Shown piece after piece: positions 1 to 64,000 of a DNA stretch of 64,000 nt. Numbering within the stretch: position 1 is the stretch's first letter; the number at the start of each line of letters is the position of its first letter. The notes beneath the pieces were generated by a model. It saw only the letters and a program-made list of their open reading frames with translations. It did no database searches and was not told the origin of the DNA. This DNA is from an uncultured Pelagibacteraceae bacterium (GTDB lineage Bacteria > Pseudomonadota > Alphaproteobacteria > Pelagibacterales > Pelagibacteraceae): NCBI GenBank assembly GCA_902528575.1, contig CABZSV010000002.1, positions 1 to 64,000 on the forward strand, written 5' to 3'. Both the position numbers and the translations under genes were made by a program.

Positions 1-1025
1 TTGGGGTTGCAAGCTCTGTACCAAATCCAGGCGATGCAAAACCTTTTAATCTTTTAGGAATACCAATACTAATAGTTAGAAACAAAGAGAATGAAGTAAA
101 AGTTTTTCATAATGTTTGTAGTCATAGAGGTTTCAAATTAGTTGATCAGGAATGTAAATTAAAAAATGTAATAAGATGCCCTTATCATTCTTGGTCCTAT
201 GATTTTAATGGAAAATTAACTGTTACTCCACATATAGGAGGACTAGGAAAACATGAGGTTGAAGAGTTTGATAAAAACAATAGTAACTTAAAAGAAATTA
301 AATCAAATATTTGGATGGATTTAATTTTTATCAATATAAATTCTAATGCAAAACCATTTGAAGATTTTATTAAACCTCTAGAGGATAGATGGTCTAAGTT
401 TATTTCTAAAAAAGATCAAAATTTAATAAGACATTCGGCTGATAACGGATATTTTAATATGACAGTAAATAGTAATTGGAAATTTGCAATTGAGAATTAT
501 TGTGAAAGTTATCATTTGCCATGGATACATCCAGAACTAAATAAAGTTTCAAATATTTCAGATCACTATCATATTGAAGATGAGAATTTAAATTTTTCAG
601 GACAAGGAAGTAATAAATATTCACAACAGTTTGATGGAAACATTAAATTTAAATGCTTTCCTAACTGGCCTACTGAACTTTATGAAAAATCTGAATATGT
701 ATCATTATATCCAAACGTAATGTTAGGAATACATATTGATCATTTCTATGCATTTTGGTTAGAGCCAATTTCTAACAATCAAACTAAAGAACATTTTGAA
801 TTATATTATGTTGGAGACGAAAGTGCCTCTAGTGATGAGTTTAAAGACATAAGAGAAAAAAATTTTGCATTTTGGCAAGAAGTCATGAATGAAGATGTAA
901 CTGCAATAGAAGGAATGCAAAACGGGCGAAATTCTCCAGCTTACAATGGTGGGAATTTTTCACCTGTAATGGATACTCCTACTTTGATGTTTCATAAGTG
1001 GGTTGCAACCAATTTAACTAAATGA
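1..1025 (+). CDS. Rieske [2Fe-2S] oxygenase large subunit (5' end cut by window)
   Basis: This is a partial gene. The reading frame is open from base 3, so the coding region enters from outside the window. The Rieske cluster motif is visible: Cys-x-His at 117-125 (CSH) and Cys-x2-His at 177-188 (CPYH). The catalytic mononuclear-iron motif follows near 502-530 (ENYCESYHLPWIH, with the two His ligands). The family (glycine betaine monooxygenase GbcA, carnitine oxygenase CntA and relatives) uses O2 and electrons from a separate reductase to hydroxylate or N-demethylate its substrate in the cytoplasm. The next gene, 11 bases downstream, is made of betaine and DMSP/glycine demethylase parts, which suggests a quaternary amine substrate. 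That is inference; the exact substrate cannot be read from the sequence. Confidence 0.88.
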   Translation, partial: GVASSVPNPGDAKPFNLLGIPILIVRNKENEVKVFHNVCSHRGFKLVDQECKLKNVIRCPYHSWSYDFNGKLTVTPHIGGLGKHEVEEFDKNNSNLKEIKSNIWMDLIFININSNAKPFEDFIKPLEDRWSKFISKKDQNLIRHSADNGYFNMTVNSNWKFAIENYCESYHLPWIHPELNKVSNISDHYHIEDENLNFSGQGSNKYSQQFDGNIKFKCFPNWPTELYEKSEYVSLYPNVMLGIHIDHFYAFWLEPISNNQTKEHFELYYVGDESASSDEFKDIREKNFAFWQEVMNEDVTAIEGMQNGRNSPAYNGGNFSPVMDTPTLMFHKWVATNLTK

Positions 1026-1036
1026 GAGGGTAAATT

Positions 1037-2503
1037 ATGAAAAAAGATCTTATTACAAGATTAAATGAAGGTCCAATAATGTGTGCAGAAGGCTATCTTT
1101 TTGCAATGGAAAGAAGGGGTTATCTTTCAGCAGGTCCATTTGTTCCAGAAGTTGTTATGGAACATCCTGAGGTAGTAACTCAGTTACATAGAGAATTTAT
1201 TAGAGCGGGATCTGATGTTGTTCAAGCATTTACTTATTACGGTCATAGAGAAAAGCTCAGAATAATTGGTAAAGAACATTTGTTAGAACCAATGCAAAAA
1301 GGTGCTCTTAAAATTGCAAAAGATGCTGCCGCTGAGTTTAAAGATTTAGATCTTATGGTTTGCGGAGACGTGGCTAATACAAATGTATTTGATCCAGGGG
1401 ATCCTAATACTCACAAACAATGTCAACAAATGTATGAAGAACAAGTAGCTTGGGCAAAAGGTCCTGATGCAGAAAAATTTACTGACTACGTTATAACTAG
1501 AGATGCAACAAAAATTTCTCCTATGAGAGCTAGGTATGTAATCTTATGTAATGCTTATGGAGGAGTTTTAAATGATCCAATTCTTTTAAGAATTTCAAAA
1601 GATGAATTTTGGTTTTCATTATCAGACTCTGATATTGGAATGTATTTACAAGGTGTAAATGCAGATGGAAGATTTAACTGTACAATTGAGGAAATTGATG
1701 CATGTCCTGTACAAATTCAAGGTCCTAAATCAAAAGCTTTAATGAAAGATCTTTGTGGAGACCAAGTTGATTTTGACAATATGCCTTTCTATGGATTAGC
1801 AGAAGCAACAATTGGTGGAAGAAGTTGTGTAATTTCTCAATCTGGTTTTTCAGGAGAAGCTGGTTATGAGATTTATTTAAGAAATGCAACTTTATATGCT
1901 GAAGATATGTGGAATGCAGTATTGGAAGCAGGAAAAAAACATAAGTTGATGGTTATTGCGCCTGCGCACCACAGAAGAATACAAGCTGGTATTCTTTCTT
2001 GGGGGCAAGACATGGATCAACAACATAATCCATTTCAATGTAATTTAGGTTATCAAGTTTCATTATCTGGTAAAGGTGAATGGAATAAAAAAGCTGACTA
2101 TGTTGGTAAAGCTGCTTTGGAGAAAATGGGAGCAGATATAAAAGCTGGAAAAAAACCATATAAACTTCAATTAGTTGGAATGGAGTTAGGTGGTAAACCT
2201 ATTGACGATTATGCACCTGACTTTTGGTTGGTATCACCAGAAAATGGTGGAGATCCAGTTGGATTTATTACTTCACCATGGTGGCATCCAGAAAAGAAAA
2301 CTAATATTGCTATGGGATACGTTCCATTTGATGGAACTTTAAACCCTAATGGATTTCCAAAAGGAAAAGTTGGAACTAAGTTTAAAGTTCATCTTCCAGA
2401 AAAATACTCAGATACTCCAGGAACACCTGTGGATGCTGTGGTTGTGGATATTCCATTTAAAGAATCTTTCAACGCAAATACAAGAGAAGTTGTAAAAGGC
2501 TAA
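1037..2503 (+). CDS. Chimeric protein: BHMT N-terminus fused to DmdA/GcvT-like C-terminus
   Basis: The 488-residue product has two unrelated halves. Residues 1 to about 141 match the start of betaine-homocysteine S-methyltransferase (RLNEG, RRGYLSAGPFVPE, HREFIRAGSDVVQAFTYYG). The match stops inside the TIM barrel, before the three zinc-binding cysteines of that family. From about residue 142 (GPDAEKFTDYVITRD) to the end it matches the DMSP demethylase/glycine cleavage T family (QGPKSKALM, SGFSGEAGYEIYL, ILSWGQDMDQQHNPF, TSPWWHPEKKTN). About 70 residues that normally precede this part of the fold are absent. The junction is near base 1457-1462. Both parent activities are probably impaired, unless the fusion is a genuine new enzyme. 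An in-frame deletion between adjacent bhmT and dmdA-like genes, or an assembly error, would give exactly this. AGAGGG at 1023-1028 can serve as ribosome binding site. Confidence 0.85.
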   Translation: MKKDLITRLNEGPIMCAEGYLFAMERRGYLSAGPFVPEVVMEHPEVVTQLHREFIRAGSDVVQAFTYYGHREKLRIIGKEHLLEPMQKGALKIAKDAAAEFKDLDLMVCGDVANTNVFDPGDPNTHKQCQQMYEEQVAWAKGPDAEKFTDYVITRDATKISPMRARYVILCNAYGGVLNDPILLRISKDEFWFSLSDSDIGMYLQGVNADGRFNCTIEEIDACPVQIQGPKSKALMKDLCGDQVDFDNMPFYGLAEATIGGRSCVISQSGFSGEAGYEIYLRNATLYAEDMWNAVLEAGKKHKLMVIAPAHHRRIQAGILSWGQDMDQQHNPFQCNLGYQVSLSGKGEWNKKADYVGKAALEKMGADIKAGKKPYKLQLVGMELGGKPIDDYAPDFWLVSPENGGDPVGFITSPWWHPEKKTNIAMGYVPFDGTLNPNGFPKGKVGTKFKVHLPEKYSDTPGTPVDAVVVDIPFKESFNANTREVVKG

Positions 2504-2514
2504 AATTTACTATG

Positions 2515-2540
2515 GGGGAGCTAATTTCGGCTCCCCTTTT
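2515..2540 (+). terminator. Rho-independent terminator
   Basis: GGGGAGC at 2515-2521 pairs perfectly with GCTCCCC at 2530-2536 around an 8-base loop, followed by TTTT at 2537-2540. It lies 12 bases after the chimera stop codon and closes the oxygenase/chimera transcript. The start codon of the next small gene is only 9 bases further on. Confidence 0.85.
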
Positions 2541-2548
2541 CAATTCTA

Positions 2549-2659
2549 ATGACCAAAAGTTTTTTAATAGCAGTTTGCATTATTATTGCTATTGCTTTAA
2601 TAATATTTCCATTAATTGTTTCTTATAAGGCTCAAAAAAATAAAAATAAAAAAAATTAA
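2549..2659 (+). CDS. Small membrane peptide (36 aa)
   Basis: An ATG at 2549 opens a 36-residue frame ending in TAA at 2657-2659. The peptide has a short polar start (MTKSF), one hydrophobic helix at about residues 6-25 (LIAVCIIIAIALIIFPLIV) and a very basic Lys/Asn tail. This is the layout of a single-pass membrane microprotein with its tail in the cytoplasm. Its stop codon shares one base with the ATG of the next gene (TAATG), which points to translational coupling. I do not recognise the family and found no other motif. The start follows a terminator by only nine bases, so expression may depend on read-through or on a promoter inside the terminator region. Confidence 0.55.
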   Translation: MTKSFLIAVCIIIAIALIIFPLIVSYKAQKNKNKKN

Positions 2660-3204
2660 TGTTTGCTGAATTTTTAAATATTATTTTTAAGTCAATTAAA
2701 TTAGACAAAACTCTTTATTCGGATAATAAAAATTTTGGAGAAGCATCAATATACTTTGCTGGGATTATAATGATCCTAGATGGTATCGCTGGAGCAGTAG
2801 CAGCTAATACCATAATTAAAACAGCTATTGCAATGTCTGGTCTAACTGCAATAGTTACTTGGCTAATATGGGCGATTTTTATTTTTGTAATTGGAGTTAA
2901 ATTATTTCCTGATAAGCAAACCAAAGTTTCATTCAAAAAAGTTTTAACAGCTGTTGGATTTGCACATGCCCCTGGTTTATTAAGATTTTTTGCAGTCACA
3001 CCAGATTTAATGATACCAATAATTTTTCTTACTCAGTTCTGGATTTTTGCAGGTTTAATAATTTCAACCAAACAAATATTGAGTTTAAAATCTAATTTTA
3101 AATCTTTTGGGATAGTGCTTTTATCCTTTTTAATTATTGCATTTTTATCTATCTCATTTGTAATGAGTAGAATGAATATGCTTCCAGTAAGTCAAATCAG
3201 TTAA
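2659..3204 (+). CDS. YIP1-family integral membrane protein
   Basis: The 181-residue protein has about five hydrophobic helices (roughly residues 30-50, 58-80, 95-110, 118-137, 150-168) and the layout of bacterial Yip1-domain proteins. These features include an amphipathic start with LDKTLY, a glycine-rich first helix (FAGIIMILDGIAGAVAA) and the AVGFAHAPGLLRF segment between helices. The family sits in the inner membrane; its biochemical role is not established. The start overlaps the stop of the 36-residue membrane peptide by one base. The 3' end overlaps the stop of the convergent zinc-ribbon gene by four bases. Confidence 0.7.
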   Translation: MFAEFLNIIFKSIKLDKTLYSDNKNFGEASIYFAGIIMILDGIAGAVAANTIIKTAIAMSGLTAIVTWLIWAIFIFVIGVKLFPDKQTKVSFKKVLTAVGFAHAPGLLRFFAVTPDLMIPIIFLTQFWIFAGLIISTKQILSLKSNFKSFGIVLLSFLIIAFLSISFVMSRMNMLPVSQIS

Positions 3205-3368
3205 AGTGGAAATATAGTCTTAGATACTCTACAAGATTTACATAATTTAAACCCGGTAAGAATTAAATTTTGAGTAACACTCTCGTCTTCCTCTTTGCAT
3301 TCATCACAAATATTGTTTAATTCTTCAGTATCTACCTTTAGATTTTTTTCATCAATTTTATCAATCAT
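3201..3368 (-). CDS. Small putative zinc-ribbon protein (55 aa)
   Basis: On the minus strand an ATG at 3368 opens a 55-residue frame ending at 3201. It contains two CxxC knuckles, CDEC at residues 21-24 and CKSC at residues 43-46, spaced 18 residues apart. This is the pattern of a small zinc ribbon. The rest is acidic (CKEEDES) or hydrophobic (NLILTGFKL). The start overlaps the end of the DUF3726 gene by eight bases, so it is most likely the last gene of the four-gene operon that begins at 6604. Its stop overlaps the stop of the convergent YIP1 gene. Function unknown; the paired cysteines, overlap and operon position argue that it is a real gene. Confidence 0.65.
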   Translation of the reverse strand: MIDKIDEKNLKVDTEELNNICDECKEEDESVTQNLILTGFKLCKSCRVSKTIFPL

Positions 3369-3972
3369 TATCTGTCAAACCAGCACCTGCCGCACCCTTT
3401 TTTAAACTGTCACTCTCTTCTACAAAAGTTTCTTCGGATAAGTTGTATAAATTATTCCATTCATCGTCTCTAAAGTTATCTTCATTTTCAAGTAGATTGA
3501 CCTCAATTGTATTCGCTATCTTTGGAAATTCATGATCAATAAAATTTGAAATAATATTTACATTTAGATTTAGTAACATTTTTTTTTCATCTATTTTTAC
3601 ATTAATTTTTTTTCCAATAATTTCTGATGAACGACTTATGAAGGAAATAAAAATTATTGGATAAGCAACATTTTTAAACTCAATTTTTTTTAAATTTTCT
3701 AAAACATTTATTTGATCTAAAAAACTAACACCTAAAGTAATTGGGCAGTAAGGATTATTTGATGAAGAGTTATTCTCACTAATTAAATTTAAATTTTCAA
3801 ATTTACTTTTATTTTTTTGATTAAAATATTCATTAAGGTGCTTAATACCTGGTAAACTAAATAGCTCTAACAATCTTATACTTTTTCCTGTTTCCTCAGA
3901 AACTCCCCAGGAATATCCTGCTGCCTTCGAAGCTCTTTTAACAGTAGTTTCAATTTCACTAAGTGATTTCAT
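3361..3972 (-). CDS. DUF3726 family protein
   Basis: The 203-residue protein has the DUF3726 hallmark at its start: SLSEIETTVKRASKAAGYSW followed by GVSEETGKSIRLLE. Here a helix-turn segment rich in Ala/Gly leads into a GxxEExGK motif. No catalytic motif, signal peptide or membrane segment is visible, so it is probably cytoplasmic. The C-terminus ends in a small Gly/Ala run (KKGAAGAGLTDND). It starts two bases after the stop of the 553-residue unknown and overlaps the zinc-ribbon start, so all three are likely translated together. The biochemical function of DUF3726 is not known to me; the operon gives only a weak hint of amide or peptide chemistry through the M19-like gene. Confidence 0.7.
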   Translation of the reverse strand: MKSLSEIETTVKRASKAAGYSWGVSEETGKSIRLLELFSLPGIKHLNEYFNQKNKSKFENLNLISENNSSSNNPYCPITLGVSFLDQINVLENLKKIEFKNVAYPIIFISFISRSSEIIGKKINVKIDEKKMLLNLNVNIISNFIDHEFPKIANTIEVNLLENEDNFRDDEWNNLYNLSEETFVEESDSLKKGAAGAGLTDND

Positions 3973-3974
3973 TA

Positions 3975-5636
3975 TTAAATATTAGTTTTATATACCCACT
4001 GCTCGTCATAACTTTTTAACTCATTTGGAAGTGGAGCACCTTGGAACATGCAAATTCTTAGCCATTTGTCAGATCGTGGATCAAATTTTAATGCCCCAAA
4101 AAAAGATAATTTTAGTCTTAGCATATCAATTGGCATTAAATCTTTACCAATTGTATTATCTTGTATTTCTGAATAAGGAAATTTTTCTACAATAAACGCT
4201 CTTCTTACCACATGTCTTAACTCAGAATTTGATATTAAAAACTCAGCAATAGTTAAACTATTTTTTGAGACTAATAATTTGTCATAAAGTTTTTTTATAT
4301 CTCTTGCTATTGCCAAAGGTTGTTCTAATTCTGATCCATGTTCTTCAAAACGATCTGCCAATCTAGGTTCTTCTTTATTTTTTGAAATAAACCAAAAGTT
4401 TTTATTATTTTCTTTTTCTTCAAAATTAATATCTAGAATATTAGGATACTTTGCTTCAATGATATTCCTCAATTCATCAACTTTTCTATAAGTTGGAATA
4501 TTAAAATATTTTTCTTCATCTGAACTCATTTCTTTTACCAAAGGATTTACAATATTATTATAAGGTTCCATCATTATTGAAACAGTGTATTCAATACATT
4601 CCTCACAAGTATTCTCCTCTAACCATTTATAGATTTTGTTAAAAGGATATTCGCTCTTAAAATTAAAATCTTTATCTATAAAATTTAAGAATTTTTCAAC
4701 ATCCTTTAATAATGAAGAAATTTTTTTTTGCTGATATTCGCTATCAGTATTCCAGCTTGTAATATTTTTTAAAGATTTTTTTACACAATCTATAAACAAA
4801 TCACTATCTTGACTTTCTACATCTTTGATTTCTCTAATTTTCTTAAGTGCTTTTTCTCTACTTAAAATCCAATTATTTAATAGAGTTGGGTGATTGACTA
4901 TAAATGGAGCCATACCCAAGCCTGTGGAATTACCTATTCCCAAGTTTTTACAAATATTATCATCTAGCTTAACAGCTGTTTTTGGATTTTTATGATAAGC
5001 AACATGATTAACTTGATCAAAAGTAAATTGTCTTACCAAATAAACCAACATCATTTCTAATCTGAATGGACCATTAATTTCTTCACGATTTTTAATTCTA
5101 AATCGATCTGCAAGACCAAATTTGCCTGAGCCATATACTGCTGTAGTCCTATATAAATAGCCTACTTTTGATAATAAGTTTAAATCTGGCTGCTTACCTT
5201 TGCTCAAACTTTCAACTACATGATTATAAATTCTTACTGATTTGTTTGCTCTCGATAAAGTTAATTCTTTATAAGAAAGTCTGCCAACTTCTTGTTTTGG
5301 AACTTCATTTTTTAATCTTTCAATGTCTTTTTTTGTAGGAACTCCATCATGTAATGTAAAAGCTGCATCCCATTTTGTTGCAATAACTCTATCTGATCTT
5401 TCTTCATCTTTGATTTCATTTGCAAAACAAATTAAAGAATAAACTCTTTTATTTTTTTTAAATGAATAAACAGCTTCTCCAAAACCATTTTCATTTAAAT
5501 TAAATAAATCTTTTTTATATTCCCACTCTTTAAATTCATTAAGAAAACTTCTTAAAAAAGATAATTTTGATTGATGAAAAGATCCTAGCCTTGATAATTT
5601 CATTATCTTATTTGGGTCTCTTAATTCAACTTTCAT
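3975..5636 (-). CDS. Conserved protein of unknown function (553 aa)
   Basis: I do not recognise a named domain. The protein is soluble-looking, with no signal peptide or membrane helix. Motif-like stretches include LGSFHQSKLSFLRSFL near the start, GYLYRTTAVYGSGKFGLADR around residues 165-185, and GIGNSTGLGMAPFIVNHP around residues 232-250. The last is glycine-rich and could form a ligand-binding loop. Later come REKALKKIREI and EEPRLADRFEEHGSELEQP. It sits between the M19-like gene (2-base gap) and the DUF3726 gene (2-base gap), so the three proteins probably act together. The length and motif density suggest an enzyme or large subunit, but any function would be a guess. Confidence 0.75.
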   Translation of the reverse strand: MKVELRDPNKIMKLSRLGSFHQSKLSFLRSFLNEFKEWEYKKDLFNLNENGFGEAVYSFKKNKRVYSLICFANEIKDEERSDRVIATKWDAAFTLHDGVPTKKDIERLKNEVPKQEVGRLSYKELTLSRANKSVRIYNHVVESLSKGKQPDLNLLSKVGYLYRTTAVYGSGKFGLADRFRIKNREEINGPFRLEMMLVYLVRQFTFDQVNHVAYHKNPKTAVKLDDNICKNLGIGNSTGLGMAPFIVNHPTLLNNWILSREKALKKIREIKDVESQDSDLFIDCVKKSLKNITSWNTDSEYQQKKISSLLKDVEKFLNFIDKDFNFKSEYPFNKIYKWLEENTCEECIEYTVSIMMEPYNNIVNPLVKEMSSDEEKYFNIPTYRKVDELRNIIEAKYPNILDINFEEKENNKNFWFISKNKEEPRLADRFEEHGSELEQPLAIARDIKKLYDKLLVSKNSLTIAEFLISNSELRHVVRRAFIVEKFPYSEIQDNTIGKDLMPIDMLRLKLSFFGALKFDPRSDKWLRICMFQGAPLPNELKSYDEQWVYKTNI

Positions 5637-5638
5637 AA

Positions 5639-6604
5639 TTAAATAGTTTTATAAAAATTGTACCAGTTATTTCCAAGTATTCCATGTGTCTCGATATCTG
5701 AAAAACCTGCTTTTTTTAGACCTTTTTCAATATTTGAGAGCCCTCTTGCATCAAGAAACCAGTCAGGTTGTTTAGGAAAACCTGGTTTATTTTTCGAACC
5801 TTCACCATAATTTTTACTTTTAGACCAAGAACCATTTCTCATCCATTCAACAACAGTATCTGGATGGTCTAAACAAAGATCTGATCCTATTCCTATTTTT
5901 TTTACATCCATTATTTCAGCTGTTTTTGCCACCATTTCACAAAAACTATCAAGAGTACAATTTGTGTTATCTTTTAAGTGATGAGGGTATAATGATAAAC
6001 CCAACATACCACCACTATCACTCAAAATTTTTAATAAATCTGAGGATTTATTTCTTTTAGCTGGATGCCAAAAAGAAGGGTTAGCATGAGTAATTGCTAT
6101 TGGTTTTTCACTGAATTCAATTGCATCTAGAGTACTTTTTTCTGCAGAATGTGACATGTCTACCACGAGGCCGACTCTATTCATTTCTCTTATAACCTCA
6201 CGTCCAAAATTTGTAACTCCGCTATCTACTTTTTCATAACAACCTGTTGCTAGCAAAGACTGGTTATTATAAGTAAGTTGCATAAATCTGCATCCTAATT
6301 GATGGACCTTTTCAACAAGATTTATGTCATCTTCAATTGGTGAACAGTTTTGAAAACCAAAAAATATTGCAGTTTTGTTTTCTTTATTAGCTCTATCAAT
6401 ATCTTGGAAATTCTTACCAAGAAAAATTAAATCAGAATTTTCATGAAATAATTTTTCCCATTTTTTAATTTCAAGTTGTAATTCATCAAAATCTTCATGG
6501 TAGACAATGGTAACATGGACAGCATCTAATCCGGCAGATCTATTGATCTCAAAGATTTTCCTAGACCAATTACAATATTGAAGATTATCGATTTTATAAT
6601 TCAT
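5639..6604 (-). CDS. Peptidase M19 (membrane dipeptidase)-like protein
   Basis: The 321-residue protein follows the M19/renal dipeptidase TIM barrel: QLTYNNQSLLATGCYE, GLVVDMSHSAEKST (His), KPIAITHANPSFWHP (His), IGIGSDLCLDHP and a C-terminal GILGNNWYNFY. M19 enzymes hydrolyse dipeptides with a two-zinc centre. However, the usual N-terminal His-x-Asp zinc motif is replaced here by YKIDNLQYCNWS, so one metal site may be lost and the substrate may differ. I chose ATG at 6604; an in-frame TTG seven codons upstream (6625) is the alternative. It is the first gene of a minus-strand operon with the 553-residue unknown, DUF3726 and zinc-ribbon genes, and is divergent from purE. Confidence 0.8.
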   Translation of the reverse strand: MNYKIDNLQYCNWSRKIFEINRSAGLDAVHVTIVYHEDFDELQLEIKKWEKLFHENSDLIFLGKNFQDIDRANKENKTAIFFGFQNCSPIEDDINLVEKVHQLGCRFMQLTYNNQSLLATGCYEKVDSGVTNFGREVIREMNRVGLVVDMSHSAEKSTLDAIEFSEKPIAITHANPSFWHPAKRNKSSDLLKILSDSGGMLGLSLYPHHLKDNTNCTLDSFCEMVAKTAEIMDVKKIGIGSDLCLDHPDTVVEWMRNGSWSKSKNYGEGSKNKPGFPKQPDWFLDARGLSNIEKGLKKAGFSDIETHGILGNNWYNFYKTI

Positions 6605-6699
6605 AGTATGCTTAACTCTAATCAATATGTATTTTAAATACTATTAATTTTTATTGAAATTTTAAGTTAATTTTGAAATAAACAGATTGATCAATTTTC

Positions 6700-7191
6700 A
6701 TGAAAAAAAATAGTAAATTAAAAGTTTCAATCATAATGGGAAGTCAATCTGACTATAAAGTAATGAAACTAGCCGAAAAAACCCTAAAAAAAATTGGAGT
6801 TTCATTTGAAACAAAAATTATATCTGCTCACAGAACACCACAAAGAATGTATGAATATGCTGCAAAAGTTGAGCAAAATAATATAGGAGTAATTATTGCG
6901 GGTGCCGGAGGATCTGCTCATCTTCCAGGTATGGTATCAGCACTTACACATGTGCCAGTACTTGGTGTTCCTGTTGAAAGTAAAAAACTTAAAGGTTTGG
7001 ATAGTTTGTTATCAATTGTACAAATGCCTAAAGGAATTCCTGTAGGAACTCTTGCTATAGGAGAAGACGGCGCTATTAATGCTGCTTTATTAGCAGCAGC
7101 AATAATTGCTAATAATAATTCCAATGTTCGAAAAAAACTTAAAAATTTTAGAACATCACAAACTAAATCTGTAAAGAAATCTCCAAAATAA
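6700..7191 (+). CDS. purE: N5-carboxyaminoimidazole ribonucleotide mutase PurE
   Basis: PurE moves the carboxylate of N5-CAIR to carbon 4 to give CAIR in de novo purine synthesis. The 163-residue length is typical of the bacterial class I enzyme. The signature [10 protein letters not shown] is at residues 14-23, the catalytic-loop SAHRTP at about residues 43-48, and the substrate loop [11 protein letters not shown] follows. A lysine-rich tail extends beyond the usual end. It is followed after one base by purK, the ATP-dependent partner that makes its substrate, so the two form an operon. The 95-base gap to the divergent M19-like gene must hold promoters for both directions. Confidence 0.97.
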
Positions 7192-7192
7192 A

Positions 7193-8239
7193 ATGTCAGA
7201 AATTACTCTTGGTATCATTGGGGGTGGTCAACTTGGAAGTATGCTTGCAATAGCAGCAAAAAAATTAAATGTTAAAACAGTTATTTTTTGTGATGATATA
7301 GATGCACCAGCACAAAATTTTTGTAATCAATTTATTAATGGAAATTATGATAATAAAGAAAAGATATCAGAATTTATAAATCAAGTTGATTTTGTCACTT
7401 ATGAATTTGAAAATATTCCATATGAAACATTAAATGAAATAAACAAATTTAAAACTGTTTTACCAAAACCCTCTGTTAACAGATTAATTCAACATCGATT
7501 GGCTGAAAAAGATTTTGTTAATAAATTAAATATTAGAACAACCAGATATGTTTCAATTGAAAAAAAATCTGACATCGATGCCTTAGAAGATTTTTTACCA
7601 GGAATATTAAAAACAACAACACTTGGTTATGATGGCAAGGGTCAATATCCAATTAAATCAAGTGAAGATCTTAATTCATTGAACATTGATTTTTCAAAAG
7701 GATATATTCTTGAAAAACTTGTCAAATTAAAAAAAGAAATTTCAATTATAATTACAAGGTTTAGTAATAATAAATATGAAATTTATGAACCAATAGAAAA
7801 CTCACACGAAGATCAAATTTTAAAATATTCAAAAATACCTGCGGATATTAATGAAAAGATTTTTATTCAATCTAAAGATTGGGCAATGCTAATTGCTGAA
7901 GAGCTTAAATATATAGGAACTTTATGTGTGGAATTTTTTATTGACAGAAATGATAATCTTTATGTTAATGAGATTGCACCTAGAGTACATAACTCAGGAC
8001 ATTTAACAATAAATGCTTTTAATGTGAGTCAATTTGAAAATCATGTAAGAGCTGTATGTGGTTTAGAGCAAATTCCTATAAAAAAAATATCTAATGCTAA
8101 AATGATGAATTTGCTTGGCGATCAAATTACTCATTATAGAAATATACAAAAGTTTAATGAAAATGAATTTTTCTTTGATTATTTAAAAAAAGATATAAAA
8201 GAAAAAAGAAAAATGGGTCATATCACAACTTTAGTATAA
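7193..8239 (+). CDS. purK: N5-carboxyaminoimidazole ribonucleotide synthase PurK
   Basis: PurK uses ATP and bicarbonate to carboxylate aminoimidazole ribonucleotide. The 348-residue protein has the N-terminal GIIGGGQLGSML loop, TYEFENIP, KTTTLGYDGKGQY of the ATP-grasp domain, the glutamate-rich GTLCVEFFIDRNDNLYVNEIAPRVHNSGH metal/ATP segment (about residues 240-270, quoted in part as VNEIAPRVHNSGH) and the C-terminal GHITTL. The order purE-purK is conventional. Its TAA is immediately followed by the ATG of the acetyltransferase gene, so three genes are likely co-transcribed. Confidence 0.96.
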   Translation: MSEITLGIIGGGQLGSMLAIAAKKLNVKTVIFCDDIDAPAQNFCNQFINGNYDNKEKISEFINQVDFVTYEFENIPYETLNEINKFKTVLPKPSVNRLIQHRLAEKDFVNKLNIRTTRYVSIEKKSDIDALEDFLPGILKTTTLGYDGKGQYPIKSSEDLNSLNIDFSKGYILEKLVKLKKEISIIITRFSNNKYEIYEPIENSHEDQILKYSKIPADINEKIFIQSKDWAMLIAEELKYIGTLCVEFFIDRNDNLYVNEIAPRVHNSGHLTINAFNVSQFENHVRAVCGLEQIPIKKISNAKMMNLLGDQITHYRNIQKFNENEFFFDYLKKDIKEKRKMGHITTLV

Positions 8240-8707
8240 ATGTTAAAATCCATAGAAGGCAATTTTGATAATCCAGAAGTAAATGAGCTTCTAACCAAAC
8301 ATTTTATAGAGCTTAGAGCTGCTTCTCCAGAGGGAAGTGCTCACGTCCTGGATATTCCAGGTTTAAAAGTACCATCAATTAAATTTTGGAGTTTGTGGGA
8401 TAATGAAAAACTGATTGGTTGCGGTGCTTTAAAATTTTTAGATAAAGAACATGGGGAATTTAAGTCGATAAGAATTCACGACAATTTTAGAAAGCAAGGG
8501 CAAGGGATTAATGTAATTAATCATTTAATTACTGAAGCTAAAAAACTTAAAATAAAAAGATTAAGTATTGAAACAGGAGCAGGTGATTTTTTCATACCAG
8601 CAAGAAAACTTTTCAAAAAAACTGGTTTTACAGTATGCGAGCCTTTTGCACACTATAAAGAAGACATCAATTCTGTTTATTTAACTAAGCTTATTGATGA
8701 TAGATAA
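8240..8707 (+). CDS. GNAT-family N-acetyltransferase
   Basis: The 155-residue protein is a single GNAT domain: a substrate region (ELRAASPEGSAHVLDI), central strands (LIGCGALKFLD, GEFKSIRIHDNFRKQGQG) and the acetyl-CoA pyrophosphate loop, seen here as R-x-x-G-Q-G. The helix/strand IKRLSIETGAG and the C-terminal KTGFTVCEPFAHY complete the fold. The family transfers acetyl from acetyl-CoA to amines. The sequence resembles the small PA4534/YybD-type acetyltransferases, whose substrates are unknown. The start codon abuts the purK stop. After it comes the cold-shock gene with its own leader. Confidence 0.85.
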   Translation: MLKSIEGNFDNPEVNELLTKHFIELRAASPEGSAHVLDIPGLKVPSIKFWSLWDNEKLIGCGALKFLDKEHGEFKSIRIHDNFRKQGQGINVINHLITEAKKLKIKRLSIETGAGDFFIPARKLFKKTGFTVCEPFAHYKEDINSVYLTKLIDDR

Positions 8708-8771
8708 AAATTATTTTTTAATTGTTGATATATTTTGTTGACAAAACCCAATAAAATCTAAAGAAAGCCAA

Positions 8772-8793
8772 TATTACTTAATTATAAGTAATA
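8772..8793 (+). promoter_or_regulatory. Inverted repeat in the leader of the cold-shock gene
   Basis: TATTACTTA at 8772-8780 and TAAGTAATA at 8785-8793 form a perfect nine-base-pair inverted repeat around ATTA, ending 31 bases before the cold-shock ATG. Upstream, TTGTTGA occurs twice (8722-8728 and 8735-8741), the second overlapping a TTGACA at 8738-8743 that could be a -35 box. The repeat may fold in the mRNA leader or bind a dimeric regulator; the sequence does not decide between these. Confidence 0.45.
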
Positions 8794-8824
8794 ATTAAAC
8801 ATAACAAAAAGTAAGAAGATAAAT

Positions 8825-9031
8825 ATGAGTCTACAAGGTAAAGTAAAATGGTTCAATCCAACCAAAGGTTTTGGTTTTATTGAAAGAGAAGATAAAGAAA
8901 AAGATGTGTTTGTACATGTTTCAGCAGTAAGAGACGCTGGTATGAACGGTTTAGATGAGGGTCAAGCTTTGACTTTCGATGTTGAAGATGGTCCTAAAGG
9001 TCCTTCAGCAGTTAACTTAAAAACTGCATAA
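8825..9031 (+). CDS. Cold-shock domain protein (CspA family)
   Basis: This 68-residue protein is a single cold-shock domain that binds single-stranded RNA or DNA and melts RNA secondary structure. The start [15 protein letters not shown] contains RNP1 (KGFGFI, about residues 14-19), and VFVHVSAV (about residues 28-35) is RNP2. The length is standard. It has its own 117-base leader with a strong inverted repeat and is followed by a nested hairpin, so it is probably a single-gene transcript. Base composition is richer in G/C than the neighbours, as expected for a highly expressed gene. Confidence 0.95.
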
Positions 9032-9044
9032 TTTCACACTTCCT

Positions 9045-9092
9045 ATTGGCTGAAAATTTTATTTGTAATAACAAATTAAATATTCAGCCAAT
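9045..9092 (+). terminator. Nested hairpin after the cold-shock gene (possible terminator)
   Basis: ATTGGCTGAA at 9045-9054 pairs with TTCAGCCAAT at 9083-9092 (ten perfect pairs). Inside, ATTTGT at 9061-9066 pairs with ACAAAT at 9071-9076 around AATA. The whole element spans 48 bases. It begins 13 bases after the cold-shock stop. No clean T-run follows (TCCTTATTTAAT), so it may end or stabilise the transcript rather than be a textbook intrinsic terminator. Confidence 0.5.
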
Positions 9093-9170
9093 TCCTTATT
9101 TAATAACAACCTTTAAACACAATTATTAATTATAGAATTAAATTAAAAAATTAATAAATTAATCAAAAAT

Positions 9171-9917
9171 ATGATTGGAATTTTAGGTGGAATGGGAACT
9201 CAAGCTGGTCTTGATTTTTGTAACAAACTTGCTGTTCTAAATAGAGGAAAGATTGATCAAGAGTATCCGTTATTTTTACTTTATAACAAATCAAATATTC
9301 CAGGTAGACCCGAGTCCATAGGCTCTCAAACTAAAAATCTTTCTAACAAATCTACAAATAAAACAAGTAGAGAAAAATATAACAAAGTTTTAAAGAGTTT
9401 GCTCAAAGGTTGTAAGCTTCTAGAAAAAAATAAATGTAAATTTATAGTTATCCCTTGTAATACGGCTCATTATTGGTTTGATGATTTACAAAATAAAATC
9501 AATATTCCAATAATTAATATGCCAAAAGAAGTTTTCAAATTTACTAAAAAAAAATGTAAGAAAAACTCCAAAGTTGGTCTCTTGGCAACTGAAGGTACTC
9601 TTAAAACAGGAGTTTATAAAAAATTTTTTGAAAAAGATTATCAATTAATAGAACCATCTCAAAAAATACAAAAACGGTCAGTTAATAAAGCAATTAAATT
9701 AGTTAAAATGGGCAATGTAAAGGCAGCAGCAAAAACAATTAAACCTGCAATTGATTCATTAATTAAAATGAAGTGTAAAAAAATTATTTTAGGTTGTACA
9801 GAACTCCCAATTGCGATTTTTGCATTTAAATCATTTAAAAATGTTAAATCCTCAAAAGTTTTCTTAGATCCTAACTTAATTTTGGCTAATTCAGCTATGG
9901 TTAAGCATAAAAATTAG
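9171..9917 (+). CDS. Aspartate/glutamate racemase family protein
   Basis: This 248-residue protein has the two cysteine motifs of the cofactor-independent Asp/Glu racemase family: IPCNTAHYW at about residues 98-106 and LGCTELPIAIF at about residues 207-217. The glycine-rich start MIGILGGMGTQAGLDF is also typical. The two cysteines act as acid and base to invert the alpha carbon of an amino acid. The middle is unusually lysine-rich. The next gene starts three bases after its stop, so the two are probably co-transcribed. Whether the substrate is aspartate, glutamate or another amino acid cannot be told from the sequence. Confidence 0.87.
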   Translation: MIGILGGMGTQAGLDFCNKLAVLNRGKIDQEYPLFLLYNKSNIPGRPESIGSQTKNLSNKSTNKTSREKYNKVLKSLLKGCKLLEKNKCKFIVIPCNTAHYWFDDLQNKINIPIINMPKEVFKFTKKKCKKNSKVGLLATEGTLKTGVYKKFFEKDYQLIEPSQKIQKRSVNKAIKLVKMGNVKAAAKTIKPAIDSLIKMKCKKIILGCTELPIAIFAFKSFKNVKSSKVFLDPNLILANSAMVKHKN

Positions 9918-9920
9918 TTT

Positions 9921-10361
9921 ATGTCTAACAAGACTGAAAAGCCATATGTGTTGAGAGCAGCTGAATTTGTTTATTCAAATATAATAGAAATTAAAAAACA
10001 AAATCTTGAAATCAATAATATACAAGCTTTTGAAATTTTTATGACTACTAAGGAATATGACATTTTAAGTTCTGGAGAATTTCATGATAAATGGTTTTTA
10101 GAACTTAAGAATAATAAATTTATTGACCAAATAACTAAAAAAAAAATTAATGAAGAAACTTTAAGACTTTTAGAACTTCAAAAAGATTCCATGGTTAAAT
10201 TTTTAATGAAGATACCAAAGCTTTATTATACTAAGAGTCATTTTCCACTAGAAATTTCACAGAGAGCTTTTAATCACTTGTGGAGAGTTTGTGAAAGCTA
10301 TGAAATGTGGTGCAAAGAAACTGATCAAGAAGATTTGATATATTTAAATCTTATTGAGTAG
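9921..10361 (+). CDS. Conserved hypothetical protein (146 aa)
   Basis: I do not recognise this protein. It is soluble-looking and mostly helical by composition. Aromatic and charged patches include FMTTKEYDILSSGEFHDKW near residues 36-54 and a C-terminal RAFNHLWRVCESYEMWCKE. There is no signal peptide, membrane segment or metal motif. It starts three bases after the racemase stop, so it is probably in that operon. Its last 11 bases overlap the 3' end of the convergent gene on the other strand. Confidence 0.7.
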   Translation: MSNKTEKPYVLRAAEFVYSNIIEIKKQNLEINNIQAFEIFMTTKEYDILSSGEFHDKWFLELKNNKFIDQITKKKINEETLRLLELQKDSMVKFLMKIPKLYYTKSHFPLEISQRAFNHLWRVCESYEMWCKETDQEDLIYLNLIE

Positions 10362-10740
10362 TATTATTTATATAAAGTAATGATCTAGTAACTTCTATTC
10401 GTTTTTTAAGTAATTTTTGTAAATTTTGATTATCTAATTTTTGTCTAGTCATTTTAATTCTTGTTTCAACTAATTGTCTTAAGTCTTCATCAAACGAATT
10501 TTTTTGAATTTTATTTTCTATTTCTTCTTTAACCAACGTTTCTTTAATTAAAGTTAAAGAATTTTTTCCAGTTTCTTTTTCTATATGTTGATTAATAATG
10601 AATTGAGCACTAGCTTTATAGATATTACCTGAGGTAATTGCTGTCACGCTTGGACCAACTATTGAAAGAATAGGTACAAAACCCGTCAAAAAGAAAAAAG
10701 ATATTATAACTGTTAAAATTCTTAATAGTCTAAACCTCAT
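10351..10740 (-). CDS. Membrane-anchored hypothetical protein (129 aa)
   Basis: From ATG at 10740 the protein begins MRFRLLRI and continues with one strongly hydrophobic helix (about residues 6-32, TVIISFFFLTGFVPILSIVG). A polar helical region rich in Lys, Glu and Gln (about residues 60-125) could form a coiled coil. The layout is a single-pass or signal-anchored protein with an extracytoplasmic or cytoplasmic helical tail. Upstream in-frame ATGs at 10791 and 10770 would add a polar stretch before the helix; I prefer 10740 because the hydrophobic segment then begins at the usual distance. It is divergent from the EamA gene. The family is unknown to me. Confidence 0.6.
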   Translation of the reverse strand: MRFRLLRILTVIISFFFLTGFVPILSIVGPSVTAITSGNIYKASAQFIINQHIEKETGKNSLTLIKETLVKEEIENKIQKNSFDEDLRQLVETRIKMTRQKLDNQNLQKLLKKRIEVTRSLLYINNTTQ

Positions 10741-10843
10741 AGTTGAACAATAGATGATTTGATATTTCATATCTATATTTAATTTGTTCATTATAGGTGT
10801 TGATTTATTTGATTTTACTTAATTTATTTGTTTATTGAATATA

Positions 10844-11692
10844 ATGATTAAAATTTTTCCTTTTATATTTATAATTCTATGGTCTTCCGCATTCATAACC
10901 ACTAAACCTATTATAGATAACAGCGATCCATTTGCAGCTCTAGCTTTTAGATTTGCTTTAGTTGCTTTTGGTTTTTTTTTATTTTCTATTTATTCAAAAC
11001 AAAAAATTCTAGTAAGCAAAAGAAACTTTTTTGAATCTTTTTTTAGTGGCGTCTTATTTCATGGTTTTTATCTTGGTGGTGTATTTTACTCAATTTCAAT
11101 AGGAATGCCTACAGCAATTGCAGCATTAATTGTAACCCTTCAACCAGTTCTCACAAATGCATTAAGTGGTCCCATATTAAATGAGAATGTATCTACAAAA
11201 CAATGGATAGGAGTTTTATTGGGATTTGCTGGCGCAGGACTTGTATTGGGATTTGATATTGGTTCAAAAATACCAGCAGCGGGGTTGATCGCAACAATAA
11301 TAGCTTTGTTAGCAATTACATTTTCAACTTTATGGCAAAAAAAATTGAGTAACAACTTGCCTTTATCTATAAGTAACATGAATCAAGCTATTGGTGGATG
11401 CATATTTCATTTATTAATAATAATTTTATTTGTTGATCCATATATTGATTTCTCACAAACATTTATCATTGCAATGAGTCATCAAATATTTTTAGTATCA
11501 TTTGGTGCATTTACAATATTGATGTATTTAATAAAAAATAACTCAGCGAGTAAAACTGTTTCTATATTTTTTTTAATTCCTGCAACGTCTGCTTTTATGG
11601 CATGGCTTTTTTTAAATGAAAGTTTAACTAGTTTAGATTTAATTGGATTTCTAATTACTTCTATAGGTGTTTATATTGCAACAAGAGATTGA
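10844..11692 (+). CDS. EamA/DMT-family transporter
   Basis: The protein has about ten hydrophobic helices arranged as two EamA repeats. The first repeat begins FIFIILWSSAFITTKPIID and contains PTAIAALIVTLQPVLT. The second contains LWQKKLSNNLPLS, ends SAFMAWLFLNESLT and is followed by IGFLITSIGVYIA. The ~282-residue length is typical of the drug/metabolite transporter superfamily, which exports or exchanges small metabolites and amino acids across the inner membrane. I chose ATG at 10844; an upstream TTG at 10835 is less likely. It runs alone, between a divergent hypothetical gene and the convergent soxG gene. The substrate cannot be inferred. Confidence 0.85.
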   Translation: MIKIFPFIFIILWSSAFITTKPIIDNSDPFAALAFRFALVAFGFFLFSIYSKQKILVSKRNFFESFFSGVLFHGFYLGGVFYSISIGMPTAIAALIVTLQPVLTNALSGPILNENVSTKQWIGVLLGFAGAGLVLGFDIGSKIPAAGLIATIIALLAITFSTLWQKKLSNNLPLSISNMNQAIGGCIFHLLIIILFVDPYIDFSQTFIIAMSHQIFLVSFGAFTILMYLIKNNSASKTVSIFFLIPATSAFMAWLFLNESLTSLDLIGFLITSIGVYIATRD

Positions 11693-11701
11693 AAATTTAA
11701 G

Positions 11702-12289
11702 TTATAAAGTTTCAAAGCCAAACTCTAGAGATGCATCTGTGATTGAATGATATAAAGATTCGCCAAAACTTCTTAGAGCAAATAACCTTACTTTATTTGG
11801 ATTTTCACCCAACCTATCTACAGTAAAAGCTATTCCATTATAAGTTGAGTTAATTGAATTATTTTTATCCAATGTATTAAAATTAAAAGGACATCCTTTT
11901 TTCAAAACTTCAATAACATCATTTCCTTCTATTTCAATAATAGCTCTAGAATGAGATAAATCTGTTATAGCAAAATCTGAATCTTTAAAATTATCTGATA
12001 CATTTTTAATTAAATCTTTTTTTGTTGAAACTAAAAGCCAGTTTTTTGGTCCATTCCACATAATCCTTGTATTTTCATTAAATACTACAGTTAAAGGTTC
12101 ATTTTTTAATTTTAAACCATCAATATCAATACCCTCAAATGAAAGTGAAGAATTTTTGTACTGAACTATTTGAACAATTAATAAATTTTTGATTTCAGAT
12201 ATTTTAAGTAAATCATTTTCATTTTTACCTTCATAATCTCCAAATTGACCTTTTGCATGAACATTTGATAAAGCTGAAATTAATGTCAT
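11702..12289 (-). CDS. soxG: Sarcosine oxidase-type gamma subunit (SoxG/MgdD)
   Basis: This is the last gene of a soxB-soxD-soxA-soxG operon and overlaps soxA by four bases (ATGA). The 195-residue protein has the weakly conserved gamma-subunit pattern: [14 protein letters not shown] around residues 78-91, the [16 protein letters not shown] core around 107-122, and a C-terminal [25 protein letters not shown] segment. The gamma subunit is required for the assembled heterotetramer but carries no flavin. N-methylglutamate dehydrogenase MgdD is homologous and equally possible here. Confidence 0.88.
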
Positions 12290-15282
12290 GATCTAACTCT
12301 TTCACCTTTTGGGTCTACGTAATGTGATGAAACTATCTCCACTGGTATTACTTTATTTTTAAGTGGTGACATTGCAAAAAGTTTTTGACCTATCATATTT
12401 TTTCCATCTTTCAAAATTGCTAAAGAAAAGGGATTATCATATTCAACACTCCAACATGATGCAGAGATATGGCCCAACTTTGGATTTGGCAATGGTGCCT
12501 TATCATCTTTAACTAAGTGAGAGCCTTCTGGTATACTTGTTTGTTTGTCTAATGGAACTACCCCCACTATTCTCTGTCTATCTTCAGCTATAAATGCAGA
12601 TCGTTGTAATGATCTTTTTCCAATAAAATCTTTCTTTTTACTAACAAGACCTTCTAAGGCGTTATCGAATGGAATTGTTCTACCATCAAGTTCTGATCCA
12701 GCAACATGTCCCATTTCAATTCTAAGAGTTGATAATGCTTCTGTTCCATATGGTTGAATATTAAATTTTTCACCAACTTCAATTATTTTTTCCCACATAA
12801 AATTTCCATAATCAGACTCAACATTTACTTCATAAGCAAGTTCGCCTGAAAACGAAATTCTAAATATTCTTGCTTTAACACCAAATAAATCTCCCTCCAT
12901 ATAGCCCATAAAAGGTAAGCCTTCATTTGATACATCAGAATTTGGAAATAATTTTTGTAATAAATCCCGAGATTTAGGTCCAGCAATAGCTGCTCCAGCC
13001 CATTGTTCTGTGGTTGAAACCACATTCACATTTAATTCAGGCCAAACTAATTGCAAATAATATTCTAAATGAGAAAGAACGTTTGCTGCTTGAGCTGTAG
13101 TAGTGGTCATATGATAATGATTTTCCGAAATTCTTGTGGTTGTTCCGTCATCCATAACAATTCCATCTTCTCTTAACATTACACCGTATCTTGCTTTGCC
13201 AACTGGTAGCTTCAACCATGCATTAGTATAAACTCTATTTAATAACTCTGCTGCATCAGGACCTTTCACATCAATTTTTCCTAAAGTTGTTACGTCACAA
13301 ACTCCAACATTTGTTCTTACATTTTTAGCCTCTCTTTTAGAGGCCTCAAATAAATTTTCATTTCCTCTTTTATAATAACGAGGTCTCAACCAAATACCTG
13401 CATCAACAAAAACTGCATTATTTTTTTCATGCCATGAATGCATTGGAGATTTTCTTGTTGGTTTTGAATGTTTTCCGACCTCTCTTCCTACTATTGCGCC
13501 AATGGAAACAGGAGTGTATGGGGGTCTAAAAGTTGTATGACCTACTGCAGGAACAACTTTATTTTCAATTTCGGATACTAATTGTAATCCATTTAAATTA
13601 CTTGTTTTTCCTTGATCTGTTGCCATTCCTAGAGTTGTATATCTTTTTACGTGTTCAATTGATCGATACCCTTCTCTTAAAGCTATTTCTATATCAGATA
13701 CTGCTACATCATTTTGGAAATCTAAAAACCTTTTATAATTTTTACCTTTCGGCAATGGAACGCACCAGAACTTATCATGTTGAGAAGATTTCTTTTCAAC
13801 AACATTTGGAATAGCTATCTCATTATCATTTTCAGTAATTTTTTTTGATAATTCACTTCCTGCTTTAAATGAAGTTTTTAATGTTTCATCAAGTGAAAAT
13901 ACTCCATTAGCTGCACCTAAAGTGATTTCATTTTGTTTTGATTGTCCTGGAACAAATGCATCAATTTCTTCTTTAAACTTTGTTTTATTTCCTGATTGTG
14001 AGGCTAAATGAATGGTTGGTGTCCAAAAACCTGAAACGCAAATACAATCACATTGTATACTTTCTATTTTACCAAGTTGTTTTTTATCTTCAGAAATAGT
14101 TGCTATATCTGCTGATTTTACTTTTTTATACCCTTGTGCAGCAACCACAACATATGAATTTTTAATGTTAATTCCTAAATTTTTTGCTTCATCAATTATT
14201 TCTGACTCAGCGTTTTTTCTTGAATCTAAAACAACTGGATCTACTCCATGTTTTTTAAATTCAATTGCTGTTTCGTATCCACTATCATTATTTGTAAATA
14301 CCAATGGTTTTCTTCCAACTAAAACACCATATACTTTTAAATATTCTTTAGCAGCTGAAGAAAGCATTACTCCTGGTGTATCATTATTTCCAAAAACTAT
14401 TGGTCTTTCAATTGATCCAGAGGAAATCAAAACTTCTTTTGCACGAATGTACCATAGTCTTTTATTAGGGTGATATTTTTTAGTTGATGGTAAATGATCA
14501 CTAACTTTTTCGGACATCACAAGCATGTTGTGATCGTAGTATCCAAAAATTTGAGATCTATTTTTTACAACAACATTTGGCATTGTTTTAAGTTCTGCAA
14601 TTATTCCCTCAGCCCAATCTTTTCCTGATTGATTACCAATATTGACATCACTAGTTAGTAAAGATCCACCAAATCTTGGTTTGTCTTCTGCTAAAATTAC
14701 TTTGGCTCCATTTTTTGCTGCTGCATATGCACCAGCTAATCCCGAAGGTCCTGAGCCTGCAATTAATAAATCACAATATTCGTATTTATGTTCATACCTT
14801 TCTTTATCATGTTTAGTTGAAGCTACACCTAAACCAGCTGCTTTTCTTATGAAAGGCTCATAAATTCGATACCAAAAACTTTTTGGCCACATAAAAGTTT
14901 TGTAATAAAAACCTGCTGGTAAAAAAATTTTCAAAAAATTATTGATTGCACCTATATCAAAATTGACACTTGGCCAACAATTAACACTTTTTGCTTCTAA
15001 ACCTTCAAATAATTCCTGCTCTGTTGCTTTAATATTTGGTTCTGTTTCACCATTTCTATAAAGTTGAACAACTGCATAAGGTTCATCCACACCCGCTCCA
15101 AAGAAACCTCTGGGTCTGTGATATTTAAAACTTCTTCCCACTAAATGAACTCCATTTGCCAATAAAGCTGAAGCTAATGTATCACCCTCATATCCAAAGT
15201 AATTTTTTCCATTAAATTTAAAAGATAATTTTTTATCTCTATTTATTAACCCACCATTTTCAATTCTAAAAGCTTGAGTCAT
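12286..15282 (-). CDS. soxA: Sarcosine oxidase-type alpha subunit (SoxA/MgdC)
   Basis: The 998-residue large subunit has the full family architecture. An N-terminal ferredoxin-like domain (about residues 20-100; [26 protein letters not shown]) precedes an FAD/NAD-binding domain with GSGPSG at 176-181. The C-terminal third is a GcvT-like tetrahydrofolate domain ([52 protein letters not shown]). The enzyme oxidises the N-methyl group of sarcosine, or of N-methylglutamate in the Mgd form, and passes the formaldehyde unit to tetrahydrofolate. The start overlaps the soxD stop by one base. Given gmaS- and mgs-type genes 20 kb away, the Mgd assignment deserves equal weight. Confidence 0.93.
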
Positions 15283-15551
15283 TAAGCAACTTCCTCATCA
15301 GCTTTAAAGGTTCTAAAAATTTCATGTGTTGCAGTATCTCTCTCAACCTTTATCCATTGTCTACATCCAGAAATATGTTGCCATAGCTCTAAATGCTTTC
15401 CTCTTAAACTTTTTCTATTGTAAACAAAATTATCCCATTCTTGATCAGAAACTTCTATATTAAGTTCTGGTCTTTTAACGCTTGCATCGCCACCATATGA
15501 AAATTCATTTTGAGATCTCATTCCACAGTGTGGGCAATTTATGTAAAGCAT
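15282..15551 (-). CDS. soxD: Sarcosine oxidase-type delta subunit (SoxD/MgdB)
   Basis: The 89-residue protein has the zinc-binding pattern of the delta subunit: Cys6 and Cys9 (INCPHCG) with His59 and Cys63 (LWQHISGCRQW). The conserved WDNFVYNR and the Arg-rich C-terminal HEIFRTFKADEE are also present. It holds the heterotetramer together and has no catalytic role of its own. The gene begins directly after the soxB stop (TAA-ATG) and shares one base with the soxA start, a strict operon arrangement. Confidence 0.95.
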   Translation of the reverse strand: MLYINCPHCGMRSQNEFSYGGDASVKRPELNIEVSDQEWDNFVYNRKSLRGKHLELWQHISGCRQWIKVERDTATHEIFRTFKADEEVA

Positions 15552-16808
15552 TTACGATATCCAGGTTTTTGTTCCAAGTCCCTTTTCATCAATAAGATGG
15601 CCAGTACTGAATCTATTTAAACTATAACCAGCGTTTAATTCGTGAACTCTGTCTTGTGCAATTGTGTGTGCAAATGTCCATCCTGATGCAGGCGTCGCTT
15701 TAAATCCTCCGTAGCACCATCCACAATTTAAATACAATCCTTCAATATGTGTTTTATCTATAATTGGTGAACCATCCATTGACATATCCATTATACCGCC
15801 CCAAGTTCTCAACATTTTTAATTTACTTAAAAACGGCATCATCGCTATTCCCTCAGTTAAAACGTGTTGCAATGTTGGTAAATTTCCTCTCTGAGCATAA
15901 CTATTATATCCATCAAGATCACCACCCATTACCATTTCACCTTTGTCAGATTGACTTACATAAAAGTGTCCTGCACCAAACGTAACTACATTATCTAAAA
16001 CTGGTTTAACTGGCTCAGAAACACATGCTTGGAGTAAATGAGTTTCAATTGGTAATGTCATATTTAATTTTTCTGCTAAAATATTTGTGCTGCCTGCAAC
16101 GCAAATACCAACTTTTTTTGCTTTAATATTTCCTCGTGAAGTTCTTATTCCCTTTATTTTTCCAGCGGAAACATCAAACCCTATCACCTCACAATTTTGA
16201 ATTATATCTACCCCCATTGAGTCTGCCTGACGTGCATAACCCCATGCAACAGCATCATGTCTTGCTGTACCTGCACTTGGTTGCATCAAGCCACCAAAAA
16301 TTGGAAATCTTACGTTTTCAGAAAAATCAGCCATTGGAATAATTTCTTTAACTTGCTCTCTATTTAAAAGAACAGCATCTATTCCATTTAATCTCATAGA
16401 ATTTCCTCTTCTCGCATATGCATTCATTTGTGCATCAGAATGCGCAAGATTAATTATTCCTCTTGGAGAAAACATTACATTGTAATTCAGATCCTGACTC
16501 ATCTTTCTCCATAAATTCATTCCAAACTCACTGAACAAACCATTTTCGTCATGCATGTAATTGGATCTAATAATTGTAGTATTACGCCCTACGTTTCCAC
16601 CACCGATCCATCCTTTTTCTATAATTGCAACATTTGTAATATTATGTTCTTTAGCAAGATAATAAGCTGTAGCTAAACCATGGCCTCCACCACCTATAAT
16701 TACAACATCGTATTCCTCTTTAGGTGTTGGATCTTTCCAAGCCAAATCCCAATTTTCATGGTTTGAAAAAGCGTTTTTAACAAGGTTAAATATAGAATAT
16801 TTTTGCAT
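15552..16808 (-). CDS. soxB: Sarcosine oxidase-type beta subunit (SoxB/MgdA)
   Basis: This flavoprotein subunit oxidises the N-methyl amino acid. A Rossmann FAD motif (VVIIGGGGHGLATAYYLA, about residues 36-53) is followed by IGGGNVGRNTTIIRSNY. GTARHDAVAWG carries the histidine (about residue 184) expected to hold FMN covalently. The C-terminal LYLNCGWCYGGFKATPASG stretch is typical of the family. I chose ATG at 16808 rather than the TTG one codon upstream. It leads the operon, with 130 bases between it and the divergent fhs start. The order B-D-A-G is shared by sarcosine oxidase and N-methylglutamate dehydrogenase operons, so sequence alone does not fix the substrate. Confidence 0.94.
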   Translation of the reverse strand: MQKYSIFNLVKNAFSNHENWDLAWKDPTPKEEYDVVIIGGGGHGLATAYYLAKEHNITNVAIIEKGWIGGGNVGRNTTIIRSNYMHDENGLFSEFGMNLWRKMSQDLNYNVMFSPRGIINLAHSDAQMNAYARRGNSMRLNGIDAVLLNREQVKEIIPMADFSENVRFPIFGGLMQPSAGTARHDAVAWGYARQADSMGVDIIQNCEVIGFDVSAGKIKGIRTSRGNIKAKKVGICVAGSTNILAEKLNMTLPIETHLLQACVSEPVKPVLDNVVTFGAGHFYVSQSDKGEMVMGGDLDGYNSYAQRGNLPTLQHVLTEGIAMMPFLSKLKMLRTWGGIMDMSMDGSPIIDKTHIEGLYLNCGWCYGGFKATPASGWTFAHTIAQDRVHELNAGYSLNRFSTGHLIDEKGLGTKTWIS

Positions 16809-16938
16809 CAATTAATTTTATAACAATCAATTTAAATAGTGCTTATTTTTTTTATATATATTTTTTAGAAGTTTCCAAATATCTCAAAAAAGGATAAGAA
16901 GTCACAGATAAAAAACTTTTAATTTATTTGGATTATTT

Positions 16939-18621
16939 ATGACCGAAGTAAAATCTGACATTCAAATAGCTCGAGAAGCTAAGATGCAACCAATAAAAGA
17001 TATTCTTTCTAAGGTTGGAGTACCAGATGAAAATTTTGCTTTTAGTCCAATGGGTAGACACATAGCCAAAATAAATTTGGAATATTTAAATACTCTTAAA
17101 GAAGAGAATGGCAAATTAATTTTAGTTACTGCAATTACTCCTACTCCAGCTGGTGAGGGTAAAACTACAACTTCTGTTGGTTTAAACGACAGTTTAAATA
17201 AAATTGGAAAAAAATCTATTGTTTGTCTAAGAGAACCAAGTCTTGGTCCATCATTTGGAATGAAGGGTGGAGCCGCTGGTGGTGGTTATGCCCAAGTAGT
17301 ACCAATGGAACAAATCAATCTTCATTTTACAGGTGACTTTCATGCTATTACATCTGCTCATAATTTATTATCTGCATTAATTGATAATCATATCTATTGG
17401 GGCAACAAACTTAACATTGATGTTAGACGAGTCGTTTGGAGAAGGGTAATAGATATGAATGATAGATCGTTAAGATCTATTATTGTTGATCTAGGAGGAG
17501 TAGCTAATGGTTACCCAAGGCAAGATAGTTTCGATATTACAGTTGCATCTGAGCTTATGGCTATTTTTTGTTTAGCAACAGACTTAAAAGATTTAGAAAA
17601 CAGAATAGGAAATATTACAATTGGTTATACTAGAGATAAGCAAGCAATTTATGCAAAAGATTTAAATGCACAAGGTCCCATGACTGTTTTGCTTAAGGAA
17701 GCAATAAGACCTAATGTAACTCAAACTCTAGAAAACAATCCTGCAATAATTCATGGTGGCCCTTTTGCAAATATTGCTCATGGATGTAATTCAGTTATTG
17801 CAACTAAAGCTGGACTTAAATTAGCTGACTACGTTGTAACAGAGGCAGGATTCGGAGCTGATTTGGGAGCTGAAAAATTTCTGGATATTAAGTGTAGAAA
17901 ATCTGGTCTAAAACCAGATTGTGTTGTCATTGTTGCAACTATAAGAGCACTGAAAATGCATGGTGGAGTTGCTAAAGAAGATTTAAAAAAAGAAAATGTA
18001 TCAGCACTTAAAGAAGGAATGGTAAATTTACGTAGACATATAAATAACATAAGAAAATTTGGATTACCTGTTACTGTTGCAGTTAATCATTTTATTACTG
18101 ATACTGAAGATGAAATGAAAAACTTGTTAGATTTTTGTGAAACGCAAGGAGTAAAAGCCTCTAAATGTACTCATTGGTCAAATGGAAGTGAAGGAACTAT
18201 TGAACTGGCTAAAAATGTTGCAGAAATTTGTGAAGATAAAAAAGATACATTTAAATTTTTATATGAGGATGATCTTCCGTTATTCAAAAAAATAGAAAAA
18301 ATTGCACAAGAAATTTATAGCGCATCTGAAGTGGTAGCTGATACAAAAGTTAGACAACAATTAAAAGATTTTGAGGAAAAGGGTTATGGTAAGTTACCTG
18401 TTTGTATTGCAAAAACTCAATACAGTTTTTCAACAGATCCAAATTTAAAAGGTGCACCTACAGGTCATGTTTTACCTGTAAGAGAGGTAAGACTTTCTTC
18501 TGGTGCAGAATTTATAGTTGTTGTGTGTGGAGAAATTATGACAATGCCAGGACTTCCAAGAGTTCCTGCGGCCGACTCAATAAAATTAAATGACAAGGGT
18601 GAAATAGAAGGTTTATTCTAA
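16939..18621 (+). CDS. fhs: Formate-tetrahydrofolate ligase
   Basis: Fhs joins formate to tetrahydrofolate at the cost of ATP, or runs backwards to make ATP from 10-formyl-THF. The 560-residue length fits. The P-loop [12 protein letters not shown] is at about residues 67-78. [25 protein letters not shown] substrate residues (quoted in part: [15 protein letters not shown]), HFTGDFHAI and the C-terminal [11 protein letters not shown] are typical. It is divergent from the four-subunit oxidase that generates methylene-THF. Together they link demethylation to formate and energy. The 3' end overlaps the convergent amidotransferase gene by nine bases. Confidence 0.97.
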
Positions 18622-19401
18622 ATTTAAGTAGTTTAACCAATTCTCTAATTCTCTCATTCTAGAAACTTTATCTAATTTATTATTCTCAGTTTCTATATGT
18701 TTAATGTGATTATCTATCTCATTCTCATCTTTAAATGCACCTTTTTCTAAAAGTCTTTTTTTTCTAAAAATAATCAAATTGATCATTTTATTATAAGTAA
18801 TCTCAGGGTGGTATTGAAGGCCCCATATATTACAATTACCAACATTAAAATTTATTCCTTGAACATTATTTATTGAGTTTGAGGCTAATAAAATTGAATT
18901 TTCTGGCATTGTAACTACTTCATCAAAATTAAATGCTGGTGTATTAAATTTTTTATTTTTATTTTTATAAAGTGGATGGTTTAAACCATTCTCATTAATT
19001 TCTATATTTGAAGCAATCCCTCTATGAGATCCTTTTATTGCTTTTTTTACCTCACCTCCTGCTGCAGTCACAGCTACTTGCATACCCCAACATATTGCTA
19101 GAATTTTTTTAATTTTTTTCTGACACTCTTTCATAAATTCAATTTGTCTTTTTATTTCTGGAGTATTGTTATAAATATTTAAGCTACTTCCGCCCCAAAT
19201 AAGGCCATCATAGCTCTCAAGTGAATCTATATTTTTGTCAATATTTTCATCTGAGGAAGGATTAACCACGTGAGTTTCTAATTTATCTGTGAAATAAGCT
19301 AAACTATCTTTAAGGCTTTCTGTATGTGTTTGAATTCCCGCCTCAGAAAAACTTTGATTTTCTTCTCGTAAGTTTCCTTCTACTATCAATATTTTTTTCA
19401 T
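18613..19401 (-). CDS. Class I glutamine amidotransferase-like protein
   Basis: The 262-residue protein has the class I glutamine amidotransferase triad: Cys104 in [10 protein letters not shown], and His198 with Glu200 in LQYHPE. It stands alone, with no synthase domain attached. Such free-standing proteins hydrolyse gamma-glutamyl amides or supply ammonia to an unknown partner. A lysine/glutamate-rich helical tail follows residue 210. It overlaps the iron alcohol dehydrogenase stop by one base (TAATG), so the pair is translated together. In a locus full of gamma-glutamyl-methylamide chemistry, hydrolysis of a gamma-glutamyl adduct is an attractive idea but only inference. Confidence 0.85.
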
Positions 19402-20558
19402 TAAAATAATTCTCCAGAAATACTTTTTATATACATTTCTTTTAGATCATTTTGACTTAATTTTTTAGGATTTCCTCCTGTAGATGGATCTTCAAATGCC
19501 ATTAAGGAAAGTTCATCTAGATCAATATTATTACAATCCATTACATCCGACAATTTATGCGGAATATTTAAATTATTTCTTAAGTCTAAAATCCAATTTA
19601 AAAAACTATCAAAATTTTTATTTAAATTAAGATAATCACAAATCGATATTATTTTATTTTCAATTGAGTGTTTATTAAATGTCAAAACATAAGGCATAAA
19701 TATTGCATTTGATAGGCCATGGTGAACATTGAATTTACCATTTACAGGGTGGCTCAATGAGTGAATTGCCCCCAGTCCCTTCTGAAATGCAGTCGAGCCC
19801 ATTGAAGCAGCAGAAAGTAAATCCATTCTAGCCTTAACATCTTTTCCATTTGTGAATGCTTTAATTAATGAATTTTTAATTAGTTTCATTCCTTCTATTG
19901 CCATACCATCAGCCATTGGATGATATCCTGGTGCACAAAACGCTTCTAAATTATGTGCAAGTGCATCCATTCCGGTCGCTGCTGTTAATCTTGGAGATAA
20001 ATCTAATGTAAGTAAAGGATCTAAAATCACAATCGAAGGTAACATTTTTGGGTGAAAAATAATTTTTTTTGCGCCTGTTTCTTTATTTATTATTGCAGAT
20101 GCTCTACCAGTTTCGGATCCTGTTCCTGCAGTGGTTGGAACTGCAATGATTTTTGAAATTTTAGAACTATCAGCTCTTGTCCAGTAATCACTAATATCTT
20201 CAAAATCCCATAACGGTCGAGATTGATTAGACATAAATGCTATAGCTTTTCCAACATCTAAACCACTTCCGCCTCCTAAAGCTATTACACCATCACAATT
20301 CGAGGTATTATAAACTTTAACGCCTTCTTCCACATTTTCTCCAATTGGATTTCCCGTAAAGTTAGAAAAAGTAGCTAAATTTTGAAAACTTTTTTTTAAT
20401 CTTAAAATTATATTTTTTATTAAATCTAAGTTAATTAAATCTTTGTCTGTTACAAATAATGGATTTGAAATATTTAACTCTTTGCAGGCTAAGGATAAAT
20501 CTTCAATTCTATTTTCTCCTATCCACATAGTGGTTGGATAATTCCAATTGATACGCAT
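19401..20558 (-). CDS. Iron-containing alcohol dehydrogenase
   Basis: This 385-residue group III NAD(P)-dependent alcohol dehydrogenase has GGGSGLD at residues 95-101 for the cofactor. The iron ligands are Asp198 and His202 (GMDALAHNLEAF), His266 (IHSLSH) and His280 (HHGLSNA), at nearly the same spacing as in FucO-type enzymes. The family reduces aldehydes or oxidises alcohols. In SAR11 a homologue has been proposed to oxidise methanol and other short alcohols, feeding formaldehyde into the THF pathway; here that is an extrapolation. It is the first gene of a two-gene operon with the amidotransferase and is divergent from tmm across a 77-base gap. Confidence 0.92.
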   Translation of the reverse strand: MRINWNYPTTMWIGENRIEDLSLACKELNISNPLFVTDKDLINLDLIKNIILRLKKSFQNLATFSNFTGNPIGENVEEGVKVYNTSNCDGVIALGGGSGLDVGKAIAFMSNQSRPLWDFEDISDYWTRADSSKISKIIAVPTTAGTGSETGRASAIINKETGAKKIIFHPKMLPSIVILDPLLTLDLSPRLTAATGMDALAHNLEAFCAPGYHPMADGMAIEGMKLIKNSLIKAFTNGKDVKARMDLLSAASMGSTAFQKGLGAIHSLSHPVNGKFNVHHGLSNAIFMPYVLTFNKHSIENKIISICDYLNLNKNFDSFLNWILDLRNNLNIPHKLSDVMDCNNIDLDELSLMAFEDPSTGGNPKKLSQNDLKEMYIKSISGELF

Positions 20559-20635
20559 AACAAAATATAATTTTATTTTTTTAAAAATTGTTAGTAAGAT
20601 ATATTTATAAATTTATTAATGATAGGAAAAATTCT

Positions 20636-21967
20636 ATGTCAAAAGTAGCAATCATAGGCGCTGGTCCATGTGGACTTTCAATTTTAAGAGCATTTGAGCA
20701 TTTAGAAAATAAAGGAGAAAAAATTCCAGAAATAGTTTGTTTTGAAAAACAAGAAAGTTGGGGTGGTTTATGGAACTACAACTGGAGAACTGGTTCAGAT
20801 CAATACGGAGATCCTGTGCCTAACAGTATGTACAGATACTTATGGTCTAATGGACCTAAAGAATGTTTAGAATTTGCTGATTATTCTTTTGATGAACATT
20901 TTGGAAAACCAATTCCCTCTTTCCCTCCGAGAGAGGTGCTGCAAGATTATATTTTAGGAAGAGTGAGCAAAGGAAATATAAAAAGTAAAATTAAATTTAA
21001 TACAAGAGTTACAAATACTGTTTATAAAAATGATAAGTTTGAAATTAGCTACCAGGACAAAGTAAATAATAAAATTTTAAATGAAACGTTTGATTATGTA
21101 GTAGTCTCGACAGGTCATTTTTCCGTACCTTTTATTCCTGAGTATGAAGGAATGAATTCTTTTCCAGGAAGAATAATGCACTCACATGATTTTAGAGATG
21201 CTGAGGAATTTAGAGGAAAAGATGTAATTGTTTTAGGGAGCAGTTATTCTGCAGAAGATGTGGCTCTACAATGTAATAAGTATGGTGCTAAAAGTGTAAC
21301 AATCGGTTACAGGCATAACCCAATGGGTTTCAAATGGCCAAAAGGTATGAAAGAAGTTCATTACTTAGACAGGTTAGAAGGGAAAAAAGCCATATTTAAA
21401 GATGGAACTGAACAAAATGCTGACGTAGTTATTTTGTGTACAGGATATTTGCATCATTTCCCATTTTTAGATGAAAGCTTAAAATTAAAAACACATAACA
21501 GATTATATCCACCAAAACTTTACAAAGGAGTTGTGTGGCAAGATAATCATAAACTTTTATATTTAGGTATGCAGGATCAGTTTCACACATTTAATATGTT
21601 TGATTGTCAAGGATGGTATGCAAGAGATGTGATAATGGGGAAAATCAAAATGCCTAGTAATGATGAAATAGATAAAGACATTAATAAGTGGGTTTCAATG
21701 GAAGAAAAATTAGAAAATCCTGATCAAATGATTGATTTTCAAACGGAGTATACCAAAGAACTTCATGATATGTCCGATTATCCTAAAATTGATTTTGAAT
21801 TAATTAGGAAACATTTCAAAGAATGGGAACATCATAAAGTAGAGGATATTCTAACTTATAGAAATAAATCATTTTCATCTCCTGTGACTGGATCAGTTGC
21901 ACCAATTCATCACACACCTTGGGAAAAAGCGATGGATGACTCTATGAAAACTTTTTTAAATAAATAG
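20636..21967 (+). CDS. tmm: Trimethylamine monooxygenase Tmm
   Basis: Tmm is a flavin-containing monooxygenase that converts trimethylamine to trimethylamine N-oxide with NADPH and O2. From ATG at 20636, preceded by AGGAAAA, the product is 443 residues, the usual length; a TTG at 20588 is a poorer start. FAD is bound by GAGPCG at residues 8-13. The FMO fingerprint appears as FPGRIMHSHDF at 176-186, and the NADPH loop as GSSYSAED at 201-208. The stretches RYLWSNGPKECLEFADY and QDQFHTFNMFDCQ-WYARDV are close to characterised bacterial Tmm. It stands 5 kb from the TMAO transporter and 8 kb from tdm, which act on its product. Confidence 0.94.
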   Translation: MSKVAIIGAGPCGLSILRAFEHLENKGEKIPEIVCFEKQESWGGLWNYNWRTGSDQYGDPVPNSMYRYLWSNGPKECLEFADYSFDEHFGKPIPSFPPREVLQDYILGRVSKGNIKSKIKFNTRVTNTVYKNDKFEISYQDKVNNKILNETFDYVVVSTGHFSVPFIPEYEGMNSFPGRIMHSHDFRDAEEFRGKDVIVLGSSYSAEDVALQCNKYGAKSVTIGYRHNPMGFKWPKGMKEVHYLDRLEGKKAIFKDGTEQNADVVILCTGYLHHFPFLDESLKLKTHNRLYPPKLYKGVVWQDNHKLLYLGMQDQFHTFNMFDCQGWYARDVIMGKIKMPSNDEIDKDINKWVSMEEKLENPDQMIDFQTEYTKELHDMSDYPKIDFELIRKHFKEWEHHKVEDILTYRNKSFSSPVTGSVAPIHHTPWEKAMDDSMKTFLNK

Positions 21968-21971
21968 AAAA

Positions 21972-22928
21972 TTAATATTTAATTTTTAATTTTTTGTTTT
22001 TAACAATTGCCTCTAATAAAGAAATCATTAACGGAACTTTTCGTTTATTAATTTTTTTAAATACAAAAGGAGCAATTTCTATTGCTAAATCAGCACCTTC
22101 TACCGTATCATTTTTCATAAACGTTTTCTTTGCCTGGGTAAAAGTATAGCCTTTTCCAAGATATTCTCCCATTTTACTATTTCTTCCTCCCATTGCACTC
22201 ACGTATAAATCTCCTAAACCCGCAAGACCATAAACAGTTTCTTTTTTTCCTTTAAAATAATTTGCAAGATATTTCATTTCATCAATTGATTTTCGGAATA
22301 AAGCCGATGATGTATTATGCCATTGTCCAGCTCCAATGATCATTGAATAAATATTTTTTAAAGCAGATAAAAATTCGACTCCATTAACATCTCTACTAAA
22401 TTCAGTTTGATAATAATTTGTTGAAATTAATTTTCCAATTTTTTTTGCAGTATTAATATTTTTGTTCGCAACAATAGTGAAACTTTTAACTTTTTTAGCT
22501 AATTCTTTTGCTAAACACGGGCCTTTCAAAACTGAAATATTTAAATTTTTATTATATTTTTTTAATAGGCTAGACATTGAAATTAAATTCCTACCATCTA
22601 ATTTAAGACCTTTTGTTAATACTAAAATAGGCGATTTATTTTTTATTTTTGAAAGATTTTTTCCGATTAAGTCTATTCCAATAGAACTCACAGCAATTAC
22701 AATTAAGTCCCATTTCTGATTTAAGATGTCGCTTGAAAATTTATTTATTTTTAATTTTTGTGGTAAATTTATATTTAATGATGGGTGAATTTTTTTTTTT
22801 AAGTTTAATTTTTGTAATAATTTAAAATTATATGGCTCTGTTAATGTAACCGAGTGACCATTATCTAACAATGGTATCGAGAAAGCAGCTCCCATAGCTC
22901 CAGCACCAACAATTAATATTTTTTTCAT
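21972..22928 (-). CDS. gpsA: NAD(P)H-dependent glycerol-3-phosphate dehydrogenase
   Basis: The 318-residue protein has the N-terminal Rossmann loop GAGAMG (residues 8-13), VLKGPCLAKELAK, the catalytic LSALKNIYSMIIGAG (lysine) and GLAGLGDLYVSAMGGRNSKMGE, all typical of GpsA. The enzyme interconverts dihydroxyacetone phosphate and sn-glycerol 3-phosphate, usually for phospholipid synthesis. It follows glpK after seven bases, so glycerol could be phosphorylated and then oxidised by these two enzymes alone. Its 3' end faces tmm with only four bases between stops. It is the last gene of the long minus-strand unit that starts at the TMAO-binding protein. Confidence 0.9.
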   Translation of the reverse strand: MKKILIVGAGAMGAAFSIPLLDNGHSVTLTEPYNFKLLQKLNLKKKIHPSLNINLPQKLKINKFSSDILNQKWDLIVIAVSSIGIDLIGKNLSKIKNKSPILVLTKGLKLDGRNLISMSSLLKKYNKNLNISVLKGPCLAKELAKKVKSFTIVANKNINTAKKIGKLISTNYYQTEFSRDVNGVEFLSALKNIYSMIIGAGQWHNTSSALFRKSIDEMKYLANYFKGKKETVYGLAGLGDLYVSAMGGRNSKMGEYLGKGYTFTQAKKTFMKNDTVEGADLAIEIAPFVFKKINKRKVPLMISLLEAIVKNKKLKIKY

Positions 22929-22935
22929 TTTATCT

Positions 22936-24414
22936 TTATGCTAAGGTTTTTTTAATTGCTTGCTTCCAACCATGCAATATATGATTTCTTAGTTTTTTAT
23001 TAATTTTCGGCTTAAAAGCTGTATCTTTTTTCCATGTATTTTTAATTTGATTTAATGATTTGAATTCTCCTACTTGATAACCTGCAAACAAAGCTGCTCC
23101 TAAAGCAGTGGTTTCTAAGACTTTAGATCGAATTACTTTTAAATTAATTACATCTGCCAAAAATTGTGAGAACCAATTATTAGCTACCATACCCCCATCA
23201 ATTTTAACTATTCTAGGCTTTAAACCATCTTTATTCATTGAATAAAATAAGTCATAACTTTGATAAGCAACTGACTCCACAGTTGCTCTCACCAAAGTTT
23301 TCCAATCACTATCTCTTGTAAGTCCTGTGATTAAACCTCTTGCATCAGGTCTCCAATAAGGTGCACCTATTCCACTAAAAGCTGGGACAACATAAACTTC
23401 ATTATTGCTTTTTGTTGATTTAGCTATTTTTTCAGTTTCATACGCATTGTTTATTAATTTAATTTTATCCCTTAACCATTGTACGCCTGCTCCTGCTATG
23501 AAAATAGATCCTTCAAGAGCATACGTAGTCTTATTATTCAATCGGTAACAAATTGTAGTTAATAACTTATTTTTTGAATTTATTTTTTTTGATCCAGTGT
23601 TCATTATTACAAAAGCACCAGTACCATAAGTACTTTTTATAGATCCTTTTTCAAAACAAGCTTGTCCTACAGCTGCTGCTTGTTGATCTCCTAAAACAGC
23701 AGAAATGGGTATTTCTTTTCCTGTAACTCTCTTATCTGTTTTTCCAAAATTATCTGCAGAATTTTTTACCTCAGGCAAAATACTACTTGGAATATTTAAT
23801 TTCTGTAAAATTTCATTATCCCATTTATTGTTATTGATATTAAACAACATGGTTCTACTTGCATTGGTAGCTTCGGTTAAATGCTGTTTACCTTTGGTTA
23901 ATTTCCAAATCAAGAAGGCATCCACCGTACCAAACAATAAATTATTAGTTTTAAGTAATTTTTTTGAAACTTTAACATTATCTAAAATCCATTTTATTTT
24001 AGTGGCAGAAAAATAAGGATCTATAAATAACCCTGTTTTTTTTCTAAAAGTATTTTCATAATTTTTATTCTTTAGAGATTTACAATACTCCTGGGTTCTT
24101 CTATCTTGCCAAACGATTGCATTATAAATAGGTTTTCCAGTTTTTTTATTCCACAAAATTGTAGTTTCCCTTTGATTTGTAATTCCAATAGTAAGTATAT
24201 TACCTTTTAAACTTTTAGCTTTTTTAATTACTTGCTTTAATGCTTTAAGTGTTGTCGACCAAATTTCATTTGGATTATGTTCTACCCATCCATTTCTAGG
24301 AAAGTATTGTTTAAATTCATATTGAGAAATAAATTTAATGTTCCCTTTAGTGTCAAACAAAACAACTCTTGACGAGGTTGTTCCTTGATCAATGGAGACA
24401 ATAAATTTTTTCAA
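22936..24414 (-). CDS. glpK: Glycerol kinase
   Basis: GlpK phosphorylates glycerol with ATP. The 492-residue FGGY-family protein starts KKFIVSIDQGTTSSRVVLFD (phosphate 1 loop) and contains TIGITNQRETTILW, AVLGDQQAAAVGQ, STYGTGAFVIMNTG and IGAPYWRPDARG, all diagnostic. The start appears to be TTG at 24414, only four bases after the TMAO permease stop; no ATG is available nearby, which suggests coupled or dampened translation. No glycerol facilitator gene is visible. Its position directly behind an osmolyte transporter is unusual. Confidence 0.95.
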   Translation of the reverse strand: MKKFIVSIDQGTTSSRVVLFDTKGNIKFISQYEFKQYFPRNGWVEHNPNEIWSTTLKALKQVIKKAKSLKGNILTIGITNQRETTILWNKKTGKPIYNAIVWQDRRTQEYCKSLKNKNYENTFRKKTGLFIDPYFSATKIKWILDNVKVSKKLLKTNNLLFGTVDAFLIWKLTKGKQHLTEATNASRTMLFNINNNKWDNEILQKLNIPSSILPEVKNSADNFGKTDKRVTGKEIPISAVLGDQQAAAVGQACFEKGSIKSTYGTGAFVIMNTGSKKINSKNKLLTTICYRLNNKTTYALEGSIFIAGAGVQWLRDKIKLINNAYETEKIAKSTKSNNEVYVVPAFSGIGAPYWRPDARGLITGLTRDSDWKTLVRATVESVAYQSYDLFYSMNKDGLKPRIVKIDGGMVANNWFSQFLADVINLKVIRSKVLETTALGAALFAGYQVGEFKSLNQIKNTWKKDTAFKPKINKKLRNHILHGWKQAIKKTLA

Positions 24415-24418
24415 AATA

Positions 24419-26572
24419 CTAATCTATGCCAAGATGTTTTTTTCTTTTTCCAACCCAAGTTCTAATCAAATTATCAAAAATCAATCCTATAAACGCAACA
24501 CAGATACCGAGAGTTAAACCAATTCCTGCTCCATTTTTATCTGAAAGTGCTTTTAAAATGTATTGACCAAGATCTTCTGTTCCAATGAAAGCTCCAATTA
24601 TCACCATAAATAAAGCAAAAACTATTGTTTGATTTAAACCAAGCATCATATGTGGAAATGCTAATGGAAACTCAATTTTTGTTAATCTTTGAAATTTATT
24701 TACACCAGACATTGTTGCAGCTTCATGTAAGCCAATAGGAACACTTCTAAGTCCTTCTATTGTATATCTAGTTGCAGGAATTGTTGCATAGACAATTACA
24801 GCAATTAAAACAGATGTATCTGTTATTCCAAAAAGCATCATTACAGGAATTAAATATACAAATGATGGGAATGTTTGAAATATATCGCAAACTCCTAGCA
24901 TAAATGCTGCAGATTTTTTGTTTTGAAAACATAATGTTCCAACTGTAAATCCTATTAAACAAGAAATAACTACACCAAAAGTTGCCATATATAACGTTAC
25001 TAGTGCTCTATCCCACCATGGACTTAATGCTATAAACAAAGTCAAAGCAGCAACAACTAATGCTGATCGAACTCCTCCAATTAAATATCCTGCACCAACT
25101 GCTAGTACCAATGTAGCTATTGCAGGCATTCTTAAATATAAAGCTCTCATCGGCTGAAGCACATCTTGAATTAACCATGTATTGAATGCTTTAATATACA
25201 CGAAGAAAGTATCAAAAATCCAATCAACTCCTTTATTCCAAAAATCTGCTGTTGATATTCCTTTATTATGGGGAATTTCAAACAAGTAATTAAAACTACC
25301 TTTGAAAATAAAAGTCCCAACGTATGCAAGAATTATTCCAATTACGAATGAAGCTGCAAAAAATATTGCGTTTTTATTTCTTTGGAAAAATGTCAGATTA
25401 CCAAAATAATCTGTTTGTTTATTTGCCCATGCCAAAGACATTTTATCAAGTAAAATTGCAATTAAACTAATACATAAACCAGCCTCAAGTGCCAGCCCTA
25501 TATTGAGCTGATTAAGTGCTAACAACAAATTAAATCCTAATCCTTTCGCGCCAATGAACGCAGATATAACTGCCATTGAAAAACAAACCATAATAACTTG
25601 GTTAACTCCAATTAAAATATCTCTTCTTGCTGTTGGAATTAGTACCTTGAACATTAATTGCCAATTAGTGCAGCCACTCATTCTTCCAGCTTCAATAACT
25701 TCTGGTGGTATAGCTCTTAAACCTAATATTGTTAATAATATCATTGGTGGAACCGCAACAACCATAGTAATAATTACAGCAGCGTGATCACCTACTCCAA
25801 ATAAAACAAGTGCAGGAACTAATACAGCGTATTGTGGCATAGTCTGCATTACTAGAAGAATTGGGTACAATGCTTTTTCAACACGTTTACTTTTGTAAGC
25901 TGCAATACCTAGGCCTAAACCAAAAATAAATGAAAGTGGAGCTGCAACAAGTATAAAAGAAAGAGTTTGCATTGATGGTTTCCATTGACCAAATATAGAA
26001 ATATAGATCATTGTTAAACCTGCAAACAAAGCCAATCCTTTTCCACTTAATTTATAAGATAGTAGAGCTGCTCCAGCTGCAACAATGGTCCAAGGTAAAC
26101 CTGGCAACTCCAACCATGGATAAGCATCAATAAAATCCCAACTTGTAAATGCAACAATAGTTTCTAAACCTCCAAGTAAAATTTCCCTAATTAATTCAAT
26201 TAAAAAAGTCATAAATGAAGTTAAATTTCTACTTATCTCTAATAATAATGGTCGAGTTTTAAATTCTTGAGTATCTTCGTTCCAAAACTCCATTGGCATC
26301 CACTCATTCATTAAGAAAAATAAAGAGTCGTTTATCCAAATAGGCAGCCATCCTAGAAGTGGAGGCAATCTCCAAAATACATCAAAGGCATAATACCTAA
26401 CCTCTTTACCTAGAAAAAAGTAAACACTTTGGTTTGGATCTTTAACAAATTCAGCCTGGCCTCTTATAAATTTATAAGTTTCAGGAACATCAATTGCAAA
26501 ACATAAAGCAAAAAATACAATTAATAAAAATAACCATTGAAATAATTTTGGATATTTTTTTAAATACTCCAT
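24419..26572 (-). CDS. tmoW: TMAO/glycine betaine-type ABC transporter permease, tandem-duplicated
   Basis: The 717-residue membrane protein contains two complete ProW-type permease modules in one chain. Each has a MetI-like core. The first ends in the EAA loop PPEVIEAGRMSGCTNWQLMFKVLIPTA-type stretch (about residues 290-315, quoted in part as EAGRMSGCTNWQ). The second ends in GLHEAATMSGVNKFQRLTKIEFP-type residues near 620-640 (quoted in part as EAATMSGVNKFQ). A long N-terminal extracytoplasmic stretch precedes the first module. With the ATPase four bases upstream and the binding protein further up, it makes a complete QAT-family importer. Adjacency to tdm and tmm favours TMAO over betaine as a substrate (inference). 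Confidence 0.88.
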   Translation of the reverse strand: MEYLKKYPKLFQWLFLLIVFFALCFAIDVPETYKFIRGQAEFVKDPNQSVYFFLGKEVRYYAFDVFWRLPPLLGWLPIWINDSLFFLMNEWMPMEFWNEDTQEFKTRPLLLEISRNLTSFMTFLIELIREILLGGLETIVAFTSWDFIDAYPWLELPGLPWTIVAAGAALLSYKLSGKGLALFAGLTMIYISIFGQWKPSMQTLSFILVAAPLSFIFGLGLGIAAYKSKRVEKALYPILLVMQTMPQYAVLVPALVLFGVGDHAAVIITMVVAVPPMILLTILGLRAIPPEVIEAGRMSGCTNWQLMFKVLIPTARRDILIGVNQVIMVCFSMAVISAFIGAKGLGFNLLLALNQLNIGLALEAGLCISLIAILLDKMSLAWANKQTDYFGNLTFFQRNKNAIFFAASFVIGIILAYVGTFIFKGSFNYLFEIPHNKGISTADFWNKGVDWIFDTFFVYIKAFNTWLIQDVLQPMRALYLRMPAIATLVLAVGAGYLIGGVRSALVVAALTLFIALSPWWDRALVTLYMATFGVVISCLIGFTVGTLCFQNKKSAAFMLGVCDIFQTFPSFVYLIPVMMLFGITDTSVLIAVIVYATIPATRYTIEGLRSVPIGLHEAATMSGVNKFQRLTKIEFPLAFPHMMLGLNQTIVFALFMVIIGAFIGTEDLGQYILKALSDKNGAGIGLTLGICVAFIGLIFDNLIRTWVGKRKKHLGID

Positions 26573-26575
26573 ATT

Positions 26576-27607
26576 TTAACTACCATTTTTTCTTCCTCCA
26601 AAAACTGTATCTATTATTTTTGAAGGTTTAATTGATCCTACAATATTATTATTTGAGTCAACTACTCCTACTAATTTTTCTTGAGTAAGTATTTTTTCTG
26701 CAACATTTTCTATAATTTCATCTTTTGATACTTTTAAATCTCCTAAATTGTCTTTACTTGAAGCATCCATTACATCCTCAATAATCAAAACCTTCTCTCT
26801 CGGTACTTCTTCAGTAAACTTTCTTACATATTCAGTTGCTGGATTTAGTACAATATTGGCTGGTGTATCTAATTGTTCAATTATACCATCTTTCATAATT
26901 GCTATTCGATCAGCTAACTTTAATGCCTCATCAAAATCATGAGTGATGAACATGATGGTTTTCTGTAATTTTTCCTGAAGTCTTAAAAACTCATCTTGCA
27001 TTTCTTTTCTAATCAATGGATCTAATGCAGAAAAAGGTTCATCTAGAAACCATATATCAGGCTCTACTGCTAAAGACCTAGCGATTCCTACCCTCTGTTG
27101 TTGTCCACCTGAAAGTTCTCTTGGAAAATAATTCTCTCTTCCATCTAGTCCAACTAGTTTTACCATTTCCATTGCTCTACTAATGCTCTCTTCAGTATTA
27201 GTGCCTTTTATTTGAAGCGGAAAAGCAATATTTTCAACAACTGTTTTATGAGGTAACAAAGCAAAGCTTTGAAAAACCATTCCCATTTTATTTCTTCTAA
27301 GCTCAATAAGCTCTTTGTTATTTAATTCTAATAAATCTTGACCTTCGATAAAAATTTTTCCACCGGTAGCATCCGTTAATCTTGAAATACATCTAAGAAG
27401 TGTTGATTTACCTGAACCAGATAAACCCATTACTACTAACATTTCTCCTTTCGCAACTTCAAAAGAAGCATTATTTACTCCAACAATACATCCTCTTTCC
27501 TGAAAGGTTTTTGCATCTACATTGCCATTAGACTCTTCAAGCATCTTTTTGGCATTTTCTCCAAAAATTTTATAAACCGACTCGCATTTGATTACAGTCT
27601 CAGACAT
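26576..27607 (-). CDS. tmoV: TMAO/glycine betaine-type ABC transporter ATPase
   Basis: The 343-residue ATPase has Walker A GLSGSGKS (about residues 61-68), Q-loop VFQSFALLPHKTV, signature LSGGQQQR, Walker B IWFLDEP and H-loop FITHDFDEA, plus the MRCISRLTDATGGKI region of ProV/OpuAA-type proteins. The C-terminal ~70 residues resemble a CBS-type regulatory segment (KILTQEKLVGVVDSNNNIVG), which in this family responds to ionic strength. It is followed after three bases by the permease. Between it and the binding-protein gene lie two unrelated small genes, an odd arrangement for this transporter class. Confidence 0.92.
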   Translation of the reverse strand: MSETVIKCESVYKIFGENAKKMLEESNGNVDAKTFQERGCIVGVNNASFEVAKGEMLVVMGLSGSGKSTLLRCISRLTDATGGKIFIEGQDLLELNNKELIELRRNKMGMVFQSFALLPHKTVVENIAFPLQIKGTNTEESISRAMEMVKLVGLDGRENYFPRELSGGQQQRVGIARSLAVEPDIWFLDEPFSALDPLIRKEMQDEFLRLQEKLQKTIMFITHDFDEALKLADRIAIMKDGIIEQLDTPANIVLNPATEYVRKFTEEVPREKVLIIEDVMDASSKDNLGDLKVSKDEIIENVAEKILTQEKLVGVVDSNNNIVGSIKPSKIIDTVFGGRKNGS

Positions 27608-27672
27608 AAATTGTTTTAAAGTTATATTAAATTCTATAAAATTAAAATGTTAATAATTGTTGCCTTTCCTCA

Positions 27673-28224
27673 TTAAAAATTTTTAATAAAATAAACTCTA
27701 GTATCAATTCCAGTACTTAAAAAACTTAAAGCTTCTCCACTTATAGTAATACTTTCATCAACACCTACATTGTTTCCACTAACTGTAAAACCCGCAAAAC
27801 ATTTATTTTTTTCTTCATCCCATTTGACAAAAGTCTCATCAATTTTATTTCCATTAATTGTATATAGCTCATGTGCTCTAAAATTTAAGAAATTAGCACC
27901 CATAATTGCTCTTTGAGGAATTAGTTTTGTAGCTTTACATACTTGCTCATATACATCATCCGTTAATTTGTAATGATCAGTTCCATCAAATGAAACCAAT
28001 ATACCAGAAGGTAATTTAGATATTAGTTCGCTAAGTTTTTTTTCTTCAGCAATTCTCTCCTCCTCTAACTTCATTCTTTTTACTAAATCATCACCCTGTC
28101 CAAAAATTCCATTTAAAATGCTAAAAGATACAATTACTATTAGAGTGATAAATATAAGACCAATAAATTGCCTTAGAGACTCAGGTAAATCTTTTATTTT
28201 ATTAATATAATTTTCTTTTGACAT
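27673..28224 (-). CDS. Membrane-anchored hypothetical protein (183 aa)
   Basis: I do not recognise this protein. It has a short cytoplasmic start (SKENYINKIKDLPESLRQF), one hydrophobic helix at about residues 20-40 (GLIFITLIVIVSFSILNGIF) and then a charged, probably coiled segment (KRMKLEEERIAEEKKLSEL). A C-terminal domain of about 110 residues with beta-like content follows, so it is a bitopic membrane protein with an extracytoplasmic domain. Its ATG shares one base with the stop of the MORN-repeat gene. It lies 65 bases before the transporter ATPase. A role with the transporter or the MORN protein is suggested only by position. Confidence 0.65.
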   Translation of the reverse strand: MSKENYINKIKDLPESLRQFIGLIFITLIVIVSFSILNGIFGQGDDLVKRMKLEEERIAEEKKLSELISKLPSGILVSFDGTDHYKLTDDVYEQVCKATKLIPQRAIMGANFLNFRAHELYTINGNKIDETFVKWDEEKNKCFAGFTVSGNNVGVDESITISGEALSFLSTGIDTRVYFIKNF

Positions 28225-28601
28225 TATTCTTGTAACTTACCGTTTTTCCAAATACCTGATTTTTGTTTTCCATCTGCCCAAGTAAATGTTCCTTGTCCAT
28301 TCATAAAACCTTTAGACCACTCTCCTTCATAGGTAGACCCATCAGGAAAAACTAAAGTTCCCTGTCCGCTCCATTCACTATTTTTAAATTCCCCTTTATA
28401 GATATAACCATTAGGCCAGGTTTCGACACCTTGACCTTGTTTTTTAGTATTAACCCACTCCCCTTCGTAAGTAGTTTTATCGGTGTAAACCCATTTACCA
28501 AAACCATTTTCACAGTTACCTTCTTTGCAGCCAGTGCTTCTTGCTAAAACTGATGAGCAGATCAAAAAACTAAAAAATATTATAAGAGAGTATTTTTTCA
28601 T
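28224..28601 (-). CDS. Secreted MORN-repeat protein
   Basis: The 125-residue protein has a signal peptide (MKKYSLIIFFSFLICSSVLA, likely cut near residue 20) and then three to four MORN repeats, with YEGEW / G-x-G / W-P-x-G spacing. These are YEGEWVNTKKQGQG, YKGEFKNSEWSGQG and YEGEWSKGFMNGQG, plus a degenerate last copy (SGIWKNGKLQE). MORN repeats form flat beta sheets that bind lipids or proteins. Two cysteines (25 and 30) before the repeats could form a disulphide. It lies just after the terminator that follows the binding-protein gene and overlaps the next gene by one base. Confidence 0.83.
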   Translation of the reverse strand: MKKYSLIIFFSFLICSSVLARSTGCKEGNCENGFGKWVYTDKTTYEGEWVNTKKQGQGVETWPNGYIYKGEFKNSEWSGQGTLVFPDGSTYEGEWSKGFMNGQGTFTWADGKQKSGIWKNGKLQE

Positions 28602-28626
28602 TGATACATTTTACACATATTGATTT

Positions 28627-28657
28627 AAAAAAAAATCCCCCCCAACGAAGTTGGGGG
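28627..28657 (-). terminator. Intrinsic terminator/attenuator after the TMAO-binding-protein gene
   Basis: Read on the minus strand, CCCCCAAC pairs perfectly with GTTGGGGG (plus positions 28639-28646 and 28650-28657) around a TTC loop closed by C-G. A run of T's follows (A-run on the plus strand, 28627-28635). It starts 26 bases after the binding-protein stop. The rest of the operon lies downstream, so partial read-through would give high binding-protein and low transporter expression. Confidence 0.88.
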
Positions 28658-28683
28658 AGATCTTTAATTTTTAACTATAATCC

Positions 28684-29628
28684 TTATTTAGTAAATGCTT
28701 GCCAAACTGACTTGTTATCAGCTAACCATTTTTTAGCTGCATCTTCATGAGTCATTTTGTCAATGTCAACTAAAGCTGCCATAGCTCCAATTTGACTTGT
28801 AGAGAATGACATTTTCTTAAACGCTGCTGCTGCATCAGGATGAGTTTTTGGGAAATCCTCATGAACTGCTTTTTTCAAGTATCCATCAGGAGAACCACAT
28901 TTACCATCTCCACCATCTTCTGGTCTGCAACCAGCTGTGTATGGAGGGAAGTCAATAAATGTAAAACCAGCACCATCTGTAAAGTTAGGCGTCCAGTTGA
29001 ATATAATTGTTCCTCTTCCTTCTTTTTCAGCTGCAGCTAATTCTGCCCAAAGTGCATCAGCACTTCCAGCAAATTTAACCCACCATAAATCACCTAAACC
29101 TAGTGCATCAACCCTTTGTGGAATTAAGTCACCATGCCAAGTTTGTGGACCTTCCAACATTCTTCCTTTTCCATCTGGAGAGTCAGGTGTTGTAAAGTTT
29201 TTTGCACAATCTGGATTTTTTAAAGCTGTCCAATCTGGTAGTCCTGGGCATAATCCTTTTTCAGCAACCCAGTTTGGATATCCCATATCCTCAAGAGTTC
29301 TTGCTTCATGATCACCCCAATCTAATAAACCACCTTTATCTAAAGCAGTAGTAAAAGATTTACCGAATGCAGATTCCCATACCTCGTGAGATATAGTTAC
29401 ATCTCCAATTCTAATTGACTCATAAACTGCTTGTGAGTCAGCGTTTACGTATTTTACGTTATTACCCATACTTTCGAAAATTCCACCAATAACATAAGCC
29501 ATTACAATTTGAGATGACCAGTTATGTGTTGGGATCACGATGGGCTTTTTGCTATCAGCATTTGAAATTCCTGCAAAACTTACAACAGAAATAACTAGAG
29601 CAGATAGTAAAGATATTATTTTTTTCAT
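28684..29628 (-). CDS. tmoX: TMAO/glycine betaine-type periplasmic substrate-binding protein
   Basis: The 314-residue protein has a classic signal peptide (residues 1-24, cut after SNA). The OpuAC/ProX-type fold follows. Tryptophans at about 37, 84, 104, 182, 183 and 212 could build the aromatic cage that holds a quaternary ammonium or TMAO head group. Acidic residues near 81-83 and 107-108 and cysteines at 127, 141, 234 and 244 fit the TmoX-like group. It leads the transporter operon, has a strong ribosome site (AGAGGGG, 29634-29640) and is followed by an intrinsic terminator. Divergent tdm next door supports TMAO as ligand; glycine betaine or related osmolytes remain possible. Confidence 0.88.
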   Translation of the reverse strand: MKKIISLLSALVISVVSFAGISNADSKKPIVIPTHNWSSQIVMAYVIGGIFESMGNNVKYVNADSQAVYESIRIGDVTISHEVWESAFGKSFTTALDKGGLLDWGDHEARTLEDMGYPNWVAEKGLCPGLPDWTALKNPDCAKNFTTPDSPDGKGRMLEGPQTWHGDLIPQRVDALGLGDLWWVKFAGSADALWAELAAAEKEGRGTIIFNWTPNFTDGAGFTFIDFPPYTAGCRPEDGGDGKCGSPDGYLKKAVHEDFPKTHPDAAAAFKKMSFSTSQIGAMAALVDIDKMTHEDAAKKWLADNKSVWQAFTK

Positions 29629-29663
29629 ATATACCCCTCTATTATTAATATATTAATACTGAA

Positions 29664-29692
29664 AGTATGTTCCTATTTAAAGTTATAGTCAA
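29664..29692 (-). promoter_or_regulatory. Candidate sigma-70 promoter for tmoX
   Basis: Read on the minus strand, TTGACT (plus 29687-29692) and CATACT (plus 29664-29669) are separated by exactly 17 bases, 36 bases upstream of the start codon. The polyamine binding-protein gene at 62991 has nearly the same boxes at the same spacing. On the plus strand the same 104-base gap must drive tdm; TATTAT near 29706 is a candidate -10 there, giving a short leader without a clear ribosome site. Confidence 0.5.
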
Positions 29693-29732
29693 CTCGTTTT
29701 GATTATATTATGGTCTCACTTAAATTTAAAAA

Positions 29733-32072
29733 ATGTTAGGCACAAGCAAAGATATCAAATATCCTGGTTTGAATATTTTACCACCTGGAGTTGAAAGACA
29801 TGTTGTTAATGGTGGTGGTCTAACTGGTTTTCAGATTTTTCCTGATGATGAAATAGAAATAATTAATAATGAAGGAAATCAAATATGTGAGATTATTTGT
29901 TTTGGAAAAGATGGAAATTCAGATCTTGGAATTTTAAATCTTAAATCAAACAATGAAAAAAACTTTATAAGAAATATTCTTAATGGGAATGATGAAACAA
30001 TTTTAGCGACAAACTATCAATTAAAAAAAAGAAATTTAAAAATTTCTAATTCAAAATCATCAATTATATTTGATCTAGACGCAGAACCTGGCGAAAAAAT
30101 TAAATTAAAATCAAAAGATAAATGTTACGCAATATTTTCAGCACCTGGCGAAGATATGGATGTTACAAAACAAAATCCACCAACTGATTTAACAATATTT
30201 GTTAAAAGAGCTAAAATTGTTAATGATAAGGAATTAAATGTAATTCCTGATCCTGTTTTCGAACCAGTTTACGAAGAAAATATAAATAAAGAAACTTCAA
30301 TATCTTATGAGGTTAAAGAAGGAGATTATATTCAGGTGATAAGTCCGACTGGCAGACAATGTTCTGACTTTGTGGCTTTCGATACAAGAAAATTAGAAAA
30401 AGGAATTGAAAAAGGATTAGACTGGCAAACCACGAGAACATTCATGGGTAATACTTTCCCAGGACCAGGTTTGTTCTCTAAATTTTATGATACAGATCAT
30501 GAGCCACTTGTTGAAGTAATAAGAGATACTGTTGGTAAACACGATACTTTTAATCTTGCATGTACTTCAAAATATTATGAAGATGCGGGGTACTTTGGTC
30601 ACCCAAACTGTTCGGATAATTTAACTGAAAGTATGTCGAAATATGGTGTTCAGAAACAAAAAGGTTGGCATGCAATTAATTTATTTTTTAACACCTCAGC
30701 TGGAGGATTGAATTCTGTTATTTCTGATGAATCTTATTCAAGGCCTGGAGATTATGTAATGTTTAAGGCTTTAAAAGATTTAACAATAGGAACAACCGCA
30801 TGTCCAAGTGATATAGATCCTTGTAATTCATGGAATCCTACAAATATATTTGTTAGAACTTACGATAAAAATAAAGAATTTAAAAAGTCATTTGGTTTTA
30901 GAATGAAAACAGACTCTGAAAATAAACTTACTAGAAATTCTGGCTTTTATGAAAGAACTTCAAAATTAACTAGAAACTTTATTGATGCTAGAGGGTTTTG
31001 GCTTCCAAACGATTACACCAAACATGGTTTGGTTAATGAGTACAATGCTTGCAGAAATGATGCTGTATTAATTGACCTATCATCACTAAGAAAATTTGAA
31101 ATAATTGGTCCTGATGCTGAAGAGTTAATGAATTACACTCTTACAAGAAATATAAAAAAACTTTCTGTTGGGCAGGTTGTTTATTCTGCAATGTGTTACG
31201 AAAATGGAATGATGTTCGATGATGGAACTCTTTTAAGATTAAGCGAAACAGGTTTTAGATGGATATGTGGAGATGAGTATGGTGGAGAATGGCTAAAAGA
31301 AATTGCAAAAAAAAAGAATTTTAATGCTATTGTTAAAAACTCAACTGACCAAATAAGCAATGTATCTTTGCAAGGTCCAAAAAGTAGAGAAATTTTAAAA
31401 AAAATTATCTTTACACCACCAACACAGCCTTCGATAGATGAGTTAGGCTGGTTTAGATTTACAATTTGTAGAATAGAAGAGCTTCAAGGTATTCCGTTAA
31501 TTGTTTCTAGAACAGGTTATACTGGTGAGTTAGGTTATGAAGTTTGGTGTCATCCAAAACATGCTCCTGAAGTCTGGGATAAATTAATGGAAGCAGGTAA
31601 AGATGATGGACTGATACCAGCAGGGTTCGCTGCCTTAGACAAACTAAGAATTGAGGCAGGTTTAATTTTATTTGGCGCAGAGTTTGATGGAGAGCAAGAT
31701 CCTTTTGAAGCAGGTATTGGTTTTGCCGTTCCACTGAAAACAAAAGAAGAAGATTTTATTGGTAAAGAAGAATTGATTAAAAGAAAAGCTAACCCACAAA
31801 AGAAATTGGTAGGCCTAGAACTTAATGGAAAAGAAATAGCAGGCCACGGAGACTGTGTTCATATTGGAAGATCACAGGTTGGTATAGTTACCAGTGGATG
31901 CTTGTCCTCTACTTTGAATAAAAATATTGCTCTTTGCAGAATAGATGTTCAATACTCAGAAATCGGTACTGAAGTTGAAATAGGTAAAATCGATGGTTAT
32001 CAAAAAAGGATTGGTGCTAAAGTTGTTGGTTTTCCATTCTACGATCCAACCAAATCAAGAGTCAGAGCTTAA
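29733..32072 (+). CDS. tdm: Trimethylamine N-oxide demethylase Tdm (DUF1989-GcvT fusion)
   Basis: Tdm splits TMAO into dimethylamine and formaldehyde and can hand the C1 unit to tetrahydrofolate. The 779-residue protein has the diagnostic two-part architecture: an N-terminal DUF1989 region (to about residue 380) and a C-terminal GcvT domain (about 410-775; GPDAEELMNYTLTRN, LQGPKSREIL, SRTGYTGELGYEVW). Cysteines 277, 293 and 357 are spaced 16 and 64 apart, matching from memory the three-cysteine zinc site of Methylocella Tdm. GRQCSDFVAFD and DAGYFGHPNCSDNL are typical DUF1989 motifs. It is divergent from the TMAO-binding-protein gene and is followed after five bases by a small winged-helix gene. 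Confidence 0.92.
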   Translation: MLGTSKDIKYPGLNILPPGVERHVVNGGGLTGFQIFPDDEIEIINNEGNQICEIICFGKDGNSDLGILNLKSNNEKNFIRNILNGNDETILATNYQLKKRNLKISNSKSSIIFDLDAEPGEKIKLKSKDKCYAIFSAPGEDMDVTKQNPPTDLTIFVKRAKIVNDKELNVIPDPVFEPVYEENINKETSISYEVKEGDYIQVISPTGRQCSDFVAFDTRKLEKGIEKGLDWQTTRTFMGNTFPGPGLFSKFYDTDHEPLVEVIRDTVGKHDTFNLACTSKYYEDAGYFGHPNCSDNLTESMSKYGVQKQKGWHAINLFFNTSAGGLNSVISDESYSRPGDYVMFKALKDLTIGTTACPSDIDPCNSWNPTNIFVRTYDKNKEFKKSFGFRMKTDSENKLTRNSGFYERTSKLTRNFIDARGFWLPNDYTKHGLVNEYNACRNDAVLIDLSSLRKFEIIGPDAEELMNYTLTRNIKKLSVGQVVYSAMCYENGMMFDDGTLLRLSETGFRWICGDEYGGEWLKEIAKKKNFNAIVKNSTDQISNVSLQGPKSREILKKIIFTPPTQPSIDELGWFRFTICRIEELQGIPLIVSRTGYTGELGYEVWCHPKHAPEVWDKLMEAGKDDGLIPAGFAALDKLRIEAGLILFGAEFDGEQDPFEAGIGFAVPLKTKEEDFIGKEELIKRKANPQKKLVGLELNGKEIAGHGDCVHIGRSQVGIVTSGCLSSTLNKNIALCRIDVQYSEIGTEVEIGKIDGYQKRIGAKVVGFPFYDPTKSRVRA

Positions 32073-32077
32073 AAATT

Positions 32078-32428
32078 ATGCCAAAAGAAAAAAAGACTTT
32101 ATTAGATTTTTGGGAAGATCAAATGAGACAGTCGCATACAGCTAGTAACTATTTTTTTAGAAAATCTCCTTCTCACTATCATATGATGTTATTAGTAATG
32201 TCTGCACATAAAGAAAATAAAAAACTATCTGTTGAGGAACTTAAAACCAAATTATTTAAAACATCTAGACCTAAATCTGCATTAATTATTACTGAAGCTT
32301 GTGAAAAAGGATTCTTTCGTCTTGAAAAAACATCAACAGACCAAAGGGTAAAAAATATAATACCTAGTGACTCTTTTATTAAAGAATTTAATGAATACCT
32401 GGATACCTTAAAAAATATAAGTTATTAG
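32078..32428 (+). CDS. Small winged-helix (MarR-like) DNA-binding protein
   Basis: The 116-residue protein looks like a compact winged helix: TLLDFWEDQMRQSHTASNYFFR as first helices, then LSVEELKTKLFKTSRPKSALI as helix-turn-recognition helix and EKGFFRLEKTSTDQRVKNIIPS as wing. The wing resembles the D-x-R wing tip of MarR proteins (STDQRVK). It lacks a long dimerisation helix. It follows tdm after five bases, so it is likely co-transcribed and could regulate tdm, the divergent transporter genes or the downstream oxidoreductase set. That role is inference. Confidence 0.65.
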   Translation: MPKEKKTLLDFWEDQMRQSHTASNYFFRKSPSHYHMMLLVMSAHKENKKLSVEELKTKLFKTSRPKSALIITEACEKGFFRLEKTSTDQRVKNIIPSDSFIKEFNEYLDTLKNISY

Positions 32429-32529
32429 GGACAAATTTCACAAAAATTGAAATATCTAAATTATATATATAATTTTTAGTTCTATAAAAAATTATATTAA
32501 TTACTATTTGCAAAAAATAATGTTTTCAT

Positions 32530-33858
32530 ATGACGACATTACCTTCGAAAGCAAAAGTAGTTATCATCGGTGGTGGAATTCACGGTCTTAGTACTGCTTG
32601 GAAACTTTCTGAAACATATAAAAATCCTGGTGACATAATTGTATTAGAGAAAAAAGATACTGCAGCTGGTGCAAGCGGAATTGCTTGTGGTGTTGTAAGA
32701 AATAATTATTTCCAACCAGCAATGAGAGAGCTTATGGCTCACTCAGTTTCAGTTTGGGAGAGTGATCCTAAAGCATTTAAATATAACCCTGTTGGCTACT
32801 TACAGATTTCACCTGAAGTAATGCATGAAGATGTTGCAAGCATTTATGAGCAACAAAAAGCAATCGGATATGAGTCAGTATTTATTGAAGGTGAAAAAGA
32901 TTGTTCTAATTATATGAAAGATATTTTTGATGATTGGCAAGCACAAGGCATCACTTCAATACTTCATGAAAAAAAAGGTGGATACGCATTTAACAAAGAT
33001 TCAATTAAAGCACTTGAAAGTAAATCTACATCAAACGGTGTTCAGGTTATGAAAGGTGTAAAAGTAACAGGTTTTAAAAGAGGAAGTAACAGTCAAGCTG
33101 TTACAGGGGTGGAGACAGACAAAGGTACAATTGAGTGCGAACAGGTTGTTATCGGTGCAGGTCCATGGGCGAGAGATTTTTGGAATATGTTAGAGTTACC
33201 TAAAACGGCTAACATTAAAGACAAAGACGGTAAAATGCATGTAACAGATATGTGGACATACTGGATGCTACAAGAAGGTGTTATTGGTGTTGAGCCAGAT
33301 TTTCTAAAAACTAATGATGGAAAACAACCTCCTGTAGTTCATGTAGACTCGACTGCTCCGTTATATTCAGACAAAACAAAAAAATTATTAACAGATAAAA
33401 TTTGGGGAATTTATTACAAACCTGATATTGAGGGATTGGGTGTACAAGGAGGAACTTCTCCTTACATAGTTAAAAAACATTTTGATCAAGTTAATGTTGA
33501 TCCTTATGGAATTGAGTCACCTGAATATCAAACAACAGACGCATTTAGTGAAATGTGGTGTTCAGCTTTAGCGCATTGTCAAAAAAGATTTGAGGGTAAA
33601 TCTGATTTATATAGAAAAGGACCATCGGGTGGACTTGGATGTATGACACCAGACTCGTTTCCAATCTTTGATAGATTTTTTGAAAACGTTTACATGATTG
33701 CAGATGCTAATCATGGTTATAAAATGATTGGGGTTGGAGAACTTGTTGCAAAAGAAATTCTTGGTACTGAAAGTGATTTATTAAAACCATTTAGATTCAA
33801 CCGTTACGAGAAGGGCGAACTTCACCCTACTTCGAACAGTCCGTTTCCTTGGAGCTAG
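32530..33858 (+). CDS. FAD-dependent amino-acid/amine oxidoreductase (DAO family)
   Basis: The 442-residue flavoprotein has an N-terminal Rossmann motif (VVIIGGGIHGLSTAWKLS, about residues 11-28), LEKKDTAAGASGIACGVVRNN and a C-terminal FAD loop (NVYMIADANHGYKMIGVGELVAKEI-type, about residues 395-418). This places it with sarcosine, dimethylglycine and N-methyl amino acid oxidases. The expected covalent-flavin histidine of SoxB is not in the same context. It lies 102 bases after the winged-helix gene and 69 before the glutamine-synthetase-like gene, in the same direction. The context suggests it oxidises an N-methylated intermediate of methylamine breakdown; the exact substrate is not readable. 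Confidence 0.85.
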   Translation: MTTLPSKAKVVIIGGGIHGLSTAWKLSETYKNPGDIIVLEKKDTAAGASGIACGVVRNNYFQPAMRELMAHSVSVWESDPKAFKYNPVGYLQISPEVMHEDVASIYEQQKAIGYESVFIEGEKDCSNYMKDIFDDWQAQGITSILHEKKGGYAFNKDSIKALESKSTSNGVQVMKGVKVTGFKRGSNSQAVTGVETDKGTIECEQVVIGAGPWARDFWNMLELPKTANIKDKDGKMHVTDMWTYWMLQEGVIGVEPDFLKTNDGKQPPVVHVDSTAPLYSDKTKKLLTDKIWGIYYKPDIEGLGVQGGTSPYIVKKHFDQVNVDPYGIESPEYQTTDAFSEMWCSALAHCQKRFEGKSDLYRKGPSGGLGCMTPDSFPIFDRFFENVYMIADANHGYKMIGVGELVAKEILGTESDLLKPFRFNRYEKGELHPTSNSPFPWS

Positions 33859-33927
33859 ACTCTAAGCCTAGACACAAATAAATTTTTCAGCTACGTTTGA
33901 ATAAATTAAATTCATTGAGGGGTGAAA

Positions 33928-35397
33928 ATGACAGATCTAGAGAAACACGTTAACCAGCCAGGTAGAGCAAAATTAGTTAAAAAAGTTAGAGAAAAAATTA
34001 ATGAACTTGGCATCACTTATATTTATTATCAATTCATTTCTGTAACAGGTAGAGTTGTTGGTAAAGGTATACCTGCAGATCACTGGGAAAGAACAGCTGA
34101 AAAAGGATTTCAATTAGTTTACGGTGCTACAGCAAACTTGTTCTTAGATCGTCATAATAATTACATTGGATACGGACCAGAAGCTATGGAGCTTGTTGGA
34201 ATACCTGATCCTGAAACTTTTGTTCAATTACCATGGGATAAAAGAGTTGGAAGAGTATTTGTAACTTGTTTTAGAAACAGAGAAGAAAGAAAAAATCCAG
34301 GCGGTCATTTAACCTCAGACTGCAGAGGAAATTTAAGAATTTTCATGGATGAATTTAAGAAAAAACATGGTCTAGAATTAAGAGTTGGTACTGAGCCTGA
34401 AATGATGTGGTTAACAAAAAATGAGGATGGAACACCTACAGGTAAAGGTTTTTCTAAACCATTCTGTTATCACATTGATCAATTTGAGTCATTAAGACCA
34501 GTATTTATGAAGGTTATTGAGTACGCAAAAGCAATGGGTCTTGATATGATTCAAGGAGATCACGAAGATGCCCCAGGCCAATTAGAATTAAACTGGACTT
34601 ACGATAACGTTCTAAGAAATGCAGATAGATTGTCAACCTACAGACAAATTTGTGCACAAGTTGCTAGAGAACATAATTTAATTGCTTGCTTTATGACAAA
34701 ACCATTTATGGGTGTTTCTGCTAGTGGTTGTCATACAAATATGTCTTTATGGAAAGGTGGAAAAATAAAAATTAACAAACTTGGAAACAAAACTCTACCA
34801 GGTGTAGAAGAAGTATTTAGTTATGTTGAAGGTGGAACAAATACTTTCATGCCAGATACAAAAGATATGCAATTACCAGGTAAAATTGGTTTGCAATCCA
34901 TTGCAGGTATCATGAAGCACTTACCAGCATTAACAGCTCTTGGGTCTTCAACTGTTAATTCTTATAGAAGATTATGGGATCAAGGTTTTTGGGCTCCTGT
35001 TTATGCAGACTGGGGATATCAAAATAGAACTTGTGGTTTAAGAGTTTCTGCTCCAGGAAGATTTGAGTATAGATCAGTAGACTCGATGCACAATCCTTAC
35101 TTATTAGGTGCTGCTTTATTAAAAGCTTGCGATGAAGGTATAAGTAAGAAAATGAAACCAGCAGCTCCAGAATCTAGAAATATTTACGAAGCTCAAAAAG
35201 CTGGTAAAGATGTTAAAAAACTTCCATTAAGTTTAGGTGAAGCTTTGGATAGACTGGCAGAGGATGAAGTAATCAAATCTGCAATGCCAGATGAAATGTA
35301 TAAAGTTTTCCATTGGTACAAAAACGATGAGTGGGAAAGATTTCTTGGTGCAACAACGCAATGGGATCTGGATACTTATCTTGATTGTCTACCGTAG
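33928..35397 (+). CDS. Glutamine synthetase-family ligase (possible gamma-glutamylmethylamide synthetase)
   Basis: The ~489-residue protein has the glutamine synthetase fold: VGIPDPETFVQLPWD near residue 90, EPEMMW and GDHEDAPGQLELNW for metal and glutamate, CHTNMSLW for ATP, and NSYRRLWDQGFW followed by SAPGRFEYRSVDSMHNPYLL. ATG at 33928, behind GAGGGG, is a better start than the GTG two codons upstream. Such ligases form gamma-glutamyl amides from glutamate, ATP and an amine. Being first in line before the mgsABC-type genes, it could be GmaS, which makes gamma-glutamylmethylamide. A second ligase at 41040 is closer to the GlnT/GmaS subgroup I know, so this one may have a different amine. 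Confidence 0.82.
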   Translation: MTDLEKHVNQPGRAKLVKKVREKINELGITYIYYQFISVTGRVVGKGIPADHWERTAEKGFQLVYGATANLFLDRHNNYIGYGPEAMELVGIPDPETFVQLPWDKRVGRVFVTCFRNREERKNPGGHLTSDCRGNLRIFMDEFKKKHGLELRVGTEPEMMWLTKNEDGTPTGKGFSKPFCYHIDQFESLRPVFMKVIEYAKAMGLDMIQGDHEDAPGQLELNWTYDNVLRNADRLSTYRQICAQVAREHNLIACFMTKPFMGVSASGCHTNMSLWKGGKIKINKLGNKTLPGVEEVFSYVEGGTNTFMPDTKDMQLPGKIGLQSIAGIMKHLPALTALGSSTVNSYRRLWDQGFWAPVYADWGYQNRTCGLRVSAPGRFEYRSVDSMHNPYLLGAALLKACDEGISKKMKPAAPESRNIYEAQKAGKDVKKLPLSLGEALDRLAEDEVIKSAMPDEMYKVFHWYKNDEWERFLGATTQWDLDTYLDCLP

Positions 35398-35429
35398 GTC
35401 ACAGAAATAGATAGAAAGGGTATAAATAT

Positions 35430-36374
35430 ATGTGTGGGATAGCGGGTTTAATTCATAGAGGTAAATCTTCAAATGTTGGAAGTGAACTGCAAGGTATGCT
35501 TCAAGCATTAAAACATAGAGGAGAAGACTCAACAGGTTACGCTTTATATGGAGATACAGATGGTAAAAATTTCATTATGCGTTTTAAAGTAGGTGAAAAC
35601 GTCGGTGAGGGAAGTTCTTCAGTAATGGAAGATGTATCTGTATATGATGAAAGAAAAAAAATTGTAGACCAAACTTTAGCCGAAATGGGTGCTAACGTTG
35701 TTAAAGAAGAAAGAACTCTTCCCTACTCTTTAAGATATGAAATTGACTATAATGTTAAAGACCTTTTGGAATTTTCACAACGTATAGAAAGTATTCCTGG
35801 TGTAGAAATTCTTTCAATGGGTAAATCATTAGAAGTGATCAAAGATCTTGGAAACGCTAAAATGGTTTGCGATAGATATAGCTTAGATAAAGTTGTTGGA
35901 ACACATGCTATAGGTCATGCTAGAATGGCAACAGAGTCCGGTGTAGATATTAAATCTGCCCATCCTTTCTGGGGATATCCATTTAGCGATGTATCTGTAG
36001 TTCATAATGGACAATTAACAAACTATTGGAATAACAGAAGAGTTTTAGAAAATAAAGGTATGAGATTTATGTCTGAGTGTGACTCAGAATTAATTGCAGT
36101 TTATCTTGCTGAAAAAATGAGAGACGGTGCAACTTTAGAAGAAGGAATGAAAGCATCTTTAACCGGTTTAGATGGTGTTTTTACCTACTTTGTTGCAACT
36201 AAAGACTCTTTGGGAATGGCAAAAGATACAATGGCTGCAAAACCATTGGTATTATATGAGTCTGATGATTTGGTTGCTATGGGATCTGAAGAAATTGCAA
36301 TTAGATCTGTATTACCGCAAGAAATTGATACATATGATCCGTTTGATGGGGAGGTAAAAGTATGGCAAATCTAA
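35430..36374 (+). CDS. mgsA: N-methylglutamate synthase-type amidotransferase subunit (MgsA/GlxB)
   Basis: The 314-residue protein begins MCGIAGLIHRG, placing the class II glutamine amidotransferase nucleophile Cys at position 2. HAIGHARMATES, VVHNGQLTNYW and SECDSELIAVYL are the usual N-terminal-nucleophile hydrolase motifs. It corresponds to the first domain of glutamate synthase carried as a separate subunit. In N-methylglutamate synthase it acts on gamma-glutamylmethylamide, releasing methylamine to the synthase site. The gene overlaps the next by 13 bases. The same three-gene set is named glxBCD in rhizobia. Confidence 0.87.
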   Translation: MCGIAGLIHRGKSSNVGSELQGMLQALKHRGEDSTGYALYGDTDGKNFIMRFKVGENVGEGSSSVMEDVSVYDERKKIVDQTLAEMGANVVKEERTLPYSLRYEIDYNVKDLLEFSQRIESIPGVEILSMGKSLEVIKDLGNAKMVCDRYSLDKVVGTHAIGHARMATESGVDIKSAHPFWGYPFSDVSVVHNGQLTNYWNNRRVLENKGMRFMSECDSELIAVYLAEKMRDGATLEEGMKASLTGLDGVFTYFVATKDSLGMAKDTMAAKPLVLYESDDLVAMGSEEIAIRSVLPQEIDTYDPFDGEVKVWQI

Positions 36375-37216
36375 AAACAGTATCTAAAAAGTCAAAAGCC
36401 CAATCAATGGGTATGCACACTGAGGTTTTAACAGGAAGAACTCAACAAAAATTCTTTAATCCTGATGAAGCAGAAAACTTTTACTACTTTGGTACATATG
36501 ACGTAGATTTTAATAAAAGAACAGAGCTTGATGTTAAAGACATGACGGCGCCTGAGGCTAATAAAGAAATCGATAACTTAATGAGCCAAGGATATGGAAC
36601 AATAGTAATAAAAAACCCACAAGGTAAACACAGTCTTGGAGTTGGTATTTTAAATAAACTAAATTTAATTTTTGAAGGAAGTTTAGGATATTTCGGCATG
36701 GGCTCTTGTGATGGTCCAATAGTTAGAATTAATGGAAGAGTTGGATGGTCATGTGCAGAAAATTTAATGGCTGGTAAAGTAGTGATCGAAAAGAATGCTG
36801 GATCTTGTTTTGGTGCGGCAATTAGGGGTGGAGATTTAATTTGCAAAGGTAGTGTTGGTGCCAGAACCGGGATTGACATGAAAGGTGGAACTATCATTAT
36901 TGGTGGAGATGCAGGTGCATTCACAGGTTTTATGATGCAAAGAGGAAGAATAATTATTCTTGGAGATGTGGGAATAAATTTAGGTGACTCGATGTATGAT
37001 GGGACAATTTTCGTAGGTGGAGAAATTGGATCATATGGTAGTGATGCAGTAGACGCTGAGTTAACTAAAAGCGATCAAGATTGGCTTAAAAGAAAATTAA
37101 AAGTAGCTGAGATTGGTGAAAACTTTGACGTTAGTAAAATGAAAAAAATTGTAGCTGGTAAGAAACTTTGGAATTATGACAATTTGGAACCTACAGAGAA
37201 GAAGGGAGCAATATAA
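36362..37216 (+). CDS. mgsB: GltB C-terminal-domain subunit (MgsB/GlxC)
   Basis: The 284-residue protein is the glutamate synthase alpha-subunit C-terminal (GXGXG) domain as a free polypeptide. It contains a right-handed beta-helix with repeated glycine motifs, including GSLGYFGMGSCDGPIVRINGR-type turns, FGAAIRGGDLICKGS, GARTGIDMKGGTIIIGGDAG and GDVGINLGDSMYDGTIFVGG. It serves as a structural spacer that helps shape the ammonia or amine tunnel. A ribosome site (GGGGAGG) lies inside the 3' end of mgsA. Its stop shares one base with the mgsC start (TAATG). Confidence 0.87.
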   Translation: MANLKTVSKKSKAQSMGMHTEVLTGRTQQKFFNPDEAENFYYFGTYDVDFNKRTELDVKDMTAPEANKEIDNLMSQGYGTIVIKNPQGKHSLGVGILNKLNLIFEGSLGYFGMGSCDGPIVRINGRVGWSCAENLMAGKVVIEKNAGSCFGAAIRGGDLICKGSVGARTGIDMKGGTIIIGGDAGAFTGFMMQRGRIIILGDVGINLGDSMYDGTIFVGGEIGSYGSDAVDAELTKSDQDWLKRKLKVAEIGENFDVSKMKKIVAGKKLWNYDNLEPTEKKGAI

Positions 37217-38628
37217 TGCCTAAGAAAAAATCTAAAAAAGTTAAAAAAAATGGAAAAGGTGTTGGTGGAAAAGCTGATGTCCATGCACATGAAGAAGGTA
37301 AAAGAAATAAAAGTTTATTAGGTCATAACGCTATCTTCACACCTGAAGTAATAGACGACATTCATATTAAATCTCAATTAGGAAGATACAGAATGCGAGG
37401 AATGGCATTGATGAAAAAAATTCCTACTTTTGATGATTTAGTTTTCTTACCTGGAACATTAACTAGATTTGTAATCGAAGGTTACAGAGAAAAATGTGAA
37501 ACGAAAACTGTTATTGGACCAAGATGTGAAAATCCAATTGAGTTAGATATTCCAGTTTATATTACAGGAATGAGTTTTGGTGCACTTTCTTACGAAGCAA
37601 AAACTGCTTTAGCAAGGGGAGCAACTATGGCTGGGAGTGCTACATGTTCAGGTGAAGGTGGAATGATACCTGATGAAAGAAGATACTCTGAAAAATGGTA
37701 TTACCAATGTATTCAATCAAGATATGGTTTTAATCCACATCATGCACAATTGGCAGATGGTATTGAAGTATTTATTGGACAAGGTCAAAAAGTTGGAATG
37801 GGAGGACACTTAATGGGTCAAAAAGTTACTGACCAAGTTGCTGAGATGAGATCATTGCCATCTGGTATTGACCAAAGATCTCCAGCAAGGCATCCTGACT
37901 GGTTAGGACCAGATGATTTAGCTTTAAAAGTAGAAGAGTTAAGACAATTAACGAAAAATAAGGTGCCAATTCAATTAAAGTTAGGCGCATCTAAAGTTTA
38001 TGATGATGTGCGTATGGCTGCAAAATGTGATCCTGACTCTATTTATTTAGATGGAATGGAAGGATCAACTGGAGCGGGACCACACATTGCTGCTGCTAAT
38101 ACTGGAATTCCAGGAATTGCAGCAATTAGAGAAGCAAGAAGAGCAATTGATGATGTAGGTAAAACCGGAAAAGTTACTTTAATTTATGCTGGTGGAATTA
38201 GAGATGGTGCTGATATGGCAAAAGCTTTAGCTCTAGGAGCTGATGCAATAGCTATTGGTACTGGATCAATGATCGCACTTAACTGTAATAAAGATATACC
38301 AGAAGCAAACTTTGAAAAAGAAATGGGAGTAAAAGCAGGTGAATGTTATCACTGCCACACTGGAAGATGTCCAGTTGGTGTTGCAACACAAGATCCTAAA
38401 TTAAGAGCTAGATTAAATCCTGATGATGCTGCACTAAGAGTTTACAATTATCTTCATTCAATGACTTTAGAAGCTCAGCTTTTAGCAAGAGCTTGTGGAA
38501 AAACAAATATCCACTCGCTAGAGCCTGAAGATTTAGCTGCTTTAACATCAGAAGCATCAGCTTTAGCAAAAGTTCCATTAGCTGGAACTAACTACACTGT
38601 TGGTGTTGATAACTACCACAAAATATAG
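37216..38628 (+). CDS. mgsC: N-methylglutamate synthase FMN subunit (MgsC/GlxD)
   Basis: The 470-residue protein is the FMN-binding synthase domain of the glutamate synthase family. Visible motifs are DIPVYITGMSFGALSYEAKTALARG-type residues (about 110-135), GSATCSGEGGMIPDERR, KLGASKVYDDVRMA, and GSTGAGPHIAAANTGIPGIAA. An iron-sulphur segment CYHCHTGRCPVGVATQDP follows near residue 375-392. In N-methylglutamate synthase it combines 2-oxoglutarate with methylamine. The N-terminal ~30 residues are a lysine-rich extension (MPKKKSKKVKKNGKG) that the family normally lacks. It starts at the mgsB stop and is followed after eight bases by a small gene that opens with a similar lysine-rich tag. Confidence 0.89.
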   Translation: MPKKKSKKVKKNGKGVGGKADVHAHEEGKRNKSLLGHNAIFTPEVIDDIHIKSQLGRYRMRGMALMKKIPTFDDLVFLPGTLTRFVIEGYREKCETKTVIGPRCENPIELDIPVYITGMSFGALSYEAKTALARGATMAGSATCSGEGGMIPDERRYSEKWYYQCIQSRYGFNPHHAQLADGIEVFIGQGQKVGMGGHLMGQKVTDQVAEMRSLPSGIDQRSPARHPDWLGPDDLALKVEELRQLTKNKVPIQLKLGASKVYDDVRMAAKCDPDSIYLDGMEGSTGAGPHIAAANTGIPGIAAIREARRAIDDVGKTGKVTLIYAGGIRDGADMAKALALGADAIAIGTGSMIALNCNKDIPEANFEKEMGVKAGECYHCHTGRCPVGVATQDPKLRARLNPDDAALRVYNYLHSMTLEAQLLARACGKTNIHSLEPEDLAALTSEASALAKVPLAGTNYTVGVDNYHKI

Positions 38629-38636
38629 AGGTAACT

Positions 38637-39047
38637 ATGCCAAAGAAAAAAAATAAAAAAGCAGCAAAAACAAAAGAGATTAAAGGTCAGTTAGGCAAAA
38701 AGAAAGAGACTGCAAGAGAAAAAATGATTGGTCAGTCTATTGGTTACAGATACGATGTTAATCTTTTACCTGACTATTCTAAACTAACTCCATTTCTTAA
38801 GAAATATATAGAAGCAATGGGATGGGATGATTTAAATTGGTTAGAAGATGTTCATATGGGTTATGAGGAAGATAGGCCAGCAGTGTTCTGCAGAAATGCG
38901 AATGGTTGGGTTACTATTCCAAGCTCAATTAAGCTTCCAAATAATCAACAAGATAGAGATATGATTGCTAGAGAGCTTTTAGTAAAGTTTCAAATGTCTC
39001 CAAAACATCCTCTTGTTGATTTAAAAAAAGCATATTTAAAATTTTAA
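38637..39047 (+). CDS. Hypothetical protein with lysine-rich N-terminus (136 aa)
   Basis: I do not recognise a domain. The first ~35 residues are highly basic (MPKKKNKKAAKTKEIKGQ, then GKKKETAREK) and nearly copy the start of the preceding synthase subunit. The remaining ~100 residues are a compact tryptophan-rich domain (YIEAMGWDDLNWLEDVHMGYE, NANGWVTIPSSIKLP) with a charged C-terminal helix. No signal or membrane segment is present. The gene follows mgsC after eight bases and comes before amt, with a clear ribosome site (AGAGGTAA). It may be a dedicated subunit of the synthase; that is inferred from position and the shared tag only. Confidence 0.68.
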   Translation: MPKKKNKKAAKTKEIKGQLGKKKETAREKMIGQSIGYRYDVNLLPDYSKLTPFLKKYIEAMGWDDLNWLEDVHMGYEEDRPAVFCRNANGWVTIPSSIKLPNNQQDRDMIARELLVKFQMSPKHPLVDLKKAYLKF

Positions 39048-39119
39048 TATTTCAATTAAGAGTTGATAATTTTTAAAAAACTAGTGTACAGACTAGGTTT
39101 TTAACTGTTTTTATATTTG

Positions 39120-39151
39120 TATCGAATCATAAAATTTAATAGGCTTCGATA
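39120..39151 (+). promoter_or_regulatory. Dyad upstream of amt
   Basis: TATCGA at 39120-39125 and TCGATA at 39146-39151 are a perfect six-base inverted repeat 20 bases apart, ending 20 bases before the amt ATG. Further up, CTAGT at 39082-39086 and ACTAG at 39093-39097 with a following T-run could be a weak terminator for the preceding operon. Both are short and AT-rich, so the calls are tentative. The ribosome site GGAGAGAG sits just before ATG. Confidence 0.3.
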
Positions 39152-39171
39152 AACTAATATGGAGAGAGAAT

Positions 39172-40572
39172 ATGACTGATCAGTTAGGTGCTCTTACAAC
39201 CATATTTACAGAATTTTACTACTGGGTGACAGTGGTACTGATGTTCTTAATTCACGTCGGTTTCTGTATGTATGAAGTTGGAGCTTCTCGATACAAACAC
39301 CATCAACATACTCTTATGAAAAATACGATGCTGATACCTTTAGTAACAGTAACGTGGTTTTTATTTGGTTGGTGGATTTACTGGGCTTTTCCTACAGGAC
39401 CTGGATTAGCACCATCAATAATGAATGAAAGTGCTGCACTAGTTACAGATGAATCCGCATTTAGTGCTACATGGTATACAGCAACAAGTGAATTAATGGC
39501 TGTCAATTTAGGAGACCATATTTCTGGTGTCTTCTGGGCTGCCTTTTTACTTTTCTCTTGGACAGCTGCTTCCATAGTTTCTGGGGCTATCATTGAGAGA
39601 ATTACGACTTTTGCGTTTGGTATTTTAGCAATTGCAATTGGTTCTGTATTTTGGACAATTGATGCCGCATGGGGATGGCACTTCGACGGTTGGATGTTGA
39701 AACTTCTAGGATATCACGACGCTTACGCATCAGGTGTAATTCACGCAATTGCAGGTGGATTTGCTTTAGGTGTTCTAATGGTTTTAGGACCAAGAATTGG
39801 TAAGTTTTCATCTAGCGGTGAACCAAGAAACATTGGACCAAGAAATCCTTGGTTAGTAACAGTAGGATTGTTTTTAATTTATACTGGTTTCTGGGGATTT
39901 TATGCAGCATGTAACATACCTATTTTTGATCTAGGACCAGAGTATGGAATGGAGGGTATATCTTACTGGACAGCAACAAATATCTACGTAACGCCTACTA
40001 CACTTAGTGGTATTACATTCAACTTCTTGATGTCATTATCAGGAGGATTGTTAGCAGGATATTGGATTGCTAAAGGAGATCCTTTCTGGACTTACTCAAG
40101 TGGTCTAGCAGGTATTATCTGTGCTTCTGCTGGAAATGATTTATATCATCCAATACAAGCAATGATCATTGGTATGATCGGTGTTGTTATTTCGTACAAA
40201 CTACATTACTGGGTTGAGCGTAAGTTCAAAATTGATGATGCAGTTGGTGCAGTAGCGGTACATGGTTATGCTGGATTTATAGGTCTAGTAATATGTGGTT
40301 TTGTTCTAAATGGTTATCCATCATCTGGTTACAGTGTTGGTGCTATGTGGGATGGAACAACTTATGCAACAATTAATCCATTAGGACAGTTCATCGGAGC
40401 ATTAATAATGTTCGTTGTTCTTGGACTAATACCAGGCTACATCATAGCTAAAGTTCTTAACGGAATGGGCAAATTAAGAATCCCTCGTGAAGTTGAGATA
40501 GCTGGATTAGACTATGAAATGATGGAAACTGCTAAAGAAGATGAAAAAGCAGTTGCATCTGCAACCAGGTAA
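39172..40572 (+). CDS. amt: Ammonium/methylammonium transporter (Amt family)
   Basis: The 466-residue membrane protein has about eleven helices and the key Amt features. The pore region HDAYASGVIHAIAGG carries the conserved Asp and first pore His. AVAVHGYAGFIG carries the second pore His, and WTAASIVSGAIIERI lies nearby. The cytoplasmic tail after about residue 440 is short and acidic. The protein is a divergent Amt, not the standard glnK-amtB pair. Its place between a methylglutamate synthase operon and a GlnT/GmaS-type ligase suggests uptake or retention of methylammonium as well as ammonium (inference). A small membrane protein gene follows after 11 bases. Confidence 0.92.
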   Translation: MTDQLGALTTIFTEFYYWVTVVLMFLIHVGFCMYEVGASRYKHHQHTLMKNTMLIPLVTVTWFLFGWWIYWAFPTGPGLAPSIMNESAALVTDESAFSATWYTATSELMAVNLGDHISGVFWAAFLLFSWTAASIVSGAIIERITTFAFGILAIAIGSVFWTIDAAWGWHFDGWMLKLLGYHDAYASGVIHAIAGGFALGVLMVLGPRIGKFSSSGEPRNIGPRNPWLVTVGLFLIYTGFWGFYAACNIPIFDLGPEYGMEGISYWTATNIYVTPTTLSGITFNFLMSLSGGLLAGYWIAKGDPFWTYSSGLAGIICASAGNDLYHPIQAMIIGMIGVVISYKLHYWVERKFKIDDAVGAVAVHGYAGFIGLVICGFVLNGYPSSGYSVGAMWDGTTYATINPLGQFIGALIMFVVLGLIPGYIIAKVLNGMGKLRIPREVEIAGLDYEMMETAKEDEKAVASATR

Positions 40573-40583
40573 AGGAGAAAAAT

Positions 40584-40814
40584 ATGGCTACAGTTACAAA
40601 CTGGATAGATCATCTAAATAAACCAGCAGAAGAGGTTGCTGGTGCAATTTACCCTGGTGCTGGATCTGTTGAAGGCATACTGGTAATAATTGCATTGATC
40701 TTATGGGTTGGTTGGCACATTCTAACAGCAAAATCGGAAAGTGATGAACTTTCAAGACTTGCTAGAAAAAGACATAGTGCTAACGATCACAAAAGCAATA
40801 TTACCGACTGGTAA
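40584..40814 (+). CDS. Small membrane protein downstream of amt (76 aa)
   Basis: The 76-residue protein has one hydrophobic helix at about residues 30-49 (GILVIIALILWVGWHILTA). It is preceded by an amphipathic start (MATVTNWIDHLNKPAEEVAG) and followed by a basic/acidic tail (ESDELSRLARKRHSANDHK). It lies 11 bases after amt with its own ribosome site (AAGGAGAAAA), and the terminator follows at 40830, so amt and this gene form a two-gene unit. I do not know the family. An accessory subunit of the transporter is a reasonable idea from position alone. Confidence 0.75.
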   Translation: MATVTNWIDHLNKPAEEVAGAIYPGAGSVEGILVIIALILWVGWHILTAKSESDELSRLARKRHSANDHKSNITDW

Positions 40815-40829
40815 TTCAAATTAATATTT

Positions 40830-40859
40830 GGGCGCTACTTAAATGTAGCGCCCTTTTTT
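40830..40859 (+). terminator. Rho-independent terminator of the amt operon
   Basis: GGGCGCTAC at 40830-40838 pairs perfectly with GTAGCGCCC at 40845-40853 around TTAAAT, followed by six T's at 40854-40859. It lies 15 bases after the stop of the 76-residue membrane protein and 13 before the next small gene. Confidence 0.95.
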
Positions 40860-40872
40860 ATGTTCTATATTT

Positions 40873-41022
40873 ATGGAAGATAATAAAGAAGAATTAAGAC
40901 CCTCAAAAATGAGAGGTGTAGCATTTCCTAAAGCTAAGTATGGTGTGATACTAGCTATAATTGTAATTATTGTTGTTAATATAATTTATTACAAAGAAAC
41001 AATTTTATCTTTTTTTAAATAA
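40873..41022 (+). CDS. Small single-pass membrane protein (49 aa)
   Basis: ATG at 40873 opens a 49-residue frame ending with TAA at 41020-41022. It begins with an acidic/basic cytoplasmic segment (MEDNKEELRPSKMRG), then VAFPKAKYG, then one hydrophobic helix at about residues 25-40 (VILAIIVIIVVNIIYY), and ends KETILSFFK. The layout is that of a real bitopic microprotein, and the frame fills the gap between the amt terminator and the next ligase gene (17 bases away). Function unknown. Confidence 0.6.
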   Translation: MEDNKEELRPSKMRGVAFPKAKYGVILAIIVIIVVNIIYYKETILSFFK

Positions 41023-41039
41023 TTATGTTAACTTAAGTT

Positions 41040-42365
41040 GTGTCTAAAAATTTATTTCAAATTGCCAAACAAAAAAAAATTAAATATTTTTTAATCAGTT
41101 TTGTAGATTTATTTGGTGTATTAAGATCAAAATTAGTACCTGCTCATGCAATAAAAGAAATGCAAAATGCAGGAGCTGGTTTTGCTGGATTTGCAGCATG
41201 GTTAGATATGACACCTGCTGACTCAGACATGTTTGGAATTCCCGACCCAGATAGTTTAATTCAACTTCCATGGAATAAAGAAATTGGATGGTTGGCATCT
41301 GACTTGTGGATGAATGGCAAACCGGTAGATGCATCACCTAGGGTGATGTTAAAAAATCAAATAAAAAAATTAAAAAAACAAAATTTAACAATGAAATCGG
41401 GCGTTGAGTGTGAATATTTTTTAATTTCACCTGACGGAAACTCAATTGCAGATCCAAGAGATACACAATCCAAACCTTGTTATGACCAATCTGCATTAAT
41501 GAGAAGGTATGATTTAATTAAGGAAATTTGCGACTGTATGATTGAAATGGGATGGGGTCCTTATCAAAATGATCACGAGGATGCTAACGGTCAATTTGAA
41601 ATGAATTGGGATTATTCAGAATGCCTAAAAACTGCAGATAGACATACCTTTTTTAAGTTTATGGTAAAAACAATTGCTGAAAAGCACGGATTAAGAGCAA
41701 CATTTATGCCTAAACCATTTGGAAATTTAACCGGTAATGGTTGTCATGCTCACGTATCAGTTTGGCAGGGTAATAAAAATAAATTCTTCGACAGTAAAGA
41801 TAAACTTGGATTAAGTAAAATGGCCTATAATTTTTTAGGTGGAGTAATTAAAAATGCTTCATCTTTATCTGCGTTTTTTAATCCAACAATCAATAGTTAC
41901 AGAAGAATAAATGCACCACCTACAAAATCTGGAGCATCGTGGTCACCGAGTAGTATTTCATATACAGGTAATAATCGAACACACATGATCAGAATTCCTG
42001 ATCCAGGAAGATTTGAATTAAGATTAATGGATGGTTCTGCAAATCCTTACTTATTGCAAGCAAGTGTTTTAGCAGCTGGTCTATATGGTTTAAAAAATAA
42101 AGTTGATCCAGGCAAACCTTTGGATTGTAACATGTATGAAGACCACGCTAAATATCCAGATTTACCCAAACTACCTGATGAACTTGCGCAATCATTAAAT
42201 TTGTTAAAAAATAATAAAGATATGAATGATGCTTTTGGTAAAGATGTAATCAATAGTTATATAAAATTAAGAAGTTCAGAAATGAATGAGTTCAAGTCAA
42301 AAAATAGTTTTGATAAAACAAAAGATGTTACAAAGTGGGAAAAAGATAATACTCTAGATTGTTAG
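41040..42365 (+). CDS. glnT: Type III-like glutamine synthetase, GlnT/GmaS family
   Basis: The 441-residue protein starts at GTG (41040) and closely follows the rhizobial GlnT/GmaS pattern: KYFLISFVDLFGVLRSKLVP, GFAGFAAWLDMTPADSDMF, GVECEYFLISPDG, YQNDHEDANGQFEMNWDYSE, LTGNGCHAHVSVW and GNNRTHMIRIPDPGRFELRL. These enzymes make glutamine or gamma-glutamylmethylamide. GmaS assigns methylamine to glutamate as the entry step to N-methylglutamate, and this gene is a strong candidate for that role with mgsABC and amt upstream. It is followed after three bases by diaminopropionate ammonia-lyase. Confidence 0.88.
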   Translation: MSKNLFQIAKQKKIKYFLISFVDLFGVLRSKLVPAHAIKEMQNAGAGFAGFAAWLDMTPADSDMFGIPDPDSLIQLPWNKEIGWLASDLWMNGKPVDASPRVMLKNQIKKLKKQNLTMKSGVECEYFLISPDGNSIADPRDTQSKPCYDQSALMRRYDLIKEICDCMIEMGWGPYQNDHEDANGQFEMNWDYSECLKTADRHTFFKFMVKTIAEKHGLRATFMPKPFGNLTGNGCHAHVSVWQGNKNKFFDSKDKLGLSKMAYNFLGGVIKNASSLSAFFNPTINSYRRINAPPTKSGASWSPSSISYTGNNRTHMIRIPDPGRFELRLMDGSANPYLLQASVLAAGLYGLKNKVDPGKPLDCNMYEDHAKYPDLPKLPDELAQSLNLLKNNKDMNDAFGKDVINSYIKLRSSEMNEFKSKNSFDKTKDVTKWEKDNTLDC

Positions 42366-42368
42366 TAC

Positions 42369-43499
42369 ATGACTATATTATCTAACGGTCATCAATGGAA
42401 ATACACAGAATTTACTGACAATAAAAATTTTTCATTTAATAAAAAAGAAATTCTTAATTCTTTAACCACAGAAGAAATTGATGATGCTTATAAGAGCATT
42501 TCTAAGTGGAAAGGTTATTCTCCTACTCCTCTGCTTTCTTTAAATAAACTATCAAAAGAATTAAATTTAAACAAAATCTTTTATAAAGATGAAAATAAAA
42601 GATTTGATTTAAAATCTTTTAAAGCTTTAGGTGGAGCTTATGCAGTAGAAAAAGTAACCAAAGGAAATAAAGATATAGTAGTAGCAACAGCTACTGCTGG
42701 TAATCACGGAAGATCAGTTGCCTGGGGAGCAAGAAGATTGGGATTAAAATGCAAAATATTTATTAGTGAATTTGTAAGTGATGCGAGAGGCAAAGCTATG
42801 TCTAATCTTGGAGCAGATGTAGTTAAAGTAAAAGGTAATTATGAAAAATCATTGATTGAATGTATAAAACAGTCTACTGAAAATAATTGGCAAATAGTTC
42901 AAGATGTTGCTTGGAAAGATTATATGATTGTACCTAAGTATACTATGGCAGGTTATACAGTCATGATGAAAGAAATAGCTGATCAAATCCAAGAGGAGAA
43001 AATAACCCACATCATTTTACAGGCGGGTGTTGGTGGCATGGCAGCTGCGATGGTTGCAGGTATTGCAAGATATTTAAATCATATTCCAGTAATAATAGTT
43101 GTTGAACCTGATAGCGCAGCATGTGTAATGGAAAGCATCAAAACTGGAAAAATAGAAAAAATAGATATTAAAAGAGAAAGCTTAATGGGTGGTATGTCTT
43201 GTGGTGAAGTATCATTGGTCCCATGGGAAATACTCAAAAATTCAGTTAAGCATTGTATTAGTTTACCAGATGATGATATTGCAAAAACTATGAAACTACT
43301 TGGAAATTCAAGCTTTAGTGATGATAAAATAATTGCAGGAGAAAACTCAGCACCTGGCGTAATCAGTCTGATTACAAGTTGTGAAGATCAAGCAATTAAA
43401 GAAAAATTAGATCTAAATGAAAAATCTAATGTTTTGGTTTTTGGTTGTGAGGGAGATACTGATCAAGAAATGTATCAAAAGTTAATTAACCAAAATTAA
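42369..43499 (+). CDS. dpaL: Diaminopropionate ammonia-lyase
   Basis: The 376-residue PLP enzyme of the tryptophan-synthase-beta fold has the Schiff-base lysine in DLKSFKALGGAYA (Lys85), ATAGNHGRSVAWGAR for substrate, the phosphate-binding QAGVGGMAAAMV loop and C-terminal VFGCEGDTD. It matches the YgeX family, which cleaves 2,3-diaminopropionate to pyruvate and two ammonia. It is three bases behind the GlnT/GmaS gene and so probably in its transcript. The link to methylamine use is unclear. Release of ammonia next to a glutamine-type ligase and Amt would fit nitrogen scavenging (inference). Confidence 0.9.
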   Translation: MTILSNGHQWKYTEFTDNKNFSFNKKEILNSLTTEEIDDAYKSISKWKGYSPTPLLSLNKLSKELNLNKIFYKDENKRFDLKSFKALGGAYAVEKVTKGNKDIVVATATAGNHGRSVAWGARRLGLKCKIFISEFVSDARGKAMSNLGADVVKVKGNYEKSLIECIKQSTENNWQIVQDVAWKDYMIVPKYTMAGYTVMMKEIADQIQEEKITHIILQAGVGGMAAAMVAGIARYLNHIPVIIVVEPDSAACVMESIKTGKIEKIDIKRESLMGGMSCGEVSLVPWEILKNSVKHCISLPDDDIAKTMKLLGNSSFSDDKIIAGENSAPGVISLITSCEDQAIKEKLDLNEKSNVLVFGCEGDTDQEMYQKLINQN

Positions 43500-43503
43500 A
43501 TCA

Positions 43504-44925
43504 ATGAGTAGCACAGGTATTTTTTGGATAAGAGAGGATTTTAGAATTGAAAATAATCCTGCTTTATCTTTTGCAACACAAAATCATGATAATGTAATTG
43601 CATTATATATTTATAATAATAATGATTTTGACAACAAAAGAGAAGCTCAAAAATGGTGGGTTTTTAAATCTCTAGAAACTTTAAAAAAAGAATTGTCAGA
43701 TTATAAAATTAATCTTGAAATAGTAAAAGGTGATGAATTAGAAATTTTTTCTAAATTTAATAAAAAGGATAAGCTTTCAGTTTATTGGAATAAAATTTAT
43801 GAGCCAGATGTTATAGCTAAAGGAAAAAAAATACGTGACTTATTTATTAAAAATGAAATCAATTATAAATATTTCAAAGGAAATATTTTAAATGAATTTC
43901 AAGAGATAACAAAAAATGATGGAACTCCCTTTAAAGTGTTTACCCCTTTTTGGAGAAATGCGGAGCAAGTTTATTTAAATAAGCCTCTAAGTAAAAATTA
44001 TATTGTTAAAAAGAAAACAAAAAAGATTACAATTTTTAAAAAATGTATTGAGCCAAATGATATTTTGCCAAAAAAAGATTGGTATAAAAAATTTGATAAA
44101 TATTGGAAAGTTTCAGAAAATGATTCAAAAAAAATACTTAAAAATTTAATTGAAAACAAAATTAAAGATTATGGAACTTCTCGGGATATACCATCTATCG
44201 AGGGAACCTCTAAATTATCTCCCTACATCAAACATGGCCAAATTCATGTAGACAGTATTTGGAAAAAATGTTCTGAAATTAAATCAAAAGGAATTGGTTA
44301 TAGAAAATATATTAATGAACTTGGTTGGAGAGAGTTTTCACATAGTTTAATTAATTATTTCCCAGAATTCTTAAAAGGAAATTTTAGAAAAGAATTTGAT
44401 AAATTCCCTTGGGCAAAAAATGAGAAATTCTTAAAAGCATGGAAAAAAGGAATGACCGGTTATCCTATTGTCGATGCTGGTATGAGAGAATTATATGAAA
44501 CTGGATGGATGCATAACAGAATAAGAATGGTTGTTGGCTCGTTTTTAGTCAAACATTTGAGAATTAATTGGACTGAAGGTGAAAAGCATTTTAGAAATTG
44601 TCTACTAGATTTTAACAAAGCAAATAATGTTGCTCAATGGCAATGGGTTGCTGGTTGTGGTGCAGATGCAGCACCCTACTTTAGAATATTCAACCCAATA
44701 CTTCAGGGTGAAAAATTTGATAAGGAAGGAATTTATGTAAAAAAATGGGTTCCTGAACTTAAAAATGTTCCAAATAAATTTATTCATAAACCATGGGAAA
44801 TGGAATTAAAGTATCAAGAAGCTATAAAAACAATTATTGGCAAAGATTACCCGGGTCCTATTGTTGTTCATGAAAAAGCTAGAGCTGCAGCTCTTGAAGC
44901 GTTTCAATCTTTGAAGAAAAAATAA
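43504..44925 (+). CDS. phrB: Deoxyribodipyrimidine photolyase/cryptochrome family
   Basis: The 473-residue protein is a class I photolyase: an N-terminal antenna domain starting GIFWIREDFRIENNPAL, then the FAD-binding helical domain. Recognised motifs are GTSKLSPYIKHGQIH, LGWREFSHSLIN, GYPIVDAGMRELYETGWMHNR-type residues (about 318-338) and VAQWQWVAGCGADAAPYFRIFNP-type residues (about 376-397). It uses blue light to split cyclobutane pyrimidine dimers. The C-terminus has no cryptochrome-like extension. It starts four bases after the lyase stop and ends eight bases before the convergent yjbQ gene. Confidence 0.94.
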   Translation: MSSTGIFWIREDFRIENNPALSFATQNHDNVIALYIYNNNDFDNKREAQKWWVFKSLETLKKELSDYKINLEIVKGDELEIFSKFNKKDKLSVYWNKIYEPDVIAKGKKIRDLFIKNEINYKYFKGNILNEFQEITKNDGTPFKVFTPFWRNAEQVYLNKPLSKNYIVKKKTKKITIFKKCIEPNDILPKKDWYKKFDKYWKVSENDSKKILKNLIENKIKDYGTSRDIPSIEGTSKLSPYIKHGQIHVDSIWKKCSEIKSKGIGYRKYINELGWREFSHSLINYFPEFLKGNFRKEFDKFPWAKNEKFLKAWKKGMTGYPIVDAGMRELYETGWMHNRIRMVVGSFLVKHLRINWTEGEKHFRNCLLDFNKANNVAQWQWVAGCGADAAPYFRIFNPILQGEKFDKEGIYVKKWVPELKNVPNKFIHKPWEMELKYQEAIKTIIGKDYPGPIVVHEKARAAALEAFQSLKKK

Positions 44926-44933
44926 ATTTAATT

Positions 44934-45353
44934 TTATTCTCCAATAAAATGATGAATTATAGTTCTTTTTTGAGCCTCTAATCTGTGTTCAAATAAATAT
45001 ATGCCCTGCCAAGTTCCAAGCAGCAATTCACTATCTTTCACACTTAGAGAAATTTGATTATTTGTTAATGCAGATTTAATATGTGCAGGCATATCATCTT
45101 TTCCCTCCGTAGTATGAACATATAGTTTGTTATCCATAGGAGCTAATTTATCAAAATAATTTATTAAATCTGTTTGTACATCTGGATCTGCATTTTCTTG
45201 AACAATTAATGAAGCGCTTGTGTGCTGAATGCTTAAATTAAGAATACCATTTTTAAAGTTATTTTGACCAATCCAATGAATTGTATCATTAGTAAATTCA
45301 TATAACTTTTGACCATTGGTCTTAATATGAAGATTGTAAAATTCTTGTTTCAT
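44934..45353 (-). CDS. yjbQ: YjbQ/UPF0047 family protein
   Basis: The ~139-residue protein is a YjbQ-family single domain: HTSASLIVQENADPDVQTDL, YVHTTEGKDDMPAHIKSALT-type residues with the two His/Asp clusters, and LLGTWQGIYLFEHR near the C-terminus. Members bind a metal and can replace thiamine-phosphate synthase in some assays, but their true role is unsettled. I chose ATG at 45353, which shares one base with the zapE stop (TGATG), over a TTG one codon upstream. It is the last gene of a minus-strand chain that begins with aconitase. Confidence 0.9.
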   Translation of the reverse strand: MKQEFYNLHIKTNGQKLYEFTNDTIHWIGQNNFKNGILNLSIQHTSASLIVQENADPDVQTDLINYFDKLAPMDNKLYVHTTEGKDDMPAHIKSALTNNQISLSVKDSELLLGTWQGIYLFEHRLEAQKRTIIHHFIGE

Positions 45354-46408
45354 CAATTATACTCCTTCGATGTAAGCTCATACAAACGACTAATGGTTCG
45401 TTTAAATGGTTTTTCTAATAATCTTGAAGAGGTAAATTGATCTAAATTTATATCAGCTGTAACTGCTAATGAAATATTTTTATCATAAATTACATCTAAC
45501 AAAGTGATAAAACGTTGTTGTTGATTTGAATTTACATCATTAAATTGAGGTATTTGATCTATTACCATAAATTTACAGTTTTTAACTATTTCTAAATAGT
45601 CTTCCGCTCCTAAATTTTGATCACAAAGTTGATTAAAGTCACATCTAACAATTCCCTCATAAAAGTTTTCTAATTTAAATTCTCTTCCCTTTACATTAAT
45701 TTTTATTGAAGATTGTTTTTTATCCTTTGTTATAGTTCTAAAAAATTTATTAATCTTAAAATTGGTTTCTTGATTAAGTGGAAAAAAATATCTTTGTTTT
45801 TGATTATCATTAGATTTTCTATAATCATCCTCAATTTTTAATTCATACTCGATGGATTGATCTTCCATTATTTTTATAAAAGGTATAAATTGTTCCCGTT
45901 GAAGACCTTCTTTATAAAGTTCTGAAATTTTAGTGTTTGAAGTAAGAATAATTTTAATATCTTCTTTAAATATTTGTTCAAATAGTTTTCCTAAAATCAT
46001 TGCATCAACAATGTTTGTTACTTGGAACTCATCGAAATAAACAAATGAAGCTTTTGACTTTAAATTTTTGACAAATTGATTGATTACATTTTCTTCATTT
46101 TTTTCTTTTTGCTCATGGACAAAATCATGAAAACCTAACATAAATTCATTAAAATGTTTTTTTAATTTTTTTTCTTCAAGATGATCATAAAAGAAGTTTA
46201 AAATCATTGTTTTACCAACCCCTACACCACCATATAAATAAAATCCTTTTTTAGTTTTTTGTTTGGAAAATAATTTTGAAAAAAATGATTTATAATTACT
46301 ATTATGATAATCTTCTAATTTTTTAATAACTTTGATTTGATTAGGATTAACTTCTAAATTTTGAATTTCACAATAAGATATGAATTCTTTTTCAAATTTT
46401 TTTGGCAT
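45353..46408 (-). CDS. zapE: Cell division ATPase ZapE (AFG1-like)
   Basis: The ~351-residue P-loop ATPase has Walker A GGVGVGKT (about residues 60-67), the conserved FHDFVHEQ, Walker B SFVYFDEFQVTNIVDAMILGKLF-type segment, sensor LTSNT, and the C-terminal RFITLLDVIYDKNISL and SRLYELTSKEY of AFG1/ZapE. ZapE destabilises FtsZ at division in bacteria; AFG1 acts in mitochondrial protein quality control. ATG at 46408 overlaps the cupin stop (TGATG); a TTG one codon upstream is the alternative. Confidence 0.92.
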   Translation of the reverse strand: MPKKFEKEFISYCEIQNLEVNPNQIKVIKKLEDYHNSNYKSFFSKLFSKQKTKKGFYLYGGVGVGKTMILNFFYDHLEEKKLKKHFNEFMLGFHDFVHEQKEKNEENVINQFVKNLKSKASFVYFDEFQVTNIVDAMILGKLFEQIFKEDIKIILTSNTKISELYKEGLQREQFIPFIKIMEDQSIEYELKIEDDYRKSNDNQKQRYFFPLNQETNFKINKFFRTITKDKKQSSIKINVKGREFKLENFYEGIVRCDFNQLCDQNLGAEDYLEIVKNCKFMVIDQIPQFNDVNSNQQQRFITLLDVIYDKNISLAVTADINLDQFTSSRLLEKPFKRTISRLYELTSKEYN

Positions 46409-46839
46409 CAATTTTTTTTAGTTTTAAAGTCAATACCATACTCTGATCTTGGTCCTTTCCTTAGCCCAAATGGACCTGAGATAAATAAAGTTAATGGTTT
46501 GGTTCCTGGTTCCAAATCTACTCGATGCAAATTATTTGCTGATCTAAAACCAATATACCCTGGTGGACGCCAAAACTTGCCAGTGCTTAATGTCTCCCAA
46601 TAACCACCTCTTAAAATTATCGTAATATAAGGAAATGTGTGATTATGAACTCCTTCTCCATGGTCATCTGCTAGCATCTCATGAATTAATATATTAAACG
46701 GAAACCATTTAGGTCTATGCCTCATCAAAACATAGTATCTATTCATCCATGGTTTTGCTTCTTCAAATTTAGGATGTGAAGGTCCTCTATCTAATACAAC
46801 TTTTTTTCTGCCAATTTTTTCTAAAAATTTTAGGAACAT
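46408..46839 (-). CDS. Cupin-fold protein
   Basis: The 143-residue protein is a small beta-barrel cupin-like protein. ADDHGEGVHNHTFPYITIILRGGYWE (in part, HGEGVHNHTFPY) supplies the first His cluster at about residues 60-68, and NNLHRVDLEPGTKPLTLFISG supplies a second histidine near residue 104. A conserved GPFGLRKGP closes it. The N-terminal MFLKFLEKIGRKK is basic. The fold binds a metal or a small ligand; the substrate is unknown. It lies two bases after the BamB-like stop and overlaps zapE by one base. Confidence 0.75.
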   Translation of the reverse strand: MFLKFLEKIGRKKVVLDRGPSHPKFEEAKPWMNRYYVLMRHRPKWFPFNILIHEMLADDHGEGVHNHTFPYITIILRGGYWETLSTGKFWRPPGYIGFRSANNLHRVDLEPGTKPLTLFISGPFGLRKGPRSEYGIDFKTKKN

Positions 46840-46841
46840 GT

Positions 46842-48140
46842 TTAGTTATATTGTAAAATTGAACCATTTCTTATTACATATAAATTATTGTTAAATATAA
46901 ACGGTTCAGAAACTAATCCACCAGAAACTTTCTCAATTTTAATTATTTTCCCGTCCTCAATACCAACTACAATCATTTTTCCATCTGAATTAGTTAAATA
47001 TAAATTCTTATTACCTATTACAAAACCAATTGGATAAATATTCTCTCTCTTTTTTGTTTTATAGTTTTTAAATAAGTCTGTAACTCTAATTATGTTTCCA
47101 TTTTTTTTTTCTATTACAAACAAATATCCCTCATTTGAAACTGTAAATATTAAATTTTCAATTAATATTGGTGTTAAAATAGAATTAATTTTATTTATCC
47201 AATTAACATTTCCTGTTATTCCATCAATAGAGTAAAATTCATTTTTATTGTTAGAAAAAAAAACAGAATCACCATCTGATACAATTTTAGAAACCTTAAA
47301 ATTGTAAGCTTCATTAATTATAGCTGAGTTTTGAGTTGGTAATTGCCATACAATTAAACCTGTATCAATATCAACAGCAGTAATATCGCCTAACGAATTA
47401 CTAAAAATAATACTATTATTTAAAATAATTAAAGAATATTTTGCATTTGAAACTGTAAAAGAATCTTCTGTTGCAAAATTCCAGCATTCCGAACCATCTT
47501 TAATTTCATAGCACCGAAGAATATTTTTATAATCTACAGAAAAAAATTTATCTTTATTTTTTTTAATTCTTGAGTTGAATGAGTATGAATTATATTTTGA
47601 CCAATTTAATTCTCCATTACTTAATTTTATAGAATACAGTTTTGCTAAATTATCTGTAATTATTATATTGCCCTCATCAAGTAGAAAATTTAATTTTGGT
47701 AATAATTTTTTTTCTGATTTAGAATAATAATTTTTTTTCCAAATAACTTTTTGGTTTTTATCATACTTAATAATAGTACCTTTTTTATCAAAGAAAATTA
47801 TACCCTCTTCTAAAAAAATAGGTTTTAGGTCTAATTTATTTATATCCCCTATTTTAGAGAATTTATAATTTCCAATTTTATTTAATTGGCCTTTATAATT
47901 CTGAGATCCAAAATTATTTTTATTATCAAGAATTTTATTGTTATTTTTTATTTGATTTAAATTAAATTTTAATCCTTGATTATGTTCTGAGACAACTTTC
48001 TCTTTTTCATCAAAAAACTTTTTTGTATTCTTGCTTGTTTCTATTCCATTATCTTTATTTTTCCAAATTTTAGAATTTTGATTAAATGAGCAATTATTTA
48101 AAAAGATTAATACAATTAAACTAAAAATAAACTTATTCAC
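46842..48140 (-). CDS. BamB-like outer-membrane beta-propeller lipoprotein
   Basis: The 432-residue protein has a hydrophobic signal with a plausible lipobox (LNNC, Cys17) and a long Asn/Lys-rich linker. PQQ-like repeats then follow with recurring W/G-containing strands (VWQLPTQNS, GNVNWINKINSILTP, NGNIIRVTDLF). The propeller resembles BamB, which helps the BAM complex insert outer-membrane proteins. The start is GTG at 48140 and overlaps the preceding gene by eight bases. The YfgM-like gene directly before it is a common BamB neighbour and supports the call. Confidence 0.8.
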   Translation of the reverse strand: MNKFIFSLIVLIFLNNCSFNQNSKIWKNKDNGIETSKNTKKFFDEKEKVVSEHNQGLKFNLNQIKNNNKILDNKNNFGSQNYKGQLNKIGNYKFSKIGDINKLDLKPIFLEEGIIFFDKKGTIIKYDKNQKVIWKKNYYSKSEKKLLPKLNFLLDEGNIIITDNLAKLYSIKLSNGELNWSKYNSYSFNSRIKKNKDKFFSVDYKNILRCYEIKDGSECWNFATEDSFTVSNAKYSLIILNNSIIFSNSLGDITAVDIDTGLIVWQLPTQNSAIINEAYNFKVSKIVSDGDSVFFSNNKNEFYSIDGITGNVNWINKINSILTPILIENLIFTVSNEGYLFVIEKKNGNIIRVTDLFKNYKTKKRENIYPIGFVIGNKNLYLTNSDGKMIVVGIEDGKIIKIEKVSGGLVSEPFIFNNNLYVIRNGSILQYN

Positions 48141-48777
48141 TCAAATCTCTGTTTAATCTTTTCTCTGCTTGAAGCCTTATATCTGGATTTGAATTTTCTA
48201 AAGCTATTATTTGGTTGAAAAATTCTTTAGCTTTTTGTTTTTGATTATTTGCATAAAAATATTCTGCCATTAAATATAAAGAATGTGATTTCCAGACACT
48301 TTTAGAATTGATCAGCGGATTTAACATATTTAAAAGGTCACCCTCTTGAGCGTTATCTGCATTGTAGAGTGCCTTCTTGTATATAATTAAGTTTTTAATC
48401 TCACTGTCTAATGAAGTATCGTTTATCAATATATCAAATAATGAATTGATTTTGGACTGATCACTTTCAAGATTATTATCAATGATGAAATAAAGAGATA
48501 AAGGTGAATAAGTTGGATCTTTCTTGTTTATTATTTCAATCAGACTGCTAGCTGTTTTTTCTTTTGTTTTTTCAGAATAATCGATAATTATTGAATTATA
48601 ACTATCTGAGATATCTTTTTTTTTATTAATTAAATATTTATCATAAGTGAAAACACCTATTATAATAATTATTAAAATAATTATACCTGAAACAATTTTA
48701 TTTTTATTTTTTACAAAAAAATTCTTAATTTTTTCATTTCTAGTATTCGTATTTATAATTGATAAATCTTCGTCCAT
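48133..48777 (-). CDS. YfgM-like TPR membrane protein
   Basis: The 214-residue protein has a cytoplasmic start, one membrane helix at about residues 29-46 (VSGIIILIIIIIGVFTY) and a C-terminal extracytoplasmic helical domain with TPR-like repeats (LYLMAEYFYANNQKQKAKEFF). This is the architecture of YfgM, which works with periplasmic chaperones. It lies directly before the BamB-like gene (overlap of eight bases) and two bases after aconitase. Sequence similarity is weak, so the name is by architecture and neighbours. Confidence 0.75.
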   Translation of the reverse strand: MDEDLSIINTNTRNEKIKNFFVKNKNKIVSGIIILIIIIIGVFTYDKYLINKKKDISDSYNSIIIDYSEKTKEKTASSLIEIINKKDPTYSPLSLYFIIDNNLESDQSKINSLFDILINDTSLDSEIKNLIIYKKALYNADNAQEGDLLNMLNPLINSKSVWKSHSLYLMAEYFYANNQKQKAKEFFNQIIALENSNPDIRLQAEKRLNRDLSE

Positions 48778-48779
48778 AA

Positions 48780-51449
48780 CTAAATCATATTCCTTAAAAC
48801 GTACTGTAGAATACCTCCATTCTTATAATACTCTAATTCATTTTTTGTATCAATTCTGCATAAAGTTTTAATTTTCTTTATTTCCCCAGAAGCATATTTA
48901 ATTTCAACTGTCACTTCATCTGAGGGTTTAACGCCCTTTTCTATATTGAGAATACTAATTAATTCAGAACCAATTAATTTTAGATTTTTTCTATTAACAT
49001 CTTCGATAAATTGTAACGGTAATATTCCCATTCCAATCAAATTAGATCGGTGAATTCTCTCAAAACTCTCTGCGATTACTGCTTTTATACCAAGTAATTT
49101 TGTTCCTTTAGCTGCCCAATCTCTAGATGATCCGGTTCCATACTCTTTTCCACCAATTACAACCAAATCTGTTCCTCTTTTTTTATATTCAACAACTGCA
49201 TCATAGACAGGAAGAACTTTTTCTTCTGGGTATAACTTTGTAAAACCACCTTCTGTACCTGGAGCCATTTCGTTTCTAATTCTTATATTTGCAAAAGTTC
49301 CTCGCATCATAACTTCATGGTTACCTCTTCTTGAACCATATGAATTATAATCTTTAGGTAAAATTTGGTGTTCCATGAAATATTCACCAGTTGGACTATC
49401 TTTTTGAATACTACCAGCTGGCGATATATGGTCAGTAGTAACCATATCACCTAAAATTAATAATGGTCTTGCATCCTTAATTTCTTTAAATCCCTCTGGT
49501 TTATCTGGTAACGAGTCAAAAAACGGAGGTTTTTTTACATATGTTGATCCCTCATCCCAATTATAGATGCTGCTTTTATCAGTTTTAATCTTTTGCCATT
49601 GAGTTGGGCCCTCTGAAACATTTGAGTATCTTTGTATAAACATGTCAGCATTAAGTGAATCTTTTAAAGTTTCTTCTATCTCTTTATTTGAAGGCCAAAT
49701 ATCTTTTAAAAATACATCTTTTCCCTCTTTATCTTTTCCCAATGGATCTTTGTACAAATCAACTTCCATATGCCCAGCTATTGCGTATGCAACAACAAGT
49801 GGAGGTGAAGCCAAATAGTTAGCTTTTATATGTGGAGAAATTCTTCCCTCAAAATTTCTATTTCCAGATAAAACTGAAACAGCATAAATATTTTCTTTTT
49901 GGATAGCTTCTACAATATTTTCTAGAAGTGGTCCTGAATTACCAATGCAAGTAGTACAGCCATACCCAACTAAATTAAAGCCAAGCTGATCTAAATAAGT
50001 GTTTAATCCAGCTTTTGACAAATAGTCTGTAACTACTTGTGATCCAGGTGCTAAAGAAGTTTTTACCCAGGGTTTAACCTGCAAACCTTTTTCAATAGCT
50101 TTTTTTGCTAATAGTCCAGCCCCGATTAGAACATTTGGATTAGAAGTGTTAGTACAAGAAGTTATTGCAGCAATTAATATTGAGCCATCTTTAATTTCGT
50201 AATCTGTATTTGATACTTTCGAAATTGACTTTTCATTTTTATTTGTAGCTTCCTGCAATACTTTTTGAAACGAACTAGGTGCATCTGTCAACAGTACTTT
50301 GTCTTGAGGTCTTTTAGGTCCTGAAATAGTTGGTACGACTGTGGACATATCTAAAGATATAATGTCAGTAAATTCTATTTCGTTACTCGCCCATAAACCT
50401 TGTTCCTTGGCATAATTTTCTACGATATCAACAGTTTGTTGATCTCTTCCAGAAAATTTCAAATACTTTAATGTTTCTTCATCGATAGGAAAAAAACCAC
50501 AAGTAGCACCATATTCTGGTGCCATGTTTGCAATTGTTGCTCTATCCGCTAGTGTTAAATTTTTTAAACCCTCTCCATAAAACTCAACAAACTTTCCAAC
50601 CACTCCTTTATCTCTTAACATTTTAACAACAGTTAATACTAAATCAGTTGCAGTAGTTCCTTCTGGCATTTTATTCTTCATTTCAAAACCGATGACTTCT
50701 GGTATTAACATGGAAATTGGTTGACCTAACATTCCTGCTTCAGCTTCAATTCCTCCAACACCCCATCCTAAAACAGATAAACCATTTACCATTGTTGTAT
50801 GACTATCAGTTCCAACTAAAGTATCTGGAAAAAGATATTTTTCACCTTTAAATTCTTCTGACCAAACAACTTTTGACAAATATTCCAGATTTACTTGGTG
50901 ACAAATTCCTGTTCCTGGTGGAACTATTCTAAAATTATCAAATGCCTGCTGTCCCCATTTTAAAAAAGAATATCTCTCACCATTTCTTTCAAATTCTATA
51001 TCGACATTTTTTTCAAAAGAATTTGCTTTTGCAGATTGGTCGACTTGCACTGAGTGATCAATTACAAGATCAACTGCAGACAGTGGATTTATTGTATTTG
51101 GATCTTTATTTTTTTCTTTAACTGCTTCTCTCATTGCAGCTAAATCTGCAACCGCAGGTATTCCTGTATAATCTTGAAGTAAAACTCTTGCTGGTCTATA
51201 TGCAATTTCAGTTTTAGATTTTTTTGTCTTTAGCCAGTTTTTAATCGCCTCTATTTGAGATTTTGTTACACTTAAGTCGTCTTCGTATCTTAATAAATTT
51301 TCTAGTAAAACTTTAAGAGATTTTGGAAGTTTATCTATTCCTTCAAGTCCATTTTTTTCTGCTTCATTTAATGAGTAATAATTATACTCCTTGTCATTGA
51401 CTGTGATTTTTTTTAGTGATTTATAAGAATTTTTGTTTCCTGGGGTCAT
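48780..51449 (-). CDS. acnA: Aconitate hydratase AcnA
   Basis: AcnA isomerises citrate and isocitrate in the TCA cycle. The 889-residue length is normal for the AcnA/IRP type. DSHTTMVNGLSVLGWGVGGIEAE (in part), AAITSCTNTSNPNVL (first cluster cysteine) and GYGCTTCIGNSGPL (the other two cysteines) hold the [4Fe-4S] cluster. GSSRDWAAKGTKLLGIKAVIAESFERIHRSN (in part) is the swivel-domain signature. It leads the six-gene minus-strand chain to yjbQ and is preceded one base away by a lysE-type gene, which may put even more genes in the same transcript. Confidence 0.97.
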   Translation of the reverse strand: MTPGNKNSYKSLKKITVNDKEYNYYSLNEAEKNGLEGIDKLPKSLKVLLENLLRYEDDLSVTKSQIEAIKNWLKTKKSKTEIAYRPARVLLQDYTGIPAVADLAAMREAVKEKNKDPNTINPLSAVDLVIDHSVQVDQSAKANSFEKNVDIEFERNGERYSFLKWGQQAFDNFRIVPPGTGICHQVNLEYLSKVVWSEEFKGEKYLFPDTLVGTDSHTTMVNGLSVLGWGVGGIEAEAGMLGQPISMLIPEVIGFEMKNKMPEGTTATDLVLTVVKMLRDKGVVGKFVEFYGEGLKNLTLADRATIANMAPEYGATCGFFPIDEETLKYLKFSGRDQQTVDIVENYAKEQGLWASNEIEFTDIISLDMSTVVPTISGPKRPQDKVLLTDAPSSFQKVLQEATNKNEKSISKVSNTDYEIKDGSILIAAITSCTNTSNPNVLIGAGLLAKKAIEKGLQVKPWVKTSLAPGSQVVTDYLSKAGLNTYLDQLGFNLVGYGCTTCIGNSGPLLENIVEAIQKENIYAVSVLSGNRNFEGRISPHIKANYLASPPLVVAYAIAGHMEVDLYKDPLGKDKEGKDVFLKDIWPSNKEIEETLKDSLNADMFIQRYSNVSEGPTQWQKIKTDKSSIYNWDEGSTYVKKPPFFDSLPDKPEGFKEIKDARPLLILGDMVTTDHISPAGSIQKDSPTGEYFMEHQILPKDYNSYGSRRGNHEVMMRGTFANIRIRNEMAPGTEGGFTKLYPEEKVLPVYDAVVEYKKRGTDLVVIGGKEYGTGSSRDWAAKGTKLLGIKAVIAESFERIHRSNLIGMGILPLQFIEDVNRKNLKLIGSELISILNIEKGVKPSDEVTVEIKYASGEIKKIKTLCRIDTKNELEYYKNGGILQYVLRNMI

Positions 51450-51450
51450 A

Positions 51451-52044
51451 TTATAAATAAAAAGTTATTATGCTTGTTAAAAGAAGCAGTGACATAGCAT
51501 AATTAAAGTAATTAATAAATTTCTGATTTGTCGCAAATTTCCTAAAAAATTTACCTAAGAAGGTCCACAGAGTTATACTGGTCACTGAAACAATTAAGGC
51601 CATAATGATAATTTGAGTCGTATAACTTACAAAGGTTTCTCCTGGATTAATATAAGTTGAAACAAGAATAATTGATGCAATAACGCCTTTAGGATTTAAG
51701 AATTGAAAAATAAAAGTTTCATGAAACTTAATTGGATTTTTGTTTTTATTTTCCTGATCAGAAGGTCCTGAAAAAGAAATTTTGTACGCTAAATAAATTA
51801 AAAATAGAGTTCCTAAATATTTCAATACCTCTTGAATTAAAGGATAAAGTTTAAAAATATTTATCAAACCTAGAGCTAAACATAATAACAAAAATGGAAA
51901 TCCTAAAGTTACACCAATTATATGTGGCAGTGTTCTAAAAATACCAAAATTAAAACCAGAATAGAAAGCAACGAAATTATTTGGTCCAGGAGTAAATGCA
52001 GCAACTATTCCAAATAAAGTTATAGAGAGAATTTCAGGATGCAT
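51451..52044 (-). CDS. LysE/RhtB-family exporter
   Basis: The 197-residue protein has about six hydrophobic helices and the LysE/RhtB hallmarks: AAFTPGPNNFVAFYSGFNFG near the start, a KYLGTLFLIYLAYKI helix and the FLNPKGVIASIILVSTYI segment (about residues 112-130). The family exports amino acids such as lysine, homoserine or threonine; the substrate is unknown here. It lies two bases after the csaA stop and one base before acnA, so it sits within a tightly packed unit on the minus strand. Confidence 0.88.
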   Translation of the reverse strand: MHPEILSITLFGIVAAFTPGPNNFVAFYSGFNFGIFRTLPHIIGVTLGFPFLLLCLALGLINIFKLYPLIQEVLKYLGTLFLIYLAYKISFSGPSDQENKNKNPIKFHETFIFQFLNPKGVIASIILVSTYINPGETFVSYTTQIIIMALIVSVTSITLWTFLGKFFRKFATNQKFINYFNYAMSLLLLTSIITFYL

Positions 52045-52046
52045 TA

Positions 52047-52391
52047 CTAAGCGATCGGTAATCCATTTTCTGCTTTTTGAGAGGGATGAACAAGTGTAAC
52101 CTTACCATCGGCATCAATTGCTCCTAAAACTAATACTTGAGAAACTATTCCAGCAATATTTTTTTCAGGAAAATTACAAACAGCAATAACTTGTTTTCCT
52201 TTTAAATTCTCCTCATTATAATAATGAGTAATTTGAGCTGAAGATTGTTTAATGCCAATATCGCTTCCAAAATCAACTTCAACCACTAAAGATGGCTTTC
52301 TCGCTTTTTCATTTTTTTTAACAGAAATTACAGTACCAATTCTAATATCTACTTTATCAAAATCATTATAGGTAATTTGCTCTTTAATCAT
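52047..52391 (-). CDS. csaA: CsaA-like tRNA-binding protein
   Basis: The 114-residue protein is one OB-fold tRNA-binding domain: FDKVDIRIGTVISVKKNEKARKPSL-type start (about residues 11-35), LVVEVDFGSD, SSAQITHYYNEENLKGKQVIAVCNFP (in part) and VLVLGAIDADG. Its length matches CsaA, a dimeric chaperone- and tRNA-binding protein. It is the first gene of the minus-strand group and is divergent from argE across 24 bases, so the promoters must overlap the gene ends. Confidence 0.92.
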   Translation of the reverse strand: MIKEQITYNDFDKVDIRIGTVISVKKNEKARKPSLVVEVDFGSDIGIKQSSAQITHYYNEENLKGKQVIAVCNFPEKNIAGIVSQVLVLGAIDADGKVTLVHPSQKAENGLPIA

Positions 52392-52415
52392 AATATAATA
52401 TAGTGTTTTAAGTTT

Positions 52416-53594
52416 ATGAGTATAGATAACAATTTATATGAAAAATCAATCAAGATTTTAACTGACTTAATCGCATTTAAAACTATCTCAGGTCAAGATA
52501 ACAGTAATTTAATTGATTATTGTGAAAAAATTTTAAAGAACATAGGTATAGATACTTTCAAAGTTTATGATGATGATAAAAAAAGAGTTAATCTTTTTGG
52601 AACTTTAAAAGCAAAAAATCAAAGCACAAAAAAACCTATCATATTATCTGGACACACTGATGTGGTCCCAGTGTCTAAAGGTTGGAGCAGTGATCCATTC
52701 GTTGCAACTATTAAAAATGATAAATTATATGGAAGAGGTTCATGTGATATGAAAGGATTTATTGCATGTACACTTGCTTATGCACCTATCTTCAAAGAAA
52801 GTAATTTAGATAGAGACTTACATTTCTGTTACACATTTGATGAAGAGACTGCATGTATTGGAGCTCCTTTATTAATAGAGGAATTGAAAAAAAGAAATAT
52901 CAAAAATGGAATTTGTATAATTGGTGAACCAACTAAAATGAAAATTATTGATGCCCACAAAGGTATGAATGAATACACAGTTCACTTTGGAGGACTTGCA
53001 GGACATAGTTCTAAACCACATTTAGGAGTAAATGCAGCTGAATATGCTACTAGATATGTTGGAAAACTTTTAGAAATTAGAGAAGAATTAAAAAAAAGAG
53101 TTCAAAAAGATAGTATTTTTGATCCTCCACATTCAACTTTATCAATTGGGGGAATTAAGGGTGGTATTGCCCATAATGTCATTGCAGATAAATGTAGTGT
53201 TGAATGGGAAACAAGACCAGTTGTTAAAGAAGATGGGGAATTTGTTACGAATGAAATTGATAAATATGCAAACGATGTACTCTTACCAGAAATGAAAAAA
53301 GTATTTCCAGATTCTTATATTAAAAAAGAAGTGATAGGTGAAGTTGTTGGTTTTAACAGATTGGATGAGTCTGAAGCATGTGAATTTGTATCAAATATAA
53401 CTGGTGATAATTCTAGAGAAGTAGTTTCTTTTGGTACTGAGGCTGGTTTATTTCAAGAATTAGGTATCAGTACAGTTGTTTGTGGACCTGGATCCATAGA
53501 ACAAGCTCACAAAATTGATGAGTTTATAGAATTAAATGAAATGAAAAAATGTCTTAAATTTTTAGAAGGCGTAAAAGATAAATCGGTAAATTAA
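52416..53594 (+). CDS. argE: Acetylornithine deacetylase ArgE
   Basis: The 392-residue M20 metallohydrolase removes acetyl from N-acetylornithine in arginine synthesis. The metal-site motifs are LSGHTDVVPVSKGW (His), LYGRGSCDMKGFIA (Asp), the catalytic FDEETACIGAP (Glu) and IIGEPTKMKI. A dimerisation domain starts near residue 180 (HKGMNEYTVHFGGLAGHSS). C-terminal GPGSIEQAHKIDEFI provides the last His. It overlaps the convergent aldehyde dehydrogenase by four bases at their stops. Agmatinase lies 1.5 kb away, so arginine-related genes cluster here. Confidence 0.93.
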   Translation: MSIDNNLYEKSIKILTDLIAFKTISGQDNSNLIDYCEKILKNIGIDTFKVYDDDKKRVNLFGTLKAKNQSTKKPIILSGHTDVVPVSKGWSSDPFVATIKNDKLYGRGSCDMKGFIACTLAYAPIFKESNLDRDLHFCYTFDEETACIGAPLLIEELKKRNIKNGICIIGEPTKMKIIDAHKGMNEYTVHFGGLAGHSSKPHLGVNAAEYATRYVGKLLEIREELKKRVQKDSIFDPPHSTLSIGGIKGGIAHNVIADKCSVEWETRPVVKEDGEFVTNEIDKYANDVLLPEMKKVFPDSYIKKEVIGEVVGFNRLDESEACEFVSNITGDNSREVVSFGTEAGLFQELGISTVVCGPGSIEQAHKIDEFIELNEMKKCLKFLEGVKDKSVN

Positions 53595-55024
53595 CTCCAA
53601 CCACCTACTGCTTTTACTTCTAAAAACTCCTCTAAACCATGTTCACCTGCTTCTCGACCTATTCCTGAATGTTTAAAGCCACCAAATGGTGCATCAACTG
53701 CAATACCTGCTCCATTTACATCAACCATTCCAGATCTTAATTTTCTCGCAACTCTTTGTACTTTTTCAGAATCTTGAGTTTGGATATAATTTGTTAATCC
53801 ATAAGCAGTATCATTTGCAATTGTTATTGCCTCTTCTTCTGTTTCAAATGGGATAACAGATAAAACGGGTCCAAAAATTTCTGTTCTTGCAACTTCCATA
53901 TTATTATTTACGTCCGCAAAAACAGTTGGTTTAACAAAGTAACCTTTGTCTAATCCATCAGGTTTACCTGTTCCTCCAGCAACTAATTTTGCACCTTCAT
54001 CTATTCCTTTTTGAATTAAAGTTTGTATTTTATTGTATTGAGTTTCTGAAATAACTGGACCTATATGTTCTCCTTCTTTTTTAGGGTCACCAACCTCAAA
54101 ACTTTCAGTATATTTTTTTAATCTCTCAATAGCCTCTTCATACATTGATTTTTCAACTAACATTCTTGTTGGCGCATTACAAGATTGTCCAGAATTTCTA
54201 AAACATCTTAAAGCACCTCTTTCAATAGCCTCTGGATCAGCATCTTTAAAAATTATATTTGCTCCTTTACCACCTAATTCTAAGCTTACTCTTTTAAAAT
54301 CTTTAGCAGCATTTTGTGAAATCAAAGCTCCTGCTCTTGTTGATCCCGTAAAAGAAATCATATTAATATCTGGATGACTTGTAAGAGCATCACCTGTTGT
54401 TGCTCCATCTCCATTAACTAAATTAAATACACCTTTTGGAAACTTTACTTCGTCAATAATTTCAGCAAGTATCATAGATGAAAGTGGAGCTAATTCTGAT
54501 GGCTTTAAAACCATCGTACAACCTGAAGCTATTGCTGGCATTACTTTTAAACAAACTTGGTTCATTGGCCAATTCCATGGTGTTATTAATGCACAAACAC
54601 CTTTTGGTTCATAAATCAACCTTTGGTTAGGAGCATGATCTCCTAACGGTTTTTCAAATTCAAAATTTTTTAAATATTTAATAAATGATTTGATATGACT
54701 TGCTCCTGTGCCAGCTTGTAATTTTGTTGCAAAATCTTTTGGAGCACCCATCTCAAGAGTTATAGCTTCGGCAATATCTGCCCATCTTTTCTTATAATTT
54801 TCATAAAGTTTTTCTAATAATCCAATCCTTTCTTCCTTAGAGGAGAAGGCCCAAGACTCATAGGCATCTTTAGCTGCATTAACAGCAATATCAACATCAG
54901 CTTTGTTCCCTAAAGTAATTAATGCACAATTTTCTTCTGTAGCAGGATCAATTACTTTAATTTCCTCAGAACTATTTGGCTTAACCCAGGATCCATTAAT
55001 ATAAAAATTTTTTTTGTCTAACAT
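53591..55024 (-). CDS. NAD(P)-dependent aldehyde dehydrogenase
   Basis: The 477-residue enzyme has the ALDH catalytic residues: Asn151 (ITPWNWPMNQ), Glu249 (SLELGGKGANIIF) and Cys282 (RNSGQSCNAPTR). The cofactor loop FTGSTRAGALI and the C-terminal PFGGFKHSGIGREAGEHGLEEFLEVK-type end (in part) are normal. It follows the agmatinase gene after 20 bases. An aldehyde from polyamine or guanidino-compound breakdown is a plausible substrate, but the subgroup cannot be read with certainty. Confidence 0.92.
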   Translation of the reverse strand: MLDKKNFYINGSWVKPNSSEEIKVIDPATEENCALITLGNKADVDIAVNAAKDAYESWAFSSKEERIGLLEKLYENYKKRWADIAEAITLEMGAPKDFATKLQAGTGASHIKSFIKYLKNFEFEKPLGDHAPNQRLIYEPKGVCALITPWNWPMNQVCLKVMPAIASGCTMVLKPSELAPLSSMILAEIIDEVKFPKGVFNLVNGDGATTGDALTSHPDINMISFTGSTRAGALISQNAAKDFKRVSLELGGKGANIIFKDADPEAIERGALRCFRNSGQSCNAPTRMLVEKSMYEEAIERLKKYTESFEVGDPKKEGEHIGPVISETQYNKIQTLIQKGIDEGAKLVAGGTGKPDGLDKGYFVKPTVFADVNNNMEVARTEIFGPVLSVIPFETEEEAITIANDTAYGLTNYIQTQDSEKVQRVARKLRSGMVDVNGAGIAVDAPFGGFKHSGIGREAGEHGLEEFLEVKAVGGWS

Positions 55025-55044
55025 GTTTTGACGTTATCCTTTCT

Positions 55045-56004
55045 TTATGTTTTTGCAAATAAATTAGTTAATTCATAAACAATAGTTGCTGCTGCTAAAG
55101 AAGTTACTTCTGCATGATCATATGCTGGAGAAACCTCAACAACGTCTGCTGAAACTAAATTTAATCCAGACAAACCTCTTAAAACATTTACCATTTCTCT
55201 TGTAGTCATCCCTGCAATTTCTGGTGTACCAGTACCTGGAGCAAATGCAGGGTCTAAAACATCAATATCAATTGATAAGTATAGAGGATTGTCTCCCACT
55301 CTTTTTCTAATTCTTTCTGCTATTTTATCGGTTCCTTCTGTTTGAAACTCATCACAATGAATTATTTTAAATCCAAAACTTTCATCATTTTTAATATCAT
55401 CTCTACTATAAAGTGGTCCACGAATTCCAACATGCATAGAAGCATCATCTAAAAATAAACCTTCTTCTCTTGCTCTTCTGAATGGAGTTCCATGAGTATA
55501 AGGTGCACCAAAATATGTATCCCAAGTATCTAAGTGGGCATCAAAATGAACTAAAGATACAGGACCCTTATTTTTTTTATTGATTGCTCTTAACAGTGGA
55601 ACTGCAATAGTATGATCTCCACCTAAACTTATAATTCCTCCAACCTTATTTAGTAAATCTGTTGCGCCTACTTCTATTTGTTTGATTGCTTCATCAATAC
55701 TAAATGGATTGCAAGCAATATCACCAGCATCAGCTACTTGTTGGATTTTAAAAGGCTCAACATCATAATTAGGATGATAATTAGTTCTCAAATGTCTAGA
55801 TGCTTGCCTGATGCTTTGTGGACCAAATCTTGCTCCGGGTCGATAACTTGTGCCAGCATCAAATGGAATTCCAACAATTGCAACGTCACAACTTTCCACA
55901 TCTCTTAGTTCGGGAAGTCTTGCAAAAGTGCTTGGGCCAGCAAATCTTGGAACTTTAGTTCCACTAACTGGTTGAATTGGATTTTTGTTTCTTTCTTTTT
56001 TCAT
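55045..56004 (-). CDS. speB: Agmatinase/ureohydrolase family protein
   Basis: The 319-residue protein is a manganese ureohydrolase with all metal ligands visible: His131 (LGGDHTIAVP), Asp155, His157 and Asp159 (HFDAHLDTWD), Asp246 and Asp248 (SIDIDVLDPAFAPGTG). Agmatinase yields putrescine and urea, but guanidinobutyrase and related activities share these motifs. It is first in a two-gene operon with aldehyde dehydrogenase. The polyamine-type ABC transporter at 59.7-64 kb and ArgE next door fit a local arginine/polyamine theme. Confidence 0.88.
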   Translation of the reverse strand: MKKERNKNPIQPVSGTKVPRFAGPSTFARLPELRDVESCDVAIVGIPFDAGTSYRPGARFGPQSIRQASRHLRTNYHPNYDVEPFKIQQVADAGDIACNPFSIDEAIKQIEVGATDLLNKVGGIISLGGDHTIAVPLLRAINKKNKGPVSLVHFDAHLDTWDTYFGAPYTHGTPFRRAREEGLFLDDASMHVGIRGPLYSRDDIKNDESFGFKIIHCDEFQTEGTDKIAERIRKRVGDNPLYLSIDIDVLDPAFAPGTGTPEIAGMTTREMVNVLRGLSGLNLVSADVVEVSPAYDHAEVTSLAAATIVYELTNLFAKT

Positions 56005-56057
56005 TTTTTAATAATCTAAGATAATATTATCTAATCTAATTCGTCTATAATAATTTA

Positions 56058-56786
56058 ATGAAAATTTTATTTTTATTTATTCTTATTTTTCATATTTCGC
56101 ATGTAAATGCTGATGAAATTTATAATCTGATAAAAATTCCTAATTTAGAAATTTATAAATTAAAAAACGACAATAATATTCGTTATTTAAGCGCTAAAGG
56201 TAATTTTAAAATTGGTGCAAATAAGAACATTACTTGTGACAAAGTTGATATAAATAATTTAAATACAAAATTTCCTTTAATTGAAAAAAATCTTAATCGA
56301 TATAATTCTAATTTTCTTAATAAGATAAAATTAAAATATATTGTATTTTGTGAAAATTTATTCATCTCTGAAATTAATACTGGGGGAATACCTGATAATA
56401 AAAACAGGACATTAATTTTAGATATTAATTTTAATAAAAAATATTTTGAAAGAATGATGCACCATGAAATTTTTCATATGATACAAAATACTCACATTGA
56501 ATATTTCGATGAAGATAAATTTTCTTCTTTTAATCAAAAATCATTTAACTATGCTGAATGTTCAACTTGTTCTGATAGATTAAATTTAGATCTATATGAA
56601 AAAACTGATGGTTTTTTAACAGAATATTCTAAATCTATCCCATCTGAGGATATGGCTGAAATTTTTTCATTTTTAATGACTGATAAAGAAACAATTGAAG
56701 ATAAAATTAATAGTGACAAAATCCTAAATAACAAAGTGAATTTTATAAAATTAAACTTAGCTAAAATAGATAAAAATATTTTATGA
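56058..56786 (+). CDS. Putative secreted zinc metallopeptidase
   Basis: I do not recognise the family, but a zinc-protease motif is visible. The 242-residue protein has a signal peptide (MKILFLFILIFHISHVNA) and HEIFH at residues 136-140 (the HExxH motif). An acidic EDMAEIFSFL follows around residues 197-206 that could supply the third ligand in gluzincin style. Cysteines at 60 and 98, and 168 and 171, may form disulphides. It overlaps the cyclophilin gene by four bases (ATGA) and is divergent from agmatinase across 53 bases. Secretion and the motif suggest a periplasmic peptidase. Confidence 0.68.
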   Translation: MKILFLFILIFHISHVNADEIYNLIKIPNLEIYKLKNDNNIRYLSAKGNFKIGANKNITCDKVDINNLNTKFPLIEKNLNRYNSNFLNKIKLKYIVFCENLFISEINTGGIPDNKNRTLILDINFNKKYFERMMHHEIFHMIQNTHIEYFDEDKFSSFNQKSFNYAECSTCSDRLNLDLYEKTDGFLTEYSKSIPSEDMAEIFSFLMTDKETIEDKINSDKILNNKVNFIKLNLAKIDKNIL

Positions 56787-57433
56787 TTAAAACTATTAAA
56801 GCCTCAAAATCAGAAAAAATTTTATTTATATTTTTAATTAGTCTTTCAATTTTTGCTTTTACATCTTTTTTTTTATTAAAAAATAAATGTCTATTTGTTG
56901 GAAAAAATAATTTAAGTAAACTTAATTTTAATGAACCAAATAATATTGCAGTAATGAATGTTGAGTGTGGAAATGTAATAATTGAACTTTATCCAGATAT
57001 TTCTCCAAAAGCGGTAGAAAGATTTAAAATTTTAATTGAACAAAAAATGTATGATGGTTCTGCTTTTTATAAAGTTTCAGAAAATACTTTTGTACAAGCT
57101 GGAGATATTGAGTATGGAAATATAAATAATTTAGATTATTCCAAAATTGGTAGCGGAAAGTCTGGACTAGGATTGTTAAAATCAGAACTGAGTAACGATT
57201 TTAAATTTACAGAGGGGAGCGTTGGTTTTGCTAGATCAACAGAATTTGATACAGAAGATAGTGAATTCTTTATTACATTAAAAGAAATTCCAATTTATCA
57301 GGGTGAATATACTCCAATTGGTAAAGTGGTTTATGGTTTAGATATATTAACTAAAATTAAAACAGGTAATAAGGCAATTTATGTTTTAAGACCTGATTAT
57401 ATTAAAACCTTTAGAATGTTTAATTCTAATTAA
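56783..57433 (+). CDS. Membrane-anchored cyclophilin-type peptidyl-prolyl isomerase
   Basis: The 216-residue protein has an N-terminal membrane anchor or signal (about residues 14-32, ILFIFLISLSIFAFTSFFLL). A cyclophilin domain follows: GNVIIELYPDISPKAVERFK, YDGSAFYKVSENTFVQAGD, SVGFARSTEFDTEDSEFFITL (in part) and VVYGLDILTKI. It probably helps fold periplasmic proteins. The start overlaps the metallopeptidase stop, suggesting paired quality-control functions. Its 3' end overlaps the convergent fatty-acid oxidation gene by eight bases. The usual arginine of the active site is not obvious (YKVSENTF), so catalytic power may be low. Confidence 0.87.
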   Translation: MIKTIKASKSEKILFIFLISLSIFAFTSFFLLKNKCLFVGKNNLSKLNFNEPNNIAVMNVECGNVIIELYPDISPKAVERFKILIEQKMYDGSAFYKVSENTFVQAGDIEYGNINNLDYSKIGSGKSGLGLLKSELSNDFKFTEGSVGFARSTEFDTEDSEFFITLKEIPIYQGEYTPIGKVVYGLDILTKIKTGNKAIYVLRPDYIKTFRMFNSN

Positions 57434-59648
57434 CTAAAGGTTTACCTGTAGATAATGTATGTTTAATTCTTTCTTGAGTTTGTTTTGTTTCTATCAATCT
57501 CATAAAAGAATCTAGTTCTAGTTTATACAGATCATCCTCAGACAATACTTTTTCAATAGTAGTGTCTCCACCACTTAAAACGTTTGCAAGCTCACTTCCA
57601 ACATGCATACCATGGTCTAAAATTACCTTTTCGTTGTATAATTTCTCTAAAACCTTAATCATTTTATCTTTCAACGGCTTTCCAGAAAGCTTAAATTTAC
57701 ATTCTTCTGGAGGAACAAAATCTGTATTATGATTAATTAATTTTTTAGATTCCTCAAAAAGGCTATTTCTGTTCATTACTTTTTTATCTTCTGGTCTTAA
57801 ATACTTTAATGGCTCAGCCTCTATTGGAGATGTTGCTGTTTTAGCATAACCAATAATATCAAAAACTTTTAGTGGGGCATAATCTGGATCTGCTTTTGCT
57901 TCCTCTGTTTGTGACCATCTCCACAACATTTCTTTACATCCTCCGCCTGCTGGAACTAATCCAACAATAGTTTCAACTAATCCAATAACTAAATTTGTGT
58001 GTGAGGCAACAAAATTGCTTTGAACTAAAACCTCAAAGCCTCCTCCAAGTGTAAGTCCAGAAGGCGCTGACACAACTGGGTACTTAGAGTATTTTAAAGT
58101 TTTGCAAGTATCTTGAAAATATTTAATAAATTTTTCAATTGATTTAAAATCACCTTTGTCGGCAAAATTCATAGTATAACTTAAATTCACACCTGCTGAA
58201 AATTGCATGCTTTCATTAATTACTATTAAAGGTTTGTCAGTTGCATTTTTCAGTGCATCCATTGAGTCATAATCTAATGCACAAGCTTTTGTCGTAAACT
58301 CAACAATATTAAAATCTTTAAATCTATGAATTTCAGCAGAATTATTTTTATCTACTTTAATTGCTGATGGTCTTATTTTTCCTAAAGTTTGAATATCTGT
58401 ATAAATTTGTCTTTCTCCATAAAAGTTTTCATTTTTTGTTTTTGATAAATTTTCTAAAAATTTATTATTTTCAAAGTTATCAATTCTTTCAAAGAAATTC
58501 TTTACCCCTATAGATCTCAACATTTCAAAAGGACCCATTGCCCAATTAAAACCTAGTCTCATAGCTTCATCAATATCATTAAACTTATCAGTAATTCCTG
58601 GAACAAGTGAAGATGCATATTTAATTATTTTTGAAATTACAATCCAAGCATACTCACCAAACTTATCTTTTCGATCAATTAAATTGTTGATATCAACAGT
58701 CTCAATTCCTAAATCTATTTTTTTTGTTGCTGAATACTCTCCTGTTTCTAAATTAATTGCTTCTAAAATTTTTTGATCTCCACTTTTATTCATTCTATAA
58801 AAGCCACCTTTTCCTTTACGGCCAGTGTAGCCTGTCTCAATTAATTTTTTTACTAATGGAATTTCTTTTGCAACAATTTGAAATTCATCTTTATCTGAAA
58901 GTTCCTTTATAAAGCTTTTTAATACATCAGCCATCAGATCTATTCCAATTAGATCATACAATCCAAATACTCCTGTTTTAGGTATGCCCATTGGTCTACC
59001 AAAAACTGCATCCGCTTCTTCTATTGAAAGTTTCATTTTGAATGCTTCAGTCATAGCAACTTGCATTGCATAAACGCCAATTCTATTACCTAAAAAACCT
59101 GGAGTATCATTACAAATTATAGCTCCTTTACCAAGCTCTACTTCACAAAATTTCTTTAATGAATTAATTTTATTCAAGTCATTATTTTCGTTTTTAACAA
59201 TTTCCAACAACCCCATGTATCTGACAGGATTAAAAAAGTGAGTGATGCAAAAATCTTTTTTTTCTTCGTCATTTAGTTTTTCTGATAGAACTTTAATTGG
59301 AATTGACGATGTATTTGATGAAACAATTGCGCCTTTTTTTCTATTCTTAAATATCTTCTCATAAATATTATGTTTAATATCGATTCTTTCTACTACTGCC
59401 TCTACCACCCAATCAGCATCTTTTACTACGTCAAAATTTTCTTCAATATTTCCAACATTAATATTGTTAATTTTACTTTTATCTATTAGCAAAGGAGGTC
59501 TAGATTTATAAATTCTTTCTCTAGCTTTTTCACTGATTTCTGTTGTTAAATCTAGAAGAGTTACTGGGACACCTGCATTACATAAATGTGCAGCTATACC
59601 ACTTCCCATTGTACCAGATCCAATAACTACAACTTTTTTAATTTCCAT
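57426..59648 (-). CDS. 3-hydroxyacyl-CoA dehydrogenase/enoyl-CoA hydratase, FadN-type
   Basis: The 740-residue beta-oxidation enzyme has the dehydrogenase half first: NAD loop VVIGSGTMGSGIAAHL (GSGTMG at about 10-15), SSNTSSIPI, ITHFFNPVRYMGLLEIV and a C-terminal dehydrogenase repeat. The hydratase-like half follows from about residue 440, with SAPSGLTLGGGFEVLVQS and VGLVPAGGGCKEML. This order is the reverse of E. coli FadB and matches the Bacillus FadN type. It lies 36 bases after the polyamine permease stop but is probably a separate unit. No thiolase or acyl-CoA dehydrogenase is in view. Confidence 0.9.
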   Translation of the reverse strand: MEIKKVVVIGSGTMGSGIAAHLCNAGVPVTLLDLTTEISEKARERIYKSRPPLLIDKSKINNINVGNIEENFDVVKDADWVVEAVVERIDIKHNIYEKIFKNRKKGAIVSSNTSSIPIKVLSEKLNDEEKKDFCITHFFNPVRYMGLLEIVKNENNDLNKINSLKKFCEVELGKGAIICNDTPGFLGNRIGVYAMQVAMTEAFKMKLSIEEADAVFGRPMGIPKTGVFGLYDLIGIDLMADVLKSFIKELSDKDEFQIVAKEIPLVKKLIETGYTGRKGKGGFYRMNKSGDQKILEAINLETGEYSATKKIDLGIETVDINNLIDRKDKFGEYAWIVISKIIKYASSLVPGITDKFNDIDEAMRLGFNWAMGPFEMLRSIGVKNFFERIDNFENNKFLENLSKTKNENFYGERQIYTDIQTLGKIRPSAIKVDKNNSAEIHRFKDFNIVEFTTKACALDYDSMDALKNATDKPLIVINESMQFSAGVNLSYTMNFADKGDFKSIEKFIKYFQDTCKTLKYSKYPVVSAPSGLTLGGGFEVLVQSNFVASHTNLVIGLVETIVGLVPAGGGCKEMLWRWSQTEEAKADPDYAPLKVFDIIGYAKTATSPIEAEPLKYLRPEDKKVMNRNSLFEESKKLINHNTDFVPPEECKFKLSGKPLKDKMIKVLEKLYNEKVILDHGMHVGSELANVLSGGDTTIEKVLSEDDLYKLELDSFMRLIETKQTQERIKHTLSTGKPLVN

Positions 59649-59684
59649 AAAGAACTCTATATATGAATAAATTATTCGGGTAAA

Positions 59685-60539
59685 TTATCTATTTATTCCT
59701 CTTAATCTTTCAGATCTTCTTCTTAATAATTCTGCACTAATTAGTATCAAGGTAGATAAAAGGATTAAACAAGTTGCAACAGCAAGAATTGTAGGACTTA
59801 GTTGTTCTCTCAAACCAGTCCACATCTGTATTGGAATAGTTGTATTTTCTAAACCTGCTAAGAATAGTACAACTACAACTTCATCAAAAGATGTTACAAA
59901 TGCAAACAGCCCTCCAGATATTACTCCAGGTAATATTAAAGGGAGTGTTATCTTCATAAATGTATTAACTGGGTTGCTGCCTAAACTTGCAGCTGCTCTC
60001 GTAACACTATGATCAAAACCAGAAAGCGTAGCTGTTACTGTTATAACTACAAATGGTGTTCCAAGTATTATATGAGCTAATACTATTCCTGTATGAGTTG
60101 CTGCCAAACCAGCTTTCGCCATAAAAAAGAAAATTGCAACACCTGAAATAATTAAAGGAACAATCATTGGTGATATTAAAGTTGCCATTATTAGTCCTTT
60201 ATAGGGCATATGTCTGCTGCTTAATCCTAAAGCAGCAAGTGTACCTAAAATAATTGATCCAATAGTTGCAAATATTGCTATTATAAAACTATTTTTTGCA
60301 GCTAGACCCCAAGGATTTTTTGTTCCATAAATCATATCTTTATACCATCTTAGAGAAAATGCATCTGGATCAAGATTTTTCATTCCTTCAGAAAAAACTA
60401 AAAATTCTTCTGCATTAAACGACAAAGGAAAAATTACAAATAGAGGTGCAATCAAAAAGAAAAAAACAAAGGTACAAATCGTTAGATAAATATAATGCCA
60501 AATTCTATATCTAGTTTCTGTATAACTTGGTAATGCCAT
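59685..60539 (-). CDS. potC: Polyamine-type ABC transporter permease (PotC-like)
   Basis: The 284-residue inner-membrane protein has about six helices and a MetI-like core with the EAA loop DHSVTRAAASLGSNPVNTFMKITLP (in part, about residues 175-198). FDEVVVVLFLAG is typical of PotC/YdcV permeases. It partners the 421-residue permease whose stop is two bases upstream, plus the binding protein and the ATPase further up, forming a complete spermidine/putrescine-class importer. The substrate is inferred from family and neighbouring agmatinase. Confidence 0.88.
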   Translation of the reverse strand: MALPSYTETRYRIWHYIYLTICTFVFFFLIAPLFVIFPLSFNAEEFLVFSEGMKNLDPDAFSLRWYKDMIYGTKNPWGLAAKNSFIIAIFATIGSIILGTLAALGLSSRHMPYKGLIMATLISPMIVPLIISGVAIFFFMAKAGLAATHTGIVLAHIILGTPFVVITVTATLSGFDHSVTRAAASLGSNPVNTFMKITLPLILPGVISGGLFAFVTSFDEVVVVLFLAGLENTTIPIQMWTGLREQLSPTILAVATCLILLSTLILISAELLRRRSERLRGINR

Positions 60540-60541
60540 AA

Positions 60542-61807
60542 TTATCCTAATTTAATGTTATCAACTCCAACCAATTTATTATAAATCCAATAAATAACCA
60601 AAACTCCTGTTAAAAGCATTAATCCCATTGCTGATGCAAAACTCCAATCAAGAGTTGTCTTCATATGAAATGCAATTTGATTACTTATTAAAGTTCCTGA
60701 TGCTCCGCCAACTAAAGCTGGGGTTATATAGTATCCTATCGCTAAAATAAAAACTAATAAACATCCAGCTCCTATTCCTGGAATTGTTAAAGGAAAGTAA
60801 ACTTTCCAAAAAGCAACGAAAGGTGTTCCACCTAATGATTTTCCTGCTCTCATTAAACTTGGTGATATTGTTTTCATGACACTGTATAAAGGTAGAACCA
60901 TAAAAGGTAATAATATTTGTGTCATCGCAACGTAAGTTCCAACTTTATTGTACATCATCTCTGGCCGGTTATCGTCTCCAACCAAACCAATCATTACAAA
61001 AAAATCATTTACCAGTCCTTGCTGCTGCAACAAAATCATCCAACTTGCAGTCCTGACAAGCAAAGATGTCCAGAATGGGAGTAATACACAAATCATCAAT
61101 AAATTGCTGTACTTCATAGGAAGAGTTGCCAGTAAATGGGCTATTGGATAACCCATAAAAAAGCTAAAAAGTGTAACAAAAAAGGCTATTTCTAAAGTTC
61201 TAAGCCATAAAATTCTATGAATTCTTCTATCCTCTTCTACCTGAGTAATACTTCCATCTGCAGCAAAATACATATCCATTCCCTTTAAATACTTTGCCAT
61301 AGTATACGGAGGAGCTGTTCTTTTAATTGCTAGCCAGTATTCAACATTTCTCCATCTTTTATGAAGTTTATTAATTTGTTCTTTTATACTAACACTTTCA
61401 TCAATTTTTTTTCTTTTAATTTGTCTAAAAAGCTTTTTGGTAATTGTATTAAAACCATTTTTTTCTTTATTTAATCTTTGTCCTAATTTTCCATGCTGTT
61501 GATTTTCAGCAAGTAACTTATAGTCTTCATAAAAACTCCGATAAACCTCCTCTGGAGGTAGCTCTTCTAAATTTTCCCATTTTTCCATAGCTTTGAAAGT
61601 TTTAGGAAGCATGTTGGTAATCATTTTATCATCAACACTTCTCATAAACATATCACCTATTGGAAAAATATAAGTGATGACTAAAAATAACAGTAGTGGA
61701 GCTACAAGAAGAAATGCTTTAATTTTATTCTTCTTTTCTGCTTTTTTTAAACTGACTTCTAAAGGAATACCGTCAGTTGTTAAAATTTGTTTTGTTTCAG
61801 AGCTCAT
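60542..61807 (-). CDS. potB: Polyamine-type ABC transporter permease (PotB-like) with long N-terminal domain
   Basis: The 421-residue permease has a first helix near residues 31-50 (AFLLVAPLLLFLVITYIFPI). A charged extracytoplasmic domain of about 150 residues follows, then five helices with MetI-like motifs including MRAGKSLGGTPFVAFWKVYFPL (in part) and SNQIAFHMKTTLDWSFASAMG (in part). The extra domain makes it larger than E. coli PotB but is common in marine alphaproteobacterial homologues. A terminator lies between it and the binding-protein gene upstream. Confidence 0.88.
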   Translation of the reverse strand: MSSETKQILTTDGIPLEVSLKKAEKKNKIKAFLLVAPLLLFLVITYIFPIGDMFMRSVDDKMITNMLPKTFKAMEKWENLEELPPEEVYRSFYEDYKLLAENQQHGKLGQRLNKEKNGFNTITKKLFRQIKRKKIDESVSIKEQINKLHKRWRNVEYWLAIKRTAPPYTMAKYLKGMDMYFAADGSITQVEEDRRIHRILWLRTLEIAFFVTLFSFFMGYPIAHLLATLPMKYSNLLMICVLLPFWTSLLVRTASWMILLQQQGLVNDFFVMIGLVGDDNRPEMMYNKVGTYVAMTQILLPFMVLPLYSVMKTISPSLMRAGKSLGGTPFVAFWKVYFPLTIPGIGAGCLLVFILAIGYYITPALVGGASGTLISNQIAFHMKTTLDWSFASAMGLMLLTGVLVIYWIYNKLVGVDNIKLG

Positions 61808-61840
61808 AAAAAAATAGGGCGGTTAACAATAACCGCCCTA
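61808..61840 (-). terminator. Intrinsic terminator/attenuator after the polyamine-binding-protein gene
   Basis: TAGGGCGGTTA at 61815-61825 pairs perfectly with TAACCGCCCTA at 61830-61840 around four bases. Read on the minus strand it ends in seven T's (A's at 61808-61814). The downstream permease starts at 61807, immediately after the T-run. Read-through would be needed to express the permeases from the binding-protein promoter, as at the tmoX locus. Confidence 0.9.
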
Positions 61841-61875
61841 AATATATTATATAAATTCAGTGTTTAAAACTGAAA

Positions 61876-62991
61876 TTATAGTCCTGCTTTCATTGCTTCC
61901 CACTTCTCACTGATCTCAGTATTGTTATCAGCCCAGAAGAATGGGTCTACTAAGAAGTAATTCTTAGTGTTTGAAGGAGCTGTTGGCATTTGTGGCATCA
62001 TTTCAGTTTTACCATCTTTATACCATGGCTCACCAGCAGTAATTACATCAAGAGATGATTTTCTCCATGGAGCGTATGCAATGTACTTCGCGCTACCAGC
62101 TAACATTTCTGTATTAGTCATCATAGCTAAAGCCTTTTTAGCATTTGCTTCATCTGGTCCACCCTTAACAAGTGCAAAATATTCGTAGTCAAGACCTTGA
62201 CCATCCCATACCTGTACAAGTGGTGCACCTTCACCAACTATTGCATTAAAAAATCTTCCGTTCCAACCAGTTGCCATTACAACTTCACCACTCATCAAAA
62301 GTTCTGGTGGTTGAGCACCTGCTGACCAGAATACACATCCACCATTTGGATCTGTACATAATGCTTTGATTTTATTCATCGCTCTGTCGATTCCGCCATC
62401 TTCTAGAAGTTTTCTATAAACTCTAGTTCCACCGTCACCTAATTTAACTCCATCTGCAGCTAAAGCGATTTCTAAATTAGTTAAAGCACTGTTATAGATA
62501 GCTCTTTTTCCTGGGAACTTTTTAGTATTAAAGAAATCTTTAATAGTTTTTGGTGTGCCTTTAACATTGTTTTTATTATAAGCATAGTTCCAAGAATATA
62601 AAATGTTACCTACAGCACATTCACTTGGCATTCCTGTAAAGAAGTCTTCACTTGCAGGAGTTCCATCTGGTGCAGCAGGGAAGTCTTTGTCAAAATCAAA
62701 TTTAACAAATAAACCTTCATCACATCCGTTGATAGTATCGAATGCAAATAAGTCTATAATATCCCAAGTTATAGCACCCGCTTCTTTTTGTGCTTTGATT
62801 TCTGATAAACCACCAGAATAGTCAACCCAGTTGATTTCTATTCCAAGTGCTTTAGCAGTAGGATCACCATACCCAAGCTTTTGAGACTCTGTGTAAGCTC
62901 CACCCCATGATGCTACTGTAACAGCAAAGGCTGAAGAAGTTAGAGATACAACAAAAGAAAGAGCAAGTAATAATTTACTTATTTTTCTCAT
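61876..62991 (-). CDS. potD: Polyamine-type periplasmic substrate-binding protein (PotD-like)
   Basis: The 371-residue protein has a signal peptide (MRKISKLLLALSFVVSLTSSAFA, residues 1-23). The PotD/PotF-type start VTVASWGGAYTESQK then leads into ITWDIIDLFAFD, GNILYSWNYAYNK and GWNGRFFNAIVGEGAPLVQVWDGQ (in part). Aromatic and acidic residues suited to a polyamine pocket are present, but ligand specificity is not proved. It has the best ribosome site of the cluster (GGAGGAAT), a candidate promoter at 63038-63066 and an intrinsic terminator after it, so it is expected to be much more abundant than its permeases. Confidence 0.9.
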   Translation of the reverse strand: MRKISKLLLALSFVVSLTSSAFAVTVASWGGAYTESQKLGYGDPTAKALGIEINWVDYSGGLSEIKAQKEAGAITWDIIDLFAFDTINGCDEGLFVKFDFDKDFPAAPDGTPASEDFFTGMPSECAVGNILYSWNYAYNKNNVKGTPKTIKDFFNTKKFPGKRAIYNSALTNLEIALAADGVKLGDGGTRVYRKLLEDGGIDRAMNKIKALCTDPNGGCVFWSAGAQPPELLMSGEVVMATGWNGRFFNAIVGEGAPLVQVWDGQGLDYEYFALVKGGPDEANAKKALAMMTNTEMLAGSAKYIAYAPWRKSSLDVITAGEPWYKDGKTEMMPQMPTAPSNTKNYFLVDPFFWADNNTEISEKWEAMKAGL

Positions 62992-63037
62992 TATTCCTCC
63001 GTTTAAACGTTGATATAAATTAATTTATATAAGTAAA

Positions 63038-63066
63038 AGTACAACAAATAGGGATGATTAAGTCAA
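63038..63066 (-). promoter_or_regulatory. Candidate promoter of the polyamine-binding-protein gene
   Basis: Read on the minus strand, TTGACT (plus 63061-63066) and TGTACT (plus 63038-63043) are exactly 17 bases apart, 47 bases upstream of the start codon. Between it and the gene lies the perfect 18-base palindrome ATATAAATTAATTTATAT at 63013-63030. Spacing and boxes closely mirror the tmoX promoter candidate. Confidence 0.5.
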
Positions 63067-63119
63067 CAGCTGATTTTGTCATTAGTTACTTGTATTAGAT
63101 GTACGTGTTTTAAATAGGA

Positions 63120-64000
63120 TTATTTTGGGTCTAATGCTCTAGCATCAATACTATTCCAACCTATATTTATATCTTGACTAACTTTTAGTTCTAAATTGGA
63201 TGTACTGTTAGGAACTTTAAGAATAAACTCCGAGCTTCCTAAAAGATTTAATCTAACCCTTGTATGATCTCCATGATAGATTACTTCTTCTATCTTTCCA
63301 GTAAACATATTATCCATCTTCTCACTTGGATTTATTAAAGCTCTTTCAGGTCTCAATGATACAGTTGTTTTTTCTCCTTTTGACTTAACAGATATTGGGT
63401 TTGCTAGTATCTCCGAGTTTGCTAATTTAACTTTGCATTTGTCTTTATCGATGTCCACAACTTCACCATTAAAGGTATTATTTTCACCTATGAACTCAGC
63501 AACAAAAGAGTTCACTGGTTTCTCATAAAGTTCAGCTGGATCTGAAAGTTGTTGAACTTTCCCATCATTAAATACTGCAATTCTATTTGACATTGTTAAT
63601 GCCTCACTTTGATCATGAGTTACATATACAACTGTTACTCCAATACTTTCATGAATATGTTTAATTTCATATTGCATACTTTCTCTCAAATTTTTATCTA
63701 ACGCTCCTAGAGGTTCATCCATCAAAACAACTGCTGGGTCAAATACTAAAGCTCTTGCTACAGCAACCCTTTGTTGCTGACCACCTGAAAGTTGAGCTGG
63801 CATTCTAGTTTCAAAACCATTTAAAGAAACCATTGATAATGCTTTATCAACTTTTTTATCTATTTCATCTTTTTCAACTTTTCTTACTCTTAATGGAAAA
63901 GCTAAATTTTCATAAACTGTCATATGTGGAAACAATGCATAGTTTTGGAAAACCATACCAATACCTCTCTTATGCGGAGGAATGTTAGAAATTATATTTC
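63120..64000 (-). CDS. potA: Polyamine-type ABC transporter ATPase (PotA-like), 5' end outside window
   Basis: This is a partial gene: the minus-strand frame is open to base 64000, and the first in-window Met (63956) is internal. The visible part starts in the Q-loop region (IPPHKRGIGMVFQNYALFPH), so Walker A is outside the window. Signature LSGGQQQR, Walker B VVLMDEPLGALDKNLRE and H-loop VVYVTHDQSEALTM follow. The C-terminal TOBE-type domain (EFIGENNTFNGEVV, VSLRPERALINP) is normal for PotA-class importers. The binding-protein gene lies 128 bases downstream with its own promoter candidate. Confidence 0.93.
   Translation of the reverse strand, partial: NIISNIPPHKRGIGMVFQNYALFPHMTVYENLAFPLRVRKVEKDEIDKKVDKALSMVSLNGFETRMPAQLSGGQQQRVAVARALVFDPAVVLMDEPLGALDKNLRESMQYEIKHIHESIGVTVVYVTHDQSEALTMSNRIAVFNDGKVQQLSDPAELYEKPVNSFVAEFIGENNTFNGEVVDIDKDKCKVKLANSEILANPISVKSKGEKTTVSLRPERALINPSEKMDNMFTGKIEEVIYHGDHTRVRLNLLGSSEFILKVPNSTSNLELKVSQDINIGWNSIDARALDPK

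What the first reader, a model, noticed from the sequence alone, without database searches (positions are those of the whole stretch)
1037..2503. In-frame chimera of betaine-homocysteine methyltransferase and a DmdA/GcvT-like protein
The 488-residue frame changes family abruptly at about residue 141/142 (bases 1457-1462). Before it, the sequence is clean BHMT but ends before that enzyme's zinc cysteines. After it, the sequence is clean DmdA/GcvT but lacks about 70 N-terminal residues. Both halves are conserved-looking and the frame is unbroken. It is either a recent in-frame deletion between neighbouring bhmT and dmdA-like genes, an assembly join, or a new bifunctional or repurposed protein. 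Two methyl-transfer families with related substrates (betaine, DMSP, dimethylglycine) being joined is notable.
Basis: partly seen in the sequence, partly recalled or inferred. Interest (0 to 1): 0.8.

Follow-up and report, generated by a model that had tools for sequence, protein, structure and literature searches.

The report
Amplification-chimera join, not a fusion enzyme
The 488-residue "fusion enzyme" in this marine SAR11 sequence joins pieces of two genes that lie whole, a few thousand bases apart and on opposite strands in close relatives, and the join was most likely made in the test tube when the DNA was amplified before sequencing, so it is probably not a real protein.

Summary
In detail: the open 488-codon frame (1037-2503) changes family at 1457-1460. 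The new-protein reading fails. In near relatives bhmT (346 aa) and the DmdA/GcvT-like aminomethyltransferase gene (452 aa) are intact and divergent, with about 4.9 kb between the two join points, so the window holds an inverted join with an intervening deletion, not a deletion between tandem genes. The arms share 4 bases (AAAG). Window base 1 is base 1 of its contig, so the left arm is a 1.46-kb tail on a contig end. No listed match in 249 other same-genus genomes, nor among the 120 listed protein hits, spans the join. The intervening segment and both gene remainders were not found in the own, 75%-complete assembly. Two further inverted joins private to this assembly lie about 0.5 and 5 kb from contig ends. 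Contig spacing and minimum length fit a published single-cell pipeline, which implies amplified DNA. This is the published signature of a multiple-displacement-amplification (MDA) chimera. An in-frame result has a 1-in-3 chance. Reads were not available, so a real inversion is not formally excluded. Not a real feature; about 95% confident.

The parts
1..1460 (+). Left arm of the chimeric join: a contig-end tail that in relatives lies on the opposite strand, beyond an intervening segment
   Evidence: Window base 1 is base 1 of contig C2; arm is 99.2% identical to the minus strand of L048 2545-1086; maps + on G082 while the rest of the window maps -
3..1025 (+). 3' part of a Rieske-type oxygenase-like gene, open at the contig start (395 aa when whole, in L048)
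   Evidence: Open frame without start; whole gene next to bhmT in L048; the name is from its sequence and recall
1037..1459 (+). bhmT codons 1-141 of 346
   Evidence: Pfam S-methyl_trans, PDB BHMT matches; comparison with the whole gene of L048
1457..1460 (.). Four bases (AAAG) shared by both parent sequences at the join
   Evidence: HSP ends and the printed alignment
1457..2503 (+). DmdA/GcvT-like aminomethyltransferase gene from codon 105/106 of 452 to its stop; its 5' part is missing
   Evidence: Pfam GCV_T matched from profile position 53 of 255; comparison with L048

Best explanation
The 488-codon frame joins the 5' part of bhmT to the 3' part of an aminomethyltransferase gene that lies divergently in relatives, and the join was most likely made in vitro by template switching of a phi29-type polymerase during multiple displacement amplification of one SAR11 cell's DNA. 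Shown: inverted geometry, 4 shared bases, contig-end position, absence of spanning matches elsewhere, two more private inverted joins in the same assembly. Inferred: a displaced 3' end re-annealed through the 4 bases to a nearby single strand about 4.9 kb away and was extended there; the chimeric molecule was sequenced; the true neighbouring DNA was poorly amplified, so the assembler followed the chimera for 1.46 kb until the contig ended. Because the two genes point away from each other, an inverted join inside both puts them on one strand, and one in three such joins is in frame by chance. The living cell would carry the two ordinary genes and no fusion protein.
For: Inverted parents: 45 of 46 loci with bhmT have it full length on the strand opposite to the aminomethyltransferase gene; on the complete relative G082 the two window arms map in opposite directions. 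Four-base overlap. Contig end. No spanning row in 149 relatives, 80 loci, 120 listed protein hits, 249 same-genus genomes. Two more private inverted joins near contig ends; for one, contig C46 starts next to the join with the normal continuation. Contig gaps of 200 bases and a shortest contig of 2,077 match a single-cell pipeline that trims 100 bases per end and keeps contigs over 2,000 (PMC5519541, passages). Published MDA chimeras: 406 of 475 inverted, 337 of the 475 inverted and under 10 kb apart, 93.5% of those with 2 or more complementary bases, about one per 22 kb (PMC1855051, passages).
Against: No reads were available. That this genome is a single-cell (MDA) one is inferred, not stated by any search. 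The frame is intact and neither arm is decayed, which a very recent real event would also give. One locus, L103, has a bhmT 3' part on the same strand as the aminomethyltransferase gene. The absence of the normal locus from the own assembly is weak evidence at 75% completeness, and one search scored 40 of 140 first-look candidates.
Confidence: 0.95

Rival explanations
1. A real inversion of the roughly 4.9-kb segment in this cell's chromosome, with breakpoints inside bhmT and the aminomethyltransferase gene, leaving a fused open frame at one end.
For: The geometry of the join is also that of one end of a simple inversion; both arms are undecayed.
Against: The other end of such an inversion was not found in the own genome; no listed match in other genomes spans the join; it would break two conserved genes, lie by chance 1.46 kb from a contig end, and share an assembly with two more private inverted joins.
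Confidence: 0.03
2. An assembler misjoin: the program joined two separate sequences without any molecule holding the join.
For: The join lies near a contig end in a fragmented assembly of 57 contigs.
Against: The parents share 4 bases at the join and the stretch printed has no N, so a k-mer assembler would need a read that already holds the join (general knowledge of such assemblers).
Confidence: 0.01
3. A real in-frame deletion between bhmT and the aminomethyltransferase gene in an ancestor that had both on one strand.
For: L103 has a bhmT 3' part 5.3 kb upstream of and on the same strand as the aminomethyltransferase gene.
Against: L103's bhmT is only 75.5% identical to that of L048, whereas the window's left arm is 99.2% identical to L048, where the genes are divergent. 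The 17 listed left-arm loci above 92% DNA identity all have the left arm on the minus strand of a locus oriented with the aminomethyltransferase gene on plus.
Confidence: 0.005

Closest known systems
Inverted MDA chimeras with intervening deletion (Lasken and Stockwell 2007, PMC1855051; abstract and passages seen)
   Same: Inverted segments, under 10 kb apart, joined at a few shared bases, intervening DNA lost
   Different: Those were counted in reads of an E. coli cell against a known genome; here the join is seen only in an assembly, and the amplification method is inferred
SAR11 betaine-homocysteine methyltransferase (bhmT; PMC3160333 and PMC12478193, passages seen)
   Same: Residues 1-141 are an ordinary SAR11 BHMT start
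   Different: Lacks residues 142-346
SAR11 GcvT/DmdA-like aminomethyltransferases (PMC3160333, passages seen)
   Same: Residues 142-488 are an ordinary member, 452 aa when whole
   Different: Lacks the first 105 residues; scores 182 bits against the curated DmdA cut-off of 410, so that it is DmdA itself is not shown

Membership tests
MDA chimera, inverted type | The two joined segments are inverted relative to each other in the source genome | tested here: met
   (against relatives, since the cell's own normal locus is not in the assembly)
MDA chimera, inverted type | Segments less than 10 kb apart with the intervening DNA lost | tested here: met
   4,933 bases in L048, 4,940 in L038 and G082 between join points; segment not found in the own genome
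MDA chimera, inverted type | A few complementary bases at the join | tested here: met
   AAAG, 1457-1460
MDA chimera, inverted type | The DNA was amplified by MDA | tested here: inconclusive
   Inferred from 200-base contig gaps, shortest contig 2,077 and the kind of the nearest records; no record of the own genome was seen
MDA chimera, inverted type | Normal and chimeric molecules both present in the reads | not testable with these tools
   No reads held; for the C11 join of the same assembly both paths are present as contigs
Betaine-homocysteine methyltransferase | Whole barrel with the later NC and CC motifs (zinc cysteines, recalled) | tested here: not met
   Only 141 of 346 residues; the motifs lie after the join in L048
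GcvT/DmdA-type aminomethyltransferase | Complete folate-binding domain | tested here: not met
   Pfam GCV_T matched over profile positions 53-253 of 255
DMSP demethylase DmdA | Score above the curated NCBIfam cut-off | tested here: not met
   182.1 against 410 bits for the fusion; the whole 452-aa protein was not scanned

The most novel reading that the evidence does not exclude
A one-cell chromosomal inversion fused bhmT to an aminomethyltransferase gene in frame, giving a new methyl-transfer protein expressed from the bhmT promoter.
Probability: 0.01. Interest if true: 0.5.

Novelty: not a real feature. Interest (0 to 1): 0.05.

Why it matters
As biology it does not matter. As a caution it is useful: chimeric tails at contig ends of single-cell assemblies can make clean in-frame 'fusion enzymes'. 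A simple check exposes them: parent genes inverted in relatives, few shared bases, a contig end nearby, and a join private to one assembly.

Tried and rejected
Own-genome searches for another S-methyl_trans gene or for the normal locus found only the window's own pieces; weak evidence at 75% completeness, and one search scored 40 of 140 candidates. A structure prediction of the fusion was not run, since it would not say whether the join exists. The idea that an open frame argues for a real protein was rejected: with divergent parents one inverted join in three is in frame. A narrow literature search (betaine-homocysteine methyltransferase, fusion, aminomethyltransferase) gave 0 papers. bhmT is not always at this place: of 80 loci, 34 show no bhmT over 60% identity in the stretch held, and 17 of those hold at least 4.7 kb upstream; L098 has other genes there. 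A search for overlapping contig ends in the own assembly (40 bases or more at 97%) listed none.

Full report
What is there. The frame 1037-2503 is open and 488 codons long. It is BHMT up to residue 141 and a GcvT/DmdA-like aminomethyltransferase after it. DNA alignment to relatives puts the switch at 1457-1460, four bases (AAAG) that both parents share. The aminomethyltransferase lacks 105 residues rather than about 70.

What the parents look like. In L048, whose DNA is 99.2% identical to the left arm, the order is bhmT (-, 346 aa), a Rieske-type gene (-, 395 aa), then on the + strand a 344-aa binding-protein-like gene, a 295-aa permease-like gene, a 242-aa gene and the 452-aa aminomethyltransferase gene (the names are from sequence and recall). 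One search kept the best 80 of 583 related stretches. In 79 of these 80 loci the aminomethyltransferase gene is unbroken across the join point; the 80th, L080, is matched from residue 22 at locus base 3, cut by the end of the stretch. A bhmT over 60% identical is found in 46 of 80: 45 are full length and on the opposite strand, and one, L103, is a stretch-cut 3' part on the same strand. In the other 34 no such bhmT is in the stretch held; 17 of these hold at least 4.7 kb upstream. The two gene starts are 4.19-4.21 kb apart in 40 of the 45 and 3.05 kb in 5.

So the join is inverted. On the single-contig genome G082 the window's bases 1-1460 map + to 1343438-1344897 and bases 1457-64000 map - to 1339957-1270350. 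Between the two join points lie 4,933 bases in L048 and 4,940 in L038 and G082. A deletion between genes on one strand cannot give this from such an ancestor.

It is private, as far as searched. Of 149 relatives (150 genomes less the own one) 147 have a match to some part of the protein and no listed row spans the join; the list is cut, but a spanning match should rank at its top. With 301 bases across the join, 200 of 249 other same-genus genomes match and no listed row spans: rows end by 167 or start at 146 or later (list cut likewise). In the protein collection the 120 listed of 7,973 hits cover at most 75% of the query (7,998 candidates were scored).

It sits at a contig end. Window base 1 is base 1 of contig C2, which has 87,989 bases. 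A search of the whole own genome with L038 1-6060 finds only the window's own two arms; 40 of 140 first-look candidates were scored. A profile search for S-methyl_trans finds only this copy. In the stretches surveyed, nothing else of this assembly maps to G082 between 1339957 and 1356336.

The same assembly has more such joins. I compared 68 stretches (838,421 bases, some overlapping, from all 57 contigs; about 172 kb of the 980 kb not surveyed) with G082; 10 contigs, C48-C57, gave no block. Two further joins between nearby, inverted segments appear: C24 at about 9,720 of 10,175, with segments about 1.1-1.5 kb apart, and C11 about 5 kb from its end, with segments about 25 kb apart. Of 89 other same-genus genomes 79 match the C24 stretch and 84 the C11 stretch, and no listed row spans either join (lists cut). 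For C11, contig C46 begins 34 reference bases beyond the join and runs on as G082 does, so this assembly seems to hold both a rearranged and a normal path there. The C11 join is wider than the under-10-kb class. Other breaks of collinearity with G082 (in C3, C10, C11 and C13) are between distant places and were not followed; they may be real differences.

The assembly looks like a single-cell one. Sixty-six contig ends could be placed on G082. Of 10 facing pairs less than 2 kb apart, 9 have gaps of 194-220 bases, 7 of them exactly 200, and one has 1,576. No contig is shorter than 2,077. The WGA-X paper says that 100 bases were trimmed from each contig end and only contigs over 2,000 kept after SPAdes in single-cell mode, and that read-level chimera frequency did not differ from standard MDA (PMC5519541, passages). 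Of the 80 records, 77 bear isolate names of the form AG- or AH- with plate positions, as single-cell genomes do (meaning recalled); some of these titles also carry the word MAG. That the window's genome is of this kind is inferred.

The mechanism. Lasken and Stockwell (PMC1855051, abstract and passages) mapped 475 MDA chimeras from one E. coli cell: 406 inverted, 337 of these under 10 kb apart, complementary bases (2 or more) in 93.5% of those, and about one chimera per 22 kb. The window's join has each of these features. An assembler misjoin is unlikely with 4 shared bases. A true inversion cannot be excluded without reads, but it would need a private event that breaks two conserved genes and falls by chance near a contig end, in an assembly with two more private inverted joins.

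Function. None is proposed for the fusion: it has 141 of 346 BHMT residues and lacks the start of the folate-binding domain. In SAR11 BHMT is predicted to take the first methyl group of glycine betaine to make methionine, and several GcvT-like aminomethyltransferases have unknown substrates (PMC3160333 and PMC12478193, passages). The living cell most likely has both ordinary genes.

Verdict. An amplification chimera, not a real gene fusion; confidence 0.95.

Noticed in passing
L143 (G000 contig C24) about 9719-9727: A second inverted join about 450 bases from a contig end; the halves map 1.1-1.5 kb apart on opposite strands of G082, and no listed row in 89 other same-genus genomes spans it.
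   Followed up: partly
L259 (G000 contig C11, 10900-30899) about 14806-14827: A third inverted join about 5 kb from a contig end; segments about 25 kb apart on G082. Contig C46 (L245) starts next to it and carries the collinear continuation.
   Followed up: partly
L132 (G000 contig C13) 2400-4362: A 2-kb block in opposite orientation from a place about 800 kb away on G082 sits inside an otherwise collinear contig; real insertion or artefact not decided.
   Followed up: no
L041, L044, L047, L049 and others, Rieske gene next to bhmT: The Rieske-type gene falls into two kinds at one position: about 95-99% or about 61-63% identical to the window's, while bhmT and the aminomethyltransferase gene beside it stay near 90-99%, which suggests allele replacement.
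   Followed up: no
L103 1-5714: A different layout upstream of the aminomethyltransferase gene: a 75% identical bhmT 3' part and an 801-aa dimethylglycine-dehydrogenase-like gene (name recalled) on the same strand.
   Followed up: partly
Contig ends of G000 mapped on G082: Abutting contigs are separated by 200 bases in 7 of 10 facing pairs, a fingerprint of trimming 100 bases from each end that can reveal how an unnamed assembly was made.
   Followed up: yes
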